From Spartobacteria bacterium (GTDB lineage: Bacteria; Verrucomicrobiota; Verrucomicrobiia; Chthoniobacterales; UBA10450), in the NCBI GenBank assembly GCA_003134765.1, contig PLCM01000017.1, forward strand, positions 67,829 through 131,828: a DNA stretch of 64,000 nt. The letters are read 5' to 3'. A program made the translations under genes and the position numbers. Position 1 is the first letter of the stretch. Every line of letters begins with the position of its first letter. Shown here in pieces: positions 1-64,000 of this stretch. The notes under the pieces are model-generated. The model was not told the DNA's origin. It was given only the letters and a program-made list of their open reading frames with translations, and made no database searches.

Positions 1-1
1 A

Positions 2-205
2 ATCGAGGTGTTTCGCGCCCTGACGAATGGAGGGGATTCGTTTGCTAAACTCCAAGCGGCAACCAATACGCCGGCGCGAGCGCTCTCCCGGCATCTCGCG
101 AAACTGGAGGCAAGAGGCTTTGTGAAGGATGAGGGGGCGCTATACGTGGCCACGATCCACCAGCATCCATTCGGTCGTGTCTTAGCGCGTTTAGCACGCC
201 GTTAG
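2..205 (+). CDS. ArsR-like winged-helix regulator, 5'-truncated
   Basis: The frame is open from the left edge to a TAG stop at 203-205, so only the last ~67 residues are present. The segment reads as a helix-turn-helix and wing: LQAATNTPARALSRHLAKLEARGFV, cut here at key residues, has the spacing of ArsR/MarR-type recognition helices, followed by a short beta-wing (GALYVATI). Family knowledge suggests a small dimeric transcriptional regulator. The sensing residues would lie upstream of the window. The exact subfamily is uncertain. Confidence 0.55.
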   Translation: MEVFRALTNGGDSFAKLQAATNTPARALSRHLAKLEARGFVKDEGALYVATIHQHPFGRVLARLARR

Positions 206-215
206 ATGATTGGTG

Positions 216-231
216 ATACTTTGCAAAGTAT
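216..231. other. 16-bp perfect palindrome
   Basis: The bases ATACTTTGCAAAGTAT equal their own reverse complement. The site lies 11 bases after the stop of the truncated regulator and about 50 bases before the 3' end of the convergent esterase gene. It could fold as a 6-bp stem with a TGCA loop and act as a bidirectional terminator, or be a protein-binding site. Position favours the former weakly. Confidence 0.4.
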
Positions 232-280
232 GGCCACGAAGGTTCCAAAGGTGATGCCGCGCCTGCGACTCGGACGCTCG

Positions 281-1012
281 TTAGAAGTGCGCGCCGACGT
301 ACTCCCACATCTGGTGATGCCAGTAGGGCCATTCGTGTCCGCCCTTCGGGCCCCAGTCGTCGAGATGATGAGCGATGCCGCGGCTCGCGAGCACGGCGGA
401 CATTTGGTAGGTCGGGCCGGGCACTTCCCACGGGCCACAGCCGGTCGCGAGGTGGATGTCGCAGCTCGCTAACTGGTGGAGAAACCATGGGTCGTTCTGG
501 TTGGCCATGTAGTCCACCGGGTTATTGAAGTAGAAGTTGTCGTCATACATCCCGTCCATGGAATCGCGCAAATCGTAAACGCCGGAGAGCGCATAGCAGC
601 GCTTCACCCGGTCGGGGTGCTTGAAAAGCGTGTTGGCCGCGTGGTAGGCGCCGAGTGACGCACCGTAGGTGGTGATCGGGATGCCGGGCGTCTGGCACTG
701 GGAGTCGATGAAGGGGAAGACTTCGCTCGCCACGTAGTCGTCGTATTGCGCCTGGAGCCAGCTGCGATGGAAGGGGTGCGCTCCCTTGTTATTGAACGAA
801 TCACTCTGGACTCCGTTTATGCAAAAAATCCTGATCCGCCCCTGGTCGAGGTACGGGCCGAGGGCGTGAATCATGCCCTGGCCTTCCTGCTCCTGTTCGT
901 CGCCCATGCTGGTGGGGAAGGCGATGATAGGCGCTCCGTAATTGCCGTAAACGGCGATGCCCATGTCGCGGTTGAGACGGTGTGAGAACCAACGGTGATG
1001 TTCGCGGTGCAT
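281..1012 (-). CDS. Esterase-family alpha/beta hydrolase
   Basis: This 243-residue protein matches the putative esterase family (esterase D/COG4947-like). It has the nucleophile elbow Y-G-A-S-L-G (Ser as nucleophile), a following FKHPD and YALSGVYDLR stretch, FYFNNPVDYM, and a C-terminal GGHEWPYW holding the likely catalytic His. No signal peptide is seen, so it is probably cytoplasmic. The start at M-H-R-E-H-H-R-W-F was chosen because the family usually begins with that motif; an in-frame ATG 16 codons upstream is possible. The substrate is unknown. It converges with the truncated regulator. Confidence 0.8.
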   Translation of the reverse strand: MHREHHRWFSHRLNRDMGIAVYGNYGAPIIAFPTSMGDEQEQEGQGMIHALGPYLDQGRIRIFCINGVQSDSFNNKGAHPFHRSWLQAQYDDYVASEVFPFIDSQCQTPGIPITTYGASLGAYHAANTLFKHPDRVKRCYALSGVYDLRDSMDGMYDDNFYFNNPVDYMANQNDPWFLHQLASCDIHLATGCGPWEVPGPTYQMSAVLASRGIAHHLDDWGPKGGHEWPYWHHQMWEYVGAHF

Positions 1013-1265
1013 GACTGGCGAGGATACCGAGTCTACGGACAGGCTCAAGCCGGGTGTCATGATCGCGAGGTATTCGACGGAACGCCGGTGGTCGACATCA
1101 AGTCAGCGCCGACGCGGGCCGTGATTGATCGAGGTCTGAAGCAGTGACGAGTGACACGTGAGGATCCGTAATTCTGTTTAGGAGGTGCGCGGGCAGAAAA
1201 GGCTTGTTCTTGTCGCAGGAAACCGCAACGGTCGGTGTGATGCGCTAACAAATCGGAGGAACGAA

Positions 1266-1853
1266 ATGAGAAAAATTATGTGTCGTGTGTTGGTGGCGTT
1301 GTTTACAACCGGTCTGTTTTATTTTCCGGCAATTTCAACGGCCCGGTCAGCCGATGTTCCAAATCTCAGCGGAAAGTGGATTGGCTATTACGAAGACGGC
1401 AGTAAATCGGAATATGTTTGGGCGATCCACCAAACGGGTTCGACTCTCTCGATCGAAAACGTCGGGGGTAAGAGCGCCAAGTCGAAAGGGCGCGTGGAAG
1501 GCGATAAAGTTTTTGCGCAAGACTTTGCCACCCAAAACGGAAAGCTGTCTGCTGACGGCACAAAGATTACCTGGACGGACGGCGTCATTTGGAAAAAGTC
1601 AGCCGTTGCAGAGCTTAACGGAAAGTGGATTGGCTATTACGAAGACGGCAGTAAATCGGAATATGTTTGGGCGATCCACCAAACGGGTTCGACTCTCTTG
1701 ATCGAAAACGTCGGGGGTAAGAGCGCCAAGTCGAAAGGACGCGTGGAAGGCGATAAAGTTTTTGCGCAAGACTTTGCCACCCAAAACGGAAAGCTGTCTG
1801 CTGACGGCACAAAGATCACTTGGACAGACGGTGTCGTTTGGAAGAAGCAATAA
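1266..1853 (+). CDS. Secreted protein of two near-identical ~77-residue repeats
   Basis: The ATG at 1266 follows a good GGAGGA ribosome site at 1255-1260. The 195-residue product starts with a signal peptide (basic MRKIM, hydrophobic core, cleavage near ARSA). The rest is two copies of a beta-rich module starting GKWIGYYEDGSKSEYVW and ending near TWTDGVxWKK. The copies lie at 1371-1599 and 1620-1848, 249 bases apart, with only 8 nucleotide differences, which indicates recent duplication. Each module resembles a small antiparallel beta sheet or lipocalin-like half. It is exported; its function is unknown. A GC hairpin follows the stop. Confidence 0.8.
   Translation: MRKIMCRVLVALFTTGLFYFPAISTARSADVPNLSGKWIGYYEDGSKSEYVWAIHQTGSTLSIENVGGKSAKSKGRVEGDKVFAQDFATQNGKLSADGTKITWTDGVIWKKSAVAELNGKWIGYYEDGSKSEYVWAIHQTGSTLLIENVGGKSAKSKGRVEGDKVFAQDFATQNGKLSADGTKITWTDGVVWKKQ
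1371..1848 (+). repeat. Tandem coding duplication (229-bp copies, period 249 bp)
   Basis: Copies 1371-1599 and 1620-1848 differ at 8 of 229 positions, most of them clustered in the last 40 bases. The reading frame is kept (83 codons per period). Confidence 0.95.
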
Positions 1854-1865
1854 ACTGAAGTTACA

Positions 1866-1885
1866 CCCGCGCCCGGCGGCGCGGG
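1866..1885 (+). terminator. GC hairpin after the repeat protein
   Basis: There is a perfect 8-bp stem CCCGCGCC/GGCGCGGG with a 4-base loop, 12 bases after the stop codon. No T-run follows, so it is terminator-like or a 3'-end stabiliser rather than a textbook intrinsic terminator. Confidence 0.5.
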
Positions 1886-2118
1886 CCAGTTCCACGTAAT
1901 CCTTCGTGTAGGTATTCGACGGCACGCCCGGGATCCAGGAAAAGGGGAGATGGAGGCGGGGTCAGTCCTCAAGATTAAAAACAAGTGACCGCTTGGAAAC
2001 GTATTTGCATTCGTCTGGTCCAAAACCTTAAGGACTGAGCCCTCTCCGGACGCGCTGGGAAACGTGGAGAATCCCGATTGTTCTTGCTGGCGCGGGGGCA
2101 AACACGTATATCCAGTTA

Positions 2119-4590
2119 GTGTCGCCAAAGGGGAACAGATTGGGCGTTCTCACGAGTTGTCTCGCGATTGCCTGCGTAGCGTTCTCGGCGATGCCGGGCA
2201 GGGCGCTCGCGGCAGCGTACGGGATGAATCTCCTTGTTAATGGCAATGCTGAAGCCGGCCCTTCTTCAGCAACCGGAGCGCCGGTGGCCGCGCCGCCGTG
2301 GACGGTAAGCAGCGCCTTTACCGTGGTGCCCTATGGAGCGCCGGGATTTCCCACCTCAAGCCAGGGGCCGCCGGATGGGATGAACCAATTCTTCGCGGGC
2401 GGCAACGCCGCTTCGAGCACGGCGACCCAGGACATCGATGTCTCGGCTAACGCTGCCGACATCGATGCCGGAAATGTGGTTTGCGATTTCTCCGCCTGGC
2501 TCGGTGGGTTTACCGACCAGGAGGATAACGCGGTGATGACGGTGATCTTTAACGCCGCGAACCTGACGCAGATCAGCAATGCGGCTATCGGTCCGGTGAC
2601 GGCGGCTGATCGATCTTCGCAGACGAAATTGCTTCTCCGCTTTAGCAGTGTCGTGGTTCCGGCCAATACCCGCTCCATCAGAGTGAGTCTTGCCATGCAG
2701 CGCGTCTTCGCGGGGGGGACCTTCAATGACGGATACGCGGATAACCTGAGCGTGGTTCTGCGCGGTCCGGCGTTGGTCACCAACACCGCTGATTCGGGAC
2801 CGGGCAGCCTGCGCGATGCGATCACAAAAGGGAGCGTTATCACGTTCGATTCACAGGTCTTTGGTGAACCCCACGGCCCACAAACCATTACGCTGCAATC
2901 TGCCTTGCCGGTGATCGGGGGAATCCAATCCATTCTCGGCCCCGGAGCGAACCTACTGGCGGTAGACCGTGCAAGTGGAGCCGGCGTTCCCAAGTTTCAA
3001 ATCTTCTCTGTAGGACAGTTTCTTCATACGACTTCTTACCCGGTGGTTATCAGCGGGCTGACCCTGGCCAATGGCGACGGTGGGGGAGGCGGAGCGATTT
3101 TTGTTATTCTTACCAACCTTACCGTAAAGGGTTGCGTGTTGACCGGAAACATCGCCAACGGTTACGGGGCGCTTTGGGGCACAAATGCATCGGTCGTGCT
3201 CGACGGCTGTACCATTTCCAATAATTCAGCGGCCAGCGACGGCGCGATCGGTAACGAAGCGTCTAATGGCGGGACTTCCACCATGACGATCATCAACTGC
3301 ACAATCAGCGGGAATACCACGACCGACACAGTCAACAACGGCCCCACCGTCGTGAGGAATGTATCGGATGACAAGAATTCAACAGCAACGATGACTCTGG
3401 TCTCAACGACGATGAGCGGCAACACCGGTGGCTTTCGTCAGACCTCAGTCGCCGATCCGACGAAGGCGACCATCCTCGTCCAGAACACCATCATCGCGTC
3501 GACCGGAGCAAACTTTGTGAGTGGCAACGGGGGCGTCTACGTGTCGCAGGGTTTTAACCTGAGCAATCAAAACAATGTCGCCATCCTCAACGGGACAGGA
3601 GACCGAAATAACACCAACCCGATGCTGGGGCAGCTCCAGGACAATGGCGGCTCCACTCCTACGCACGCGTTGCTTCCGGGCAGTCCGGCAATCGACAAGG
3701 GAAATACCAGCCTGACGACCGATCAGCGAGGGTTCCCGCGTCCCATCGATGATCCGGCGTCGGTGAATGGAGGCGGCAACAACAGCGATATCGGCGCGTA
3801 CGAATTCGGCAGCAGTCCAAAGGCGCTGGGCAACATCTCCACCCGGCTGCGGGTGGAATCAGGGGATAATGTTCTCATCGCTGGATTCATCGTGACCGGA
3901 ACGCAGGGGAAGAAGGTGATCATTCGCGGGATCGGCCCGTCGTTGCCGTTCGCCGGGCGTCTGGATAATCCGACGCTGGAGCTGCGTGACTCGAGCGGGA
4001 CGCTTCTGGATTCGAACGATGATTGGGTGAACTCGCCAAACAAGCAGGCGATTATCGACAGCACGATTCCGCCGACGAACGACCTGGAATCCGCCATCGT
4101 GGCGACGCTGCCGGCAAACGGAGCGGCTTACACGGCCATTGTCCGCGGTGTGAATGGAGGGACCGGGATCGGCGTAGTGGAAGTTTACGATCTCGGGGCC
4201 GCGGCGGATTCGAAGCTGGCGAACATTTCCACGCGCGGCTTGGTGCAAACCGGCGACAACGTGATGATCGCGGGAATGATCATCGTGGGGGCCACGCCGC
4301 AGAAGGTCATTATTCGCGCGATAGGTCCCTCGTTATCGTTACCCGGCAAGCTGGCCGATCCAACCCTCGAGCTGCGCGACGCAAACGGCGGATTGATCGA
4401 TGCGAACGACAATTGGGGTGATAGCCCGAACAAGCAGGCCATCATCGATAGCACCATCCCACCGACGGATGCGCTGGAATCGGCGATTGTGGCGACGTTA
4501 CCGGCAGGCAATGCCAATTTCACCGCCATCGTACGCGGCACGGGCAACCTGACTGGGATTGCGGTAGTAGAAGTGTACGCATTGCACTAA
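2119..4590 (+). CDS. Exported parallel beta-helix protein with tandem C-terminal modules
   Basis: This ~820-residue surface or secreted protein has a signal peptide (hydrophobic run ending near RALAAA). Residues ~35-205 form a beta-sandwich-like domain (NLLVNGNAEAG start). Residues ~220-480 begin with TADSGPGSLRDAI and continue as a right-handed parallel beta-helix of short G/N/T-rich turns. Then comes the choice-of-anchor-like PGSPAIDKG...DIGAYEF segment. The end is two ~120-residue copies beginning GNISTR and containing DNVLIAG, VIIRGIGPSL and DPTLELRD. The start is unsure: GTG 2119 has no ribosome site, while TTG 2140 has AAGGGGA upstream. Likely role is adhesion or polysaccharide contact. 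Confidence 0.85.
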   Translation: MSPKGNRLGVLTSCLAIACVAFSAMPGRALAAAYGMNLLVNGNAEAGPSSATGAPVAAPPWTVSSAFTVVPYGAPGFPTSSQGPPDGMNQFFAGGNAASSTATQDIDVSANAADIDAGNVVCDFSAWLGGFTDQEDNAVMTVIFNAANLTQISNAAIGPVTAADRSSQTKLLLRFSSVVVPANTRSIRVSLAMQRVFAGGTFNDGYADNLSVVLRGPALVTNTADSGPGSLRDAITKGSVITFDSQVFGEPHGPQTITLQSALPVIGGIQSILGPGANLLAVDRASGAGVPKFQIFSVGQFLHTTSYPVVISGLTLANGDGGGGGAIFVILTNLTVKGCVLTGNIANGYGALWGTNASVVLDGCTISNNSAASDGAIGNEASNGGTSTMTIINCTISGNTTTDTVNNGPTVVRNVSDDKNSTATMTLVSTTMSGNTGGFRQTSVADPTKATILVQNTIIASTGANFVSGNGGVYVSQGFNLSNQNNVAILNGTGDRNNTNPMLGQLQDNGGSTPTHALLPGSPAIDKGNTSLTTDQRGFPRPIDDPASVNGGGNNSDIGAYEFGSSPKALGNISTRLRVESGDNVLIAGFIVTGTQGKKVIIRGIGPSLPFAGRLDNPTLELRDSSGTLLDSNDDWVNSPNKQAIIDSTIPPTNDLESAIVATLPANGAAYTAIVRGVNGGTGIGVVEVYDLGAAADSKLANISTRGLVQTGDNVMIAGMIIVGATPQKVIIRAIGPSLSLPGKLADPTLELRDANGGLIDANDNWGDSPNKQAIIDSTIPPTDALESAIVATLPAGNANFTAIVRGTGNLTGIAVVEVYALH

Positions 4591-4623
4591 CTGCACTAGT
4601 TAGTCACGCGGTCGCGTGGTTTC

Positions 4624-4659
4624 GAAAATAGTCCAGTGCTTTAGCGCTGGGCTATTTTC
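4624..4659 (+). terminator. 16-bp stem-loop terminator
   Basis: GAAAATAG...CTATTTTC forms the base of a 16-bp stem with two G-T wobbles and a 4-base loop. It lies 34 bases after the stop of the beta-helix gene. The A-run at its base on one strand and T-run on the other could make it bidirectional. Confidence 0.75.
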
Positions 4660-4789
4660 AGGGGAAGAACGAGACAAAAGAACGCCGCGACCACAATCGA
4701 GGCAGGCGATACGCCCGCCCTACAAACGGGCAGAAGAGGTTCGCCACCTAAAATTTGGAACTAAATCTCGCCGTCGCTGTTCTACCATT

Positions 4790-6019
4790 ATGGGCAGGGG
4801 GAGCTACTGGTGGGGTGCCGGCTTCAGTAGGGTCCATCTTGGCACGCCGGCGCGCGCCCTGGCTCAGGATACGGCGATCGCCGGTTACCAGCCGCAGTTC
4901 GACGGACTCAGAGCCCTCGCGGTCCTCACCGTCATGGTGGATCATTTCAGCGCTGACGTTCCGAATTTTCCGTTGCCCGATTGGATTCATCTAGGCGCAA
5001 CGGGCGTGCGCCTCTTTTTGGTCTTGAGCGGTTACTTCATCACCGCGTCGCTCCGCCACGCGCGCGATCGGATGGACGCGGGCGCGTTATCGGCGACCAA
5101 AACCATTTCCTCGTTTTACTGGCGTCGTTTGCTTCGCATCTCTCCGGCCTATCTGGTGTTCGTGGCGATCGCGCTGCTGCTCGGTCTCGGCCAGGTTCGT
5201 CACAATTGGCCATGGCTTTTCACCGGCACGGTGAACTGGCTGATTGCCTCCACCAATGAATGGCCCCCGGCGATCTCGCATCTCTGGTCGATTTGCGTGC
5301 AGGAACAATTCTACCTGGTCTGGCCGCTCCTCATTCTGCTGCTCCCACGCCGCTGGATTCTCTCCGCAATCATCGCTCTCGCCTTGGCCGGCATCGCCTT
5401 TCGAATCGGCTGTGTGCTCTTCTCCGTGCCGCTCATAGCCCGATGGGTGTTGCCGTTTGGCAGCCTGGACTCACTCGCTGCCGGCGCAGCCCTGGGCTGG
5501 TGTGGCGGACGGCTGAAAGCGTCGCGCGGCGGCTGGCTCCTCGGATTCGTCTGTTTGTGGATGCTAATTGTCGCCGCGGTCTTGCGAAACAGCGACCCGA
5601 CGCAACTGAAATCGGTTTTGGTTGAACCGCTCGAGGCCGGCGCCTTTGTCATTCTGGTTGCGCGCACCGCGACAGGATTCGACGGAAACATCGCACGCGT
5701 ACTGAACAACACCGGTCTCGTCTTCGCGGGGCGAATCAGCTACGGCCTCTACATTTACCACATCCTCGTGGCGATGGTCCTGGCCCGTTGGCTGCCGCCT
5801 CAGCTGCGATTCATCATTACGATACCCGCTCTGCGTCTGGTGGTGTTCGGGATCGTTACCCTGTTCACCGCTGCTCTATCATGGCGATTGCTGGAACAAC
5901 CGATCAACCGGCTGCGTGGCGCAAAACCGAGAAATGTTCCGCTGCCGCATCGCGGTTGGGAGCCGGAAATCGTGACGAGATTTCGCTGTTCGCCGCGTCT
6001 CAGGTTGAGTCAGGACTGA
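4790..6019 (+). CDS. Acyltransferase 3 family membrane protein
   Basis: This is an OafA/YrhL-type acyltransferase of about 409 residues with ~10 hydrophobic segments. The N-terminal motif F-D-G-L-R-A-L-A-V-L-T-V-M-V-D-H gives the R-X10-H spacing typical of the catalytic region, followed by GVRLFLVLSGYFIT. It probably transfers an acetyl or other acyl group to a surface polysaccharide or lipid from the inner membrane. The frame is open upstream to 4616, but that stretch covers the terminator hairpin of the preceding gene, so the ATG at 4790 is preferred; no clear ribosome site marks it. Confidence 0.8.
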   Translation: MGRGSYWWGAGFSRVHLGTPARALAQDTAIAGYQPQFDGLRALAVLTVMVDHFSADVPNFPLPDWIHLGATGVRLFLVLSGYFITASLRHARDRMDAGALSATKTISSFYWRRLLRISPAYLVFVAIALLLGLGQVRHNWPWLFTGTVNWLIASTNEWPPAISHLWSICVQEQFYLVWPLLILLLPRRWILSAIIALALAGIAFRIGCVLFSVPLIARWVLPFGSLDSLAAGAALGWCGGRLKASRGGWLLGFVCLWMLIVAAVLRNSDPTQLKSVLVEPLEAGAFVILVARTATGFDGNIARVLNNTGLVFAGRISYGLYIYHILVAMVLARWLPPQLRFIITIPALRLVVFGIVTLFTAALSWRLLEQPINRLRGAKPRNVPLPHRGWEPEIVTRFRCSPRLRLSQD

Positions 6020-6351
6020 GAACTGCGCGGCCGGGACCGAGGGGCAGTCCTTACGATTGAACCCTGAAGAGCATTTCGGAAGGGTAACGGGCCGGTCTGG
6101 CAATCTCGGCGCAGCAGAGGTAGAAATTAGAAAGTAGGATCGGAGCGGGGCGACCGAAAAGCGCTGCTTCGCTGCCGATCAACGCGAGTTTATGTGTTGT
6201 TCGTTCTCAGAAACCGAGGACAGAGTTTTCCTGTAGTGGCGGCCGTGCCGGCCGCGGTTCTGAGGTCTCGCAGGCGGCACGCCTGCCACTACAAGTGGGA
6301 ATAGGAGGAAGAAGACGCCGAACGCCAAACTGGAAAAGGAAAGCTGCGTTG
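6020..6351. other. Intergenic region with repeats, no gene seen
   Basis: These 332 bases carry a copy of the 14-base AAYCYTRAGGACTG repeat (6045-6058, reverse), a GAAATTAGAAAGTAGG repeat (6120-6136) and the inverted repeat at 6232-6293. No convincing coding sequence was found. Confidence 0.7.
6232..6293. repeat. Inverted repeat (TGTAGTGGCGGCCGTGCCGG arms)
   Basis: Left arm from 6232 and right arm ending 6293 match at about 20 of 24 positions as inverted copies, around a short loop. The type resembles the intergenic hairpins elsewhere in the window and could be a REP- or MITE-like element. Confidence 0.8.
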
Positions 6352-6651
6352 TCAGTTCGAAGGCGCCTGATTGTTGGCGTTATTCATCGTTTCCTGGGCG
6401 GCTGCCATTCCGGCGATGAAAGATTGCTGGGCGGCCGCATTGGATGCGTCACTGGCGGCTTGCGCGTTTGCCCGATCAATCGCGTCCTGAGCAGATGTGT
6501 CCGGCGACGAGGAAACCGATGGCGAATCGTTTGACGTTACCGAATCACTGGTCGCGCCCGATCCTGATCCGGTCGATTGAAAGTCAGCGGCGCATCCCAC
6601 CATGAGCATGGCGCCGAGCAGTAGCGGAAGAATGCAGCCGAGATGTTTCAT
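6352..6651 (-). CDS. Small Ala/Ser/Asn-rich lipoprotein
   Basis: This 99-residue protein begins MKHLGCILPLLLGAMLMVGC. The hydrophobic signal ends at a lipobox-like M-V-G-C, so Cys20 would be lipidated. The mature part is low complexity: a Ser/Thr/Asp stretch, then an Ala/Gln/Asn-rich helix (AAQQSFIAGMAAAQETM). It is likely periplasmic and membrane-anchored. The ATG at 6651 was chosen because the signal peptide begins there; the longer frame adds a non-signal leader. Function unknown. Confidence 0.6.
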   Translation of the reverse strand: MKHLGCILPLLLGAMLMVGCAADFQSTGSGSGATSDSVTSNDSPSVSSSPDTSAQDAIDRANAQAASDASNAAAQQSFIAGMAAAQETMNNANNQAPSN

Positions 6652-6828
6652 ACCTAATTGGACGCAGTCTTGCCTCCCGCGTTCAAAGGTGCAGACGATG
6701 AACGTCGACGCCGAATCGCGCGTTGTGTTCATCGCGGAGAAATTTGTAACCATTCCCCCGTTTAGGCTGTCTTTAGGGTGCGAAGCGGCAAAAGCCGGGA
6801 TTGATCGACAAGACGGGTCGATCGGAGC

Positions 6829-7266
6829 ATGGTTGATCTCATGAACCTTAAGACCCTGGGCAAAAAGATCCGTAAGCTCGAGACTCGCCTGCAAGAGGGT
6901 CCGCAGAAGCTGGCCAAGCTGAAACGGAAACTGGAAGCGCTGACGAAAGCAAAGGCACAAAAGGCGAAGAGGAAATCGGCTATTCGAACTGCAGCCGCTC
7001 GCCGGACTACGACGGCTTCGGTCCCGACCAAAAAGGAAAAGAGCGGCTCAACGGCGCAGCCGCCAACGAAAGCGGCTGTCGCGCCGGAACGACGCCCTGC
7101 CAGGAAAGCGAAGAGAAAACTCAATCTTTCGCCGGAACGCCGGGCGCAACTCGCAGCTGCGATGAAAGCCCGCTGGGCTGCCAGGAGAGCTGCAGCCGCT
7201 GCGAATTCGCAAAAGAATTCGGCCGTGGGAGATTCGGCGTCCCAGAAAAATCCCCAGTCGCCGTAA
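6829..7266 (+). CDS. Lys/Ala/Arg-rich basic protein, nucleoid-like
   Basis: This 145-residue, strongly basic protein has an N-terminal coiled-coil-like segment (residues ~5-45, KKIRKLETRLQEG), a disordered Lys/Ala/Thr/Pro region, then a conserved-looking motif NLSPERRAQLAAAMKARWAA near residues 98-117. The motif is found in other bacteria on Lys-rich tails. The composition recalls histone-H1-like DNA- or RNA-binding proteins. Either ATG 6829 or ATG 6841 could be the start; a GGAG lies just upstream. The role is inferred only. Confidence 0.6.
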   Translation: MVDLMNLKTLGKKIRKLETRLQEGPQKLAKLKRKLEALTKAKAQKAKRKSAIRTAAARRTTTASVPTKKEKSGSTAQPPTKAAVAPERRPARKAKRKLNLSPERRAQLAAAMKARWAARRAAAAANSQKNSAVGDSASQKNPQSP

Positions 7267-7337
7267 CAGAGACGCGGCGGCGGCGGAAGTGGGGGAAACA
7301 GGACGAGGCAGGATTTCCGCAGACGATTTGAAATTCG

Positions 7338-7668
7338 TCAGGTGAGATTTGTCTGGATGAAGTGCGGGCTGGCGTGGATGCCGATCTGGCACAGGGTCGT
7401 GTCGCCGCTATTAACAAATCGATGCGGCGTGCCCGCCGGAATGACGACAATGCCGCCCGCTTTCACTTCGCGTTGTTCGTCGCCGAGCGTGATCGTGCGC
7501 AGCCTTCGAGGGTAAATTCGACTTCGACGTATGGATGCGTATGCAGCAGCGGTCCTTGCCCGGGCCCGGCCGTGACGATGTAGGCCGAGAAGGGCCGCCA
7601 TGATGTTCGCCGATGAAGTTATACGACATTCCAACGAATGGCAGCTGCTCGAGATTGATGAAGCTCAT
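7338..7668 (-). pseudogene. Cupin-domain protein, two 1-base deletions
   Basis: This is a paralogue of the intact cupin at 13436-13765. It starts MSFINLEQLPFVGMSYNF and ends HFIQTNLT, but the match needs three frames. Against the intact copy, one base is missing near 7597 (after GEHHG) and one near 7512 (after the EGC codons). Joined, the copies align across ~110 residues, including HPYVE, GGIVVIP and TPHRFVNSGD. It was a small single-domain cupin, probably metal-binding. The lesions may be real or consensus errors. Confidence 0.85.
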
Positions 7669-7759
7669 GGCGGAAGTGACGAGCGGCATGTGACCCGTGA
7701 CAAGAAAAATCCGCCTAGGAGAAGATCGCCAAATCGAGAGTTGGCGGTTAGGGTCCACC

Positions 7760-8110
7760 ATGATTTACCATTGCATTCGCTACACCATTGATCCGCAGAA
7801 GGCGGCGGACTTTGAGACCTACGCCCGGCGTTGGATGGACGGCGGAATTATCCGGCGCTGCGGGGGCGAGCCGCTGGGTTATTTTCTTCCCAAGAAAGGC
7901 TATGGCGGCGCGGACAATATCGCGATGACGCTGATCGGGTTCGAAAGCCTTGCGGCCTATGAGGAATACCGAAAGAAGCTCGTCGCAGATCCTGAAGCCA
8001 AAGAAAACGTGGACTTCGCGACGCGCTCGGGTTGCATTATTTTCGAGGACCGCTCCTACTTTTATCGCGTTGGCGGCGGCGAGACGAAGTCAGTGACAAG
8101 TGACGAGTGA
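7760..8110 (+). CDS. NIPSNAP-family protein
   Basis: This 116-residue cytoplasmic-looking protein starts MIYHCIRYTIDPQKAADFETYARRW. The dimeric alpha-beta barrel fold of NIPSNAP/Dabb proteins is suggested by the paired beta-alpha-beta arrangement and IAMTLIGFESLAAYEEYRKKL. Members are often small binding or stress proteins of unclear chemistry. The start at 7760 follows an AGGGT element; a longer frame begins at 7697 but lacks family similarity. The C-terminal codons KSVTSDE and the stop are read from a GTGAC-type intergenic repeat (8089-8115), so the end has been shaped by the repeat. Confidence 0.75.
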   Translation: MIYHCIRYTIDPQKAADFETYARRWMDGGIIRRCGGEPLGYFLPKKGYGGADNIAMTLIGFESLAAYEEYRKKLVADPEAKENVDFATRSGCIIFEDRSYFYRVGGGETKSVTSDE

Positions 8111-8389
8111 CAAGTTTGGAATCATAAAGATCAGCCGCCTGGGCGAAACTGCGACTGGCCTGAAAAGCCATAGGACGGCGAACTCCGGAAGTCCGAAGTC
8201 AGGCTTTCCGGGCACATAGTTTGCAAATCCTACAAGAGTCAGGCCGTAGGATTGAAATTAGGTCGCGGCCTGAAAACTATTTGCGCGTGGGTGACAGCAA
8301 TCCTAAGGACTGGCCCGCCGGTCCATCAACGCGATGGCACTCGTTTCCTGCTTTCGACACCGACGGATCGCGATAATATATTTTGGGAT

Positions 8390-8812
8390 ATGAAAATATC
8401 CTGCGTTCTATGTTTCTTTTGCGGCATCGCGGCGATGCTCGGCCTCAGCACGCTCCGAGGATCCAATGCGGAGTCTTCAGGCCACGTTTACGAACTGCGC
8501 CTGTATCACGTTAACGAGGGCAAAATGGACGCTCTCAAAGCGCGCTTTGGCAATTATACCGACACGATCTTCAAACGGCATAACATGAAAAGCATCGGTT
8601 ATTGGTCGCCTCAGGATGCGCCGAGTTCGCAGAACCTGTTTGTTTACATTCTGGAGCATCCCAGCCGTCAGGAAGGCGAGAAGAATTGGGCCGCGTTCCA
8701 AGCGGACCCGGAATGGCAGAAGGTGAAGGCCGAATCAGAAGCGCACGGGGTCCTGGTTGACCATATCGACCGGTATTTCATGGACCCGACCAGTTATTCG
8801 GCCCTCAAGTAG
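8390..8812 (+). CDS. Secreted NIPSNAP-family protein
   Basis: This 140-residue protein has a signal peptide (MKISCVLCFFCGIAAMLGL, cleavage near SNA) and a NIPSNAP domain: VYELRLYHVNEGKMDALKARF, KSIGYWSP and FVYILEHPS. The mature form is probably periplasmic or extracellular. It is related to, but clearly diverged from, the cytoplasmic NIPSNAP gene ~280 bases upstream; the two may have arisen by an old duplication. A perfect GC hairpin directly follows the stop. The longer frame from 8252 covers the intergenic region and is rejected. Confidence 0.8.
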   Translation: MKISCVLCFFCGIAAMLGLSTLRGSNAESSGHVYELRLYHVNEGKMDALKARFGNYTDTIFKRHNMKSIGYWSPQDAPSSQNLFVYILEHPSRQEGEKNWAAFQADPEWQKVKAESEAHGVLVDHIDRYFMDPTSYSALK

Positions 8813-8828
8813 GCGAGCTAGCGCTCGC
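8813..8828 (+). terminator. Tetraloop hairpin at the stop codon
   Basis: GCGAGC-TAGC-GCTCGC is a perfect 6-bp stem overlapping the end of the secreted NIPSNAP gene's stop. It is followed by TTATGGGTTATTTGTTAATTG, a repeat type seen after three other stop codons. Confidence 0.55.
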
Positions 8829-9372
8829 AGTTATGGGTTATTTGTTAATTGTTATTGGTGGGGATGGAAGAGAAGGCGGAAGAAATGTCGAATGTGAAAT
8901 GCGAAATGGGGAATGGGGGAGGATGCAAGACGGAAAACAGAAGACAGAGTACGGGGATCAGAGATCGGAGGACGGCTAAAGTACTGGGCTAGGATCAGGA
9001 GAGGGAGGGACGAAGCGAATGTCGAATGTCAAATGACGAATGCCGAATGTGAAATTCAGGAGATCGGATGTCGGAGGCAAGGCGGGGGAGAAGTTGAAAA
9101 ACTTCCCGGGCACGTAGTTTGGGGCTATGAATCTTACTTTGCGCGCGGGCACGGCGGATGACGCTGAAACGCCAAACGTAATCAATTGGCCAAGGTAACG
9201 AAGCGTCGGGCCGGGATATATCCTTTGTTTCCTTCGTTAGCTTCTGTTTTTTGGATCTCCGAACGAGACCCTAACGATCGCGCACCTGAGCATCTGCTCT
9301 CCCGTCGAGACGGGCGCACTCTCGAAGTAGAAATATTCTGGAACTAATGCTGTGGTTTCGGATTTAACCCTC
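8829..9372. repeat. Repeat-rich intergenic region, no gene seen
   Basis: Some 540 bases hold a TTATTGG-type repeat (8830-8860) and two runs of degenerate GAATGYCGAATG units (8885-8917 and 9017-9058). A stretch at 9101-9135 shares CCGGGCACRTAGTTT with 8207-8225. Reading frames here have no coding character. Confidence 0.7.
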
Positions 9373-10368
9373 ATGAAGGCACAACCGCGGCTGTTAAGAG
9401 GCATTCTCGTTTTCATTGTTTTCGCTCTCGCCGGGATGAGTGGGGCGAGCGGGAGCGGCTACGATCCGCTGGCAGTCGATCCACAGTTTCATGCGCAGCC
9501 GCGGGATTTGACGGTGCATGACGCGGCGCGGAACCGCGATATTCCGGTTCGGATTTATCTGCCGGCCAGTGAGAAGGCGGAGCCAGTCGTGTTATTCAGT
9601 CACGGGCTGGGCGGGTCCCGCGCGGGCAGCAAATTTCTCGGCGAGCACTGGGCGGAGCGCGGCTATGTGGCGGTCTTTGTGCAGCATCCCGGGAGCGATG
9701 AAGCAGTCTGGAAGGAGGCAGCGCCGGAGAATCGGATGGCCGCGCTGCGTGAGGCGGCGTCGCTGGAGAATTTTCTGTTGCGGGTGAAGGACGTCACGTC
9801 GGTGCTTGATCAACTCGAGGACTGGAACAAGAGCGGCGCGCTGACGGGTCGAATGGACCTGAAGAAAATCGGAATGTCTGGTCATTCGTTCGGCGCCGTG
9901 ACGACCGAGGCGGTGAGTGGGGAGACCTTTCCGGCGAGCGGCACGAAATTGACCGACCCCAGAATTCGTGCGGCGGTGATCTTCAGTCCGAGCACACCGA
10001 GATCGACCAGTGCGGAACGAGCGTTCGGTGACGTCAGGATTCCCTGGCTGCTCATGACAGGGACGCTGGACACTGCGCCGATCGGGCCGGCCGACCTGAA
10101 TTCTCGGCTGGCGGTTTATCCAGCGCTGCATGGGGCGCCGAAATATGAAGTGGTGCTAGACAAGGCTGAGCACTCCGCGTTCACGGAGAGCGCGCTGCCT
10201 GACGATCGCGAGCCGCGCAATCCGAACCATCATCGGGTGATCCTGGCGCTCTCGAGTGCGTTCTGGGACGCGTATTTGCGAGATAACAAGGAGGCGCTCG
10301 CGTGGTTGAACGGCGCTGGTCCGCGCACCGTCATGGAAAAGGCGGATGAGTGGAAGGCGGCGCCGTAA
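9373..10368 (+). CDS. Exported dienelactone-hydrolase-like alpha/beta hydrolase
   Basis: This 331-residue protein starts with a signal peptide (MKAQPRLLRGILVFIVFALAGMSGA). The core has VVLFSHGLGGSRAGS, a nucleophile elbow G-H-S-F-G near residue 170, and late acidic and His candidates (TGTLDTAP; DKAEHSAF). It fits the predicted dienelactone hydrolase/chlorophyllase-like group (COG4188), which cleaves esters. It probably acts in the periplasm. The ATG at 9373 was chosen because the signal peptide begins there; GTG 9352 is possible. The real substrate is unknown. Confidence 0.8.
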   Translation: MKAQPRLLRGILVFIVFALAGMSGASGSGYDPLAVDPQFHAQPRDLTVHDAARNRDIPVRIYLPASEKAEPVVLFSHGLGGSRAGSKFLGEHWAERGYVAVFVQHPGSDEAVWKEAAPENRMAALREAASLENFLLRVKDVTSVLDQLEDWNKSGALTGRMDLKKIGMSGHSFGAVTTEAVSGETFPASGTKLTDPRIRAAVIFSPSTPRSTSAERAFGDVRIPWLLMTGTLDTAPIGPADLNSRLAVYPALHGAPKYEVVLDKAEHSAFTESALPDDREPRNPNHHRVILALSSAFWDAYLRDNKEALAWLNGAGPRTVMEKADEWKAAP

Positions 10369-10493
10369 CGCGGGGCGAGTTATTGGTTAATGGTCATTTG
10401 TTGTCAGGGGGCGGCCGCCTTCGCCAAGGCTACGGCGTGCCAGGGAGATCGGAGGCCAGCAGCGGAACGGGCGAAGCGGGTGTAGAGTAACGA

Positions 10494-10919
10494 ATGTCAG
10501 ATCCACGAAACGTTGCGCACAATAAGAAGGTAAAGCAGGAAAAGGCACACCATGAAGATGCGTCTGGAGCGGGCGCGAAACTGAAGAAGAAGCGCGCGCC
10601 AAAGGATGAGGGAGGCGGAGCGACGGATGCGGCAAATTCAGAAGCGGGTGCTCCGGAGAAAGCTCCGGTCGAGCTGGTGCCGGGCGATTACGAGAAATCG
10701 CAGATCGTTCTCTCGAAGCTCAAGGAGATGGAGTTCCATTCGCGTGCAAACATCGAGACGCTCGCGCAGTTGACCCTGACGATTGAGGATGAGCTAAAGC
10801 AGAAAGAGTTTTCCGGGCCGATCGGCGATATTTACGCCACGCAGGATCAGTTTCACACCCGGATCGCTGAGTTGATCCAGGGTTACGAGAAAAAGACGGA
10901 GGCCTTGCGGCCGGCGTAG
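10494..10919 (+). CDS. Hypothetical protein with Lys-rich N-terminus
   Basis: This 141-residue product is not a recognised family. Residues 1-60 are polar and Lys/Ala/Gly-rich, probably disordered (HNKKVKQEK, KLKKKRAPK). Residues ~65-138 look alpha-helical: SQIVLSKLKEMEFHSRANIETLAQ and ISELIQG-like helix pairs. No signal or membrane segment is seen. It belongs with two other basic small proteins in the window (6829 and 18256), which may bind nucleic acid. A TTATTGG-type repeat and the tail of the hydrolase lie upstream. Confidence 0.6.
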   Translation: MSDPRNVAHNKKVKQEKAHHEDASGAGAKLKKKRAPKDEGGGATDAANSEAGAPEKAPVELVPGDYEKSQIVLSKLKEMEFHSRANIETLAQLTLTIEDELKQKEFSGPIGDIYATQDQFHTRIAELIQGYEKKTEALRPA

Positions 10920-10964
10920 CGCGTGTCAAAATTTGCCGAGTCCCTAGCGCCGGGCTGAAGTTTC

Positions 10965-11426
10965 TTAGATCTCGCGGCGGAGGGTGACGGCATGGTCGCT
11001 TTGCTGGACGATTTTGAAACCGAACCGGTCGTAGAGACGCACGACGGGATTATTGGCTGAGGCTGCGATCGAAACGGCGCTGTATTGCGGGTTCGCCTTA
11101 ACCAATTGGGTAAGCAGCGCCGCGCCAATGCCGCGTTTGCGATGCCCGGATTTCACGGCAAAGGCGAGTTCGGGCGTAGGCTCCTCGTCGCGCGTCGCTG
11201 GCGGCAAGCGGAACCACGCGGCCCCCAGCAATTCATCTTTTTGCTCGGCGTCGTAGGCCACGAAGCCGGTGTCGCCCGCCCGTCCCCATCCTTCGACATG
11301 GCGGGCGTATTCGGGCTGACGAACAATGTCTCGTGGCGTCTCCGGCGAGATTCGCAAAGCCTGATACAGCATCTCCCACAGGATCGGTTCATCCGCGGCG
11401 GTCAGTGGGTGAATTACATAGTCCAT
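10965..11426 (-). CDS. GNAT-family N-acetyltransferase
   Basis: This 153-residue protein has the GNAT fold. It begins MDYVIHPLTAADEPILWEML, and the acetyl-CoA-binding motif A is VKSGHRKRGIGAALLTQLV (R-x-x-G-I-G/A). It ends with motif B (NNPVVRLYDRFGFKIV). It transfers an acetyl group to an unknown amine, possibly an amino acid, small molecule or protein N-terminus. The start at 11426 fits the usual family start. The frame is open 39 codons further upstream but without similarity. Confidence 0.85.
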   Translation of the reverse strand: MDYVIHPLTAADEPILWEMLYQALRISPETPRDIVRQPEYARHVEGWGRAGDTGFVAYDAEQKDELLGAAWFRLPPATRDEEPTPELAFAVKSGHRKRGIGAALLTQLVKANPQYSAVSIAASANNPVVRLYDRFGFKIVQQSDHAVTLRREI

Positions 11427-11602
11427 TATTTCGAGCGTCCGTGATCGAGTCGATCTTGTCCAAATATGCTGAATGGCAGCCGGAACAACAAGTCGCGCTT
11501 TTTGTGGTTGGTTCTCAGCGATGCGGGGGCATGCGGCCTGCAAAGCTCATGCCGATATTTTAGGATCGCATATTGGGTGTAGTTGCCGCAAGATGGGGCT
11601 CG

Positions 11603-12775
11603 ATGATGACGAGGACTTCGTCCACGCAGATTCTGATTATCGCGGCGGCATTTATCGGCGGTGCAATCCTGGGACGCGGTTTTCTCGCACCGAAGAGTGA
11701 GCCATTGTCGATACCGCCAGAGACGGCTGATTCTCTCCCCTCGGTATCCATGTCGCCGATGGTCGAGACGGTGCAGGACAAAAGCACGAGCGCCCAACAA
11801 CTGTGGTCGTCGAAGTCCAGCGTGGCTTTGAAGAAATCTCTCGATGCGATTCTGGCCGATCGCGACCCGCAGCATCGCATGAGCAATCTCGAGGCGTTCA
11901 TTAACGGCCTGCAACCCACGGAGTATGCCGACGCTCTGAAACGGATCCGCAAGATTCCCGGAAACAACGATCGCGAGCTCGCGTCGCGTCTGCTGATTGC
12001 GCGCTGGGTGCAGAGCGATCCTGATGGAGCGTTACAGTTTGCGGCCTCGAATCGTGGCTTCGAATATGTGGCTGATGATGTTTTCCAACGCGCGGCGACG
12101 ACTGATTTGCAGTCGGCGCTGGAACGGGCGAAAGCGCTTCCGGATCCGAATCTTCGTTACATGGCGTTGCGGGGCGTGCTCAGCTTCATGGCCGGCACTG
12201 ATCCTGTCGGGGCGCTCCAACTTGCGCCGACCCTGGGCGATTTTCGCGGGAACGAGCCGTTGAGCTCGGTGATTTACCGGCAGTGGGCGTCGAACGATCC
12301 GGCGTCGGCCGCGTTGCAAGCATCGCAGGATAACACGGAGGGGGGCTGGCGTTCTCCGGTCAACCAAGTGGTGCGAACATGGGCCAGCCAGGATCCCACC
12401 GCAGCAGCGAACTGGTCGCTCTCGCTCCCGGCAGGCGATGCGCAGTCGCGCTCCCTTTCCCAGGTGGTCCGGCAATGGGCGCGTGACGACGCGAGTGCGG
12501 CGGCGAACTGGGTCAGCGCCATGTCCCCCGGCGGGACTCATGACACTGCCCTCGGCGCGCTGGCCTCATCCATGGCGGCGGCCGACCCACAAAATGCGGT
12601 GAATTTGGCCCAAAGCATCTCCGACGTCACCGCGCGCAACGAGGCCTTGCAACGAATCAGTCGCGACGTGATGTGGCGCGATCCGGCAAATGGCAACGCG
12701 ATGCTTCAAGCCGCGGGTGTCCCGCCCAATCTTATTCCGCCACCGTCCAGTCGACGCGGGCCGCCGGGTACGTAG
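11603..12775 (+). CDS. Membrane-anchored helical-repeat protein
   Basis: The 390-residue protein has one N-terminal transmembrane segment (ILIIAAAFIGGAIL), a Pro/Ser-rich linker to about residue 75, and then ~280 residues of ~30-residue helical repeats with the signature (R/Q)WAxxDPxAAANW. The signature recurs as RQWASNDPASAALQ, RTWASQDPTAAANW and RQWARDDASAAANW. Such repeat arrays are frequent in Verrucomicrobiota exported proteins of unknown role and probably act as protein-binding scaffolds. A GGGG element precedes the ATG at 11603. Confidence 0.65.
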   Translation: MMTRTSSTQILIIAAAFIGGAILGRGFLAPKSEPLSIPPETADSLPSVSMSPMVETVQDKSTSAQQLWSSKSSVALKKSLDAILADRDPQHRMSNLEAFINGLQPTEYADALKRIRKIPGNNDRELASRLLIARWVQSDPDGALQFAASNRGFEYVADDVFQRAATTDLQSALERAKALPDPNLRYMALRGVLSFMAGTDPVGALQLAPTLGDFRGNEPLSSVIYRQWASNDPASAALQASQDNTEGGWRSPVNQVVRTWASQDPTAAANWSLSLPAGDAQSRSLSQVVRQWARDDASAAANWVSAMSPGGTHDTALGALASSMAAADPQNAVNLAQSISDVTARNEALQRISRDVMWRDPANGNAMLQAAGVPPNLIPPPSSRRGPPGT

Positions 12776-12927
12776 GGAAAGTGACGTGTGACCCACCACG
12801 GCGGGTTCGTCTAATGCGAACACGTGACGGGTGACGAGTGGGGAAGGGCAGAGGTCGCGCTTTTGGCGCGGGTTATTGTATTGGCCGGATTGGCAAATTG
12901 CTGTGAGGGCAGTTAATTCCTGGCGAT

Positions 12928-13293
12928 ATGAATGGCGTTTTTCATTTTTAGATTTACACGGATGATCCGGAAGCGGTGCAGCCGTTTTACCGGGAAATTT
13001 TCGGCTGGAAGTTCGAAGGTGGACCGGTTGAGTAATGGCTGATCACGACCGGCGCTGAGAAGGAACCGGGAATCAACGGCGGAATAACTCGTCCGCGCGA
13101 AGGCCAGAGTCCCGGCACGATTAATACGATACCGGTGGAGTCGCTCGATCAGACGATCAGGAAGATCGAGGAGGGGGGCGGAAGAATCTGCGTGCCGAAA
13201 ATGGCGATTCCAAAGATGGGCTGGCTGGCGTACGCGGAAGATCTGGCCGGCAACGTTTTCGGACTGATGGAGCCGGATGCAAACGCTAAATGA
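12928..13293 (+). pseudogene. VOC/glyoxalase-like protein with two nonsense codons
   Basis: From ATG 12928 a single frame gives a VOC-superfamily (glyoxalase/bleomycin-resistance-like) protein of 121 residues. Landmarks are IYTDDPEAVQPFYREIFGWKFE, then WLITTGAEKEPGINGG, then GWLAYAEDLAGNVFGLMEP. In-frame stops interrupt it: TAG at 12949-12951, expected E, and TAA at 13033-13035, expected Y (EYW). Both are single-base changes away from the expected codon. No frameshift is needed. It appears recently inactivated. Confidence 0.85.
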
Positions 13294-13297
13294 CCTG

Positions 13298-13363
13298 GGG
13301 TGGGCGAGAAATGGTTTTCCGTTACCGAGTGAACCGACGGCTCGACAGAGTCTCGCCCTACCA
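13298..13363. repeat. Hairpin element B, decayed left arm
   Basis: The right arm (13338-13363, CGGCTCGACAGAGTCTCGCC...) is a near-perfect copy of the element at 58014, 58267 and 63497. The left arm (GGTGGGCGAGA) is only partly kept. It begins 5 bases after the VOC pseudogene stop. Confidence 0.75.
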
Positions 13364-13435
13364 TGCTATATGCAGGCTAGCCATTCGCCTTCGCTGAATT
13401 GCGGGCGTGACGAGCAGCGATTGCGCAGAGTGGAA

Positions 13436-13765
13436 TTACAAGTTCGTCTGGATGAATTTCGGACTGGCGTGGACGTCAATTTGACGAAGCAGGGTGTCGC
13501 CGGAGTTAACGAAGCGATGGGGAGTGTTCGGCGGAATAACGACGATGCCGCCGGCGTTAACCTCGCGCTCTTCGTCGCCGACCGTGATGGTGGCGCAGCC
13601 TTCGAGGGTGAAGGCCACTTCCACGTACGGATGCTTATGCAACGGTGGGCCCTGACCGGGTCTGGCCTTGACGATGTAGGCCGAGAAGGGCGCGCCTTGA
13701 GTTTCGCCGACAAACTGATGCGACATTCCAACAAAGGGCAACTGCTCGAGACTGATGAAGCTCAT
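13436..13765 (-). CDS. Small cupin-domain protein
   Basis: This 109-residue single-domain cupin begins MSFISLEQLPFVGMSHQF. Cupin motif 1 is seen as PPLHKHPYVEVAFTLEG (two His, one Glu) and motif 2 as GGIVVIPPNTPHRFVN (His). Such proteins bind a divalent metal; enzymes, isomerases and binding proteins all occur. It is the intact paralogue of the broken gene at 7338-7668, which keeps the same motifs. No operon partner is evident. Substrate unknown. Confidence 0.8.
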   Translation of the reverse strand: MSFISLEQLPFVGMSHQFVGETQGAPFSAYIVKARPGQGPPLHKHPYVEVAFTLEGCATITVGDEEREVNAGGIVVIPPNTPHRFVNSGDTLLRQIDVHASPKFIQTNL

Positions 13766-13894
13766 GGTGGAAACCTACGAAGAAGGGGCGGTCAGTGACG
13801 AGAACCTTTCGGGGAAACCGCTTCGCTCGCGGTTCTTACAGACGCAGGGCAAAAAAGTCTCGACGCGCAAACGACACAGACATACAAGCCAGCC

Positions 13895-14498
13895 ATGAAA
13901 AAAAGTTCTCTCCCAGCTCTCCCGGTCTGTCTTCTTGCGGCGTTCCTTCTCCAGGGCTTGTCCGCCTCGTTCGTCCGACTCTCACAATCCTGCGAGCTCC
14001 GGTCACACAAGTAACGACGTGGCGCCGGTCAAGACGGTCTTAGAGGCCGCAAACGCTGCCATAGGAGATTACGAGGCCAGCGATCAGGCCAAAAAAGAAC
14101 CGCTGCATCTGAAATCCGCGGCGTTCACGTTCAAGACGGTTGAAAAAGCCGGCGCCGAAGCAGGCTTCAACATCTTGGTCCTGAACCTTGGTGTCGGTGC
14201 TTCCCAGGAGAGAACTCACGAAATCAGGTATAGTTACAAAAGGCCCATAATCACTGCGATGCTGGCGCCGCCTACGCTTGATTCCGATCTGGCCAAAGCC
14301 ATCGATCAGGCCTTTAAGCAGGAACTGGCAAAGATGGGCTCACTCGTCCTGGATGAAATTACCGTTACCGTTACGTTCGGCGTCGAGCGGAAGATTGGTG
14401 CGGGTGGCCAGCTCCGGTTCTCGATCGTGGCCTTTGGTCCGAAGTTCAGTGCCAGCAGGAACAACGCGCAGACAATCACGCTCGTCTTCGGGAGGTAG
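13895..14498 (+). pseudogene. Lipoprotein with Trypco2-like domain, one-base frameshift
   Basis: ATG 13895 starts a lipoprotein signal (MKKSSLPALPVCLLAAFLLQ), which runs into a stop at 14012. The mature protein continues in the next frame to 14498. Removing the C at 13968 gives LSAC followed by SSDSHNPASSGHTSN, a clean lipobox joined to the mature domain (200 residues). That domain has KTVLEAANAAIGDYEA, then FNILVLNLGVGASQERTHEIRYSY, resembling the trypsin-co-occurring domain Trypco2. The gene may be damaged or carry a consensus error. Confidence 0.7.
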
Positions 14499-14500
14499 CG

Positions 14501-14516
14501 CGCGCCTGTCGGCGCG
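14501..14516 (+). terminator. GC tetraloop hairpin
   Basis: CGCGCC-TGTC-GGCGCG is a perfect stem starting 3 bases after the stop codon. It is followed by GTTACTCGTTATTGGTTGTCAG, the same 3'-end arrangement as at 8813. Confidence 0.55.
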
Positions 14517-14610
14517 AGTTACTCGTTATTGGTTGTCAGATGCCGGATTACTGAAAATCTTCGCGTGAGATCCGTCCTCTTGGCGGACTAATATCAAAAT
14601 CAGGAGGAGA

Positions 14611-15150
14611 ATGAAGCCGGTAGATCGAGTTATTGCGGGATGGATCAGCCTGTTTCTGGTGACTGGGTTTGGTTCGGCGCACGCCGGCGATGAGCGAATC
14701 GTTTCGAAGTATACGAGCACGGCTCGCGCAAAAAGCCTTTCCTTCAAGGAAGACGGGATGGAAGGAGATCCGGGATTTCACGGACTCTTTCCGGGGCTCG
14801 GAGGGTACCAGCTGGAGTTCCTGGGTGGAGATGAACGGAGCTGGATCAATCCAAAGTTCGGCAAGCATACCGTTGATTTGTATCACGACACCATGATCGC
14901 CGGTGGCGGCACTTTTCCGCACAAGGCAAACGACGTGGTGGAGTGGCGCGGAGTGGAAAAAGACGGCCACTTTGCGCCTTACGCGATTATTTACCGGATC
15001 GCGGCGGGTAACGATGAGACGCACAAAATTCATACCCGACTTATTATCATCAAGCTGGATCGGGAACGTTCGGCGGTCGTAGGCCACACCGAAGGCGCGA
15101 ATGAGGACGCCGAAGCGAAACGGATCGCGGACGGTGCGCGGGGGCGGTAA
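14611..15150 (+). CDS. Secreted hypothetical protein
   Basis: This 179-residue protein has a strong ribosome site (AGGAGGAG, 14603-14610) right before ATG 14611. A signal peptide (WISLFLVTGFGSAHA) precedes the mature protein, which starts GDERIVSKYTSTARAKSL. The body has beta-rich segments such as GGYQLEFLGGDERSWINPKFG, and NDVVEWRG and YAIIYRIA. No family was recognised with confidence. It is likely periplasmic, and no enzymatic motif stands out. Confidence 0.7.
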   Translation: MKPVDRVIAGWISLFLVTGFGSAHAGDERIVSKYTSTARAKSLSFKEDGMEGDPGFHGLFPGLGGYQLEFLGGDERSWINPKFGKHTVDLYHDTMIAGGGTFPHKANDVVEWRGVEKDGHFAPYAIIYRIAAGNDETHKIHTRLIIIKLDRERSAVVGHTEGANEDAEAKRIADGARGR

Positions 15151-15179
15151 CCGGCCTGCAAGCCTCGGCGTTTCGAAAT

Positions 15180-15755
15180 TCAAATCCGTCGTTCCGCGTG
15201 TGAAGCGGTGATGAGGCGTTGGAGACGGTTGCGGCGGGTTGGGGGGCGCTTCGCACTGATTACCCACCAGGCGGCGAGACGGCGATAGCCGGGAGGCTGC
15301 GCCTGGAAGAATTTCCAGGCGATCGCATCGCGTCGGAACTCGCGTTCGTCCGCCGGCATGAGCTTCGCGGCTTCACGATTTTCAAAGGAATATGTGCGGG
15401 AGTTTTTTTCCTCGCGCCGAGCGAAGGCGTCGAGGCCTCCGGCATGCATGCGGCCGTCGCGGGTGAGGACGGCGACGCGGGCGATGTTTACCGCGCTCCA
15501 GGTGCTCCGGGCCCGCCGCGGCGTGAAGCGAATTTTGTAGCTCGCCTCGTTCACTGTTTTGCGAATGCCATCAATCCAACCGAAGCAAAGCGCTTCGTCG
15601 ACCGATTCAGGCCAGGTCATGCTCGGACGGCCGGAGGCCTTGCGAAAGTAGCCGACCCACAATTCATCGGCGCGGTTGTGATTCCGGAGCAGCCATGTGC
15701 GGAATGCGCCCGGAGTCGCGAAAAAGAGCGGCGCGTTTGAGTCGCGTGTGATCAA
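15180..15755 (-). CDS. YdeI/OmpD-associated family protein
   Basis: This 191-residue protein matches the YdeI/OmdA-type group (COG4430): F-R-T-W-L near the N-terminus, then DELWVGYFRKASGRPSMTW and SVDEALCFGWIDGIRK, the signature stretch, followed by RFTPRRARSTWSAVN. The C-terminal ~80 residues include RRDAIAWKFFQAQPPGYRRLAAWW. The family's biochemical role is unknown, with suggested links to cationic stress. The flavoprotein gene begins to its right on the same strand, with a 30-base gap between them. Confidence 0.85.
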   Translation of the reverse strand: MITRDSNAPLFFATPGAFRTWLLRNHNRADELWVGYFRKASGRPSMTWPESVDEALCFGWIDGIRKTVNEASYKIRFTPRRARSTWSAVNIARVAVLTRDGRMHAGGLDAFARREEKNSRTYSFENREAAKLMPADEREFRRDAIAWKFFQAQPPGYRRLAAWWVISAKRPPTRRNRLQRLITASHAERRI

Positions 15756-15785
15756 ACGTCGAACCGTTCTCCAATGACTGGCCGT

Positions 15786-17495
15786 CTAACCGGACTCAGC
15801 CAGCGCGGTGAGTGCAATTTGCACGCCGGCGATGGCCATGCCGCCTTCGCCGACAGCGGCGGCGCAACGTTTGACCGAACCGGAACGGACATCGCCTGCG
15901 GCAAAAACACCGGGACGGCTGGTCTCGAGCGGGCCGGGCAGTCGTTTGCTCGTTTTCCAGGCGGACGCATCGACCACATCCGCTCCGGTCTTGATAAATC
16001 CTTTTTCGTCGCGCGCGATCTCCGATGGCAACCACTCGGTGCAAGGATTAGCGCCGATCATGGAGAAAATCGCCGGTGTCCGGACAACACGCCGCTCGCC
16101 GGTTTTGGTGTTTTCCAGCTCTGCTTCTTCGAGCATTTTCCCACCCGACATTTTTCTGACTTCCGTGCAAAAGAGGATCTCGATGTTCGGTTGTCTTTCC
16201 ACCCGTCGGGAAAGATAGGTCGACATTTTGGAGAGATCGGCGCCTCGGACAACGAGCAATACTTTGGCGGCGCCTTCGGAAAGGAACATGGCGGCCTGGC
16301 CGGCTGAATTGCCGCTACCCACGACGATAACAGTGGCCCCGCGACAAATCTGGCCTTCCAGCGCGGTCGCGGCATAGTAAACGCCCATATTCTCAAACTG
16401 TTCACGCCCCTTCGCGTTCAGCCGCCGGTAATCCGCGCCGGTCGCGATCAGAATGCTCTTAGCTCGGAGCACTGCGGAGCAGCCATCAACGTGAAGACAG
16501 GCACGGTATTGGTCGACGTCATCGAAATGAAGGGAGAGCGCCTGGGCGGGCGTCGAAAAGTGCGCGCCGAACCGATACGCCTGAAGCTGGGCAAGCCAGG
16601 TCAAATCGCCGCCACTGATTCCGGTGGGGAAGCCAAAAAAGTTTTCAATTAAAGAAGAGGAACCCGCCTGACCGCCCGGCGCATAACTTTCCAGAACAAC
16701 CGTCTTTAGTCCTTCGGAGGCGGCGTAAACGGCCGCGGCCAAACCCGCGGGACCTGCCCCGACGATTGCCAGGTCCGCCAGGATTTCCGTTTCGTTCTCG
16801 AACGCGAGCGGACGAAGGAGGCCCACGACGTGGGCGACTTCGCGCAACGTAGGCCGCCGCATGGGAGTGCCGGCCGGCGTGATCAGCACGGGCAAATCGC
16901 GACTGGTCAGGTGCAGGCGTTGGCTCAGGGCCTGTCCTTGTTCGCTTTCAAATTCGATCAGCCGATGCGGGATGTGATTTTTGTCGAGGAAGTCGTCGAG
17001 CTGATGCCCTTCACGGGCGCCGCTCGCGGCGAGAACGCGCAATCCGGCAAATTCCCGATCGCGCCGCAGCCGGCGGCGACGCATGATGAGTGCATTCACG
17101 ATGGTCGCGCTCACCCCGGGCAGTTCGGCAAAGGCGCGCCGAAGGTTTTCCGCCGGAACGTAAAGGATCTCGCATTCCGGTGAGGTCACCCGCGCGCTGG
17201 CCAGAGCCGATGTGCCCTGCAACATGGCGACGTCGCCCAGAAAATCGCGCTCGTGGGCTGTGGCGAGAATTTGTTCGGCCTCATCCCGCTGTTCGAAAGC
17301 CTGGATTTCGCCGCGCAAGATAATGGTGAGACCGAGGTCGCGCTGTCCGGCCTTGTAAACCAGGTCGCCGCGTTTGAGGAGGCGCCGTTCGCCCAATGGT
17401 TCCAGCAACGATAGCTGGTGATCATCCAGCTTCGGAAAGGCGACACTCTCGGTGTCGCGATAAAATTGTTCGTCGACTAATTCCTCCGGGGTCAC
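15786..17495 (-). CDS. Cyclic-nucleotide-domain thioredoxin-reductase-like flavoprotein
   Basis: This 569-residue protein has three parts. Residues ~10-130 form a cyclic nucleotide-binding-like domain (RGDLVYKAGQRDLGLTIILRGEI). Residues ~145-235 form a small thioredoxin/glutaredoxin-like fold. Residues ~240-560 are a FAD/NAD(P) oxidoreductase with GAGPAGLAAAVYAASEG, GGQAGSSSLIENFFG and GSGNSAGQAAMFLSEGA. It resembles low-molecular-weight thioredoxin reductases, but the redox-active CxxC is not seen: the position reads like a non-Cys segment. It may therefore act on another partner. It is probably cytoplasmic. Confidence 0.8.
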   Translation of the reverse strand: MTPEELVDEQFYRDTESVAFPKLDDHQLSLLEPLGERRLLKRGDLVYKAGQRDLGLTIILRGEIQAFEQRDEAEQILATAHERDFLGDVAMLQGTSALASARVTSPECEILYVPAENLRRAFAELPGVSATIVNALIMRRRRLRRDREFAGLRVLAASGAREGHQLDDFLDKNHIPHRLIEFESEQGQALSQRLHLTSRDLPVLITPAGTPMRRPTLREVAHVVGLLRPLAFENETEILADLAIVGAGPAGLAAAVYAASEGLKTVVLESYAPGGQAGSSSLIENFFGFPTGISGGDLTWLAQLQAYRFGAHFSTPAQALSLHFDDVDQYRACLHVDGCSAVLRAKSILIATGADYRRLNAKGREQFENMGVYYAATALEGQICRGATVIVVGSGNSAGQAAMFLSEGAAKVLLVVRGADLSKMSTYLSRRVERQPNIEILFCTEVRKMSGGKMLEEAELENTKTGERRVVRTPAIFSMIGANPCTEWLPSEIARDEKGFIKTGADVVDASAWKTSKRLPGPLETSRPGVFAAGDVRSGSVKRCAAAVGEGGMAIAGVQIALTALAESG

Positions 17496-17587
17496 TTCCG
17501 CATATTACGCGCTGAATCGCGGATTGAAAACAGTGACATGTGACGTGTGACGAGATGAAAGAAATTGACCTCGAAATGCACCGCAGG

Positions 17588-18061
17588 CTAAAGCGAGACA
17601 AGGAAACAGGCGAAGCCGATGGCGATCAAGTCTTCGCCACCCGCCACAACGAAGTCTTTGAGGTGAAGCTGCGCCACCAGGCGTCGGCGAATTTCATAGC
17701 CGACGAACGCGCCGATTATTCCGCCGATTCCTCCTGAGAGGGCGCCGAAGAGGGGGGATTGTTTGGCTGCCAGGCTTAGACAGGCTCCGCAAAAAGCCCC
17801 GGTGCAAATGCGCGCCAGCAACGGCATGAGCGCAGTGCGCCGTGGAGTTTTCGGCAACTTGTCCGCGACCAGTTCACCTGTCGCGAGCAGCGAGAGAATG
17901 ATTACGACGACGGTCGATCCGACAAAAGCGAGCCGTGAATCTTGCAAGCTCAACCAGCCGAGATGTGTCGCCCACGCGACGACCGCCGGCGCGGTAAAAG
18001 CACGAAGGCCAGCGACGATTCCAATCCCGAGGGCGACAGCGAAGAAGTAACTTCCATTCAT
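17588..18061 (-). CDS. DUF4126-family membrane protein
   Basis: This ~157-residue protein has four hydrophobic segments. It starts MNGSYFFAVALGIGIVAGLRAFTAPA and contains LGWLSLQDSRLAFVGS, typical of DUF4126. The end includes GGIIGAFVGYEIRRRL. Function is unknown; it sits in the inner membrane. The start at 18061 is preferred by similarity; TTG 18079 has an AGAAGG element and is an alternative. A GTGAC-type repeat (17531-17555) lies downstream of its 3' end, before the flavoprotein gene begins. Confidence 0.75.
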   Translation of the reverse strand: MNGSYFFAVALGIGIVAGLRAFTAPAVVAWATHLGWLSLQDSRLAFVGSTVVVIILSLLATGELVADKLPKTPRRTALMPLLARICTGAFCGACLSLAAKQSPLFGALSGGIGGIIGAFVGYEIRRRLVAQLHLKDFVVAGGEDLIAIGFACFLVSL

Positions 18062-18255
18062 ACGGGCAGCGCGAAGCAATTACCTTCTGGAAGCGAATGA
18101 TTGCAAATCGCGCCGAAAGCTTTGTCACGCTCCAATTCTCGGTCGGGGATCAGGAAGAAATTAAAAAGTGGAAATTAGAAAGTAGGAAACCGAGCAGGGA
18201 GAGAGTTATCGAAATCACTTGGTATCGGCTGGGAAAGGGGGAGGGTGGAGGTCTT

Positions 18256-18369
18256 ATGGGAAACAGCCAAGGCAGAGACAACGTGAAGAAGCGTCTATCG
18301 CGTCGCAAAAAGACGGAGCGCCTCGCGGCAGCCAAGAAGGAATCGGCCAAGAAAGCGGCGAAGAAGTAG
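18256..18369 (+). CDS. 37-residue basic protein
   Basis: The ATG at 18256 follows a strong GGAGG at 18247-18251. The product (MGNSQGRDNVKKRLSRRKKT..., 37 residues, about half Lys/Arg/Ala) is one long helix, probably nucleic-acid-binding or ribosome-associated. The conserved-looking N-terminus MGNSQGRDN supports it as a real gene. It is too short for domain assignment. A longer frame starting at 18097 lacks a ribosome site. Confidence 0.65.
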   Translation: MGNSQGRDNVKKRLSRRKKTERLAAAKKESAKKAAKK

Positions 18370-18543
18370 CTCAGCGGTATTGGTTATCCGTTGTCAGTGA
18401 TCGGTGGCAGCGGCCTTCGCCGAAACGGCTAACCGGCGGATCGATCCGCCACGCGAACTTCAGGTTTAATGGAGTAAGGCGCCGCGGCCGAAAGTTCGTC
18501 GAACTTCCTTGCCCCGTGGGCGGACATTTGATGCGATCTAGGC

Positions 18544-18836
18544 ATGACGATGGTCCGATCCCTCGCGGCGGCCGCTCTTCTTGTGTGTCTTCTCGCGGTG
18601 GCGCCCACGGCTTGGGGAGGTTTGCCCAAGACCGGGACTGCCGAAGCCACGTTCGTCGGGATCGAGCAGGTCGACTACGCGACGATTCCCTCATCATTCT
18701 GCGTCCGGACAAGTCCGTGCAACCATACCTGGAGCATTCCGCGAAGTTGAAAGGACGGCGGGTGCGGGTTCATTGGAAAGAGCAGGCAATTCCTGAAGCC
18801 GGCGGTCTGTTGAAGGCCGTCGCGAAAGTGGAGTAG
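18544..18836 (+). pseudogene. Small secreted protein with mid-gene frameshift
   Basis: A signal peptide (MVRSLAAAALLVCLLAVAPTAWGG) and GTAEATFVGIEQVDYA are read from 18544 in one frame. The match continues as DDSLIILRPDKSVQPYLEHSAKLKGRRVRVHWKE, cut here at key residues, and IPEAGG in the next frame to 18836. The junction lies near 18680, and one missing base would join the parts into 97 residues. The product would be a small exported beta-rich protein of unknown function. Loss of a base or of a longer stretch are both possible. Confidence 0.65.
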
Positions 18837-18885
18837 CGAAAAAAAGACAAATTGCGCGAGCGCGTTATAATGCGATTTCACGGTG

Positions 18886-20070
18886 ATGAATAAGGCCCTC
18901 GAACTCCGCCTCGCCAGGCGCATGGCGCGTCTCGGCACCGAGACCGCTTTCGAAGTCCTGGTGAAAGCGCGCGCGCTGGAGGCAAAGGGCCGCGACATTG
19001 TTCATCTCGAGATTGGGGAGCCCGATTTTGATACGCCGGGCAACATCATCGGGGCGGCGACCGACGCGTTGCATAAAGGCTTCACCCACTACGGGCCCTC
19101 CGCCGGTTTGCCGCAGCTGCGCGAGGCCATTGCGCAGTACGTGAGTGAAACGCGCGGGGTAAATGCCACACCCGAAGAGGTGGTTGTTGTCCCCGGCGGG
19201 AAGCCAATCATCTTTTTCGCCATCCTCGCCCTGGCGGAGGCAGGGGATGAGGTGATTTATCCGAATCCCGGATTCCCGATCTATGAATCAATGATCAACT
19301 ATGTCGGCGCCAGGGCCGTGCCGATCCAATTACGCGAGGAGATGGATTTCCGGCTCGACGTCGGTGAACTCGGCGGGCTGATCAACGACCGGACGAAGCT
19401 CATTATCCTGAATTCGCCGCAGAACCCCACGGGGGGCGTGCTGACGAAGACGGATATCGACGGCATCGCGCGCGCGATCGGCGACCGCAACATCATGGTG
19501 CTGACCGACGAGATTTACAGCCGCCTCATCTTCGAGGGGGAGCATCATTCAATCATGTCGGTGGAGGGCATGAAGGATCGCTGCATTTTGCTCGACGGTT
19601 TCTCGAAGACGTACGCCATGACTGGCTGGCGAATGGGTTACGGTGTAATGCGCGCGGATTTGGCGACGCATGTTGCCCGGTTGATGACCAACTCCAATTC
19701 GTGCACGGCGAGCTTCACGCAGATCGCTGGCATCGAGGCGCTCCGTGGACCCCAGGCTTCGGTCGAGGCGATGTGCGCCGAGTTCAAGAAGCGGCGCGAC
19801 GTCATGGTCGCCGGTCTCAATAGTATCAAGGGTTTCTCGTGCCGCCTGCCCAAGGGCGCGTTCTACGTTTTCCCCAACATCCGGGGAACGGGATGGCCAT
19901 CGAAGAAACTGGCCGACGTGCTGCTCGACGAGGCCGGCGTCGCCGGATTGTCTGGGACCGCTTTCGGCGATTTCGGCGAGGGCTATCTGCGTTTCAGCGT
20001 GGCCAATTCGATCGAGAACATTGAGAAAGCCCTCGATCGCGTGGGGGCCTGGGTGAACAAGAATTTGTAG
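18886..20070 (+). CDS. Class I/II PLP-dependent aminotransferase
   Basis: This 394-residue fold-type I aminotransferase has the PLP Lys at residue ~241 in DGFSKTYAMTGWRMGYG. It also has NPGFPIYE, NSPQNPTGG and LTDEIYS, as in AspAT-like family members. It most likely moves the amino group of an aspartate, aromatic or branched-chain amino acid to 2-oxoglutarate; specificity cannot be read off. ATG 18886 follows GTG 18883. It lies 75 bases before a 2-hydroxyacid dehydrogenase on the same strand, so the two may share a pathway for oxo- and hydroxy-acids. Confidence 0.9.
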   Translation: MNKALELRLARRMARLGTETAFEVLVKARALEAKGRDIVHLEIGEPDFDTPGNIIGAATDALHKGFTHYGPSAGLPQLREAIAQYVSETRGVNATPEEVVVVPGGKPIIFFAILALAEAGDEVIYPNPGFPIYESMINYVGARAVPIQLREEMDFRLDVGELGGLINDRTKLIILNSPQNPTGGVLTKTDIDGIARAIGDRNIMVLTDEIYSRLIFEGEHHSIMSVEGMKDRCILLDGFSKTYAMTGWRMGYGVMRADLATHVARLMTNSNSCTASFTQIAGIEALRGPQASVEAMCAEFKKRRDVMVAGLNSIKGFSCRLPKGAFYVFPNIRGTGWPSKKLADVLLDEAGVAGLSGTAFGDFGEGYLRFSVANSIENIEKALDRVGAWVNKNL

Positions 20071-20144
20071 GGCATTTCGGAATGCGGAATGCGAAACCTC
20101 GATCAATCACTGTAAGCGGATAACTCATAACGATTTTGCCACCC

Positions 20145-21260
20145 ATGAGTGATAAGAAACGAATCTTTGCCACATCCCGCATCGGGGAGCCGGCTGAGAA
20201 CCGTTTGCGGCAGAACGGCTACGAGCTCGAGGTTTTCCAGGGGCCCGAGGCGCCGCCGAAGAAATTGATTATCGAGAAAGTGAAGAGCGGGATCGATGCG
20301 CTTGTCACTACGCTTCGCGATCCGATCGACGCGGAGATCTTTGAAGCGGGCAAAGGCTCGCTCAAGGTCGTGGCCCAGATCGCGGTCGGTTTCGATAACA
20401 TCAACCGCGCCGACGCCAACAAGTACAAGATTCCATTTACGAACACCGCCGACGTCCTCACGGAAGCGACCGCCGAATTTGGCTTCTTCATGATGGGCAT
20501 GCTGGCGCGCAAAATGTATCAGAGCGAGCGCCTGGTCCGTGACCAGAAGTGGCCCTCGTGGCACCCATTCCTGCCGTTTCTCGGCGATGAGGTCACGGGC
20601 AAAACAATCGCCATCATCGGCACCGGGCGCATTGGCCTGGCGATGATCAAGAAGTGCTCGGGTTTCGACATGAACATGCTCTGCTACGACCCGGCGTATC
20701 ATAATGAGAAGTACGTCGCTTCCATCCAGGAACTGATGGACCTGCGTCACGCCCGGGGAATCCAGAAGGAGAAGACCTGGATCAAATACGTAGATTTCGA
20801 GGAGGCGCTGAAAGGCGCCGATTACGTGAGCATCCACGTGCCGCTGTTGCGCGAGGGCGAAACAGACAAGCCGACCTATCACCTGATTAACGAGAAAACG
20901 CTCGCGCTGATGAAGCCCACGGCATACCTGGTGAATAGCTCACGCGGCCCGGTCGTGGATGAAAAAGCCCTCGCCGCAGCATTGAAAAACAAAATCATTG
21001 CGGGCGCCGCGCTCGACGTGTTCGAGAAAGAGCCGTTGCCGGCCGACTCACCCTTACTGGATCCGGAAATCGCGGATCGCGCCCGGCTGTTCCACCATTT
21101 CGCCAGTGGCGCGCAGATCACGCGGCTCTCGGTCGATCCCGACAAAGGCATGGCTGGGCGCACCGCCCAGGCGGTGATCGATGTGCTGGAAGGGAACTAC
21201 GGCGGTGATCCAGCCGGGATGCCGTATGTGGTGAACAAGGAAGCGTTCGAAGAAAAGTAG
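20145..21260 (+). CDS. D-isomer 2-hydroxyacid dehydrogenase (hydroxypyruvate/glyoxylate reductase-like)
   Basis: This ~371-residue NAD(P)-dependent dehydrogenase has the Rossmann loop IIGTGRIGLAM, LVNSSRGPVVDE (substrate Arg), DVFEKEPL (Glu) and FHHFASGA (catalytic His). A ~35-residue insertion between ~190 and 225, HNEKYVASIQELMDL, resembles that of plant-type hydroxypyruvate reductases, which suggests glyoxylate or hydroxypyruvate as substrate. The aminotransferase upstream would produce such a 2-oxoacid. A GAAAGTAGGAAGTAGAAAG repeat begins at the stop codon itself. Confidence 0.88.
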   Translation: MSDKKRIFATSRIGEPAENRLRQNGYELEVFQGPEAPPKKLIIEKVKSGIDALVTTLRDPIDAEIFEAGKGSLKVVAQIAVGFDNINRADANKYKIPFTNTADVLTEATAEFGFFMMGMLARKMYQSERLVRDQKWPSWHPFLPFLGDEVTGKTIAIIGTGRIGLAMIKKCSGFDMNMLCYDPAYHNEKYVASIQELMDLRHARGIQKEKTWIKYVDFEEALKGADYVSIHVPLLREGETDKPTYHLINEKTLALMKPTAYLVNSSRGPVVDEKALAAALKNKIIAGAALDVFEKEPLPADSPLLDPEIADRARLFHHFASGAQITRLSVDPDKGMAGRTAQAVIDVLEGNYGGDPAGMPYVVNKEAFEEK

Positions 21261-21298
21261 AAAGTAGGAAGTAGAAAGACGCCGACGTTAAACGGCGG

Positions 21299-23248
21299 CT
21301 ACTTCAGATATTTGTCGAACCAGGCCACGGTTTGGTCGAGTCGACCACTCTGGTTCTCGGGCTTGACGAACATGTGGCCTTCGCCGGGATAAATGATGAG
21401 CTGGGTTGGGACGCCGAGTGTTCGCAAGGCGTGCCAAAACTCGTAGGACTGCGGGACGGGACATTCCGCGTCGCGCTCACCGACGATCACCAGCGTGGGA
21501 GTCTTCACCTTCTTGATGAAGCGAATGGGTGAGCTTTTTTCGTAGACAGCTGGATCATCGTAAACGGACGCGCCGAAGAACGGAATCATCCATTGATCGA
21601 TCAAGTTCTGGCCGTAATAGCTCTGCCAATTGGCAATTCCGGCCCCGGCGACGGCGCCGCGGAAACGGTTCGTTTGCGTCACAGTCCACATGGTCATGAA
21701 ACCGCCGTAACTCCAACCGAAGACCCCGAGGCGCGCGGGATCGATGGGATATTTTTTCAAGGCCGCATCGACACCGGCCAGGATGTCGCGGAGGTCGCCG
21801 CCGCCGAAATCCTTTACGTTGGCCCGGGTGAAATCTTCTCCGCGGCCATAACTGCCCCGGGGGTTGGGCAACAGGACATAGTAACCTCGCGCCGAGAGCG
21901 CCGCGATGATGGCCCGCGACATTCCAAACGAAGCTGGCCATTCCGGCTCGGTGGCACTAGAAGGTCCGCCGTGAATCAAAACGACCATTGGATATTTTTT
22001 GCCGGACTCGAGGCGCGCGGGCGGAAGGAGCCATCCCTGGATGCCAAACTTGTCGCTAGTCCACTCAAGGCTCTCACTCTTGCCCCAGGTCGGTGACAGG
22101 GAGGAATTGTTCCTGGTCAGCTGCCGCCATTCGCCAATTGGGCCGGCCCAGATCTCGGGCGGGGTTTCATAAGTACTGCGGCCTACCGCTGAAATTTTTC
22201 CATCCTGTGAGATGGAGAAGTTTGGGAAATTACCAAAGGCGTGGACGCTTTCTCCACTTTTCCAGATGGTGTGCATCGAGTTGTCGGCGAGGGTTAATTC
22301 CGAGATCGCGCTGCCACCGCCGATTACTTCGGTGGCGAGAATGCGGTCCGGCCTTTGCCAGAACAACGAGCTGACCGAGCTTCTGCGACCTCGGGTGCGG
22401 CTCACGACACTGTGGCCGTCAGCTGCCATCGTAAAGAGGTCGCCGCCATAGTTTCCTTCATCGCTCATCAGACCTTCGATGAAGGCGATGGATTTTCCGT
22501 CGGGCGACCAGCGTGGGATCGCCACCTGCAGAGTGGGTTTGTAAATGGATGTCGCGTTGCCCTTCGCGATGTCGATCAGATGAATTTGTGCGATCCACCA
22601 ATTGTTGTCCCCAGGCCCCGGAGCCCCGGTGGTGACGAACGTCTTATCGTCCGGCGACCAATCGAAATCGTAGATATGAAGATCGGGTGGTGAAACCTGG
22701 CGGACCTGGCCAGTGGCCACGTCGAGAACCGCAATCCGTTGATTGTGAACTGCGGTGTCGACCACGCCAGTCGTGGTAGGTGCGGCCACCAGGGGTCCGC
22801 CGCCAGTGGCGCCCTCGATATACAAAAACGCGATTTGTTTTCCGCTGTGCGACCATCGAGGGCGCGCAGCGTATCCCGCCAGCTTTGTGAGCTTCCGTGG
22901 ATTGGAAGCGTCGGCCTGGACGGTCCAAAGTTGTTTCTGGTCTTTTTCGCCGGCGGTCGAAAACAGGGCGAGTGTTTTGGAATCAGGCGCCCACGCTGGG
23001 TTGGCGTCGATTCTCTCACCGTCGCCTTCGATGTTAACCAGGGCTGGTGAGTCGTTCTCCGACGTTCCCCGAATGTAAGTCTGTTTGGAGACGGTGGCCG
23101 CCGTTGACTGCACCCAGGCGATATGAGCGCCATCCGGAGAAAGAGCGATGTCGCCATAAAGCACGGTCTGACCCAACTGTTCAGTGAGCTGCATATTTTG
23201 AGCAGCAAGCATTGCCGGGAGAAGACAGGCCAGAAAAAAATGCTTCAT
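21299..23248 (-). CDS. Secreted S9 prolyl-oligopeptidase-family peptidase
   Basis: This 649-residue protein has a signal peptide (MKHFFLACLLPAMLAA). Residues ~40-390 form a beta-propeller of WD-like repeats (DGAHIAWVQS, WSPDGKSIAF). The C-terminal alpha/beta hydrolase has the nucleophile G-W-S-Y-G-G-F, a later D in VIVGERDAECPV and H in PGEGHMF, the usual S9 triad. It most likely hydrolyses short peptides outside the inner membrane, as acylaminoacyl- or dipeptidyl-peptidase-like enzymes do. The start fits the signal peptide well. Confidence 0.9.
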   Translation of the reverse strand: MKHFFLACLLPAMLAAQNMQLTEQLGQTVLYGDIALSPDGAHIAWVQSTAATVSKQTYIRGTSENDSPALVNIEGDGERIDANPAWAPDSKTLALFSTAGEKDQKQLWTVQADASNPRKLTKLAGYAARPRWSHSGKQIAFLYIEGATGGGPLVAAPTTTGVVDTAVHNQRIAVLDVATGQVRQVSPPDLHIYDFDWSPDDKTFVTTGAPGPGDNNWWIAQIHLIDIAKGNATSIYKPTLQVAIPRWSPDGKSIAFIEGLMSDEGNYGGDLFTMAADGHSVVSRTRGRRSSVSSLFWQRPDRILATEVIGGGSAISELTLADNSMHTIWKSGESVHAFGNFPNFSISQDGKISAVGRSTYETPPEIWAGPIGEWRQLTRNNSSLSPTWGKSESLEWTSDKFGIQGWLLPPARLESGKKYPMVVLIHGGPSSATEPEWPASFGMSRAIIAALSARGYYVLLPNPRGSYGRGEDFTRANVKDFGGGDLRDILAGVDAALKKYPIDPARLGVFGWSYGGFMTMWTVTQTNRFRGAVAGAGIANWQSYYGQNLIDQWMIPFFGASVYDDPAVYEKSSPIRFIKKVKTPTLVIVGERDAECPVPQSYEFWHALRTLGVPTQLIIYPGEGHMFVKPENQSGRLDQTVAWFDKYLK

Positions 23249-23375
23249 GCCGTCATCCTGACAAGGCTCCGAGAGGGCGGCAAGCCGGAGGTCGAATATC
23301 AGAGAGGAAGAAAGAACGCCGTATTTAGAAAAGGGGGACCGAGAGTTTTCGCTCGATTCGACAGCCGGAGAGAGA

Positions 23376-23801
23376 GACGCTGCCGCGAACCAGAATTTTC
23401 TCGAGCAAATGGGCGCCGACGTGGCGATCGACTACACGACAAGGAAGTTCGAAGAGGTGGCCAGGGATGTGGACGTTGTGCTCGATTCCGTGGGCCGTGA
23501 TACGCTGAAGCGAAGATACGGGGTCGTGAAGAAAGGCGGCATAATTGTGTCGATCGTGGACGAGCCGGAGAAGGCCGAGCTCGATGCGCATGGGATTCGG
23601 GGAACAACCCTGCGTTCGTCGCCAAAGGCGGCGGTGCTCGAAGAACTGGCGCGGCTTATCGACGCGAAGAAAATGACGCCGGTGGTTTCGGAGACGCTGC
23701 CTCTGGCGGAGTTTCGCAAAGCACTCGATCAAATCGCGACGCGTCACACGCGCGGCAAGATCGTGTTCCAGGTGTCGGAAGAACCGGTGAAGGAAAAATA
23801 G
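23376..23801 (+). pseudogene. Zinc-type alcohol dehydrogenase/quinone oxidoreductase remnant
   Basis: Only the C-terminal half of an MDR-superfamily oxidoreductase is present. AANQNFLEQMGADVAIDYTT joins to VDVVLDSVGRDTLKR, GGIIVSIVDEP and KMTPVVSETLPLAEFRKALD. It ends HTRGKIVFQV. The GroES-like N-terminal domain and the first Rossmann GxGGVG are missing; the upstream sequence has no homologous counterpart. A start ATG exists at 23409 but would leave an incomplete fold. It is a truncated gene remnant between the S9 peptidase and the asparaginase. Confidence 0.75.
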
Positions 23802-23809
23802 GAGGCAAG

Positions 23810-24304
23810 TTAGCCCGGGTGAACTTCCTCGAACTCGCCGCGTTCACGATTTTTCCGAACACGGTCCCAAGGGAAACATTTGCCATTCATGGCGATGTAA
23901 ACGCCGGCAGGAAGAACTTGGACGAACGAGAGCGCGCTGCCGAGATTAAAGAGGCCGTCGGAACTGCCAAAGGCGTAGGGGACCATCGCCCCGGTGAGCA
24001 CCACGGTCTTGCCCGAGACGGCACGCGCCACGGCGGCGGCCGTCTCGGTCATGGTGTCGGTGCCGTGAGTGATGACGATTCGGTCCTCCTGCGATTGAAG
24101 ACAGTTCTCCACGATGAGCGCGCGATCTGCGTCACTCATTTCGAGGCTGTCGATCATCATCACGGTGCGGATGGTCACTTCGACTCGCGATCGCCCCAGT
24201 CTGAGCATCTCAGCGACGTGAGTATCCTTGAAAAAAAGCTGCCCGGAGCGCTCGTTGTATTCCTTATCGAAGGTGCCGCCGGTAACGAGAATTCGGATTG
24301 CCAT
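23810..24304 (-). CDS. Short asparaginase-domain protein
   Basis: This 164-residue protein is the N-terminal asparaginase fold only. The first catalytic Thr motif is ILVTGGTFDKEYNE and the second is VITHGTDTMTETA, followed by VLTGAMVPYAFGSSDG. The C-terminal domain of full-length asparaginases (~330 residues) is absent, but short stand-alone members are a known group, so this looks complete. It could hydrolyse an amide or be regulatory. No signal peptide is visible. It converges with the MDR remnant. Confidence 0.85.
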   Translation of the reverse strand: MAIRILVTGGTFDKEYNERSGQLFFKDTHVAEMLRLGRSRVEVTIRTVMMIDSLEMSDADRALIVENCLQSQEDRIVITHGTDTMTETAAAVARAVSGKTVVLTGAMVPYAFGSSDGLFNLGSALSFVQVLPAGVYIAMNGKCFPWDRVRKNRERGEFEEVHPG

Positions 24305-24482
24305 GAGAATGGATGAGGTGTGTCGCGCGTGCCGAAGTTAGCGTTTCACCTGGCGCGGAGCAATCCTGAGTGAGGCCCGAGGCAGTAGGTTGGCGCTAAT
24401 GCAATCGTTCGTCATGGGCGGTTCGGTGGCTCCGGTTTATCGGCAACGCGCGCAAGGCGCCGATCGGGGATGAGCCGCCGGC

Positions 24483-24962
24483 TCAACGGTAGTGCAGTCG
24501 GATCAGGCGCGGTGGTTCGTCGAGAACGACGAGGAAGAGATTGTCGTAATCGTTCTCGCCAATATTTATCGGGCTGGTGATTCCGAATCCCTTGATCAAG
24601 TCCGGAATGGTGTTGCCGTGGCCAACGACCAGCGCATTGGCGGGACTGGAGCGCAGCCTGGCCATCAACGCGGCTGTGTCCTTGGCAGGAATGATGGTGG
24701 GATCGAGATGAAGCAGCTTCGAGAGCGGGGCGGCGGTCTGCTGGGTGCGTTTTAATTCTGTCGCGAAGATGGCGGAAATCCCAGCGTCTTTCAGCGCGGT
24801 TGCGAGTGACTCCGCGCGCGCGCGCCCGGCCTCCGAGAGGTCGGGGTCGGTGCCGCCAGTTCCGGCTTTTTCAGCGTGGCGGACAAGAAAGATCGTTGAC
24901 TGGGCGGTCGCCGCCGAAACAAGCAGGCCCGAGAAAAGAAGCGGAAGGATGAAACGTTTCAT
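24483..24962 (-). CDS. Secreted histidine phosphatase/phosphoglycerate-mutase-like
   Basis: This 159-residue protein has a signal peptide (MKRFILPLLFSGLLVSAATA) and the SixA/PGAM-type motif IFLVRHAEKAG (catalytic RH), then FATELKRTQQTAAPL and NALVVGHGNTIPD (second His). It would dephosphorylate a phosphorylated small molecule or protein, and secretion suggests periplasmic action. The start at 24962 fits the signal; a longer frame runs upstream. A 180-base gene-poor stretch separates it from the asparaginase. Confidence 0.85.
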   Translation of the reverse strand: MKRFILPLLFSGLLVSAATAQSTIFLVRHAEKAGTGGTDPDLSEAGRARAESLATALKDAGISAIFATELKRTQQTAAPLSKLLHLDPTIIPAKDTAALMARLRSSPANALVVGHGNTIPDLIKGFGITSPINIGENDYDNLFLVVLDEPPRLIRLHYR

Positions 24963-25074
24963 GGTGAATGCGTGCAGCCTATCATGACTGCGCAGTGGAA
25001 CGAAGCGAGTCGTGAAGGGAGCGGCGCAGCCTCCCGATCGATTGATCGATTTTTCGTGAGATGAGCGCCAGAGA

Positions 25075-26877
25075 TTATTGATCGTCCTCTGATTGCACTG
25101 TTGCCGGCGATCTGCTGCTCCCGGCGAGTGCCAGGATAACATCGGTCTTCGAGATACTTCCGATAAGACGATAGTCAGCGGGTCGGTTGACTACGGGAAG
25201 ACGTTCGCCGTCGTGATGGACAAAACTCTCCAGGGCCTCGGCCAGGGCGGCGTCGGGACGCACGACAGGGAAGGCGTGGCGAACGATATCCTCCGCGATG
25301 ACCAGCTCCGCCAGCTCTGGCGCGTTCAGGTAGTTCTTGATGTCGTGGAGGGAGATCGCTCCGACAAAACGACCTGCGTCGGTCACGTAAAGGTAATTGA
25401 TGCGGCTGGCGATAAACTTTTGGGCGATCTCGGCAAACCGGGCGGTCGCGGAAACGGTGAGCGGATCGGGTTTCATCAGGTCGCGGACATGGAGCTCGGC
25501 GAGTTGACGGCGATAATCGCCCGCGCCTTTGCGCTTGAGCGGTTCTGCGTAGATCGAGCGACGCTCGATGCTGACGGAAGTGTAATAACCGACAACGCAC
25601 GCCAGCATGAGCGGGAGAATAATTTCATAATCGAGCGTCACTTCGAAAATCATGATGATGGCCATGATCGGCGCATGGGTGGTGGCAGCGAGGAATGCGC
25701 CCATCCCGACGAGAGCGAAGGCGCTCGGGTTGATGGCGAGGTGTCCGGGGAGGAAACGGGCAGCTTCACCGAAGAGATAACCCAGGCTGGCGCCGACAAA
25801 AAGGATAGGGGTGAAGACACCGCCGACTGCCCCCGAACCGAAGGTGGCACTGGTCGCAAGGATCTTGAATACCAGAATAACGGCGAGGGTTTGCCAGAGC
25901 CATTGGCCGCGCAGGATCGAGTTCACGGCGCTGTAGCCGTTACCGCAAACTTCCGGATGAAACACGGCGAGGGCGCCGACGATCAGCCCGCCGATGGCCA
26001 TCTTCACGTAAACCGGCGCGGCGATGCGGGCCGCCAAACTCTCACTCACGCGCAAGAGCCGGATGAACCACGGCGCAGAAAGGCCGACCCAGAGACCTAA
26101 CAACAGATACGGAATGATTTCCCAGTTTCCATTGAGCCGGAACGGCGGGATTTCGTAAAGCGGGCTGCCGCTGAGAAAGGCCCGCACCGTGAGAGTGGCG
26201 ATCACCGACGCGAAGATGAGCGGCCCAAATATTTCCATCGCGACCGACCCGAGAACGATCTCGGCTACGAAAAGCGCGCCGGCGATGGGGGCATTGTAGG
26301 CGGAGGCAATGCCGGCGGCCGCGCCACAACCGACCAGCAAACGAAGGCGCGGCGCCGACCAATTCTGCAGACGGCCGGCGAGCGAGGCGCTGAGAGACGA
26401 GAGTTGAACCAGCGGACCCTCGCGTCCGATCGATCCGCCTGAGGCGATGGTGAACAGGGCGGAAAGGCATTTCATCAGGCTGCGGCGCGTGGAAATTTTT
26501 CCATCTCCCAGGACGACCGCCTCCATGTAATCCGTGGTGATCACTTCCCCATGCCAGCGCATGCCAAAGTAAAGGATGCCCCCGGCGACCAAGCCGCCGA
26601 GGCCGGGGACGATGAACCGGAGCAGCGGAGGAAGATGAGCGAAGCTTTCGACCAAACCCGGGGCTGAGCTTCCGGTAACCAGTTTGTGAGTCGCGCTGGT
26701 CGCGTAACGGAACGCGATCGAGCAAAGGGCCCCGAAAAATCCGACCACTCCCGCCCAAAAAAGGGTGATCTGAAGATCACTTGGCTGAACCCGTTCCCGC
26801 AGCCAGACCCAAAGCCTCAGCTGCCGAATAGAGCTGGGCCGCACGCGGCATGATTCGACTGTCCCGTCCTCTTGCAC
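25075..26877 (-). CDS. clcA: ClC-family chloride channel/antiporter with CBS pair
   Basis: This 600-residue protein has ~10-12 hydrophobic segments and the ClC selectivity sequence GSIGREGP, with E153 at the gating glutamate position of the E. coli exchanger. A second filter-region motif is seen as SGAVGGVFTP-like GSGAVGGVFTPILF. Residues ~450-590 carry two CBS domains (VRDLMKPDPLTV; GERLPVVNRPADYRLIG), which often sense adenine nucleotides. It likely exchanges Cl- for protons at the inner membrane. The start is the only good upstream one but is not proved by a ribosome site. Confidence 0.88.
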   Translation of the reverse strand: MQEDGTVESCRVRPSSIRQLRLWVWLRERVQPSDLQITLFWAGVVGFFGALCSIAFRYATSATHKLVTGSSAPGLVESFAHLPPLLRFIVPGLGGLVAGGILYFGMRWHGEVITTDYMEAVVLGDGKISTRRSLMKCLSALFTIASGGSIGREGPLVQLSSLSASLAGRLQNWSAPRLRLLVGCGAAAGIASAYNAPIAGALFVAEIVLGSVAMEIFGPLIFASVIATLTVRAFLSGSPLYEIPPFRLNGNWEIIPYLLLGLWVGLSAPWFIRLLRVSESLAARIAAPVYVKMAIGGLIVGALAVFHPEVCGNGYSAVNSILRGQWLWQTLAVILVFKILATSATFGSGAVGGVFTPILFVGASLGYLFGEAARFLPGHLAINPSAFALVGMGAFLAATTHAPIMAIIMIFEVTLDYEIILPLMLACVVGYYTSVSIERRSIYAEPLKRKGAGDYRRQLAELHVRDLMKPDPLTVSATARFAEIAQKFIASRINYLYVTDAGRFVGAISLHDIKNYLNAPELAELVIAEDIVRHAFPVVRPDAALAEALESFVHHDGERLPVVNRPADYRLIGSISKTDVILALAGSSRSPATVQSEDDQ

Positions 26878-26979
26878 CCATTACGCACTCCGCGCGTGAG
26901 GCAGAACGTCAAGAGTATTGTTGGCGCAATTGGCGACCGGTCGCTCGATTCCGGGAAAACTTCGCGATAGAGTTCGACG

Positions 26980-27681
26980 ATGCGCATTGCCGAAATGAAC
27001 TGGATGATGGTCGAGGAGTATCTGACGCGGGACGATCGATGCGTCCTGCCTCTGGGAAGCACGGAGCAGCATGCGTATTTGAGCTTGAGCGTGGATGGCA
27101 TTTTGGCCGAGCGACTCGCGGTCGAAGCGGCGGAGCCACTTGGGGTGCCAGTGTTCCCGGTGCTGGCCTACGGCATCACTCCGTATTTCCGCGCATTTCC
27201 TGGAACGATAACGCTGCGGGTGCAAACCTATCTGGCGATCGTGCGCGACATCCTCGACGGCATGGCGGAACAGGGTTTCAAACGCATCCTGCTCGTCAAC
27301 GGCCATGGGGGTAATGCGCCCGCCCAGGGATTGATCAGTGAATGGATGGCTGATCATCCCGGGATTCGGATCAAGTTTCACAACTGGTGGAATGCGCCGA
27401 AAGTTTGGGCTCAGGTGCAGGCGTTCGATCCGATCGCGTCTCATGCTTCCTGGATGGAGAATTTTCCCTGGACCAGGCTGGCGAATATCGAGATGCCGTC
27501 CGAACAAAAACCGATGAGCGATCTGGAAATGATCCGCCAGCTCGACCCCAGGTCTTTGCGTTCTTATTTGAAGGACGGGAGCTTCGGCGGTCGCTACCAG
27601 CGCGATGATGAAGAGATGCTGAAGATCTGGAGAACCGGCGTGGAGGAAACGCGGGAATTGCTGAGCGCGGACTGGGCTTGA
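26980..27681 (+). CDS. Creatininase-family amidohydrolase
   Basis: This 233-residue protein has the creatininase fold: LPLGSTEQHAYLSLSVDG (metal-ligand E and H region), YGITPYFRAFPGTITLR and NGHGGNAP, the signature. Family members are Zn/Mn amidohydrolases, including creatininase, MftE-type peptide processing and others. Creatinine itself cannot be assumed. It starts 100 bases past the divergent ClC gene. A response-regulator remnant follows directly, in the frame that runs through its stop region. Confidence 0.85.
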   Translation: MRIAEMNWMMVEEYLTRDDRCVLPLGSTEQHAYLSLSVDGILAERLAVEAAEPLGVPVFPVLAYGITPYFRAFPGTITLRVQTYLAIVRDILDGMAEQGFKRILLVNGHGGNAPAQGLISEWMADHPGIRIKFHNWWNAPKVWAQVQAFDPIASHASWMENFPWTRLANIEMPSEQKPMSDLEMIRQLDPRSLRSYLKDGSFGGRYQRDDEEMLKIWRTGVEETRELLSADWA

Positions 27682-27721
27682 GCTAATCGCTACCAGTGGT
27701 GCGGTACCTCGCGCATCGCGG

Positions 27722-28084
27722 GACAAGATTCATCTGCTGCTCGTGGAAGATCACGCCGACACGGCGCGGGCCTTGTCGCGGTTGCTGGGGAATCGTGGCT
27801 ACAAGGTCGAGAACGCAGCAACTGTGGCGAGCGCGCTCGAAGCGGTCGAGCGCGGCGAATTTGATCTGATTCTTTGCGATCTAGGTTTGCCTGACGGCAC
27901 GGGCATCGATTTCATCGAGAAAGTAAGAAAGACGCGGAAGACACCGGCCATCGCCCTGACCGGTTTCGGGATGCAGGAAGACGTGGACCGGGCCGAGCGC
28001 GCCGGATTCAACGCTCACCTCACGAAGCCGGTTAATCTGCAGAAACTCGAAGCGACGATGTGGCGGCTCACCCAGGGGCGGTAG
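27722..28084 (+). pseudogene. Receiver-domain remnant of a hybrid histidine kinase
   Basis: The frame reads KIHLLLVEDHADTARALSRLLGNRGY, cut here at key residues, then FDLILCDLGLPDGTGIDF (phosphorylatable Asp), then IALTGFGMQEDVDR and HLTKPVNLQKLE. This is a complete receiver, but no start codon precedes the first beta-strand: GTG 27743 would remove it. The frame runs back into the creatininase gene. The pattern is that of the C-terminal receiver of hybrid kinases, so the likely origin is a larger deleted gene. It could still be expressed by readthrough. Confidence 0.6.
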
Positions 28085-28130
28085 CTGGACTGCCTGAACC
28101 GAAGTCAGGTTCCGAGACGTGGCTTGCAGA

Positions 28131-28709
28131 TCAGCGAGATCGGCGAGACGCGCCGCCGAGCTGCCCGTGTCGCGGACAGGAGATGAGGTGATCGTTCACC
28201 ATCCCGGTCGCCTGCATCAACGCGTAAGAGATTGTCGACCCGACAAACTTGAACCCCCGGTTCAGCAGAGCGCCACTCATCGCATCCGATTCCACGGTGC
28301 GCACCGGGACATCTGACATCCGCCGCCAGCGGTTCTGCTTCGGCTTGCCGCCGACGAAACTCCAGAGCCAGGCATCGAAGCTTCCGAACTCTTTGCGGAT
28401 CGCGAGAAAGGCCGCGGCGTTTCGGATCGTGGCGGCGATCTTCAATCGGTTGCGGACGATTCCGGCGTCGGCAAGCAATCGCTTTACCTCGCGTTGACCA
28501 TAGCGCGCGATTTTTTCCGCCCGAAAACCATCAAACGCTTTCCGGTAGTTTTCTCGTTTCTTGAGAATGGTAATCCAACTGAGGCCGGCCTGGGCGCCCT
28601 CGAGAATCAAAAATTCGAAGAGCAGACGATCGTCATGGACGGGAACGCCCCACTCCCGGTCGTGGTAAGTGATGGCCGGTTCAGTCGTGGCCCAGGGACA
28701 GCGTGGCAT
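28131..28709 (-). CDS. tag: DNA-3-methyladenine glycosylase I
   Basis: This 192-residue protein begins MPRCPWATTEPAITYHDREWG. Zn ligands C4, H16, H174 and C178 (MVNDHLISCPRH) match the E. coli Tag Zn-snap, and E37 in ILEGAQAGLSW is the conserved acidic residue. It removes 3-methyladenine from alkylated DNA in base-excision repair. It is cytoplasmic, monomeric and of ordinary length. It lies convergent to the receiver remnant. The start agrees with family members. Confidence 0.92.
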   Translation of the reverse strand: MPRCPWATTEPAITYHDREWGVPVHDDRLLFEFLILEGAQAGLSWITILKKRENYRKAFDGFRAEKIARYGQREVKRLLADAGIVRNRLKIAATIRNAAAFLAIRKEFGSFDAWLWSFVGGKPKQNRWRRMSDVPVRTVESDAMSGALLNRGFKFVGSTISYALMQATGMVNDHLISCPRHGQLGGASRRSR

Positions 28710-28816
28710 CTGGCGACATTGCCCGATCGCGGTCGGAGCTGAAAAGCAAATAGAGCGGGCGCCACTCCCGGACTGTCAGCACTTTCCCGATCTCTTCTCG
28801 CGCGTAAATTCGCGCA

Positions 28817-29941
28817 ATGGCACGGAACCCAGTAGCGCGGACAAAGAAGGCGGAGTCGCAAGGCGATGCCCGGGATGGGCGCATCGTTCTGGTCGAGCAG
28901 GAGTTCCTGCGATCGACGGCGGCGAGCGATTGCACGAGCGCAAAGGCGCGCCTGGAGCGGGCCCGGCTGGATTGGCACCGCTTCGAGCGCAAGGATAAGC
29001 CCGCTTTCGTTCGCTGGCGCGCGCGAGAGTTCGGCGCACTTCTTAGCAAAGCGCGAGAGGTCGAAACGCGGATTCGCGATGCCCAGACGCTCGTGCACGA
29101 GGTGGAAATGGAAATGCGCCGTGGTTTCCAGGACGCGCACAGCGCCTACCAGCGAGTGATGTTTCGGCAGGAGAATCCTTCGGCCGCGGTGGAAGAAGAC
29201 GACTCAGTTTTACCGGAGCGAGGTGGAGCTCCGGGCAAGCTCAGCGATTTTGAGAAGGAAGCGCTCTTCCAGGAATGGGTGCAACGATCGCTCGGGACGA
29301 ACCCGGACAAGATGGATGACGAGGCTTACCAGACGACCTTCGAAACCTTCAAAGCCCACATGTTTCGTGGCGCGGCGGAAGAGACACGACCGCAGAACGT
29401 TCAGAAGAAGTCCGCCAGGATGCAGAAGCCAGTAGAGAACGAGGAAAAGGAAGAGGAAGAAACGAAGGCGGATGCGCGCGTGAAGACGCTCTACCGTATT
29501 CTCGTCCGGCGGCTTCATCCGGATCTGCGCGACGATGCGAGCGCGGCGGCCTCTGCGCTCTGGCACGAGGTGCAGGAGGCGTATGCCGCGAGCGATGTCG
29601 CCCAGATGGAGATCCTCCTTGCGCTGATCGACATCGACTCTAATGCCCTCGGGGTGCAAACCAGCGTCGGTCAGATGCGCGCCATTCTTATGGAGTTGGA
29701 GCGGGCTCTGCGCGCCCTGGAGAAAAGCCTGCTGGAAGCAGAAGGCGAAGATGCCTGGAATTTCGCCCAGACCGGACCGAGCGGGGACCTGCGGTTGCGC
29801 GTGGAACGGCAACTAAAGTCGGACCTCGCGGCTCGAAGTCTGCGTCTCGATGTTTTCACGAAAACGATCGCGGCCTGGGCGCAAGGTCCGATTTCAAATC
29901 GCAAGGCCACGCCGGTGCGCCGCTCCTATTCGCGCGTTTGA
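28817..29941 (+). CDS. Coiled-coil protein with C-terminal J-like domain
   Basis: This 374-residue protein lacks membrane segments. Residues ~25-120 form long charged helices (coiled coil). Residues ~195-220 are a Glu/Lys-rich linker. Residues ~220-275 read KTLYRILVRRLHPDLRDD, with the His-Pro-Asp tripeptide (234-236) that activates Hsp70 ATPases, and a following helix (HEVQEAYAASDVAQMEILL), a J-domain-like arrangement. No Hsp70 is near. It could recruit DnaK to a partner. It ends ~55 bases before the DEAD-box helicase on the same strand. Confidence 0.7.
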   Translation: MARNPVARTKKAESQGDARDGRIVLVEQEFLRSTAASDCTSAKARLERARLDWHRFERKDKPAFVRWRAREFGALLSKAREVETRIRDAQTLVHEVEMEMRRGFQDAHSAYQRVMFRQENPSAAVEEDDSVLPERGGAPGKLSDFEKEALFQEWVQRSLGTNPDKMDDEAYQTTFETFKAHMFRGAAEETRPQNVQKKSARMQKPVENEEKEEEETKADARVKTLYRILVRRLHPDLRDDASAAASALWHEVQEAYAASDVAQMEILLALIDIDSNALGVQTSVGQMRAILMELERALRALEKSLLEAEGEDAWNFAQTGPSGDLRLRVERQLKSDLAARSLRLDVFTKTIAAWAQGPISNRKATPVRRSYSRV

Positions 29942-29997
29942 AGAACCGATAACAGCAGGTGCGGAATCAGGGTTAAGGGGCGATAGTCCCGGCTTCC

Positions 29998-31302
29998 ATG
30001 TCTTTTCGCGCACTCAATCTTTCGGCTCCTATTTTGCAGGCGGTCCGTGACGCCGGTTACACTGAACCCACTCCCATTCAGGTTGCGGCGATCCCGCATA
30101 TCCTGGCGGGGGAAGATCTCATCGGCATCGCGCAGACGGGCACGGGAAAAACAGCAGCGTTTGTTTTGCCGATCCTGACAAAGCTGTCCGAGCCGACGCG
30201 GAACGGCCAGCGGCGCGGGACGCGGGTGCTGGTGGTGGCGCCGACCAGAGAGCTCGTGGTCCAGATCGAGGAGAACGTGCGCGCTTACGCGAAACATGTT
30301 CCCTTGCGGATGGCAACCGTGTTTGGCGGCGTCAGCGAGCGGCCGCAGCTGGAGGCATTGCGCTCCGGCGTGGATCTCGTCGTGGCCACACCGGGCCGGA
30401 TGATCGATTTGATGGGGCAACGCGCCGGGAATTTTTCCGGGATCGAGTTTCTCGTCCTCGATGAAGCCGATCGCATGCTCGACATGGGCTTCCTTCCGCA
30501 GATTCGCCAGATCGTGAAGGCCCTGCCGCAAAAGCGTCAAACGCTCATGTTCTCCGCGTCGCTCTCGCGCGAGATCGAAAAGCTGACGCACGAGTTCCAG
30601 CGGTCACCGAAGATTGTCGAGATCGGCCGGCGCGCGAACCCGGCGGAGACGGTCACGCAGTTTGTTTACGAAGTGCGCTCGCACTTGAAGCCCGCGCTGC
30701 TTCTCCATCTCCTGGGCGATCCGCAGTTCGATACGGTCCTCGTTTTCACGCGAACCAAACACGGGGCCGACCGGATTGCGCGCCGCCTCCAAAGCAGCGG
30801 CATCAAGACGGAGACGATCCACTCCAACCGCTCGCAGAACCAGCGGCTGCGCGCGCTAAAAGACTTCAAGTCCGGCGCGGTTCGGGTCCTCGTGGCCACC
30901 GATGTCGCCGCGCGCGGCATCGATGTGGATGGGATTTCGCACGTCGTGAACTACGATTTCCCGATGCACTCGGAGGATTACGTCCATCGGATCGGACGGA
31001 CGGGACGCGCGCTCGCCATCGGCGATGCGATCAGCTTTATCACGCCGGAGGACCAGGGGCCGTTGCGCTCGCTTGAGCGTTTCATCGGTCGCGGCATCGT
31101 CCGAAAACGCGCGGAGGGTTTTGATTACAACGCGGCCGCTCCACCGCGCGAGGACCGGGGAAGAGGAGATCGCCGGCAACCGAAGATCGAACCGAAATCA
31201 CCCGGAAATTCAGCGCGCGGCAGTGGCGAGGCCGCGCATCGCAACAGGGGCCAGCGCCCTCGCGGCTTTTCTTCGACCCGCAAAGCGTGGGGAAGAAGAT
31301 AG
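29998..31302 (+). CDS. rhlE: DEAD-box RNA helicase (RhlE-like)
   Basis: This 434-residue helicase has motif Q (FRALNLSAPILQAVRDAGYTEPTPIQ, cut here), Walker A AQTGTGKT, PTRELVVQ, DEAD, motif III as SAS instead of SAT, LVATDVAARGID and HRIGRTGR. The C-terminal tail (residues ~385-434) is Arg/Gly-rich and basic, as in RhlE. It would unwind RNA duplexes in ribosome assembly or mRNA decay. The J-like gene is immediately upstream, so co-transcription is possible but unproven. Confidence 0.9.
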   Translation: MSFRALNLSAPILQAVRDAGYTEPTPIQVAAIPHILAGEDLIGIAQTGTGKTAAFVLPILTKLSEPTRNGQRRGTRVLVVAPTRELVVQIEENVRAYAKHVPLRMATVFGGVSERPQLEALRSGVDLVVATPGRMIDLMGQRAGNFSGIEFLVLDEADRMLDMGFLPQIRQIVKALPQKRQTLMFSASLSREIEKLTHEFQRSPKIVEIGRRANPAETVTQFVYEVRSHLKPALLLHLLGDPQFDTVLVFTRTKHGADRIARRLQSSGIKTETIHSNRSQNQRLRALKDFKSGAVRVLVATDVAARGIDVDGISHVVNYDFPMHSEDYVHRIGRTGRALAIGDAISFITPEDQGPLRSLERFIGRGIVRKRAEGFDYNAAAPPREDRGRGDRRQPKIEPKSPGNSARGSGEAAHRNRGQRPRGFSSTRKAWGRR

Positions 31303-31303
31303 G

Positions 31304-31741
31304 TCAATCCGGCTGGTTCCGGTCGTAGGGAATGATGTTGTCCCACTCTTCCGCGGAAGAGCGGGCGACGAAGGCGACGACAGGTTCGGTTTGGCTCATG
31401 TTGAAGACTTCGTGGGGGACTCCCGGCTTGATGTAAATGAAGTCGCCGGCTTCGTTTTCCAGAACCTGCTTCAGCCCCGAACCGAATTCGTGGCGAACTT
31501 TTCCTTCAAGAATGTAGAGGATCAGCTCGAAGCCGACGTGAATATGGGCGCGGGCGACCCCGCCCGGGGGAATCGTCGCGATGTTGGCTGAGAGTCTGGT
31601 GGTGCCAACATTCTTGGCTGACATGCCCTGTTTGTAATGGATGCCATTCCAATCCCGCCGGGCGCCGCCGCCGCGAATGGTAAGGATGCCGTCATGATCT
31701 TCGACGGCACTTAATTGAATGTTGTCCTCGTCGTCCTCCAT
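31304..31741 (-). CDS. Cupin-domain protein
   Basis: This 145-residue cupin has ATIPPGGVARAHIHVGFELILYILEGK (His residues and Glu of motif 1) and DFIYIKPGVPHEVFNMS (motif 2 His). It ends DNIIPYD. Related proteins bind divalent metals; this one resembles auxin-binding/RmlC-like cupins of unknown function. It converges with the helicase, the two ends separated by one base. It is much diverged from the small cupins at 7.4 and 13.5 kb. The start at 31741 is chosen by conservation of the domain. Confidence 0.8.
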   Translation of the reverse strand: MEDDEDNIQLSAVEDHDGILTIRGGGARRDWNGIHYKQGMSAKNVGTTRLSANIATIPPGGVARAHIHVGFELILYILEGKVRHEFGSGLKQVLENEAGDFIYIKPGVPHEVFNMSQTEPVVAFVARSSAEEWDNIIPYDRNQPD

Positions 31742-31795
31742 AATCGATGATCTTGAATCCCAACGCGTACGCAACGTTTAATCGCGAAGGGAATC

Positions 31796-31968
31796 TTAAG
31801 ATCGCAGAAATTGCTCGGCGTAGGCGAACAAGGCGGGCCGGCCACCGGTGTGCCAGAACGGGACGCGCCCAGCGTTAGGGATTTTACCCTTCTGAACCAG
31901 ATCGATCATGCCGCCGAACGCTTCGGCGGTGCAACCGCGATCCAACAAAAATCCCTCCCATCGCACGA
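31796..31968 (-). pseudogene. C-terminal remnant of a PLP deaminase/D-cysteine desulfhydrase
   Basis: The last ~57 residues of an ACC-deaminase/D-cysteine-desulfhydrase-type enzyme are readable: EGFLLDRGCTAEAFGGMIDLV, then GKIPNAGRVPFWHTGGRPALFAYAEQF, cut here at key residues. The expected LLDPVYTA motif is changed to LLDRGCTA, and the N-terminal ~270 residues, including the PLP lysine, are absent. It touches the stop of the RND pump (31969). It is not a functional gene. Confidence 0.75.
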
Positions 31969-34900
31969 TCAGAGTGCTGGCTCCGGGGTTAACGGAGACG
32001 CGGATTGGGTTGGGCCGGATCCGGGAGCGTGGCGGCGTTCCTTGAACCACATGATCACGACATAGAAAACGGGCGTGAGAAAGAGGCCGAAGCCGGTAAC
32101 TCCAAGCATTCCGAAAAAGACCGCGGTTCCAAGGGCCTGACGCATTTCCGCGCCGGCGCCTTTGCTGAGAACAAGCGGAAGGACACCGAAAATAAAGGCA
32201 AAGGAAGTCATCAGGATCGGACGCAACCGCAAACGAGCAGCTTCGACGGCCGCGGCGAAGCGATCTTTCTTATCGCGATCTTCGATTTGTTTTGCGAACT
32301 CGACGATCAGGATTGCGTTCTTACAGGCGAGCCCGACCAGCACGACAAAGCCGATCTGGGTAAAGATGTTGTTTTCCATCGAACGTAACCAGACGCCGCC
32401 AATCGCACTGAACAAACACATCGGCACAATGAGAATGATCGCGAGCGGCAGCGACCAGCTTTCGTAAAGCGCCGAGAGGAGAAGGAAGACGAACAGAACG
32501 CAGAGCGGAAAAATATAGATGGCGCTGTTGCCGGCGAGCTTTTGCTGAAGCGCGATCTCCGTCCAGTCGGTCGTGAAGCTCGTGGGTAGAATTTCTTTGG
32601 CGAGACGGTCGACCGCGGCGAGGGCGTCGCCCGTGCTCGCACCGGGCGCGGGCTGGCCACTGAGATCGGCAGCGGGGAACATATTGTAGCGAGTGATCTT
32701 GTCGGCGCCGCTCACTTCCTGGACAGTCGAGACGGAACCAAGGGGGACAATTCCACCGGCATTATTGCGCGTTTTGAGCAAGCGGATGTCGTCGGGCTTG
32801 AGGCGAAACTCGGAATCGGCCTGGGCCGTTACCCGGTAGGTTCGCCCGAAAAGCGTGAGGTCGTTCACGTAGGCTGAGCCGAGATAGGTCTGGAGGGTGC
32901 CGAAGATATTGCTGAGCGGCACATTCATGCTCTTCGCTTTCACGCGATCTACATCGAGCCAAAGCTGCGGCACGTTGGCGCGAAAGGTCGTTAGGTTGTT
33001 GGTCAGGCCCGGGGTTTGGTTCGCCTTTATCATCATCGCGAAAGCCTGCGCCTGCAGTTCATCGAGGCCGGCGTTGCCGCGGTCCTGAATAAAGAGCTTG
33101 TAGCCACCGGCGTTGCCAATCCCGGCCACAGGCGGTGGTGGAAAGACGATGACCAGAGCCTCAGGGATTTCAGCGCGAACCCGGGCGTTCATCTTCGCTA
33201 TAATCGCCGGCAATCCCTCCTCGGGCGTGTTTCGTTCCGAGAATTCCTTGAAAGGCAGAAACACGGCGGCCGTGTTGGTTTGATTACCGCCGAAAAGATT
33301 GAAGCCGGCAAATTCCACGGTGTTGAGAATGCCGGGCGTTTCATGTGCGATCTTCGCGATCTTGTCCACGACGGCCTGCGTCCGATCGAGCGAAGAGGCG
33401 TCGGGCAACTGCGCGAAAGCAATGGCATAGCCGCGATCCTGTGTCGGAAGAAAACCGCCCGGCACAACTTTGAAACCAAGAGCGGTCAGGCCGAGTAGAC
33501 CGGCGTAGATGAGGAGCACGATGGCAGCGAGCCGGGTAAGCCGCCCGACCGTTCTGCCGTAGGCATTCGAGCTCCAGGCGAAGGCTTTGTTGAAGCCTTT
33601 GAAGAACCAGCCGAGCAAGCCATCGATCAGGCGCTGGAACGCATCCTTCGGCGCGCCGCGTGGCCGGAGCAGGAGCGCCGCGAGCGCAGGCGAAAGCGTC
33701 AGCGAGTTGAGCGCGGAGATCGCGGTCGAGACCGCAATGGTGAGCGCGAACTGCCGAAAGAATATGCCCGTGATGCCGCTAATGAACGCGGTCGGGATAA
33801 AGACCGAGCAAAGCACGAGCGCAATCGCGACCAATGCGCCGCCGACTTCGGTCATGGCTTTGCGCGCCGCGTCGCGCGGGCTCAGACCATCTTCAATGTG
33901 ATGCTCGATCGCCTCGACGACGACGATGGCGTCATCGACCACGATGCCGATCGCGAGAACAAGGCCGAAGAGCGAAACGTTGTTGATCGAGAACCCGAAG
34001 GCCGACATCGCCGCGAAAGTGCCGATCAACGAAACCGGAATCGCGATGAGCGGAATGAGCGCGGCGCGCCAGGTTTGAAGGAAAATAAGCACCACGAGAA
34101 CCACCAGGGCGATCGCTTCGAAAAGGGTTTTCTGGACTTCGTGGATCGACTCGCGGACCGACACGGTCGGGTCGTAGACAATGGTGTAGTCGAGCCCGGC
34201 GGGGAAGCGCTTCTTCAGCTCGTCCATCTTCGCGCGCACGGCGTCGGAGGTGGCGAGTGCGTTCGAGCCCGGGAGCTGGAAAATGGCCATCGCGGTCGCG
34301 GGTTTTCCGCCGAGCTGACTGGTGACCGTGTAGTCGCGAGCGGCGAGTTCAACCCGCGCGACATCGCGCACGCGAGTGACCTGTCCGTCAGCGCCAGTCT
34401 TGACGATGATCTCGCCGAACTCCTTTTCGTCCGCGAGCCGGCCCTGGGTGCTGACCGTGTATTGAAATGCCGTTGCCCCTTTTGGGACCGGCGGGGCGCC
34501 GACGATTCCCGCGGCGACTTGCACATTCTGCTCCTGGATCGCCGTCACAACGTCCTGCGCGGTGAGCCCACGCGAAGAAATCTTGTTAGGATCGAGCCAA
34601 ATCCGCATCGAATACTCGCGCGCGCCAAAGACATTGATGTCGCCGACGCCATCGACACGGGCGAGCTCGTCGCGAACCTGGAGCAGTGCATAATTGCTCG
34701 TGAAAAGCTGATCGAGCGACCCGTCCGGCGAGACGAGGTGCACGACCATGGTAATGTCGGGCGATTGTTTTTTCGTTGTCACCCCGATGCGCTGGACGTC
34801 TGGCGGGAGGATGGGAATCGCGATGGCGACGCGATTTTGCACCAACACCTGGGCGGTATCGAGATTGGTACCGAGCTTGAAAGTGATGCTCAGCGTCATG

Positions 34901-35166
34901 TTGCCATCGCTCGTGCTCTGCGAAGACATGTAGAGCATGTTCTCTACGCCATTGACTTGCTGCTCGATCGGCGTCGCCACCGTTTCCGATACGACCTTCG
35001 CGTTGGCGCCGGGATAGTTGGTCGTGACCTGGATCGTAGGTGGCGCGATCTCCGGATATTGCGCAATGGGAAGGGTCAAAAGCGCGATCACGCCGACGAG
35101 CGTGATGACAATGCTGATCACGCCGGCAAAGATGGGTCGGTCGATAAAAAAATGAGGAAAGTTCAT
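31969..35166 (-). CDS. RND multidrug efflux pump (AcrB/MexB-like)
   Basis: This 1065-residue inner-membrane transporter starts MNFPHFFIDRPIFAGVISIV and has 12 predicted membrane segments. The proton-relay Asp pair is in GIVVDDAIVVVEAIEHH, and two large periplasmic loops have typical motifs (FARVPGG-like PGGFLPTQDRGY, NQTNTAAVF). It exports drugs or other amphiphiles with the membrane-fusion protein (35195-36418), 28 bases upstream in the operon. No outer-membrane factor is in the window. Its length is ordinary for the HAE1 family. The strand pair is a two-gene transcript. Confidence 0.94.
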   Translation of the reverse strand: MNFPHFFIDRPIFAGVISIVITLVGVIALLTLPIAQYPEIAPPTIQVTTNYPGANAKVVSETVATPIEQQVNGVENMLYMSSQSTSDGNMTLSITFKLGTNLDTAQVLVQNRVAIAIPILPPDVQRIGVTTKKQSPDITMVVHLVSPDGSLDQLFTSNYALLQVRDELARVDGVGDINVFGAREYSMRIWLDPNKISSRGLTAQDVVTAIQEQNVQVAAGIVGAPPVPKGATAFQYTVSTQGRLADEKEFGEIIVKTGADGQVTRVRDVARVELAARDYTVTSQLGGKPATAMAIFQLPGSNALATSDAVRAKMDELKKRFPAGLDYTIVYDPTVSVRESIHEVQKTLFEAIALVVLVVLIFLQTWRAALIPLIAIPVSLIGTFAAMSAFGFSINNVSLFGLVLAIGIVVDDAIVVVEAIEHHIEDGLSPRDAARKAMTEVGGALVAIALVLCSVFIPTAFISGITGIFFRQFALTIAVSTAISALNSLTLSPALAALLLRPRGAPKDAFQRLIDGLLGWFFKGFNKAFAWSSNAYGRTVGRLTRLAAIVLLIYAGLLGLTALGFKVVPGGFLPTQDRGYAIAFAQLPDASSLDRTQAVVDKIAKIAHETPGILNTVEFAGFNLFGGNQTNTAAVFLPFKEFSERNTPEEGLPAIIAKMNARVRAEIPEALVIVFPPPPVAGIGNAGGYKLFIQDRGNAGLDELQAQAFAMMIKANQTPGLTNNLTTFRANVPQLWLDVDRVKAKSMNVPLSNIFGTLQTYLGSAYVNDLTLFGRTYRVTAQADSEFRLKPDDIRLLKTRNNAGGIVPLGSVSTVQEVSGADKITRYNMFPAADLSGQPAPGASTGDALAAVDRLAKEILPTSFTTDWTEIALQQKLAGNSAIYIFPLCVLFVFLLLSALYESWSLPLAIILIVPMCLFSAIGGVWLRSMENNIFTQIGFVVLVGLACKNAILIVEFAKQIEDRDKKDRFAAAVEAARLRLRPILMTSFAFIFGVLPLVLSKGAGAEMRQALGTAVFFGMLGVTGFGLFLTPVFYVVIMWFKERRHAPGSGPTQSASPLTPEPAL

Positions 35167-35194
35167 CGCGCTTTCGCTCGCAGCTGGGTCACTA

Positions 35195-36418
35195 TCATTT
35201 CGGCTTTTCGGATGGCGTGGCGTCAGGCGGCGTCGCAGATGGCGTGGCGTTGGCCGGCTTTTCGGATGGCGCGGCGGCGGGCGGCGGGGCCGGCGGCTCT
35301 TCTGGAATGGGCTTAACCGGCATCCCCGGCTGGATCAATTGCAGTCGCGTCGAAACCACCTTCTCGCCGTCCTTCAGTCCGCTCTTCACGATGCGTTTGC
35401 CTTCGAACATCGTGCCGGTTTCAAGGGTGCGGCGCTCGAGGGTGTTATCGGGTTTCACAGCGAAGGCATATTTCACGCCTTGCTGTGAGCTGATCACTTT
35501 ATCGGGAATAAGTGCGGCCCGATATGAGGTCGCGCCGGCTACGCGCACGCGCACGAAGAAACCTGGGGTGATGAGGTTAGGATTCCAGTTTTTTAGCACT
35601 GCGCGAGCGCGGACCGTCCCTGTCCCCGGATCAAGGCGATTGTCCACGAAGTCGATGTAACCTTCGTGTGGGAAGCCCGTCTCGTTTCCGAGCTCGACGA
35701 AAGCCGGGATCTTGGCCGTGCGCGCGCTCACCCGTTTGCCCTCTTCGCTAAGCTTAACGTACTTTAGAATCGCGTTTTCGTCCGCATCGACCTTCGCATA
35801 AATCGGATCGACCGAGACCACCGTGGTAAGCACGCTCTCCGCGCCCGGCCCTGGCTGAACGAGGTTACCGAGCGTAATGCGCGCGTCGCTCACGCGACCG
35901 TCGATGGGCGATTTGATCTGGGTGAACTCCAGATTCAACCCGGCGGAGTTTTTCGATGCTTCGGCCGAGGCCGCGGCGGCGGAGGCACCCTGATAAGTGG
36001 CAGCCTTCTGGTCGAACTCGCTGGCCGAGATCGTATTCTTGGTCCGCAGCTCCTTCGCGCGGTCCAGCTCGATCTGCGCAAGCTTGAGCTGCGCCTGCAT
36101 GCGCTCGAACTCGGCGGCGGCTCGATCAAAGTCCGCCTGATAGGGACGGGGATCGATCACGTAAAGCAGGTCGCCTTTCTTGATGATGGCGCCGGCTTCG
36201 ATATGGACCTCGGTAATATACCCGGACACGCGCGGCCTGATTTCCACCGACTCGACTGCCTCGAGGCGGCCCGTGAATTCGTCCCACTCGTTCACCTCTT
36301 TCTCGATGACGGTGAGGACGTTGACCGGTAACGGGGGCGGCGCCGGCGGGGCTGCTTTCTTGCAGGCAACTGCGGCGGCTAAAAAAAGCGCGAGGCCGAG
36401 ACTGATAACAAGTTTCAT
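35195..36418 (-). CDS. RND periplasmic adaptor lipoprotein (AcrA/MexA-like)
   Basis: This 407-residue protein has a lipobox (LAAAVAC, Cys19) and a strong ribosome site (AAGAGGAG) upstream. Residues ~40-340 show the adaptor layout: VEIRPRVSGYITEVHI, a helical hairpin with ELDRAKELRTKNTISASEFDQK, and the lipoyl-like/barrel QIKSPIDGRVSDARI. The C-terminal ~40 residues are Pro/Ala/Lys-rich and may be disordered. It links the pump to an outer-membrane channel. Confidence 0.92.
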   Translation of the reverse strand: MKLVISLGLALFLAAAVACKKAAPPAPPPLPVNVLTVIEKEVNEWDEFTGRLEAVESVEIRPRVSGYITEVHIEAGAIIKKGDLLYVIDPRPYQADFDRAAAEFERMQAQLKLAQIELDRAKELRTKNTISASEFDQKAATYQGASAAAASAEASKNSAGLNLEFTQIKSPIDGRVSDARITLGNLVQPGPGAESVLTTVVSVDPIYAKVDADENAILKYVKLSEEGKRVSARTAKIPAFVELGNETGFPHEGYIDFVDNRLDPGTGTVRARAVLKNWNPNLITPGFFVRVRVAGATSYRAALIPDKVISSQQGVKYAFAVKPDNTLERRTLETGTMFEGKRIVKSGLKDGEKVVSTRLQLIQPGMPVKPIPEEPPAPPPAAAPSEKPANATPSATPPDATPSEKPK

Positions 36419-36709
36419 CCTATCTCCTCTTCTTGATAATGGGTGTCCGCCGCTGAAGCGTGGCCGCTAATACCACGCCTCGCGGCGGCATTTGTCACGT
36501 GTCATTTTTGTGAACTTTCAACTGCCGCGTTCGTGAGTCTTGAGTGGGTTGAAAACACGCTCCCACCCATCGGCAAAGTTGAAGATCGCCAGGTTAAGCA
36601 CAAGCATTGGATCGTGGTTTCTCCGGTGGCGCCGGAACATTCCTCGCCCATTACTCCTGCGGGGTAGTTGCGGAGTTTTCATTCTCGGTCTTCTGATATC
36701 GCTCATGGA
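36419..36709. other. Intergenic region, nothing clear
   Basis: These 291 bases lie between the adaptor's start and the SDR's end. A short GTGACAAATG-like fragment, TTGTCACGTGTCAT, is at 36489-36502. Two small open frames show no coding character, and no hairpin stands out. It likely holds the efflux operon's promoter. Confidence 0.5.
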
Positions 36710-37465
36710 TCAGCGCATTCCGCCTGCGACGTAAATCACTTCGCCGGTGATCCACCCCGCATCCGACGAAGCGAGAAAGGCGACGGCCGGCGCGATGTCG
36801 CGGGGCTGGCCAAGGCGGCCCAACGGTGTTTGTGCGACCATTTGTTTCTCGAAATCGCTCCCCGCGAATCCGCCGGCATGAAAGCCTTCCGTCTCAACCC
36901 CGCCCGGATTGATTGAATTCACCCGGATTTTCTTTGGCCCAAGCTCCTTCGCCAATACCCGGGTGACCGCATCCACGGCCCCTTTGGTTGCGGTATAGAT
37001 CGCCGAGGTCGGCGGCGTTAGAGACGTCGCGGCTGAACTAATATTGATTACGCTGCCGCCATCGGTGCCGAAATGTTTCACCGCCTCCTGGGTGGCCAGG
37101 ATCAGACCGAGAACATTCGTGTTAAACTCGCGATGGAACTCGCTCTCCGTCGCATCTTCAAGAGGGGCGAATTGGTAAACGCCGGCGTTGTTCACCAGGA
37201 TATCGAGGCGGCCAAACGCTTTCTTTGTCTCTGCGAAAAGGCGTTCGATATCTTTCTTCTTCGCGACATCCGCTTGGAGAGCGATCGCTTTTCCACCTCT
37301 CTTCGCAATTTGGTCAACCACCTGATCCGCACCCTCCTTTGAGGATGCGTAGTTCACTACCACCGCCGCACCTTCGGCGGCGAGATGCTTGGCGATGCCC
37401 GCGCCAATTCCTTTCGAGGCCCCGGTTACCACCGCGACCTGGTCTCTCAGTTTTCCAGTTTTCAT
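36710..37465 (-). CDS. SDR-family oxidoreductase
   Basis: This 251-residue NAD(P)-dependent short-chain dehydrogenase has TGASKGIGAGIA (nucleotide loop), NNAGVY, catalytic Ser in INISSAATSLTPP, and Tyr/Lys in AIYTATKGAV. It ends AGWITGEVIYVAGGMR. It resembles 3-oxoacyl-ACP reductase/glucose-dehydrogenase-like members and would oxidise or reduce an alcohol/ketone of unknown identity. Its gene starts 40 bases from the micro-ORF stop and is on the same strand, so it may be the last gene of the TetR group or independent. Confidence 0.9.
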   Translation of the reverse strand: MKTGKLRDQVAVVTGASKGIGAGIAKHLAAEGAAVVVNYASSKEGADQVVDQIAKRGGKAIALQADVAKKKDIERLFAETKKAFGRLDILVNNAGVYQFAPLEDATESEFHREFNTNVLGLILATQEAVKHFGTDGGSVINISSAATSLTPPTSAIYTATKGAVDAVTRVLAKELGPKKIRVNSINPGGVETEGFHAGGFAGSDFEKQMVAQTPLGRLGQPRDIAPAVAFLASSDAGWITGEVIYVAGGMR

Positions 37466-37504
37466 TTCGTTATTTTAACTTTCTTATTGTTGGTTGGTTT
37501 TGGT

Positions 37505-37570
37505 TCACACATAGAAGCCGAACGCCGGCTGGTAGCTCGGCATGCCGGAGAAGTCGTGGGACTCGAACAT
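37505..37570 (-). CDS. 21-residue micro-ORF after the peptidoglycan-binding gene
   Basis: The ATG at 37570 lies one base past the TAA of the upstream gene (TAAcATG), with GGGAAG 9 bases before it. The product ends MPSYQPAFGFYV, and its 12-residue tail aligns with MGNYQPVLAYANC, the end of the 108-residue protein two genes up: M, Y, Q and P match and hydrophobics follow. It could be a small secreted or regulatory peptide, or a chance frame. The shared tail and coupling are why it is listed. Confidence 0.4.
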   Translation of the reverse strand: MFESHDFSGMPSYQPAFGFYV

Positions 37571-37571
37571 G

Positions 37572-38399
37572 TTAGTTACTTCCCACTCGTGGCGCCTCCA
37601 AGGCGTGCAGCGTGTCCACGTTAAGACGCCCGGTCACGCGCAGGCCGCGGTCGCTCTGATAACGCATGATGGCACGACGGGTTTCCGGCCCGACGATGCC
37701 GTCGATTTCTCCCCGGTAATAACCTTGTCGCGCTAACTGCGTCTGAGCACTGGCCACGGTCGAGTCGGTTACTTGACCCGAAGAATCGTAGGCGCCCTGG
37801 CTGTAGTAATTGGCGTCGTCCTCGTACACTCCCGGATCGTACTCATAGGGGTAGTAGTCGTACGGATACCCATAATCGTATGGATAGAATCCGGTGTCGT
37901 AGATGAACCATTCGCCGTTAACGAAACGGCAACGGTGGCCATTCCAGAAATGGTCGCGATGCCGGTCCCAATCACGCTGCCAATTGGCCGTGCGGCGCGC
38001 AAAGACATGCTGTTGCGCGGCACTCGCGGCCCGGTTCTCGAAACGACTACCGGGCGCCTGCCCGTTTCGGCTGAAACGGCTGTCGCTACCGGCGACGGAT
38101 CGCGATGCGTCGATGCGATGATTCATCCTTGCCGTCGCAAACTGGCGATTCTGCGCAAAGGCGCGACCGGAACTACCGAACCGCTGTTCCCGAAACGCCA
38201 TCGGCGCGCGGTAAGATGAGAAACGCGGCCCGGGCGCGTTGAAGCGTCCGGCGCCAAAGTTACTCCGTGGCGCGGAGTGGAACGCGGGAGCGGAATGCGG
38301 AGCCATCGCAAAACCTCCGCTGTGATAGCCGCCAGCTCGCGCTTGTGCGATCAAGGCCGCGCTCGTAAAAAGCGCGATCCAATAGACTCTAGTTTTCAT
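37572..38399 (-). CDS. Secreted Tyr-rich peptidoglycan-binding protein
   Basis: This 275-residue protein has a signal peptide (YWIALFTSAALIAQARA). The middle is low-complexity: Ser/Arg/Ala/Phe-rich to ~165, then a Tyr/Asp/Pro tract (FYPYDYGYPYDYYPYEY). The C-terminal ~60 residues form a PG_binding_1 domain: QTQLARQGYYRGEIDGIVGPETRRAIMRYQSDRGL. The ATG follows AAAGGAAATCTAAAC inside the end of the preceding small gene. It likely binds the cell wall from the periplasm. Its place behind tetR implies regulated expression. Confidence 0.8.
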   Translation of the reverse strand: MKTRVYWIALFTSAALIAQARAGGYHSGGFAMAPHSAPAFHSAPRSNFGAGRFNAPGPRFSSYRAPMAFREQRFGSSGRAFAQNRQFATARMNHRIDASRSVAGSDSRFSRNGQAPGSRFENRAASAAQQHVFARRTANWQRDWDRHRDHFWNGHRCRFVNGEWFIYDTGFYPYDYGYPYDYYPYEYDPGVYEDDANYYSQGAYDSSGQVTDSTVASAQTQLARQGYYRGEIDGIVGPETRRAIMRYQSDRGLRVTGRLNVDTLHALEAPRVGSN

Positions 38400-38401
38400 G
38401 T

Positions 38402-38599
38402 TTAGATTTCCTTTCTGTCTTGCGAACTCTCCTGATCGTTCGTTTCGTTGAACTCCACGATCATCAAGTTCCTTGTCTGATCTGCCTCGTTAGGCACTTT
38501 GAAATCGCTGTGCGCGGGAACCCAGGTCCTTACGCGTTCTTCCTGCAGGGAGTGGTGTGTCTGGAAGCGCCCGATGATATCGATGAGGTTGTTGTTCAT
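38402..38599 (-). CDS. 65-residue small protein
   Basis: This small acidic protein begins MNNNLIDIIGRFQTHHSL and ends NDQESSQDRKEI, without signal, Cys or recognised motif. It is flanked closely: its stop is 2 bases before the ATG of the Tyr-rich gene, whose ribosome site lies in its last codons. Such coupling supports a real gene. AAGAGC lies upstream of its ATG. Function unknown. Confidence 0.5.
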   Translation of the reverse strand: MNNNLIDIIGRFQTHHSLQEERVRTWVPAHSDFKVPNEADQTRNLMIVEFNETNDQESSQDRKEI

Positions 38600-38638
38600 C
38601 GTATTGCTCTTGTGTTTGGTATTTGGAGACGCGCTGAT

Positions 38639-38965
38639 TTAGCAATTCGCATAAGCGAGAACCGGCTGATAATTTCCCATTTCAATGGAGTCGGGTGGCG
38701 TTAGGACGTCGTCATGTGGCGGGCCGACCGGTTGCAGCCCGAGCTTGGCGATGTGCGCTTCGACAAGGTCAGGTAAAAACAAATGGGGAAAAGACAACTC
38801 CCAGGCGTTCGCTTCCTCTTCGTCGAGGACGAGCTGGATGATGTCGCCCAGGCCGGGGTAAGCCTGCTCGTAATCGTACTTCAGGCGCTTTTTCAGGTCC
38901 GAAAGGGCGCCGGTTAACGTTTGGAGGAAACGTACGCTTGCTGCTGATTCCTGGTCAGTTTGCAT
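38639..38965 (-). CDS. 108-residue acidic protein with YQP tail
   Basis: Start ATG 38965 has AAAAGGAACTAACCAA upstream. An alternative ATG (39037) overlaps the TetR stop as ATGA and would give 132 residues. The protein has a helical N-terminus (SAASVRFLQTLTGALSDLKKRLKYDYEQAYPGLG), cut here at key residues, an acidic mid-part (VLDEEEANAWEL) and the end MGNYQPVLAYANC. It has no membrane segment. It is not a recognised family; the tail resembles the micro-ORF peptide downstream. Confidence 0.6.
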   Translation of the reverse strand: MQTDQESAASVRFLQTLTGALSDLKKRLKYDYEQAYPGLGDIIQLVLDEEEANAWELSFPHLFLPDLVEAHIAKLGLQPVGPPHDDVLTPPDSIEMGNYQPVLAYANC

Positions 38966-39033
38966 TTGGTTAGTTCCTTTTGGCTGGTTGTTAGTTGACT
39001 GGTCGTCTATATAATTGAGAAAAAAAGAGAGGC

Positions 39034-39648
39034 TCATGATGAAATAGCGTCGACCTGTTTCACGCCCAAAACATCCATTGCCACCCGCTTAAAATCGCGG
39101 ATCAACTCGACGTCGTTTTGAATTCGCGCCTGGGTAAGCGTGCCGTGATAGCAAGCGAAGAGCATTTTCGCCTTCGCTTCCGGGTCGGGCGCCTCGATCA
39201 AACCTTGGGCATGGGCGTCCCGGATCGCGGACTCGAAATACTTTATCTTGCGATCCCAGATGCGGTCGACGGTATCGCGCACGCCCTCGTCTTGCGTTCC
39301 CACTTCGCTCCCGATGGTCAAGAGAGGGCATCCCAGGATGGAGCCACACGCCTGTTGAATCTCCGCCAGGCGATCGTGCACATATTCAAAATACCGATCG
39401 AATCGTTCCAGAGGCGGAATGGTCGGTGAAAAGAGAGCGTCCATGTTCTTCTTGTTCTTGTTCCACTCTGCTTCCAAGGCAGCGGCGGTGAGCGCGGATT
39501 TCGACTTGAAGAAATAATAAAAGCTCCCCTTTTTCGCGCCGGCCCGTTCGCAGATAGCGTCGACGGACGTAGCGCCGTAGCTGTTGTGCCAAATCAAATC
39601 CAACGCCGCGTCGGTCAGGCGCTCCTTCATGTCACTCACTCTTGCCAT
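39034..39648 (-). CDS. TetR/AcrR-family regulator
   Basis: This 204-residue protein has the TetR DNA-binding helices in residues ~8-55: DAALDLIWHNSYGATSVDAICERAGAKKGSFYYFFKSK, cut here at key residues. The ligand domain follows (~60-200), with GCPLLTIGSEV and a final helix (DVELIRDFKRVAMDVLG). It likely represses the four genes downstream on its strand and itself. A partial dyad lies 19 bases upstream of its start. The ligand is unknown. Two RND genes lie 3 kb away on the same strand and might be a target. Confidence 0.9.
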   Translation of the reverse strand: MARVSDMKERLTDAALDLIWHNSYGATSVDAICERAGAKKGSFYYFFKSKSALTAAALEAEWNKNKKNMDALFSPTIPPLERFDRYFEYVHDRLAEIQQACGSILGCPLLTIGSEVGTQDEGVRDTVDRIWDRKIKYFESAIRDAHAQGLIEAPDPEAKAKMLFACYHGTLTQARIQNDVELIRDFKRVAMDVLGVKQVDAISS

Positions 39649-39666
39649 GCCACCAAAATACCGGTG

Positions 39667-39682
39667 TAGACTAATCGGTCAA
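39667..39682. promoter_or_regulatory. Candidate TetR operator dyad
   Basis: TAGACTAATCGGTCAA and its reverse complement match at 10 of 16 positions, with outer GAC/GTC half-sites. It lies 19 bases upstream of the tetR start, where an autoregulatory operator would be expected. Confidence 0.45.
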
Positions 39683-39780
39683 CTATTATTTTGAACAAAT
39701 TTAGGCAGGTTTGGAGGGCCGCGGTGCATGTCTTTCAGGAAGCAACCGGCATCGCGGGGTCCTCGCGCAGACCGTGAAAC

Positions 39781-40047
39781 TTAATACTGGGCGAAGGCGT
39801 CGTCGGGATAGCAGTAGAGCCATCGCTCACCGGGCTGCGCCGAGGCGATAACCGGGTGACCGATCGCGCGTGCGTGTTTGCTGGCGTGCTGGTTCGGCGA
39901 GCTATCGCAGCAGAGAGTGACGCCGCATTGCTGGCAAGTGCGGAGATGAACCCAGTCCGCGCCGATCTTCACGCATTCTTCGCACTCAAGGCGTTTCGGA
40001 AGTCGGACCGCTTCAATCGCGTCGAGATGTGGGCAACTGGCAATCAT
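39781..40047 (-). CDS. UBP-type zinc-finger protein
   Basis: This 88-residue protein resembles the UBP/ZnF fold: SCPHLDAI, RLECEECVKIG, HLRTCQQCGVTLCCD and HASKHARAIGHPV supply Cys/His ligands, and the end has ERWLYCYPDD. In bacteria such stand-alone domains are frequent and of unknown function. It is probably cytoplasmic and Zn-bound, with structure maintained by two Zn ions. It is not part of a clear operon, and it starts 108 bases from the MOSC end. Confidence 0.85.
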   Translation of the reverse strand: MIASCPHLDAIEAVRLPKRLECEECVKIGADWVHLRTCQQCGVTLCCDSSPNQHASKHARAIGHPVIASAQPGERWLYCYPDDAFAQY

Positions 40048-40155
40048 TTCCGAACTCTATCCACGGAAGAGCTGGTGAACAACCGATTGTGCTAACCAGA
40101 GCGTCCTACCTCAGCTTGAAGAGCACGATCGTCGTGTAATGCGTCCATGGAAACG

Positions 40156-40953
40156 TTAGATCCGATCGAGTAACTCGACCGGGTCGCCCCGGCGAATCAC
40201 GCCTTCGGCGAGGACGGCGCCATAAACGCCGGCATTTCCTTTGTGGGCTTGCGCAATTTGTTTCAAGAGCGCCGGCGATTTCTCGGCCGTGTCGGGATCG
40301 AGGATAATCATCATGCATCGCGGATCCCGCTCCACGATTGCGACCGTAAGCTGCGCTCCGATGCGGAGCGATCGGCCGATGAATTCCTCCTCCGTGAAAG
40401 CCTCGACCTCAGGCAGATCGAGATAGATGCTCGCACGGAAGCATCGCTTGTCGACCGGGGCTTCGATTTCGTCGGCGAGTTTGCGCGCGGTTTGCATCGA
40501 GAAAAGCGAGAGAGGCCGGCAATCCGTCATCGGGCGATCGGAGCGAAGCAAAGTCAGTTCATGTTTTTCATCAACGCCCGCGCGGAGGTTTTCCATCAGC
40601 GCCGGGTCATCGATCGCGAAAGTATTTCCGTCCGGCGTCTCAACTTCGATCATCAGCTCGGCAGGAGTAGCTGAGAGTGGAGTGGCGCCCGGCGGCATGC
40701 TCTGGGCTTCGCTCAAATTCGGCGGTTGCGCGGCCTTATCGGGAAAACGAAAGCTGGGCCGGTACAAAATCATCCGGCGCTGCAGGCGTCCGGTGAAATA
40801 CGGGAATCCTTTCGGACTGGCAGTGCTGCCGAATGCAAAGAGCCGATCGCCGTAAACGCCCGCGTAGCCTGCGAACATTTCCTCCAGCTCTTCGCCGCGC
40901 ATGCTCTTGACGGGATAACGCCAAAGACTATCTACGGTTCCAATGATGGGCAT
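40156..40953 (-). CDS. MOSC-domain protein
   Basis: This 265-residue protein has the MOSC N-terminal beta-barrel (IGTVDSLWRYPVKSMRGEELEE) and the MOSC domain to the end, with RCMMIILDPDTAEKSPALLKQIAQ and the conserved Cys (ERDPRCM). Relatives bind molybdenum cofactor, as in mARC and YcbX, and are linked to detoxifying N-hydroxylated compounds. It likely acts in the cytoplasm. The GAAATTAGAAATTG repeat lies upstream of its start. Confidence 0.88.
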   Translation of the reverse strand: MPIIGTVDSLWRYPVKSMRGEELEEMFAGYAGVYGDRLFAFGSTASPKGFPYFTGRLQRRMILYRPSFRFPDKAAQPPNLSEAQSMPPGATPLSATPAELMIEVETPDGNTFAIDDPALMENLRAGVDEKHELTLLRSDRPMTDCRPLSLFSMQTARKLADEIEAPVDKRCFRASIYLDLPEVEAFTEEEFIGRSLRIGAQLTVAIVERDPRCMMIILDPDTAEKSPALLKQIAQAHKGNAGVYGAVLAEGVIRRGDPVELLDRI

Positions 40954-41014
40954 GGCGAAATTACAAAGGAGAAATTAGAAATTGAAAAGTAGAATGAAGC
41001 CGCGTCAGAGCTAG

Positions 41015-41082
41015 TTCAAGGAGCGGCGATTTCCAAATCGCCGACCTAATGAAACGGCGGTTTCAAACCGCCGCTGCTTGAA
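41015..41082. repeat. Inverted-repeat element with inner hairpins (GCGGCGGTTT type)
   Basis: Outer arms TTCAAGGAGCGGCG and CGCCGCTGCTTGAA enclose GGCGATTTCCAAATCGCC and GGCGGTTTCAAACCGCC stems. It is related to the element at 45641-45702. Confidence 0.85.
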
Positions 41083-41178
41083 AAGGCTAGTCGCAGCCGC
41101 ACGGCAAAGCCGCCGGTCGAAGAGTTTATTCATCGCATTTCCAAGCCCGCGGGCGGTGCTAGTGTGCGTCAGAGCATC

Positions 41179-41688
41179 ATGAATGTCGGGTCCGAATCAG
41201 GCGCCACCGCCCCTCCTGTTTCTTTTCGCTCCACATCGCGCGTCTTGCTCGCTTTTCTGCGGATCTATCTTGGCGTGATCCTATTCATCACCGTCCTCGG
41301 CAAACTCACTCGCGACGCTCCTTTTTCCACCGAGATGCTCGGTTTCCTAAGTGGTGTAGTTCGGCGCGGAGCTCTGCCCTGGTACGCCGAGTTCATTCAA
41401 CAGGTTGTCGTCCCGCACGCGACTCTGTTCAGCTATCTCGTCATGGCCGGCGAGGTTTTCGCCGCTCTCTCACTTCTCTCTGGGACTGTTACTCGCCTTG
41501 GCGCGTTCGCCGCAATGTCCCTCTTCCTGAACTATATGCTGGCCAAAGGCCGGATGTTCTGGTCCCCCGACAGCCAGGATGCCGCGGTCTTCTTCATCGC
41601 TCTTGTCGTTTTTTTGGGCCGCGCGGGCCGCGTCTGGGGACTCGATAAGCTGCTCGCAAGGCGCTGGCCGCGGGCGTGGCTCTGGTAG
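41179..41688 (+). CDS. DoxX-family membrane protein
   Basis: This ~169-residue protein has four membrane segments: FLRIYLGVILFITVLGK, HATLFSYLVMAGEVFAALSLL, AFAAMSLFLNYMLAKG and AAVFFIALVVFLG. The DoxX/SURF4-like pattern includes E in MAGEVFA. Relatives act in thiosulfate or redox membrane chemistry, but the role here is open. It converges with the M48 gene (gap 5 bases). ATG 41179 is the more likely start. Confidence 0.75.
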   Translation: MNVGSESGATAPPVSFRSTSRVLLAFLRIYLGVILFITVLGKLTRDAPFSTEMLGFLSGVVRRGALPWYAEFIQQVVVPHATLFSYLVMAGEVFAALSLLSGTVTRLGAFAAMSLFLNYMLAKGRMFWSPDSQDAAVFFIALVVFLGRAGRVWGLDKLLARRWPRAWLW

Positions 41689-41693
41689 TTCTC

Positions 41694-43688
41694 TCAGTCC
41701 TCCACAAATGGCGGAATCGGACAATCGAGGGCGTCGGCGATGGCGCGGAGGAGTTCGGCTTCGCGCGGCTGGATGAGGGCGTCGAAGGCGACGGTCTCGG
41801 CGCAGGCGGTTAACACGTTCTTCTTTATCTGAGGAACGGATTGAGAGAAGCGGTCGAGGGCGGCGTTGAGATGGGAAAGATCGCACTCGCTGGGCGGGAG
41901 CCACGGGATCTCGGTGCGGGCGATCCGGCCTAACGACTCCGCACCCTTGGCGAAGGCCGCGTGCGCTTCCGTGGCGTTGTCAGAACCGGCATAAGCAGTG
42001 GCAGACAAAAGAATGCCGGCATCGCGGACGAGGGGTCGCAGGTCGTAGAATTGAGTGACGGGTCGGCGTTCGGGATAGAAGCGGGTCTCGAGATGCCGCA
42101 TCACGATCTTTTGCAGCATAAACTCGAACACGTCGGTTTCGTTGTCGCTTGCAATCAACGTATTCACAACGCCGCGAAACTGCTCGAACTGCGCGGGCGA
42201 AAGGCGGCGGAGCGCGGGCAGGGCAAGATCGACGAGGGGAATCCGAGCATTTGGCGGTATGTTTTGAACGTCGGGCCAAATGCGAAAGGTTTCCTGCCGA
42301 ACCGCGTCGGAAGTAGCACGACCGAGTTCCTCCAGTTGTTTCTCGCGGACGGTTCCATCTTCGGCGAGGAGGAAGGCGCAGATGAGGGCGTGCGCGCCTA
42401 ACGGATCGTGAGCCGCAGTTTGGATAGACGGCGGAACCGCCCGGTGAAGGTCGATCGCGTACTGAAGGTGTTCGGTCCGCGGCTGGCCGATATCGGAGAT
42501 GATTGCCTGTTGCGCGACACTTGTGAGAGCCGGTGGCAGCGGCGGCGGACGAACCGCTGGCAAGGGCGGCGGTTTCGCGGCCGGAAGAGGAGAAGGAAGT
42601 GGCGGAGGCGGCGGTTGCGCGCTTCGAGAAGGTGGAGGCGGTTGGACCAAGGGCGAAACTCCGGGCAACGGCGGAGGAGCTGCAGATGTATCGGGCATGG
42701 CAACGCTTGGGAATTTACCATCGAAGCTTGGGTCGAGGGCGCGGATGCGCTCGATCAACGGCGGGTGAGTCGCGAACCCGAACAATTCACTCTTCAAACC
42801 GTTCGCGAAAAAGAAGTGGCTCGCTTCTTCAGCGCGGTGCGATTGGAGTTCGGAACCTCCCGCGACGCCTCCAATTTTTTTCAGCGCGCCGGCGAGTCCC
42901 AAAGGATTGCGGGTGAACTGGACGGCGGCGTCGTCCGCGAGAAATTCGCGCTGGCGACTTACTGCTGCCTGGATCAGGCGACCAAACAAGACGCCGACCC
43001 AGCCGATGATAATCAGGGCGAGCCCAAGAAGGAGAAATGGCCAGGCATTTTTCCCGCGCGCGCGGATGAGGATGCGACCGATAACCGTCAGGCAAAGGAT
43101 GCCGAAGATGAGACCCATGAGCCGCAGGTTGAGCTTCATGTCTCCATTGAGCAGGTGGCTGAACTCGTGGGCGATGACGCCTTGCAACTCGTCACGCGTG
43201 AGCATGGTCATGGCTCCGCGCGTGACGCTGATAGCGGCGTCGCTGGCGGAATGTCCGGCGGCGAACGCGTTGATGCCGGCTTCGCCATCCATGACGTAGA
43301 CCTGCGGGACGGGCACGCCGGAAGCGATCGCCATTTCTTCGACGACGTTCAGGAGCTTGCGCTCGTTTGGGTCGGTAGAATTGGGATTGACGAGGCGGCC
43401 ATCGAGGAGTTCGGCGACAGCGCGTCCGCCTCGAGCGAGCGAGAGAGTCTTGAAGAAGCTGCCCGCTGATATAACGCCGAGCGTTCCTGCGGCGGTAGCC
43501 AAAAACATTTTGGCATGGGACCAGGACACCGTCGTCTCCTCAGCAGCATTCTTCAGTTCGATGCCGCCGAAAATGACCAGGACGACGACGTAGACACCGC
43601 CGATAAGGAGTGCAACGGCGAGCGCGAAATAAAAAACGAGAAACCCGGTGTGGCGTCGGGCTTTATCCTGGCGCTCGAAGAAGTCCAC
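41694..43688 (-). CDS. M48-family metalloprotease with long C-terminal extension
   Basis: This 664-residue membrane protease is far longer than HtpX (~290). Two N-terminal membrane segments precede the M48 domain: H174-E-F-S-H178 (zinc site in VIAHEFSHLLNGD), two more segments at ~185-230, and FATHPPLIERIRALDPSF. Residues ~340-410 are a Pro-rich linker, and ~420-664 form a helical domain ending CPIPPFVED. It likely degrades misfolded membrane proteins. It is the last gene of a TMEM43-LemA-M48 operon (gap 22 bases). Confidence 0.88.
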   Translation of the reverse strand: MDFFERQDKARRHTGFLVFYFALAVALLIGGVYVVVLVIFGGIELKNAAEETTVSWSHAKMFLATAAGTLGVISAGSFFKTLSLARGGRAVAELLDGRLVNPNSTDPNERKLLNVVEEMAIASGVPVPQVYVMDGEAGINAFAAGHSASDAAISVTRGAMTMLTRDELQGVIAHEFSHLLNGDMKLNLRLMGLIFGILCLTVIGRILIRARGKNAWPFLLLGLALIIIGWVGVLFGRLIQAAVSRQREFLADDAAVQFTRNPLGLAGALKKIGGVAGGSELQSHRAEEASHFFFANGLKSELFGFATHPPLIERIRALDPSFDGKFPSVAMPDTSAAPPPLPGVSPLVQPPPPSRSAQPPPPPLPSPLPAAKPPPLPAVRPPPLPPALTSVAQQAIISDIGQPRTEHLQYAIDLHRAVPPSIQTAAHDPLGAHALICAFLLAEDGTVREKQLEELGRATSDAVRQETFRIWPDVQNIPPNARIPLVDLALPALRRLSPAQFEQFRGVVNTLIASDNETDVFEFMLQKIVMRHLETRFYPERRPVTQFYDLRPLVRDAGILLSATAYAGSDNATEAHAAFAKGAESLGRIARTEIPWLPPSECDLSHLNAALDRFSQSVPQIKKNVLTACAETVAFDALIQPREAELLRAIADALDCPIPPFVED

Positions 43689-43710
43689 GCGCGCTTGAAG
43701 TTAGCGAGAC

Positions 43711-44304
43711 CTAGAACGACACCTTGGGCGCTTCCTTTTCTTCGGGCTTCTCAATGACGAAAAGCTCGGCGGGCGCAAAGTTGAACGGGCCTGCGATCAG
43801 GTTGGTAGGAAAAACTTCACGGCGGGTGTTGTAGCTCATCACTGCATCGTTATACGCCTGGCGGGAGAATGAAACCTTGTTCTCGGTGGAGGTCAGTTCT
43901 TCCATCAGGCTGAGCATGGTGGTGTTAGCCTTGAGATCGGGATAGGCTTCGGCCAGCGCGAACAAGCGTCCCATCGCGCCGGAGAGGACGCCCTCGGCCG
44001 ACGAGATTTCTTTCATGGCCGAAGCGTCGCCGGGGTTTTGGGCCGCGCGCGTGTTCGCGGTGACGGCAGCGTTGCGCGCAGCCACGACGGCTTCGAGCGT
44101 GCCGCGTTCGTGGGAAAGGTAGCCTTTCGCGGTTTCGACGAGGTTCGGAATCAGATCGTAGCGGCGTTTTAATTGCACATCGATCTGCGCGTAGGCGTTC
44201 TTGTACCGATTGCGCAGCGTGACGAGGCTGTTGTAGGCGCCGATCACGAAGATGACCAAAAAAACCGCGACCAGCACGATGAAGCCGCACGAGAGTAACA
44301 TCAT
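43711..44304 (-). CDS. lemA: LemA-family protein
   Basis: This 197-residue protein has one N-terminal membrane segment (FIVLVAVFLVIFVIGAYN) and the LemA helical domain: LVTLRNRYKNAYAQIDVQLKRRYDLIPNLVETAKGYLSHE, cut here at key residues, SAEGVLSGAMGRLFALAEAYPDLKAN and SFSRQAYNDAV. LemA proteins partner membrane proteases; here the M48 gene is 22 bases downstream. The end PEEKEAPKVSF is a short tail. Confidence 0.92.
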   Translation of the reverse strand: MMLLSCGFIVLVAVFLVIFVIGAYNSLVTLRNRYKNAYAQIDVQLKRRYDLIPNLVETAKGYLSHERGTLEAVVAARNAAVTANTRAAQNPGDASAMKEISSAEGVLSGAMGRLFALAEAYPDLKANTTMLSLMEELTSTENKVSFSRQAYNDAVMSYNTRREVFPTNLIAGPFNFAPAELFVIEKPEEKEAPKVSF

Positions 44305-44418
44305 GGCGTTTTCCTTTCCTCCGGAGTTCGCTCATTGCTAGAGCAACACGCCAGCGCAGGCAAACAAAATCCAGAGATCGGAGGTCGCGCCGTCAAGGCG
44401 ATGACGGGCCGGCCGAAG

Positions 44419-45579
44419 TCAGGCTGGGGCGGGTGTGCGCCGGGTGTGCAGGCGTTTGAGCAGAATCATGCAGGCGATCGCGACGACGATGAGGATCACT
44501 CCCATCAGGGGTCGATAAACAATCCATGCTATTCCGATCACGAGCAAAGAAACCACGGCCGAGAGCAGGAACGCCACGACAGCAAAACCAATTTCCACGA
44601 GGGAACCAAGGAAGGGAAGAATGTGCGCCAAAGAAGAGATCGGGCCGAGGACAAGCATCCCGCCGAAGAACATCGCTGCGAAGCCCGCCGCACGCAGGAT
44701 CCAGGTGAGGGTGCGATTGGCTGCCTGAGCGTGTGCGAACATTTGCGGCGCCGAGACATTGCCGGCTTCCACGAGCTCGATCTCACGCTCGTTCCTGGTC
44801 ACATAAGGGGTGAAGCTTTGTTTCGTTTGCGCGGCAACCACGCTGACCGTGCCGGGACGAAGAATAGTGAAAGAAATCTTTTCATCACCGATTTCGGGAG
44901 TTGTCGGATCAGCGCCCAGGTAAAAGTGGTCGCCGTCGATCTTCAGCTTCGATTGCAGATCCTCGGGAATCCTGGAAAACCGTTCCTTCGTCGCCTCGAG
45001 TGATTCGTCGCCTGAAATCTTTTCGATGATCTGGGCGGTAAGCTTAAACTGGCCAAGCGTGGCGTTTTTCGCGACGAACTCCTTCTTCGGGATTTCCAGC
45101 CGCGGCGGGTTTTCATGGTCCTCGGAACTTTTGAAGGAACTGCTCCGGATCAGTTCGGAGGCCCAGACTTTTTCATAAGTATAGGTCGTCGTCGTTTCCT
45201 TACCGCCGCCGATCTTATCTCTCGATTTGGTTTCCTTCTTCTCCTTCCACTCGTACACCTGGATGTTGCGCCGCAGCCGGAGTCCGCTTTCGGAGATGTT
45301 AAAGGCCGAGTCTTCCAGCGGTTCGGAAACAGCAGTGTCGCCGGTCACATGAACAAGCTTGGAATCGTTCGCTGGGTTGACGTTGTCACTCGGAACATCG
45401 ATCACGGTCGCCGCGCCTTCGCGCAAACTCTTCGCGGTCGCGACCGCGCGGCCTTCATTCCAGAACAGGAGTACGACCGAACCGATGAGAAGGGCGAGGC
45501 CGACCAGCATTCCGACAAAGGATCTCCCGATCCGGCCGAAGATGGATTGATTCGTGACTTCGGTGATTACATTAGCCAT
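44419..45579 (-). CDS. TMEM43-family membrane protein
   Basis: This 386-residue protein matches TMEM43/LUMA: MANVITEVTNQSIFGRIGRSFVG, a membrane segment GLALLIGSVVLLFWNEGRAV, a large soluble domain with KLVHVTGDTAVSEPLED and GLRLRRNIQVYEWKE, and then three C-terminal membrane segments (AGFAAMFFGGMLVL; LVEIGFAVVAFLLSAVVSLLVIGIAW, cut here; VILIVVAIACMILL). Human TMEM43 is a nuclear-envelope protein; bacterial roles are unknown. It is first in a run with LemA and M48 on the same strand. Confidence 0.88.
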   Translation of the reverse strand: MANVITEVTNQSIFGRIGRSFVGMLVGLALLIGSVVLLFWNEGRAVATAKSLREGAATVIDVPSDNVNPANDSKLVHVTGDTAVSEPLEDSAFNISESGLRLRRNIQVYEWKEKKETKSRDKIGGGKETTTTYTYEKVWASELIRSSSFKSSEDHENPPRLEIPKKEFVAKNATLGQFKLTAQIIEKISGDESLEATKERFSRIPEDLQSKLKIDGDHFYLGADPTTPEIGDEKISFTILRPGTVSVVAAQTKQSFTPYVTRNEREIELVEAGNVSAPQMFAHAQAANRTLTWILRAAGFAAMFFGGMLVLGPISSLAHILPFLGSLVEIGFAVVAFLLSAVVSLLVIGIAWIVYRPLMGVILIVVAIACMILLKRLHTRRTPAPA

Positions 45580-45581
45580 GA

Positions 45582-45625
45582 GTAGAAAGTAGAAATTAGA
45601 AAGTAGAAATTAGAAAGAGAAATAA
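45582..45625. repeat. GAAATTAGAAAGTAG repeat run
   Basis: Several tandem imperfect copies of GTAGAAATTAGAAA lie directly upstream of the TMEM43 start codon. The same unit is at 6120, 18160, 21254 and 40969. Confidence 0.8.
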
Positions 45626-45640
45626 GCGGGAAGCGGAAGA

Positions 45641-45702
45641 CAAGGAGCGGCGGTTTGTAACCGCCGGAATTTGGGTCGGCGGTTTCAAACCGCCGCTCCT
45701 TG
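45641..45702. repeat. Inverted-repeat element supplying OsmC 3' end
   Basis: Arms CAAGGAGCGGCGGTTTG and CAAACCGCCGCTCCTTG are inverted copies around a 28-base loop. The right arm is coding: it specifies the last residues and the stop (45685) of the osmC-like gene. It is related to 41015-41082. Confidence 0.9.
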
Positions 45703-46161
45703 GTTCAGTCTGATATCGATCTCGGATTTGAGCGTGCGATGCACGGGGCATTTGCCGGCCATCTCCATCAGCTTGGCGTGTTGTTCCGGGGTGAGGGGAC
45801 CTGTTAGCTGGACGTCCACATCAATTCTATCGAGCATGCCTTCCTTCATTTCGCATTCCTCGCAGTCTTTCGCGTGGATCCGGGAATGCCGCAAGACAAC
45901 GGTAATGTCTTCCAGTGGAATCTGCTTTCGGCGGGCATGGAAACCGATCGTCATCGACGTGCAAACGCCCAGTGCGACCAACAAATAGTCATACGGTCCC
46001 GGGGCCGCGTCCGTGCCGCCATAAGCGGTCGGTTCATCTCCACGGAGGTGATGTTTGCCGGCGACGACTTCCTGAAGAAATTCGCGGGCGTTTCCTCGCA
46101 CAACGACGTCGGGAGGAGTCGCGTTCGATTGACTGGTTGCGGACGGTGCGGTCGTTTCCAT
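45685..46161 (-). CDS. OsmC-family peroxiredoxin-like protein
   Basis: This 158-residue protein has the OsmC/Ohr fold: GGTDAAPGPYDYLLVALGVCTSMTI (first Cys), an acidic mid-part (HAKDCEECEMKEG) and MAGKCPVHRTLKSE (second Cys). The two Cys reduce organic hydroperoxides. It is cytoplasmic. The C-terminal NQGAAV and the stop are encoded by the repeat at 45641-45702, showing insertion at the gene's end. It is read toward the TMEM43 gene. Confidence 0.9.
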   Translation of the reverse strand: METTAPSATSQSNATPPDVVVRGNAREFLQEVVAGKHHLRGDEPTAYGGTDAAPGPYDYLLVALGVCTSMTIGFHARRKQIPLEDITVVLRHSRIHAKDCEECEMKEGMLDRIDVDVQLTGPLTPEQHAKLMEMAGKCPVHRTLKSEIDIRLNQGAAV

Positions 46162-46287
46162 GTTCTAAGAATACAGAGAACAGGCAGAGGGTGGAAGTCT
46201 TGTGTGCTTCGTGGCGAGCGTGCGGATTGGGTTAGCCGATTCCCGCGAAGCGCGGAGTTGCACGGTTCGGCAGCGATGTGAGATTCC

Positions 46288-46953
46288 ATGAGCATGCGGG
46301 AGTTGCCTCTCATTAACGAAAAGGAACGCCTGCCTTCGCCTGGGCGCACCCCGCAGGCTCTGACCTGGCATCACGGCGAACTCTGGTTAGGGTCGCGCGA
46401 TCTGGGCCGTGTTTACCGGCTGGAGAAAGGAACGTGGAGAGTTATTGAGGAAAGGGAGGCGCCGGGGACGCCGTGGGCGGCAGGGTCCGCCGGCGATTCC
46501 CTTTGGTTTACCGTGGGAGAAGGCACCGAGGACGACCGCTATCTCCGACGCTATGTGGTTGGGGAAGGGTTTTCAGAGACCGGCCGGATTGCGTGCCCGG
46601 AACTTACGGGCTCCTACTTAAGTTACGACGGCGAGTGTCTCTACCTTAGCCAGTGGTATAAACATAGGATCCTGAAACTGGATCCCAGGGGCAATTGCAT
46701 CCGTGAGATCGCGATCGGTGCCGAAATAAGCGGTCATGTTTTTGTCGACGGACTGATCTACGTCTTGCGTGGGACGGAAGAAAACGGCGGGGATTGGCGG
46801 CTCGCCCGCCTCGATCCTGCGGCTAACGTTCCTGAGGTAGAAGAGCTGGCGCGAGTGCCCTTTCAATGCCGGTCGCTCGCATTCGACGGCAAGCGGTTAT
46901 GGACCAATCACCGTGAAGCCGACCGAATCGTCTGTTTTGACCGGCCCGGATAG
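46288..46953 (+). CDS. Beta-propeller-like hypothetical protein
   Basis: This 221-residue protein shows repeats of beta-strand pairs: TPQALTWHHGELWLGSRDLGRVYRLEKG, cut here at key residues, SLWFTVGEG, GECLYLSQWYKHRILKLD and LAFDGKRLWTNHREADRIVCFD. It looks like a small or partial beta-propeller of the Vgb/SMP-30/glutaminyl-cyclase kind; no catalytic motif is evident. No signal peptide is seen. Its partners are unknown; a gene for a secreted peptidoglycan-binding protein converges on it. Confidence 0.65.
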   Translation: MSMRELPLINEKERLPSPGRTPQALTWHHGELWLGSRDLGRVYRLEKGTWRVIEEREAPGTPWAAGSAGDSLWFTVGEGTEDDRYLRRYVVGEGFSETGRIACPELTGSYLSYDGECLYLSQWYKHRILKLDPRGNCIREIAIGAEISGHVFVDGLIYVLRGTEENGGDWRLARLDPAANVPEVEELARVPFQCRSLAFDGKRLWTNHREADRIVCFDRPG

Positions 46954-46955
46954 GG

Positions 46956-47267
46956 TTAGCGAAAGCCCAGCGCTTTCAGCAACTGCTCGTCGATCTTACC
47001 CACGATAGGCAGGCCGTGATCTCTTCGATAACGCCGGACAGCCGCGCGGGTTTCGAAACCGAAATTACCGGAATGATCTCCCACGTAATATCCATCCTCT
47101 TCGAGGGCGAGTTGGACTTTGCGAACCGTTTCATTCCTGCCGTGGCTCTCATAGACGGCGTTGTCGGGATAGAAACTGTAATCCATCGGGCGCGGGCCGC
47201 CAAAAGCAGGTTGAATCAAAGCGGTAACGAGGGCGGCCGCAAAACCGGACAGGATGAGTTTCTTCAT
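46956..47267 (-). CDS. Small secreted peptidoglycan-binding protein
   Basis: This 103-residue protein has a signal peptide (ILSGFAAALVTALIQPAFGG) and a C-terminal PG_binding_1 domain: KVQLALEEDGYYVGDHSGNFGFETRAAVRRYRRDHGLPIVG, cut here at key residues. It is the second such protein in the window (see 37572). It probably binds the cell wall. It is convergent with the propeller-like gene (gap 2 bases). Confidence 0.82.
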   Translation of the reverse strand: MKKLILSGFAAALVTALIQPAFGGPRPMDYSFYPDNAVYESHGRNETVRKVQLALEEDGYYVGDHSGNFGFETRAAVRRYRRDHGLPIVGKIDEQLLKALGFR

Positions 47268-47342
47268 GAGCTTAGCTTACGACAGTTCGTTCATTCCTCA
47301 ACCGACCCTTGATCGGCTCGCTTTGCGCCCCGGCTTCGATAT

Positions 47343-48074
47343 TCAACGTTTTTCAGACATGCTTTGGACAAGTTGGATCGCGTCTCGAAAGGGGAGAGGA
47401 GCGGCGATCGTCGAGAAGGATTCCGAAGAACCTCCCGTCCCGCGAATCTCGACCGTCCCGTAATTAAACAGGCGGCCCATCATGCTCTGGAACACTGCCA
47501 CCGATTCGATTTTCGAAATGAACATCTCGAAGGTCCGGCGCTGGATGAAGCCGACCTTGATCAGGACGCGCCGGTCGGTAATGACCAACTCGCTCGTTTT
47601 GACCGTGACGGCTGCTGAAAGCAAAATGCCGGCCGGGATGAGAAGAAGGAGCCAGACCGAGTAGATGTCCCGCCAGGAAGCGAACATTGCGATCGGAACG
47701 ATGACAATAAGTGAAAGCGCGGCCCCGAGCACTGACCCGCTCAAGGCCATCCAGTGAATGGTTGTCTGGTGGAGCGGACGTTCATCGGGTTGCAAGGTAG
47801 CTGTCGTGTAAGAGCCCAGGTTTCGGGGGGCGAGCGGCGGCCTGACTGCGGGCGGATCCGCTTTTTTCGGAGGCGCGACGACCGGAGGTGGTAATGGGAG
47901 TTCGCGATAACTGGAGGCGAATTCCTTTAAAGAGGCGAGTGCCACCCACTCGATCGCGCCTTCCCGCAGGACCAGATCAGAAAGCGCGATCGTTCCTGCA
48001 ATGAGACGGCTTCTCACCTCTGGTTCGGAATACGGGCCTAGCTCGCGCCCTTCACGGCGAATCAAAAACTCCAT
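47343..48074 (-). CDS. Membrane protein with GYF_2 and bacterial PH domains
   Basis: This ~243-residue protein begins with a GYF_2-like domain (LIRREGRELGPYSEPEVRSRLIAG...DLVLREGAIEWVAL, residues ~1-50, cut here). A Pro-rich linker follows, then two membrane segments at ~115-165 and a bPH2/YdbT-like PH domain (ELVITDRRVLIKVGFIQRRTFEMFISKIESVAV, cut here). GYF domains bind Pro-rich peptides, so a recruitment role at the membrane is inferred. The start at 48074 is chosen by the GYF domain; a longer frame begins at 48131. Confidence 0.75.
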   Translation of the reverse strand: MEFLIRREGRELGPYSEPEVRSRLIAGTIALSDLVLREGAIEWVALASLKEFASSYRELPLPPPVVAPPKKADPPAVRPPLAPRNLGSYTTATLQPDERPLHQTTIHWMALSGSVLGAALSLIVIVPIAMFASWRDIYSVWLLLLIPAGILLSAAVTVKTSELVITDRRVLIKVGFIQRRTFEMFISKIESVAVFQSMMGRLFNYGTVEIRGTGGSSESFSTIAAPLPFRDAIQLVQSMSEKR

Positions 48075-48175
48075 CCTAAATGGTGAGATAATCACGCGGC
48101 GTCCGATGTAAAGCGGATTGGCATCGGGCAAGAGCGCTTGACGAGTCCCGAGCGCTCGGTCTTGTGGAGCGCGCC

Positions 48176-48652
48176 ATGTTTTTTCTGAGACAACTGCTGC
48201 CGCTTCGTTGGGCGAACGCTCTGTTATTGGCGGCGGCTTCTACGGCCTGCACGAAGAAGAGTGGCGAAGCCATTGTTTTGGGGAAGGAGCATATCGCGGC
48301 GGCCGAGATCAAACCCTCTCCTTCTCCTCAACCGTCTGCCAGCGGTGCGAACCCTCAACCGGCTCCCTCACCGACAGTCGAGGAAGTCGTTATCAAGGAA
48401 ATGGCGCCGGACGAAATTGCGGTGGATGGCGTCGTGATGAAGAAAAAAGTGCGTGGAACAAGCAAGGATCCTCGCGCTCGCAGTGAAGAACAATGGCGGC
48501 TCACGGTCCAGATGGTCCAGGATGGCCGCCAGTTTACGATTCAGACTGATCAGGCGCATTACGACAAAACAAAGACAGGCGACCGGGTCAAAGTCACCTA
48601 TCACCAGGGCAAGTATACCGGCTCGGTGTGGAGCGCGGAGATCGAGGATTAA
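48176..48652 (+). CDS. Hypothetical lipoprotein
   Basis: This ~158-residue protein has a signal ending in a lipobox-like STAC (Cys29 region), a Pro/Ser/Gln-rich linker (PSPSPQPSASG), then a beta-rich domain from VEEVVIKEMAPDEIAVDG to KTGDRVKVTYHQGKYTGSVWSAEIED, cut here at key residues. The domain's end resembles an OB-fold-like strand pair. It lies 14 bases before the oxidase gene on the same strand. GTG 48164 is an alternative start. Function unknown. Confidence 0.6.
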   Translation: MFFLRQLLPLRWANALLLAAASTACTKKSGEAIVLGKEHIAAAEIKPSPSPQPSASGANPQPAPSPTVEEVVIKEMAPDEIAVDGVVMKKKVRGTSKDPRARSEEQWRLTVQMVQDGRQFTIQTDQAHYDKTKTGDRVKVTYHQGKYTGSVWSAEIED

Positions 48653-48666
48653 GACCGGGCTCAGGG

Positions 48667-49815
48667 ATGACCTACGATGTGGCGATAGCCGGGCTTGGTG
48701 GGGTGGGGAGCGCGATTGCAGCGCATTGCGCCGCGCGTGGGGCGTCCGTGATTGGACTGGAACAATTTGAAGCCGGGCACGACCGCGGTTCATCGCATGG
48801 CAGGACCCGGATGATTCGCCAGGCTTATTTTGAAGATGCGGCCTATGTTCCACTGGTCCTTCGGAGCTACGAATTGTGGCGGGCCCTCGAGAAACAAAGT
48901 CGCGAAAAACTGTTGCGCATTACCGGCGTCCTATCGGTAGGCACGGAAAAGAGCGAGATCATTTCCGGCACGCAGCGGGCGGCAAAGAAACATGGCCTCG
49001 CTTTAAACTTATGGAGCAGGCAAGAGCTGCATCAGCGCTACCCGGACTTGCACTTATTGGAGGACGAGATCGCTTTGTTCGAGCCCGATGGGGGTGTCCT
49101 GGATCCGGAGCGGGCTGTGCTTACGCACTTGAGAATGGCGGAGGCCGCCGGAGCTGAACTTCGTTTTCAAACTCCAATCCGAAACTGGGAAGCGGTTGAT
49201 GGCGGGGTGAAACTTCACCTAAAAGACAAGACCCAGGTAGCGGCTAGAGTGCTGGTCTTGTCGCTGGGCCCTTGGTTCAAAGAAACTCTCGAAGCCCTCG
49301 GCGTGCCCATGCGAGTGCAACGCAACGTTCAGGTCTGGTTTTCCCCAGGCACAAATTCTTATGACTTGGGGCGATTCCCCGCCTTCCTTCTCGATCGCGC
49401 TGGACTGCCTGCGCCCCTGTATGGTTTCCCCGACCTGGGCGAAGGCATCAAAGCTGCGTTTCATGGATTCGGCCAGGTTACAACGGCCGATGAGTTCGAT
49501 CGCGAGATCGATCTCAATCGCGATGTGACACCGGTTGCCCGGGTCTTGGACCAATGGATGCCCGGAGCCTCCACCACCTTTCTGGAAGCAAAGCCGTGCA
49601 TGTACAGCCTTACTCCGGATGGCAACTTCGTGATCGACCGCCATCCAGGACATGGCAACATGATTCTATGTGGCGGCTTCTCCGGTCATGGGTTTAAATT
49701 CGCACCGGTGATTGGAGAAATCGCGGCGGACCTGGCGTTGGATGGCGGATCACGTCACCGGATCGACTTTCTTTCCCTCAGAAGGTTCGCGAAAGCGAGT
49801 GAACAAGGAATTTGA
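48667..49815 (+). CDS. MTOX/sarcosine-oxidase-like flavoenzyme
   Basis: This 382-residue FAD-dependent amine oxidase begins MTYDVAIAGLGGVGSAIAAH (dinucleotide site), then SSHGRTRMIRQAYFED, the family signature, and GGVLDPERAV. The covalent-FAD cysteine is near C311 (KPCMYSLTPDGNFVID). It ends GGFSGHGFKFAPVIGE. N-methyl-tryptophan, sarcosine or another N-methyl amino acid would be oxidised to an imine with H2O2. The upstream lipoprotein is co-directed. Confidence 0.9.
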   Translation: MTYDVAIAGLGGVGSAIAAHCAARGASVIGLEQFEAGHDRGSSHGRTRMIRQAYFEDAAYVPLVLRSYELWRALEKQSREKLLRITGVLSVGTEKSEIISGTQRAAKKHGLALNLWSRQELHQRYPDLHLLEDEIALFEPDGGVLDPERAVLTHLRMAEAAGAELRFQTPIRNWEAVDGGVKLHLKDKTQVAARVLVLSLGPWFKETLEALGVPMRVQRNVQVWFSPGTNSYDLGRFPAFLLDRAGLPAPLYGFPDLGEGIKAAFHGFGQVTTADEFDREIDLNRDVTPVARVLDQWMPGASTTFLEAKPCMYSLTPDGNFVIDRHPGHGNMILCGGFSGHGFKFAPVIGEIAADLALDGGSRHRIDFLSLRRFAKASEQGI

Positions 49816-50337
49816 ATGAAGCGGATTGCTGAACCGAAACAGAGGGTGAATCAAAAGAGCCCGGCACAGATGAACAGGGTGATGAGGAAAATTCTCATAG
49901 CAACGATAGTCGCTTTCTCACTGGCGCCTTTCATGTCCGTTCGGGCCGGGTCGGTCGGCGATTTTTTTAAAGCGCTGGGAAACTCGATTGCTCATCCCGG
50001 TGAGCATCGAAAGCCGAAACCGCAGCCCGTGACCAAGCGGCCTAAGACGAAGGGGGAACCACCAAATGCGGACTATCCTCCTTCTCCGACTGCTACTCCG
50101 TCAGTTATCCCGACGCCGACTGCGACACTTAGCCAGCCTTCAGTGCGTCCTGCGTCATCGCCGCCGCAAAACCGGAATTCGAAGCGCGATATGCCCTATG
50201 GAATTCCAGTGCCGAACAAGCCCGGCTTTGTTACCAGTCCTTTCTCACCAAAATCGGGTTACGTGGATGTCCGCGGCTTTCCCAGTGGCACGGAAGTGAA
50301 AGATCCCTACTCGGGAAAGGTTTTTCTCACACCGTAA
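49816..50337 (+). CDS. Secreted Pro-rich small protein
   Basis: The ATG at 49816 starts right after the oxidase stop, with AAGGAA 5 bases before it. The 173-residue product has a signal peptide (LIATIVAFSLAPFMSVRAG). A later ATG, 49882, begins the signal proper and is an alternative. The mid-part is a Pro/Thr/Ser/Lys linker; the end is YVDVRGFPSGTEVKDPYSGKVFL, a conserved-looking C-terminal motif. It is exported and may interact with the cell envelope. Function unknown. Confidence 0.65.
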   Translation: MKRIAEPKQRVNQKSPAQMNRVMRKILIATIVAFSLAPFMSVRAGSVGDFFKALGNSIAHPGEHRKPKPQPVTKRPKTKGEPPNADYPPSPTATPSVIPTPTATLSQPSVRPASSPPQNRNSKRDMPYGIPVPNKPGFVTSPFSPKSGYVDVRGFPSGTEVKDPYSGKVFLTP

Positions 50338-50412
50338 GACAGAGGGCAAAGGACAGAGGGCGGAAAACCCGGGCGGCTCGAATCGTAACGCAGCCTTTCC
50401 TGACGGAAGGAG

Positions 50413-51567
50413 TTACATGCCAAGAGCTGTTCGCAAATGGGGAACAAGGCGTCTTGTGAATTCAACAGAATCGCCGGCGGATAGGTGTGACCATTCGGGG
50501 CAGTGGAATTCCGACAGCTCGGGAAAATCGGAGTAGTAGATTCCGGGTGCACCTGTGCTCTTGATCAAAGGGTCCCACGTTTTCTCGCGCGGAGACAAAC
50601 GGTCTTCCAAAGCCTTCAGCTCTCCGCTGTGCGGGAAACGAACGAAGACGATCTTGCCGCCGCGGGCGCGAAGCTGATTGACTGCCGCCACGGTGTCGCG
50701 GAACCGAGCTTCAACTGCTTTGCCCATCTGTTCCATGAAGACCTCTTTGGGTACATAGCTGGGTGGTGGCGGTGGAGTGAAGAGCGGCGGCCAGATTTGC
50801 TGGATCCTGGTTTGCAGTTCGCCGGGCTGCGCGCATTTTTCGATCATTCGCATGCGGCGTTCATGGTCCACCGTTTGAAAATCAGGGGGCAAAGTCGGTG
50901 GCACGTGGGCATAGGGCCGGTTCGGGATTGGCAATTTCGCGAGAAGCCTCTCCAGGGTAAGGTCTTCTTGTTTCAGAAAAGCGATATGTTCTTCCAGAAA
51001 CATTCCCAGGTGATGACTCGCCCGCTGGGCGATGGTTTGGGTGCGATAACGTTTCAGAGCTTTTTCCGAGGTTTCCAAGAGCGGCCCGCCGGGCACGAAG
51101 AACATCCCCGGAACGATGCTACAAATCACCGTGCCGTGGAATTTATCGTCGTTGACGAGGTCGGCCAGGATGGGGTAGGCACAGCTTCCAGCCACGGCGA
51201 TCTGGACCGGGCGTTTGCCCAGGCCTTTCTCCAGCTCATCCAAGTCCAGGTCGAACAGCGGCCGTGAGTCGCCAACTATTACTAATGATTCCGGCCGCAC
51301 CTGCCGGCGCACCTGCGTCCAAAGGTCTTCGGTATCATTCAGCGTAGGAACATACCCGATCGAGCGAACATAAGATTCCCAGGCGAAGGCTGCGGCACAG
51401 ACGAACAACACCACGATCACGGTCATTCCGCGCCAGGGTAATACTGGGATGGGCCGCTCGAATTCAAGAGGTGGACCACCGTGCACACTTTCCTCTGGTG
51501 TCGGTGTCCGAAAAAACAAACGCGGCAACCGCAGTTTGCGTTTAAAATTGGAAGTAGATAAAGGCAT
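50413..51567 (-). CDS. SGNH-hydrolase-like membrane protein, acetylation partner
   Basis: This ~384-residue protein has one N-terminal membrane segment (MTVIVVLFVCAAAFAW). The soluble part has block I as VIVGDSRPLFDLD, a Gly-containing AVAGSCAYPIL, and a late Asp/His-like motif EWSHLSAGDSVEF. It resembles SGNH partners of MBOAT acyltransferases such as AlgJ/AlgX. With the MBOAT gene directly upstream (overlap 26 bases) it probably O-acetylates a polysaccharide in the periplasm. The catalytic order is inferred. Confidence 0.75.
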   Translation of the reverse strand: MPLSTSNFKRKLRLPRLFFRTPTPEESVHGGPPLEFERPIPVLPWRGMTVIVVLFVCAAAFAWESYVRSIGYVPTLNDTEDLWTQVRRQVRPESLVIVGDSRPLFDLDLDELEKGLGKRPVQIAVAGSCAYPILADLVNDDKFHGTVICSIVPGMFFVPGGPLLETSEKALKRYRTQTIAQRASHHLGMFLEEHIAFLKQEDLTLERLLAKLPIPNRPYAHVPPTLPPDFQTVDHERRMRMIEKCAQPGELQTRIQQIWPPLFTPPPPPSYVPKEVFMEQMGKAVEARFRDTVAAVNQLRARGGKIVFVRFPHSGELKALEDRLSPREKTWDPLIKSTGAPGIYYSDFPELSEFHCPEWSHLSAGDSVEFTRRLVPHLRTALGM

Positions 51568-52963
51568 TGCTGCTTCCTTGAGTAAGAATGATGGCACCGG
51601 CCATCAGGGCCCAGGCACCGGTCACCGTCCAGCGCGGCAAGCGTGTGACGGCTGTTTCCAAGTTGGTATCGCGGAGAAGCGCGTGCACCAGGATCATGCA
51701 GGCGGTAACGATGATTACCTGCAGCATCTCGCGCGTGGAAAGGATGGCGTCGCCGCTTACGTGACGCCCAAACATTCCGCTCAACATTCGTGAAGCGGCC
51801 GTGAAGTCGGACGCGCGGAAAAAGACCCAGGCGATGCAGACAGCACCGTAGGTAGCCGCGGCCAGGAGGCATCGAGTGCCAAAGTTATTCGCCCATGCCT
51901 TATCCTCGAAGAGAATTCGAAGGACGCGCTCGATAACCAGGTATGAACCATGGAGTAAACCCCAGACGACAAAAGTCCAGGCGGCGCCGTGCCAGAGGCC
52001 GCCTAGAAACATCACGATTACCAGGTTAAGCGCGGCGCGGAACGGCCGGACCTGATTGCCACCGAGAGGTATGTAGAGGTAGTCGCGGAGGAAGGTAGAA
52101 AGCGAGATGTGCCAGCGTCGCCAAAAGTCGGAGAAGCCGATGGCCGCGTAAGGGAAACGGAAATTGTCCTTGAGATGGAAACCGAGGCATAAGGCCGCCC
52201 CGATCGCGCAAATGGAATAGCCCGCGAAATCGAAAAAGATCTGGCCGGCGAATGCGATGACGCCAAGCCAGGAATCGAGTGCGATTAACGGCCCCGGATA
52301 ACTGAAGATCCGGTCGGCTGCACCGGAGAGCATCGTATCCGCGAGCACGATCTTTTCGAACAACCCCAGAGTCATGAGCAGCAACCCCCAAAGGAATTGG
52401 CCGGCGCGCAAACTGGGCGCGCGAACCAACTGGGGCAGAAAATCTCCCGCGCGCACAATGGGCCCCGCGACGAGCTGAGGGAAAAAGGAAACAGCCAGAA
52501 CGAAATCGCGGAGCGACTTCGTCGGCTCCAGGACGCCGCGATATATATCGAGGGTGTAAGAGAGCGAGTGAAAGGTATAGAAGGAAATGCCTACGGGCAG
52601 AAGGATGTCGAGGTGCGGCGGCTGGTAGATCACGCCAAGACGCGCCATGAACCACTGGAAATTTTCCAGCAGAAAGTTCCCGTATTTAAAAAATCCGAGC
52701 ATGCTCAAGTTCATGGCCACGCTGCCGACGAGCCAAAGCTTGCGGGAATGCGGTCCCCGCGCGCGGGCGATGCGTGCCCCGAGCCAGAAATCCATCGCGG
52801 TCGTCGAGAAAAGGAGGGCCGCGAACGGCGGGTTCCACGCGCCGTAGAAAATATAACTCGCGGTCACGAGCAGGTTTTTCCGGGGATTCCAAGATCGAAT
52901 GCTCCAATAGAGCGTAACCACGACGGCGAAGAAAACGACGAATGTGAGCGAATTAAACAGCAT
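51542..52963 (-). CDS. MBOAT acyltransferase (AlgI-like)
   Basis: This 473-residue protein has ~11 hydrophobic segments. It starts MLFNSLTFVVFFAVVVTLYW and has SYIFYGAWNP, PVGISFYTFHSLSYTLDIYRG, FPQLVAGPI and catalytic His325 in GGLWHGAAWTF. As in AlgI, it moves an acyl group across the inner membrane to a periplasmic acceptor. It overlaps the SGNH-like gene, so the two are one transcript. The substrate polysaccharide is unknown. ATG 52963 fits the family start. Confidence 0.9.
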   Translation of the reverse strand: MLFNSLTFVVFFAVVVTLYWSIRSWNPRKNLLVTASYIFYGAWNPPFAALLFSTTAMDFWLGARIARARGPHSRKLWLVGSVAMNLSMLGFFKYGNFLLENFQWFMARLGVIYQPPHLDILLPVGISFYTFHSLSYTLDIYRGVLEPTKSLRDFVLAVSFFPQLVAGPIVRAGDFLPQLVRAPSLRAGQFLWGLLLMTLGLFEKIVLADTMLSGAADRIFSYPGPLIALDSWLGVIAFAGQIFFDFAGYSICAIGAALCLGFHLKDNFRFPYAAIGFSDFWRRWHISLSTFLRDYLYIPLGGNQVRPFRAALNLVIVMFLGGLWHGAAWTFVVWGLLHGSYLVIERVLRILFEDKAWANNFGTRCLLAAATYGAVCIAWVFFRASDFTAASRMLSGMFGRHVSGDAILSTREMLQVIIVTACMILVHALLRDTNLETAVTRLPRWTVTGAWALMAGAIILTQGSSNAFIYFQF

Positions 52964-53047
52964 GCGGCGCCTGGTTTCCCTACCCAGTTCGCGCAGCTCC
53001 GGCAAGAGGATTTGTGCGTTCGCAAATCAAGCAATAGATTGGCCGCC

Positions 53048-53467
53048 ATGTTGATGAAGGCTGCATCGAAACGGGCAGCGCTGCTGGTGGCCATCCTTGC
53101 GACGAGCCACAGCATCCAGGCGGAGCTGCCCCCGTCGGCTTACAAGCAATGGCAGGAAACGGCGCCGGAGGTATTGGTGATCAAGGTCCGGTCCGTGACA
53201 AAGCAGGAGACGACACAGGCGAGTGTGAAACAGATCGCGTTTACCGTGGAAGCCGAGGTGCAAAAGGTGGAGCGCACCGCGACCAAGCTTTCACCGGGAG
53301 CGACGATCACGATTCGCTACAGCCAGAGCCATTACTCGCCGCCGATCGTCGGGCCGAGTGAGGTTCCCGCTCTCAAGGAAGGTCAGGTATGCCCGGCCTA
53401 CCTATCGGGCGAGGGCAAAGCGTATTCGCCCGCCGCGGGTGGATATTCATTCGAAACCGTGCGCTAG
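53048..53467 (+). CDS. Small secreted hypothetical protein
   Basis: This 139-residue protein has a signal peptide (AALLVAILATSHSIQA) and a mature part with beta-rich segments (APEVLVIKVRSVTKQE; IAFTVEAEVQKVERT; ATITIRYSQSHY). The end has GQVCPAYLSGEGKAYSPAAGGYSFE. Its N-terminal half resembles copper-type or other beta-sandwich exports, but no family was fixed. It is divergent from the MBOAT gene. Start ATG 53048 or 53054. Confidence 0.65.
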   Translation: MLMKAASKRAALLVAILATSHSIQAELPPSAYKQWQETAPEVLVIKVRSVTKQETTQASVKQIAFTVEAEVQKVERTATKLSPGATITIRYSQSHYSPPIVGPSEVPALKEGQVCPAYLSGEGKAYSPAAGGYSFETVR

Positions 53468-53484
53468 GAACGATTCTTCTGCTT

Positions 53485-53541
53485 GGAGGGACGTGCTCCG
53501 TCACGTCCCAAAATTTGGGACGACACGGCGGTCGTCCCTCC
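53485..53541. repeat. Inverted-repeat element (TTGGAGGGACG type)
   Basis: GGAGGGACGTGCTCCGTCAC and GGTGTCGTCCC... arms form an imperfect hairpin around AAAATTTGGG. Related to 60583-60640. It lies between the secreted protein and the receiver remnant, 18 bases past the stop. Confidence 0.8.
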
Positions 53542-53560
53542 ATCTACGCGCCGCGAAGGA

Positions 53561-53747
53561 ACGGCAGGCGCTCAAGGGAATTGCGCTGAACGGATTCGGG
53601 ATGGAGGACGATCTTCGAACGAGCAGGGAATCGGGCTTCGATTATCACCTGACGAAGCCAATCGAGTTTCAAAAGCTCGAAAGCGTGCTGCGAGAGATTG
53701 GCTCGTCCGGGCGGTCCACCGGTCCATCCGCCGCGGGAAACCATTAG
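53561..53747 (+). pseudogene. C-terminal receiver-domain fragment
   Basis: Only the last half of a receiver is present: ALKGIALNGFGMEDDLRTSRESGFDYHLTKPIEFQKLESVL, cut here at key residues. The first half, with the phosphorylated Asp, is absent; the hairpin at 53485-53541 lies where it would be. The motif GFGMxxDxxRxxxxGF matches the receiver at 27.7 kb, so both may derive from related hybrid kinases. It is unlikely to be expressed. Confidence 0.7.
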
Positions 53748-53810
53748 GATCTGCGCCCGTGGTGGAATGGCGAGTGCTTAAGTGCCGTGGCTGCTCCGCA
53801 CCCGATTGTG

Positions 53811-54437
53811 ATGTCCACGCGCAAGAATATTCTCATAACTGCCTTATTGGGCGCGACCTGGATGGTTGCTCTCGCCTTTGGCGCCCGGGTTCTCTTTAAG
53901 TACGAAACCACTCCCGGGTCCGTCGGCCCGATTTCAGCGGCCTGGCCTTCGGTCTCGATGATCCGGCGGCAGACCGACAAACCGACGTTGTTGATGCTGG
54001 CGCATCCGCGTTGCCCCTGCACGCGAGCGAGCATCGGAGAGCTGGCGGAGATCATGGCGCACTCGGTCGGCAAAGTGAATGCCTTCGTGCTTTTCGTGAA
54101 GCCGCCTGGGGCCGATGTAACCTGGGACGACACCGATCTGCGGCGCAGCGCCGCTGACATTCCCGGCGTGACTGTCTTAAGCGATGAAAACGGAGTGGAA
54201 GCGGCGAGATTTGGCGCCGAAACGTCGGGCCACACACTGGTATTCGATCGCAACGGCACGCTGGTGTTCAGCGGCGGCATCACCGCTTCGCGCGGACATG
54301 CCGGACCCAACGCCGGGGAAAACGCCATTCTCGCAGCGGTGAAACAGGAGCCGATCCAGTATTCGCGGACGCCTGTTTTTGGCTGCTCGCTCACCAAATG
54401 CAAATCGGCCACGGAAGGAAAGCTATGTTCGAAGTAG
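53811..54437 (+). CDS. RedB-like thioredoxin-fold membrane-anchored protein
   Basis: This 208-residue protein has an N-terminal membrane segment (ILITALLGATWMVALAFG). The periplasmic domain has PTLLMLAHPRCPCTRASIGELAE, with Cys-Pro-Cys near residue 68, and VLSDENGVEAARFGAETSGHTLVFDRNG, a thioredoxin-like core. The end holds FGCSLTKCKS. It resembles RedB proteins. It overlaps the hybrid kinase start by 13 bases, so it likely works with it, for example in a redox or metal signal. Start ATG 53811 fits. Confidence 0.75.
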   Translation: MSTRKNILITALLGATWMVALAFGARVLFKYETTPGSVGPISAAWPSVSMIRRQTDKPTLLMLAHPRCPCTRASIGELAEIMAHSVGKVNAFVLFVKPPGADVTWDDTDLRRSAADIPGVTVLSDENGVEAARFGAETSGHTLVFDRNGTLVFSGGITASRGHAGPNAGENAILAAVKQEPIQYSRTPVFGCSLTKCKSATEGKLCSK

Positions 54438-56611
54438 CCGGCTTGACCGGGCTTCCGGAAGCGGCCAGCGAGCGGGCCGAAGAGCTTTTTCAGCAGCACC
54501 GGCGGCAAATCTTTCGCCAGACCGATCAGCTCTTCGCGAAGCTGATGCTCTTCCAATGGGTGGCCTGCATTATCATCGCCATCCTGGTTTCACCACGGAC
54601 TTGGGACGGCGCATCGAGCCAGATTCATATTCATGTCTGGTCGGCGATTTTTATTGGCGGCGCGATCAGTCTTTTCCCGGTCTGGATGACCCGGGTTTGG
54701 CCTGGAGCGGTCGCGACCCGGTACGTCATTGCGGTCGCACAAATGCTGATGTCGGCGTTGCTGATCGCTCTCACGGGGGGCCGGATCGAGACCCACTTCC
54801 ACGTCTTCGGGTCCCTGGTCGTTCTTTCTTTTTATCGTGATTGGCGGGTGCTCGTGCCCGCGACGATCGTGGTCGCGCTCGATCATTTCCTGCGCGGAAT
54901 CTATTTGCCCTATTCTGTCTACGGGGTGTTAAGCGCCAGCCCGTGGCGTTCAGTAGAACATGCTGGTTGGGTGATATTTGAAAACATTTTTCTGGTAATT
55001 TCGTGCTTCCGAAGCATTCACGAAATGCGGTTCATCGCGAACCGCACGGCTGCCCTGGAAGCCAGCGACCAGCGATCGCGCCAGCTTTTCGATGACGCCC
55101 CGATTGGCATGGCCGTGGTGGCGCTCGGCAACGAGAAATTCAAGCAGGTCAATGCGCGCTTCACCGAAATGGTCGGCTATTCCGACGCGGAGCTGATGAC
55201 GCGCACCCCGTTCGATATTACTCATCCTGACGATCTGGCAGAGAGCCAACGACTCGTAAAAGCGATGTTGCGCGGGACCGAGCGTTGCAGCGTCGAGAAG
55301 CGATATCTTCGCAGCGACGGGGGGATCCTTTGGGCCGCGCGGACCGCCTGCATCATCCGCGACAAGGACGGCAAGCCCCGCGATTTCCTCATCATGGTGG
55401 AAGACATCACCGAGCGAAAACACGCGGAGGAAGCGTTGCGCGGTGCAAAGAAGGAAGCGGACCGCGCGAACCAGGCCAAAAGTGAATTTCTTTCGAGAAT
55501 GAGCCACGAGCTCCGGACTCCGCTTAACGCGATCCTGGGGTTCGGCCAATTGCTGGAAAGGCAAAATCCGACTTCGCAGCAGCGCGGCCGCGTGGAGCAC
55601 ATTATGAGTGCCGGCCGTCATCTGCTCAATTTGATCAACGAAGTGCTCGACCTCAGCCGGATCGAAGCGGGGCACTTGCAGCTCTCAGTCGAGCCCGTAG
55701 CGGTAGCGGAGGTCCTGAACGAAGCGCTCGATCTCATGCGGCCACTCGCCGCGGAACGATCGATGGACCTTACGGTCACGACTGAGTTCACGGAGAATCT
55801 CTGGATTCTCGCCGACCGACAGCGGCTCAAGCAGGTTTTGTTAAATCTACTGACGAACGCGGTGAAATATGCCCCCGTTGGAGGGCGTGTTGCTGTGTCC
55901 GTGATACAGCCTGAGGCCCGAAAAACGCAGGTCGTTGTTTCGGATTCGGGCGCGGGAATCGCGACGGAGAAACTGGCTCGACTCTTCACGCCGTTCGATC
56001 GGCTGGATGTGGAGGACTCCGGCGTGGAAGGGACAGGTCTGGGGCTCGCGCTCTGCCAACGTCTGATGCACGCGATGGGTGGCGACATCGGCGTCGACAG
56101 CGCGGTCGGGAAGGGGAGCGCATTTTGGATTGAGCTTCCGGCTGCCGACTCCCCACTCGCAGGTCTGCCCAAGAGCCGCACCGTCGGAGCCGGCGATGTA
56201 TCCGCGGCCACAGGCGGAACGATTCTCTACATCGAAGACAACCTGTCGAACCTTACTCTGGTCGAGCAGATGCTTGCCGAACAATCCAACATCCATTTGC
56301 TTACCGCGATGCAAGGGGGCTTGGGACTGGATCTGGCCCGGCAGCATTTGCCCGACCTGATCCTGCTCGATCTGCACTTGCCTGATATTGGCGGGCACGA
56401 AGTTCTGGCACGCTTACGCTCCGAAAAATTGACCCGCGACATTCCCATCGTGGTCATCAGTGCGGACGCCACAAAGGGTCAGATCCAGCGTCTCATGGCA
56501 GCTGGGGTTCGCGCTTATCTCACTAAACCGCTCGATATCGGCGAATTCTTTCGCGTTATTGATGAGGCAATGGGCAGCCGCGACCGGCAATTGGAAAAAG
56601 CCGTGGCTTAG
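54425..56611 (+). CDS. Hybrid sensor histidine kinase
   Basis: This ~728-residue protein has a membrane sensor (residues ~40-190, ~5 segments) with His-containing THFHVFGS and ALDHFLRG, a PAS domain (~220-340, VNARFTEMVGYSDAELM, DKDGKPRDF), HisKA with H361 (SRMSHELRTPLNAI), HATPase (NLLTNAVKY, SDSGAGI, GTGLGLAL) and a receiver with D649 (ILLDLHLPDIGG). It would autophosphorylate and pass phosphate onward. ATG 54425 overlaps the RedB-like gene; GGAAGGAAAG precedes it. The response regulator follows 25 bases later. Confidence 0.92.
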   Translation: MFEVAGLTGLPEAASERAEELFQQHRRQIFRQTDQLFAKLMLFQWVACIIIAILVSPRTWDGASSQIHIHVWSAIFIGGAISLFPVWMTRVWPGAVATRYVIAVAQMLMSALLIALTGGRIETHFHVFGSLVVLSFYRDWRVLVPATIVVALDHFLRGIYLPYSVYGVLSASPWRSVEHAGWVIFENIFLVISCFRSIHEMRFIANRTAALEASDQRSRQLFDDAPIGMAVVALGNEKFKQVNARFTEMVGYSDAELMTRTPFDITHPDDLAESQRLVKAMLRGTERCSVEKRYLRSDGGILWAARTACIIRDKDGKPRDFLIMVEDITERKHAEEALRGAKKEADRANQAKSEFLSRMSHELRTPLNAILGFGQLLERQNPTSQQRGRVEHIMSAGRHLLNLINEVLDLSRIEAGHLQLSVEPVAVAEVLNEALDLMRPLAAERSMDLTVTTEFTENLWILADRQRLKQVLLNLLTNAVKYAPVGGRVAVSVIQPEARKTQVVVSDSGAGIATEKLARLFTPFDRLDVEDSGVEGTGLGLALCQRLMHAMGGDIGVDSAVGKGSAFWIELPAADSPLAGLPKSRTVGAGDVSAATGGTILYIEDNLSNLTLVEQMLAEQSNIHLLTAMQGGLGLDLARQHLPDLILLDLHLPDIGGHEVLARLRSEKLTRDIPIVVISADATKGQIQRLMAAGVRAYLTKPLDIGEFFRVIDEAMGSRDRQLEKAVA

Positions 56612-56636
56612 TAACGTGACCAGGAACTGTTAGATC

Positions 56637-57176
56637 ATGAATTCAGAACCAGAAAACGTGGATCAACGATGGCTGCCCAATGCGGCGCTCTTTTCGAAAA
56701 TGAAAATCGTCGTAATCGATGACGAGCCTGCCAATGTGGCTCTGCTGGAGGCGATGCTGGACGAAGGTGGTTACACCCGGGTGAAAACGGTGACCGATTC
56801 GCGGCTGGCGATGGAGATCTGCGTTGATTTCGAGCCTGATCTTGTCCTGCTCGACCTGATGATGCCCCACGTCGACGGATTCAGCATCCTCGAATCGCTT
56901 CGGGCCGCCGCCGGCGAAAGCTTTTTGCCTGTGATCGTGCTCACGGCGGACGCGAATGAAACCACAAAGCTCCGCGCCTTGCGGGCAGGGGCGACCGATT
57001 TTCTCCTCAAACCTTTCGATCAACTGGAAGTGCTTCTTCGGATGGCGAACCTGCTCGAGACACGTCGTCTTCACTTGCAGTTGGACACGCAGCTCGCCGC
57101 CTACGCCGACGCTGTCCGGGAGCGAACGTCCGAATTGCGCGAAGCTCAGGTCCAATTGCAGAAAAGCGAATGCTAG
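56637..57176 (+). CDS. Response regulator with C-terminal coiled coil
   Basis: This 179-residue protein has a receiver (residues ~22-140) with DDEP, D73 in LVLLDLMMPHVDG, T in VIVLTADAN and K in LLKPFD. The tail (~145-179) is a helix (YADAVRERTSELREAQVQLQKSEC). It resembles RpfG-type regulators but lacks the HD-GYP domain: it ends at the coiled coil. It may be a shuttle protein for the hybrid kinase 25 bases upstream, or truncated. It overlaps by 4 bases the convergent TonB-like gene. Confidence 0.85.
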   Translation: MNSEPENVDQRWLPNAALFSKMKIVVIDDEPANVALLEAMLDEGGYTRVKTVTDSRLAMEICVDFEPDLVLLDLMMPHVDGFSILESLRAAAGESFLPVIVLTADANETTKLRALRAGATDFLLKPFDQLEVLLRMANLLETRRLHLQLDTQLAAYADAVRERTSELREAQVQLQKSEC

Positions 57177-57787
57177 TAGGCTGCGCCCGCTAGGGTAAAT
57201 GTAACCGGGCAAGCAACGGACGAAACCGTTCCCGGCTTGAAGCGCCAACGCCTGAACCCAGCCAGGGCCGCATTGTCCAGGAATGGACTCCCGGTGCTCT
57301 TCGAGAGCATGACACCGGTAACATTCCCTGTGACCGGATCGATTTTCATGATGACGATTCCGTCCCCGGTGATCCTTTGACGTCGCGCTTCATAAGGATA
57401 CTCAGGACGAGGAGCGGCGACGGCCAACGCTCTGGCCGATGAAAGGTTCAACGACCCTGCGGTCGCGTTGCTTCTTGGCCTTACTATTGGTATGAATTTG
57501 TTGATCTGCCGGCGCACCGGTGGGGGAGTTAATTTCTCCTCGATAAACGACTGGTCTGCCGGCGGCGGGGTTGGCAGCGGATCAGATTGGTCCGGTGGGT
57601 CAGAAATAGGTGCCGGCTGCTCAACGTCTATGACGGTGAGATCGAACGAAGTGTCCGATGGTGTGACCGTTTCCGTCGTGTGAAGATTGGCGAAACTGAC
57701 CGCCGCGAGATGAATGATGCCGGCCGCGCCCAAGGCGGCGGCAAAGCGCCACTTGTGTCCTGGATAATAAGGCAAAGCTCGTGTCAT
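57173..57787 (-). CDS. TonB-like protein
   Basis: This ~204-residue protein has an N-terminal membrane anchor (FAAALGAAGIIHLAAVSF), a Pro-rich periplasmic stretch (PDQSDPLPTPPPADQ) and a C-terminal TonB domain: RPEYPYEARRQRITGDGIVIMKIDPVTGNVTGVMLSKSTG, cut here at key residues, to FRRWRFKPGT. It probably conveys proton-motive force to an outer-membrane receptor. The ATG at 57787 has GGAAAGGA upstream. ExbB/ExbD genes are not in the window. Confidence 0.85.
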   Translation of the reverse strand: MTRALPYYPGHKWRFAAALGAAGIIHLAAVSFANLHTTETVTPSDTSFDLTVIDVEQPAPISDPPDQSDPLPTPPPADQSFIEEKLTPPPVRRQINKFIPIVRPRSNATAGSLNLSSARALAVAAPRPEYPYEARRQRITGDGIVIMKIDPVTGNVTGVMLSKSTGSPFLDNAALAGFRRWRFKPGTVSSVACPVTFTLAGAAY

Positions 57788-57894
57788 AACTGGTCCTTTC
57801 CAACTCAAACCAATAGTGAGACACGCGAAGGTGGGAAAACTTAAGGGCCGCTCCGAGACCCAGATTCTCTCTCTCAAGGCGAGGTGTCAGACGT

Positions 57895-57983
57895 GTCATC
57901 CCGAGCGAAGTCGAGGGACCCGCGGCGTCGTCGATCGACGCTCCGCGGGGTACTTCGACTCCGCTGCGCTTCGCTCAGGATGA
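57895..57983. repeat. Hairpin element A, copy 1
   Basis: GTCATCCCGAGCGAAGTCGA and TCAGGATGAC mark the arms of an imperfect palindrome with an inner CCGCGG/CCGCGG-type stem. It matches copy 2 (58148-58236) with few differences. Confidence 0.9.
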
Positions 57984-58013
57984 CAACGGTTTCGCGCGGC
58001 TCTCCCAATTTGT

Positions 58014-58088
58014 GGTAGGGCGAGACTCCGTCGAGCCGAAGGAAACGCAGCCTGAGACAACGACGGCTCGACGGAGTCTCGCCCTACC
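58014..58088. repeat. Hairpin element B, copy 1
   Basis: Arms GGTAGGGCGAGACTCCGTCG (25 bases in full, 58014-58038) and their inverted copy ending 58088 are perfect inverted repeats. Confidence 0.95.
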
Positions 58089-58147
58089 AACGACCTATGG
58101 TGCGCGAGACTTTCACCAGCTCTTCGCCTCAGAACAGGGAGTTCGTT

Positions 58148-58236
58148 GTCATCCCGAGCGAAGTCGAGGGACCCGTGGCGTCGTCGATCGACGCTCCGCG
58201 GGGTACTTCGACTCCGCCGCGCTTCGCTCAGGATGA
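58148..58236. repeat. Hairpin element A, copy 2
   Basis: Second copy of the 57895-57983 element, with a C-to-T change in CCCGTGG and a C for T in CCGCCGC. Confidence 0.9.
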
Positions 58237-58266
58237 CAACGGTTTCGCGCGGCTCTCCCCGTTCAT

Positions 58267-58342
58267 GGTAGGGCGAGACTCCGTCGAGCCGTCGCCTTTT
58301 TCAGACCGACTTCCGTTCGGCTCGACAGAGTCTCGCCCTACC
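58267..58342. repeat. Hairpin element B, copy 2
   Basis: Left arm is perfect; right arm has GACAGAG in place of GACGGAG. The inner spacer differs entirely from copy 1. Confidence 0.95.
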
Positions 58343-58425
58343 AATTCAAGACGTTGTCGATTTAAGGAAGTTCCTTCGCCCTCAGGGAGAAGCTTAAAAC
58401 GAGGGTCGAAACGAGGGCGCGTTTC

Positions 58426-60495
58426 CTACCAAATCCGCACGCGATCCTTCGGCTCGACAAATAATTTCTCTCCCGCTTTCACTTTGAAAGCGTCATACCA
58501 CGCATCGATGTTCCTCATCACGCCGTTGACTCGATATTGTCGCGGCGAATGCGGATCGCTGACCACTTGCCGCCGGACGGCGTCGTCGCGCACTTTTCCG
58601 CGCCAGGCCTGGGCCCAGCCGAGAAAGACCCGTTGCTCGCCACTCAGTCCGTCGATTACCGGCGCCGGTTTGCCTTTGAGGGATGCGCGATAAGCGTCCA
58701 GAGCGATCACGACCCCGCCGAGATCGGCGATGTTCTCGCCCATGGTTAATTCGCCGTTCACCTTCGCGCCCGGTATTGGCTCAAACTGGGAATATAGTCC
58801 GCTCAAAACTTTCGCGCGCGCTTCGAAGGTCTTGGCATCCTCCTCCGTCCACCAATCGTTCAGTTTCCCGTCCGCATCGAACTTTCGTCCCTGGTCGTCG
58901 AAACCGTGAGTTAGTTCATGACCTATAACGGCCCCGATCCCGCCGTAATTAATGGCGGGATCTGCATTGGCATCAAACATGGGCGGCTGCAGGATTCCGG
59001 CCGGGAAAACAATATCACGCAGCGCCCCATTATAAGCGTCGTTCGTTTGTGGCGTCATGCCCCAGTCCGACATGTCGACGGCCCCCGGAAGACGCTGGAC
59101 GGTGAAGGCCCAGTCGGCCACCGCCGCTCTGCGCACATTGCCGATCAGATCGTCGTCCCGAATCTCGACGTTCGAGTAGTCACGGGGCTTGTCGGGATAG
59201 CCCACCTTGATGTTGTAGGTGTCGAGCTTCTTCAAGGCCTGGGTTTTCGTCGCTTCTCCCATCCAGTCGAGTCCTTTGATTCGTTCGTGCATGGCCACTT
59301 TTAGATTGGCGACCAGTTCTTCAATCTTCGCCTTGGCGGTTGGCGGGAAATATTTCGCGCTATAAAGCTGACCTACCGCCCAGCCGAGATTGCCGAAGCG
59401 ATCGTAACGATCTCCCGCTCCATAGTCGCCGCCACTGACGGCGTGCACGCCGCGCTTCCAGCGAAGCTGTTGTTCCGCCTGGCCAGACAGCGTCTTGTTC
59501 CGCATCTCGAACAGGGCATCGATGAAAGCTTTCGAAAGATAAGGGGCCGCATGATCGGCAATGTTAAAAGCCTGCCAGGCTTGGAGCGTTTCCAGCGATG
59601 TCTTGTCGAAAAGCTCCGCGATCTTCGGGAACGCGGACTTCTCCGCGACCACTACCCGCTCGACCTTGCCGAGCCCGGCCTCGGTCAGAAATGGCCGCCA
59701 GGCGAATTTCGGGGCCAGTGTTTCCAGCTCCGCGATCGACATCGCGTTGTAGGTCGCGATGGGATCGCGCTGCTGGGTTTTGGTCCAACTGGCGTCCGCG
59801 ATTTTTGTTTCGAAGTCGATCACTTCGGCCGCTCGCTTTTCCGCTTCCGGCCAGTGGAGCAAATGCAGTAATTGCGCCGCGTAGGTCTGATACTTTTCCT
59901 TCTTCGCCGCGAAATCCGGTTTCAGATAGTAATCACGATCCGGTAATCCAAGACCTGCGTGGCCGAGATAAACCGCATAATGCTTGGGATCCTTGATGTC
60001 GACGTCGATGCCGACGCCGAAAATTCCTCCATGAAAGTCAGTGTTCTGCCTTCCCATTATTGCCGCGAGCGCTTGGCGGGTGTTGGCGGATTGGATTTCC
60101 GCAAGCTTGTCCTTAAGAGCCGAAGTCCCCGCCTTCTCGATCCCCGCTTCGTCCATGAACGATTTGTAGAACGCGCCGACCTTGCCTTCGATAGTCGCTG
60201 GCTTCGGCTCGACCTTCTTCGCGGTCTCTTCCATGAGATCGTGGAGACGTTGCTCGGTCAGGTCGCTCATCGCAAGCCGCAGGCTGTAGCCCGGCTTGTC
60301 CGCCGGAATTTGCACGCGGTCCAGCCAGGCTCCATTCGCATAACGAAAGAAATCGTCCCCTGGTTTCGTTTTCAGGTCCGCGCCTTCAGAATCAAACCCC
60401 CATTTTCCGTATTGCGGTTTGCCCTCGTTTTCGGCCCGGGAACCCGAAACCAGGAGAAGGGCGATCGAGGAAATGGCAGCGATAATGAATCTCAT
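58426..60495 (-). CDS. M13-family metallopeptidase
   Basis: This 689-residue secreted peptidase has a signal peptide (FIIAAISSIALLLVSGSRA), a long N-terminal M13_N region (KPGDDFFRYANGAWLDR) and the catalytic zinc site VIGHELTHGFDDQGR, with the third ligand in MGENIADLGG. It ends in DAFKVKAGEKLFVEPKDRVRIW-type motif, cut here. It resembles neprilysin/PepO-type endopeptidases cutting short peptides in the periplasm. The length and motifs are ordinary. Confidence 0.93.
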   Translation of the reverse strand: MRFIIAAISSIALLLVSGSRAENEGKPQYGKWGFDSEGADLKTKPGDDFFRYANGAWLDRVQIPADKPGYSLRLAMSDLTEQRLHDLMEETAKKVEPKPATIEGKVGAFYKSFMDEAGIEKAGTSALKDKLAEIQSANTRQALAAIMGRQNTDFHGGIFGVGIDVDIKDPKHYAVYLGHAGLGLPDRDYYLKPDFAAKKEKYQTYAAQLLHLLHWPEAEKRAAEVIDFETKIADASWTKTQQRDPIATYNAMSIAELETLAPKFAWRPFLTEAGLGKVERVVVAEKSAFPKIAELFDKTSLETLQAWQAFNIADHAAPYLSKAFIDALFEMRNKTLSGQAEQQLRWKRGVHAVSGGDYGAGDRYDRFGNLGWAVGQLYSAKYFPPTAKAKIEELVANLKVAMHERIKGLDWMGEATKTQALKKLDTYNIKVGYPDKPRDYSNVEIRDDDLIGNVRRAAVADWAFTVQRLPGAVDMSDWGMTPQTNDAYNGALRDIVFPAGILQPPMFDANADPAINYGGIGAVIGHELTHGFDDQGRKFDADGKLNDWWTEEDAKTFEARAKVLSGLYSQFEPIPGAKVNGELTMGENIADLGGVVIALDAYRASLKGKPAPVIDGLSGEQRVFLGWAQAWRGKVRDDAVRRQVVSDPHSPRQYRVNGVMRNIDAWYDAFKVKAGEKLFVEPKDRVRIW

Positions 60496-60582
60496 AGCGT
60501 GGCGAGACTAAGCGCCTCCTGAAATGGGGGCAAACAGATTCGGCCTGCCGGCTACGTAACTTCGACGCCTGTCCGATGAACT

Positions 60583-60640
60583 GGAGGGACGACCTCCGTT
60601 TCGTCCCATTATTCAGGGACGGGACGGAGCCCATCCCTCC
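60583..60640. repeat. Inverted-repeat element (GGAGGGACG type)
   Basis: Arms GGAGGGACGACCTCCGTTTC and its imperfect inverted copy match at ~20 of 25 positions around ATTATTCA. Related to 53485-53541. Confidence 0.85.
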
Positions 60641-60646
60641 AACCGT

Positions 60647-60925
60647 CTACGCCACTTCGACGCCTTTCCAAAAGGCGACGTAGTTTTTGATGTTAGCCGC
60701 GGCCAGCTTCGGATCCGGGTAGAACCAGGCTGCATCCTTGTTCATCGCGCCATCCACGACGACGTCGTAGTAACTCGCTTCGCCCTTCCATCCACAAGTG
60801 GTGTGGGTGGCACTCGACGCAAGATGACTTCGATCAACCGAAACGGGCGGGAAGTAGTGATTACCTTCTACGACTATGGTCTGGTCGCTTTCCGCAATTG
60901 TTGTCCCGCGCCAGGTAGCTTTCAT
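60647..60925 (-). CDS. DUF427-family protein
   Basis: This 92-residue protein is a DUF427 fold: MKATWRGTTIAESDQTIVVEGNHYFPPVSV, cut here at key residues, THTTCGWKGEASYYDVVVDG and AAWFYPDPK. Function is unknown; members are small beta-barrel-like proteins near many pathways. It begins 4 bases past the stop of the receptor-like gene on the same strand, so they are probably one transcript. It ends near the hairpin element at 60583. Confidence 0.88.
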   Translation of the reverse strand: MKATWRGTTIAESDQTIVVEGNHYFPPVSVDRSHLASSATHTTCGWKGEASYYDVVVDGAMNKDAAWFYPDPKLAAANIKNYVAFWKGVEVA

Positions 60926-60929
60926 TTGA

Positions 60930-62015
60930 TTACTCCGAACCGGATCCGAACCATTTCTTCTGCAGCTCATCCATGAAGCCACGTTCGTTCAAGGCCAGCA
61001 AGGCGCGGTTAATGGGGACGCGGAGAGGACTGTCCTGTTGAATGGCAATTCCGTAGGATTGTCTTTCAAAGATCGGACCAACCAGGCGAAGACGAGTGCC
61101 GGTCCTTTTCGCCAGGTAATAACGAAGGACCGGCGCGTCGTAGACAATCGCCTTCAACTCACCTGAGTTAAGCGCCGCGACCGCCGTAGGGACGTCGGGA
61201 TAAGAAGAGACCTTCACCTTATTCTTCGACAACCAGGTTTCGGCCGTGCTTCCCGTGATGGTTCCTACTTTTAAGCCAGCCAGGTCGCCGGGGCCGCTGA
61301 TATCGCCGGCCAGGCTCTTGACCGTCATTTCCGTCGTCACGACCGCAGTGAAATAAGCGATGAGGATGATACTGGCTACCATCCACAGGATGGCAAGGAG
61401 CCGCGCCGGCACACCCATTGGTCCTTTCGCTTCGCAGCCGCCGGCGAGCAGCATGCTATTCGTCCACCAAAACGATTCCCAAACTCCCGCGCCATAGGCT
61501 TCCGGATACATCTCGGCATTCTTTCGTCGCTCGAACCACCAAACGAGATGCGAGATGATGAGCATGACGAGAAGAAGAGTGCCTACGACCTTTAGGGTGG
61601 TCCAACTCAGGAAGGTTCGGGCCAGGTTGGCGCCCAGGCCTCCGCTGCGCTGGGTGTTGGTGGCGGTGAGAATTTGCAACCCGGAGTCGTAATAGGGCTG
61701 AGAGAAATCCATCGACGCGTGGCGTTCCGCCGTGATGCTGATGGCCGCAATGGCTACGTCAGCCTGCCGGGTCTTCAAGGCATCGAGCATTTGCGGCACG
61801 GTCTCGAGATTGCGCATCTCGAATTGGAAGCCGGCTTCTTTGGCTACCGCCTCCCAAAGATCGATGCTGAATCCCATGAGCTTGCCATCCTCGGTGAAAG
61901 AGAAAGGCTGGACGGGCTTTGTCACCACGCGAATCTTCTGCTGTCCCAGCGCGGAACCGGCGATGAAACACCAGCAGATCATTGCGCCGACGACGCGGCG
62001 TTTGCCTCTGCTCAT
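60930..62015 (-). CDS. Ionotropic-glutamate-receptor-like binding protein and channel
   Basis: This 361-residue protein has a signal peptide (~1-25), a type-II binding-protein lobe (IRVVTKPVQPFSFTEDGKLMGFSIDLWE, cut here at key residues), TM1 (~140-160), a re-entrant pore-like stretch (~180-200, FWWTNSMLLAGGCEAKGP), TM2 (~204-228, LLAILWMVASIILIAYFTAV) and the second lobe (~235-355). This is the S1-TM-P-TM-S2 order of GluR0-type channels, but the GYG filter is absent. It may be a channel or a ligand sensor. Confidence 0.82.
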   Translation of the reverse strand: MSRGKRRVVGAMICWCFIAGSALGQQKIRVVTKPVQPFSFTEDGKLMGFSIDLWEAVAKEAGFQFEMRNLETVPQMLDALKTRQADVAIAAISITAERHASMDFSQPYYDSGLQILTATNTQRSGGLGANLARTFLSWTTLKVVGTLLLVMLIISHLVWWFERRKNAEMYPEAYGAGVWESFWWTNSMLLAGGCEAKGPMGVPARLLAILWMVASIILIAYFTAVVTTEMTVKSLAGDISGPGDLAGLKVGTITGSTAETWLSKNKVKVSSYPDVPTAVAALNSGELKAIVYDAPVLRYYLAKRTGTRLRLVGPIFERQSYGIAIQQDSPLRVPINRALLALNERGFMDELQKKWFGSGSE

Positions 62016-62047
62016 GGAGCAGGGATAAGGGGACGGGAAGCCCTCTG

Positions 62048-63376
62048 TCAATCAGACTCGGCCTGGAGCCGTGCTATTTCGGCTTTCAGGATCGGCACGA
62101 TCTCGGTTTGAATCGGCTGGCCGGTGACTTCGATATCCTTGTCACCGACATAGACGTCGATCTCGGAACGGACGCCGAACTTGCCTTCGAGGTAGATGCC
62201 GGGCTCGATCGAAAAACAAACGCCGGCGGTGATGAAACGGGAATCGCGCGTCTCGAAGTTATCGATGTTCACGCCATTGCCATGCCCTTCTTCGCCGATC
62301 GAGTGCCCCGTGCGATGGGTGAATTGCTCACCGTAACCGGCGCGCTTGATCACGCCGCGCGAGACATCGTCCACTTCCGCGCCGTGAATTCGTTTTCCTT
62401 CCCGGACATTTTTGCGGACGAACTCGGTCGCGGCGTCCCGTGCTTCCCGCACGATGTTGAAGATGCGGACGAATTCTTCCGGCACGGTGTCGCCGACGAA
62501 GCCGGTCCAGGTCTGATCGGTATAAATCGCGCCGGGCTGGCGGAGCTTGCCGACAATGTCGAGGAGGACAAAATCGCCACGCTTGATCGGCGACGCTGTT
62601 TCGCGCGTGGGAAAGTAATGCGGGTTCGCGGTATGGGTGTTCACCGCGACGATGCCGTCTTCTTTGGTCATTCCTTCCTCGTCGAGGCGACGCGAAATGA
62701 ATTGCTGGATGTCGTATTCGGTAATCGGCTTCTCCGAGGAAATGTTTCGGCCGATCTCAGCGAATGCTTCCATCAGGATCCGGTGCAATTTGTCGGACGC
62801 ATCAACGTGCGATTGCCTCTGGGCGGGGGTCAGGACCGCCTCGAACTGCTGGACCAGCTCCGCGCTGGTGACCACTTCCACGCCGAAAGATTTGACGAGC
62901 TCAATGGTTCCGGCATCGACGCGCGAGATGTAAGGAATGTCGTTTCGGGGAGAATATTGCATCGCGACCCGCTTCGTTAGGCTGTGACGCGGCCGGTTCT
63001 CGGGCGGGCCCTGGATGGCGCCGGCGACCCGCGCATGAAGCTCTTCCCATCCGCGATAGGTGACGCGCTGTCCCGGAAGTGCGTCGAGCTTTGCCCGCTC
63101 GATCGAATGCACGATCTTGGTCGGCTCGCCCGAGGAGGGAATGTAATAGAACCAGCGCCGCGAGCCGGAGGCATGGTCGCCCAATTTTAAAATGCGCGCC
63201 GCGAGCGGATCGCTCCCGCGGAAATCGTAGAAGAGCCAGCCGTCGAGCTTCGCCGCCTGAAGAGCCTTTTGAATTTCGGCGACGCGCTCGGCGGGGGTGG
63301 GATCAGCGCGCATGGCTGGCAAAAAGATGAAGAAAATGGAGACTGCTGCCAGAGCGAAGAATCTTATCGGGTTCAT
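62048..63376 (-). CDS. Secreted M24-family aminopeptidase-like protein
   Basis: This 442-residue protein has a signal peptide (FFALAAVSIFFIFLPAMRA). The C-terminal pita-bread M24 domain has NTHTANPHYFP, DFVLLDIVGKLR and IYTDQTW (metal Asp pair), HRTGHSIGEEGHG (His), CFSIEPGIYLEGKFGVRSEIDVYV (Glu pair), cut here at key residues. It probably cuts X-Pro peptides outside the inner membrane. The receptor-like gene begins 32 bases past its stop on the same strand. Confidence 0.9.
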   Translation of the reverse strand: MNPIRFFALAAVSIFFIFLPAMRADPTPAERVAEIQKALQAAKLDGWLFYDFRGSDPLAARILKLGDHASGSRRWFYYIPSSGEPTKIVHSIERAKLDALPGQRVTYRGWEELHARVAGAIQGPPENRPRHSLTKRVAMQYSPRNDIPYISRVDAGTIELVKSFGVEVVTSAELVQQFEAVLTPAQRQSHVDASDKLHRILMEAFAEIGRNISSEKPITEYDIQQFISRRLDEEGMTKEDGIVAVNTHTANPHYFPTRETASPIKRGDFVLLDIVGKLRQPGAIYTDQTWTGFVGDTVPEEFVRIFNIVREARDAATEFVRKNVREGKRIHGAEVDDVSRGVIKRAGYGEQFTHRTGHSIGEEGHGNGVNIDNFETRDSRFITAGVCFSIEPGIYLEGKFGVRSEIDVYVGDKDIEVTGQPIQTEIVPILKAEIARLQAESD

Positions 63377-63725
63377 GCGCGGAAGAGATTACGCCAATCG
63401 TTTCCGTTTCAGCAATGCGGACCTTTGGTGCGACGCGCAAAAACGACCCTCATCCTAACCTTCTCCCTCAGGTAGAAGGAACTCCTATCCACCCGTGGTA
63501 GGGCGAGACTCCGTCGAGCCGAACAAACGCGTCAGAAAGCGCGCGGCTCGACAGAGTCTCGCCCTACCAAAGAAAAAGAGCGCGAGCAGAGTTCCCTCGC
63601 CCTGAGGGAGAGGGCTGGGGTGAGGGTCCGCTGAGTGTACCCGGCAGGCGGAAGAGATTCACGAACGGGCATTGACCAATTTTGACGATTCCGGTCTAAT
63701 GCCCCCAACCTAACAAAAGGAGCCT
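63377..63725. repeat. Repeat-bearing intergenic region, no gene seen
   Basis: It holds nested inverted repeats. Outer arms GACCCTCATCCTAACCTTCT (63445-63482) and their inverted copy (63591-63628) flank hairpin B (63497-63568). The remainder shows no gene. Confidence 0.85.
63497..63568. repeat. Hairpin element B, copy 3
   Basis: Arms GGTAGGGCGAGACTCCGTCG and the inverted right arm with GACAGAG, as in the copy at 58267. The arms are intact. Confidence 0.95.
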
Positions 63726-64000
63726 ATGAAAAAACTAATCACCTTCGCGTTGATCACCCTGTTCGCCACGTCCGTCGCCGTTTTCGCGTCGCCCGACAAG
63801 GATGCGCTCGTCACGGCGGAGAAAAACGCCTGGCAAACCATCAAGGACAAAAAGTGGGATGACTTCAAGAAATTGTTCTCGGCCGATTTCCGGGGCGTTT
63901 ATTCCGACGGCATCAACAAGCTCGACAAGGAGATGACCGACGTGAAGACGCTCGACCTGAAATCGTATACGCTCGGCGACATCGATGTCGTCTTCATCGA
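63726..64000 (+). CDS. Secreted NTF2/SnoaL-like protein (partial, 3' cut)
   Basis: ATG 63726 has AAAGGAG right upstream. The 91 residues visible show a signal peptide (ITFALITLFATSVAVFA) and SPDKDALVTAEKNAWQTIKDKKWDDFKKLFSADFRGVY, cut here at key residues, a DUF4440/SnoaL-type N-terminus. Such proteins have an NTF2 fold and may bind a small ligand or act as enzymes. The gene runs off the window edge, so its end is unknown. Confidence 0.75.
   Translation, partial: MKKLITFALITLFATSVAVFASPDKDALVTAEKNAWQTIKDKKWDDFKKLFSADFRGVYSDGINKLDKEMTDVKTLDLKSYTLGDIDVVFI

Follow-up and report, generated by a model that had tools for sequence, protein, structure and literature searches.

A micro-ORF behind a tetR gene of a Spartobacteria bacterium is almost certainly the stranded 3′ end of an older resident gene

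On the minus strand of a 64,000-nucleotide stretch of contig PLCM01000017.1 from a Spartobacteria bacterium (hereafter, the window), a 21-codon micro-ORF and a 108-residue protein, here called SMALL, stand behind the same tetR gene and end in a similar short tail. Does this likeness reflect chance, a peptide system, or the history of the locus? A sequence-only reading had suggested a peptide-based or wall-associated system, allowing that the tail match is short and could be chance. We consider it very probable that the locus is a TetR-controlled efflux/redox operon, in which the micro-ORF is a stub of a SMALL gene and the block upstream of it was rebuilt.

The five ORFs first described were all found on the minus strand, and both coupled starts (TAAcATG, and a stop 2 bases from ATG) proved to be correct (Table 1). 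SMALL is indeed acidic (pI 4.3), and the secreted protein, which has a signal-like stretch at its N-terminus, is indeed Tyr-rich (20 Tyr in 275 residues), with PG_binding_1 as its wall-binding domain. The gene set as first listed is present but incomplete: the micro-ORF is not its last member, and an SDR gene, a small ORF, an RND adaptor (MFP) and an RND permease continue on the same strand. The start of the 108-aa form of SMALL has a Shine-Dalgarno-like stretch, AAGGAA; an alternative in-frame start at 39037 would give a 132-aa form overlapping the tetR stop. The 19-residue core of p65 is 63–68% identical in the related loci L010, L011, L012 and L016. SDR and MFP are separated by a 62-aa ORF that is a probable small protein gene, its C-terminal part (MLVLNLAIFNFADGWERVFNPLKTHERG) being 55–67% conserved in L010, L013, L019, L020, L021, L026 and L029.

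Table 1. Features of the locus, in positions of the window
Feature	Position	Strand	Evidence
O1, operator-like site TTGACCGATTAGTCTA upstream of tetR	39667..39682	(-)	
tetR (TetR_N, TetR_C_13)	39034..39648	(-)	Pfam above cut-off
O2, operator-like site TAGACGACCAGTCAA between tetR and SMALL	38995..39009	(-)	
SMALL, 108-aa acidic protein, end MGNYQPVLAYANC	38639..38965	(-)	relatives; AF2 model
Decayed RND-permease start (ATGCGAATTGCTAAATCAGCGC), overlaps SMALL stop	38631..38652	(-)	
p65, 65-aa ORF, core LIDIIGRFQTHHSLQEER common to p65-like ORFs	38402..38599	(-)	
Secreted Tyr-rich PG_binding_1 protein	37572..38399	(-)	PG_binding_1 E 6e-16
Micro-ORF	37505..37570	(-)	SMALL-homologous part 37505-37552
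SDR oxidoreductase	36710..37465	(-)	adh_short_C2 E 2e-66
62-aa ORF between SDR and MFP	36518-36706	(-)	
RND periplasmic adaptor (MexE/OqxA-like)	35195..36418	(-)	82% DNA to G006
RND efflux permease (HAE1 type)	31969..35166	(-)	88% DNA to G006

Inside the window alone, the tail match is as weak as had been cautioned, and a coincidence could be argued from it: the micro-ORF tail scored 26 against the SMALL tail of the window, barely above the next of 1,686 ORF ends (23), and 253 of 20,000 shuffles reached that score. Judged against relatives, the match is of another order. The micro-ORF scored 62 against the SMALL tail of G006, a genome of the same genus, and 44 against the tail of L011, and none of 20,000 shuffles reached either value; the same was found for the tail of L009 (0/20,000). 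Since the G006 score was never reached by shuffling, the likeness between micro-ORF and SMALL tail was taken as homology, and the collinearity of the DNA with the 3′ end of the G006 SMALL gene likewise speaks against coincidence. With both observations, a chance match was ruled out, and its probability is negligible. We conclude from these comparisons that the two tails are alike since both descend from the C-terminus of SMALL.

The same arrangement of tetR followed by a SMALL gene of ~108 aa was found at 25 loci, nearly all of them in Chthoniobacterales/Udaeobacter-type soil Verrucomicrobiota. Relatives of SMALL occur in 8 of 39 near genomes (the window's own counted), on 25 named contigs, and in 28 of the 213 genomes of the order. 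Among 387 genomes of the wider phylum there were two marginal matches, both within much longer open frames, and no match was found on plasmids. Most SMALL tails are YQPAFA-like (for example, NYQPAFALCG, SYQPAFAFCG and NHQPALAYVDC), while the deep relatives L082, L083 and L085 end without the tail.

The origin of the micro-ORF can be read from G006 (L004/L023), where SMALL lies directly upstream of SDR and ends GFSGFPSYQPAFAFCG. By blastn, the window is collinear with G006, unbroken and at 85%, over a stretch that starts at the FSG codons of the micro-ORF, takes in its stop and the spacer, and runs to the end of SDR; tail and spacer together are 81% identical over 73 bp. The micro-ORF thus has its homologue in the 3′ end of a SMALL gene that is intact in G006, and it runs into the same downstream SDR. 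Because micro-ORF, spacer and SDR align without a break with the G006 gene end, the micro-ORF (DFSGMPSYQPAFGFYV) is almost certainly the stranded 3′ end of an older resident SMALL gene, an arrangement known from one genome. Upstream of this stub stands the tetR-SMALL-p65-PG-binding block. At other loci, bases like AGTAACTAAC connect the PG-binding gene to a conserved ORF of ~41 aa that has a single hydrophobic stretch, and in the window AGTAACTAAC runs from the PG-binding stop straight into the micro-ORF. Since these bases enter the ~41-aa ORF elsewhere, the right-hand junction was placed just after the PG-binding stop (AGTAACTAAC, then ATG..). The resident SMALL would once have stood directly before SDR, as it still does in G006; the tetR-SMALL-p65-PG-binding block would then have been imported by recombination, replacing the resident one and leaving a stub that is presumably without function. 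The ~41-aa ORF (..FWFAVLSPVLGILVGFLGLLLFYH) is present at 11 loci, in most of them immediately after the PG-binding gene (e.g., L028:3223-3348, L013:8070-8195 and L018:1123-1233), and is missing from the window at the junction.

If the micro-ORF were instead translated into a working peptide that imitates the SMALL tail, that peptide might compete for the partner to which the tail binds, or couple translation to SDR. Its frame is open, with its own ATG, a GGAAG stretch upstream and the TAAcATG coupling to the PG-binding gene, and of the 11 positions at which it differs from G006, 7 are third codon positions (P about 0.04). However, this bias is expected anyway, since the G006 branch is an intact gene; it would be expected for a young stub and equally for a translated one. 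The Cys that lies near the C-terminus in 20 of 23 SMALL sequences (alignment A2, columns 98–108) is lost in the stub, where FYV replaces FCG, and the stub stop is 39 bp from the SDR start. Moreover, relatives are without a conserved free tail gene: 24 of the 25 related loci have none as far as their contigs can be read, and the exception, L012, carries a second stub. The search of relatives for gene order and tail therefore came out in two halves: the tail is kept, on SMALL, but tetR and the other genes are kept without the micro-ORF. A wider family of YQP tails was also rejected, as a degenerate DNA pattern run on 83 family genomes returned only SMALL ends, the window micro-ORF and unrelated frames. 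A functional peptide is accordingly quite improbable. The proposed peptide-based system does not survive the displaced SMALL 3′ end, the lack of a free tail in 24 of 25 loci and the lost Cys, and the PG-binding gene is one among several interchangeable cargo genes. By these comparisons, the tail is shared through true common ancestry, with no new peptide system behind it; what looks like a peptide gene can thus be a relic of a rebuilt operon.

Next, we consider how the upstream block came to stand where it does. The flanks of the window locus are closest to G006 (DNA identity of 86% for zf-UBP, 85% for SDR, 82% for MFP and 88% for RND), and the SDR tree joins the window and G006 with support of 100/100. 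The tetR gene, by contrast, is 85% identical in DNA to L011, from another genus, vs 75% to same-genus G006, and the G006 locus lacks both p65 and the PG-binding gene. In the tetR+SMALL tree, G006 groups with L021, L024, L026, L027 and L030 (96/95), and the window falls in a group holding L010, L011, L012 and L016 (87/83). In the AU test, window and G006 as one clade were not formally rejected (p 0.067 for tetR, p 0.083 for tetR+SMALL). Since this test is borderline, import of the block into the window locus is likely, but not proven. Discordant trees and a stub could likewise arise from an ancient tandem duplication with differential loss, in which G006 kept one of two tetR-SMALL units and the window genome the other; the micro-ORF would then be the last piece of the lost unit, leaving the stub reading unchanged but giving it a history without import. 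The AU test does not decide against such a duplication. Nevertheless, two complete tetR-SMALL units in tandem were seen in no locus, the window tetR resembles loci from other genera, and the tetR-SMALL pair is patchy in the genus (3 of 8 genomes), which exchange fits better. We regard a duplication as rather unlikely, though of appreciable weight.

A second case of a displaced SMALL end was found in L012 (Ca. Udaeobacter sp.), where an intact SMALL is followed by RND, MFP, a 55-codon ORF and a p65-like sequence. The 55-codon ORF, whose start we take to read like the N-terminus of a zinc-type dehydrogenase, ends APHRFFDMPSYKSPLAYVDY. Over 382 bp, positions 10820–11200 of L012 share 91% identity with the 3′ end of SMALL plus p65 in L011; the nearest relatives of the first SMALL 3′ end in L012 are those of L016 and L033, both of which have RND directly behind SMALL. 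As this stretch matches the L011 SMALL end and p65 behind an intact SMALL, the alignments show cargo exchange leaving a SMALL stub at least twice, in the window and in L012. Comparable 3′ stubs are known at integration sites in gene 3′ ends. The arrangement resembles those produced by cassette insertion or gene replacement in that an intact gene carries a foreign 3′ end and is followed by new cargo and then by the displaced native 3′ end, a combination seen twice (window and L012); it differs in that no integrase was seen in the window segment, which spans only ~1.1 kb between the SMALL stop and the stub. For the window stub, ordinary recombination suffices.

Other irregularities were seen at these loci. 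In L028:1247-2278, SMALL and SDR form an in-frame fusion from which the SMALL tail is missing; this may be one more rearrangement affecting this gene end, or else a deletion in the assembly. The p65-like ORFs at L010:6390-6617, L016:11509-11763 and L012:10973-11116 start like a decayed SDR N-terminus (MNTKKIADEVVTAGSKGICAAIA..), followed by a conserved core, SVIDIVERFQxxHALQEER, and may in their turn have arisen by gene fusion or decay. The tetR of L012 (L012:5316-5928) reads in three pieces, as a frameshifted pseudogene or through sequencing error.

Many SMALL tails end alike, and the gene that may follow them bears on this. In L012 and L016, the start of the RND permease (ATGTGGAT.., MWIVKLALRRPYTF) overlaps the last SMALL codons, and in L033 it overlaps the SMALL stop as TGATG. 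Loci without a pump at this place keep a decayed RND start (ATGCGAATTGCTAAATCAGCGC in the window, ATGTGGATTGTTAGATTAGCGCTGCGG in L010, ATGTGGATAGTTAAACTC in L018). The intact counterpart of the window start in L012/L016 is ATGTGGATTGTTAAGTTAGC = MWIVKLALRRPY, from which the decayed start differs by transitions throughout. Compared in this way, the SMALL endings LCG, YVDC and YANC are the RND-start motif read in two frames. The overlap leaves the conservation of YQPA unexplained, because YQPA lies upstream of it. Despite the two frames in which SMALL endings run through the old RND start, the near-terminal Cys is kept.

That the genes are under TetR control, as had been proposed, is supported by two operator-like sites. 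O1 (TTGACYGATYAGTCTA type), just upstream of tetR, can be recognised at each of the 19 loci whose sequence extends over this stretch, and O2 (TATAGACGACYAGTCAAATA) at all 22 loci read, the window included, with one base changed in two of them. In the genome, O1 has a single match with <2 mismatches, which is the sole exact match, and O2 a single match with up to 1 mismatch; a second good operator, as for a wider regulon, was not found in the genome. Conserved at the locus and single in the genome, the two sites support a local control by TetR, acting through predicted binding on its own gene and on SMALL with its cargo. TetR would bind both operators and be released by a toxic small molecule, which the pump and the oxidoreductases would then clear.

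The cargo behind tetR and SMALL differs between genomes, comprising SDR, zinc dehydrogenase, an RND pump with its adaptor, and the PG-binding protein, whose relatives stand behind SMALL or SDR in many loci. Since the cargo varies among these families, the region is most likely a xenobiotic efflux/redox operon; since they stand behind a TetR_C_13 regulator, clearance of a toxic small molecule by pump and oxidoreductases is a reasonably probable function. Like the RND operons of the acrR-acrAB and mexEF/oqxAB type, the locus has a TetR regulator with operator-like sites and, behind it on the same strand, adaptor and permease in line; the adaptor is nearest to MexE/OqxA, and the permease passes the RND_permease_1 cut-off. 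Unlike in these operons, a small uncharacterised protein comes first, behind its own operator-like site, and in other genomes the pump is joined or supplanted by genes for SDR, zinc dehydrogenase or PG-binding proteins. The acrylate regulator AcuR shares TetR_N and TetR_C_13 above cut-off and oxidoreductases downstream, and is the nearest named regulator to the window TetR, though the AcuR model gave 60.8 bits, far under its cut-off of 247. Regulators of the NemR/electrophile-responsive type, likewise of the TetR_C_13 kind and with oxidoreductases downstream, are a further TetR comparison. A search of the literature turned up nothing relevant on such a TetR/small-protein/SDR operon in Verrucomicrobia. 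Multidrug resistance and a large number of RND pump genes have been reported for ‘Ca. Udaeobacter’ (PMC7343977); this fits with a clearance function but is no test of it. In these abundant, little-studied soil Verrucomicrobiota, regulator, operator and SMALL are constant and the efflux/redox genes are exchanged, and cargo swapping under one promoter is of some interest given the reported resistance (PMC7343977).

What remains of interest at the locus is SMALL, along with the way in which cargo changes while the regulator and operator before it stay constant. SMALL is without a family match in Pfam, NCBIfam and PHROGs; a profile match to BmrR (E 0.012, residues 4–53) was judged a non-specific helix match. 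Its AF2 model (pLDDT 64.8) has three helices and a tail predicted to be disordered, and Foldseek returned nothing significant for it (best E 2.5). It is conceivable, as a very long shot, that SMALL represents a new kind of helper or regulator responding to stress, that its disordered YQP-Cys tail acts as a redox or binding switch, and that the 3′ end of the gene is a preferred junction for swapping pump and oxidoreductase cassettes, each exchange leaving a translated tail peptide in competition with the tail of SMALL. A Verrucomicrobia-type tetR-SMALL pair was also found on a contig filed in an Acidobacteria gp4 MAG (L014:3378-4389), with its tetR next to that of L019 (96/88); the pair is probably a binning contaminant, and otherwise an inter-phylum transfer.
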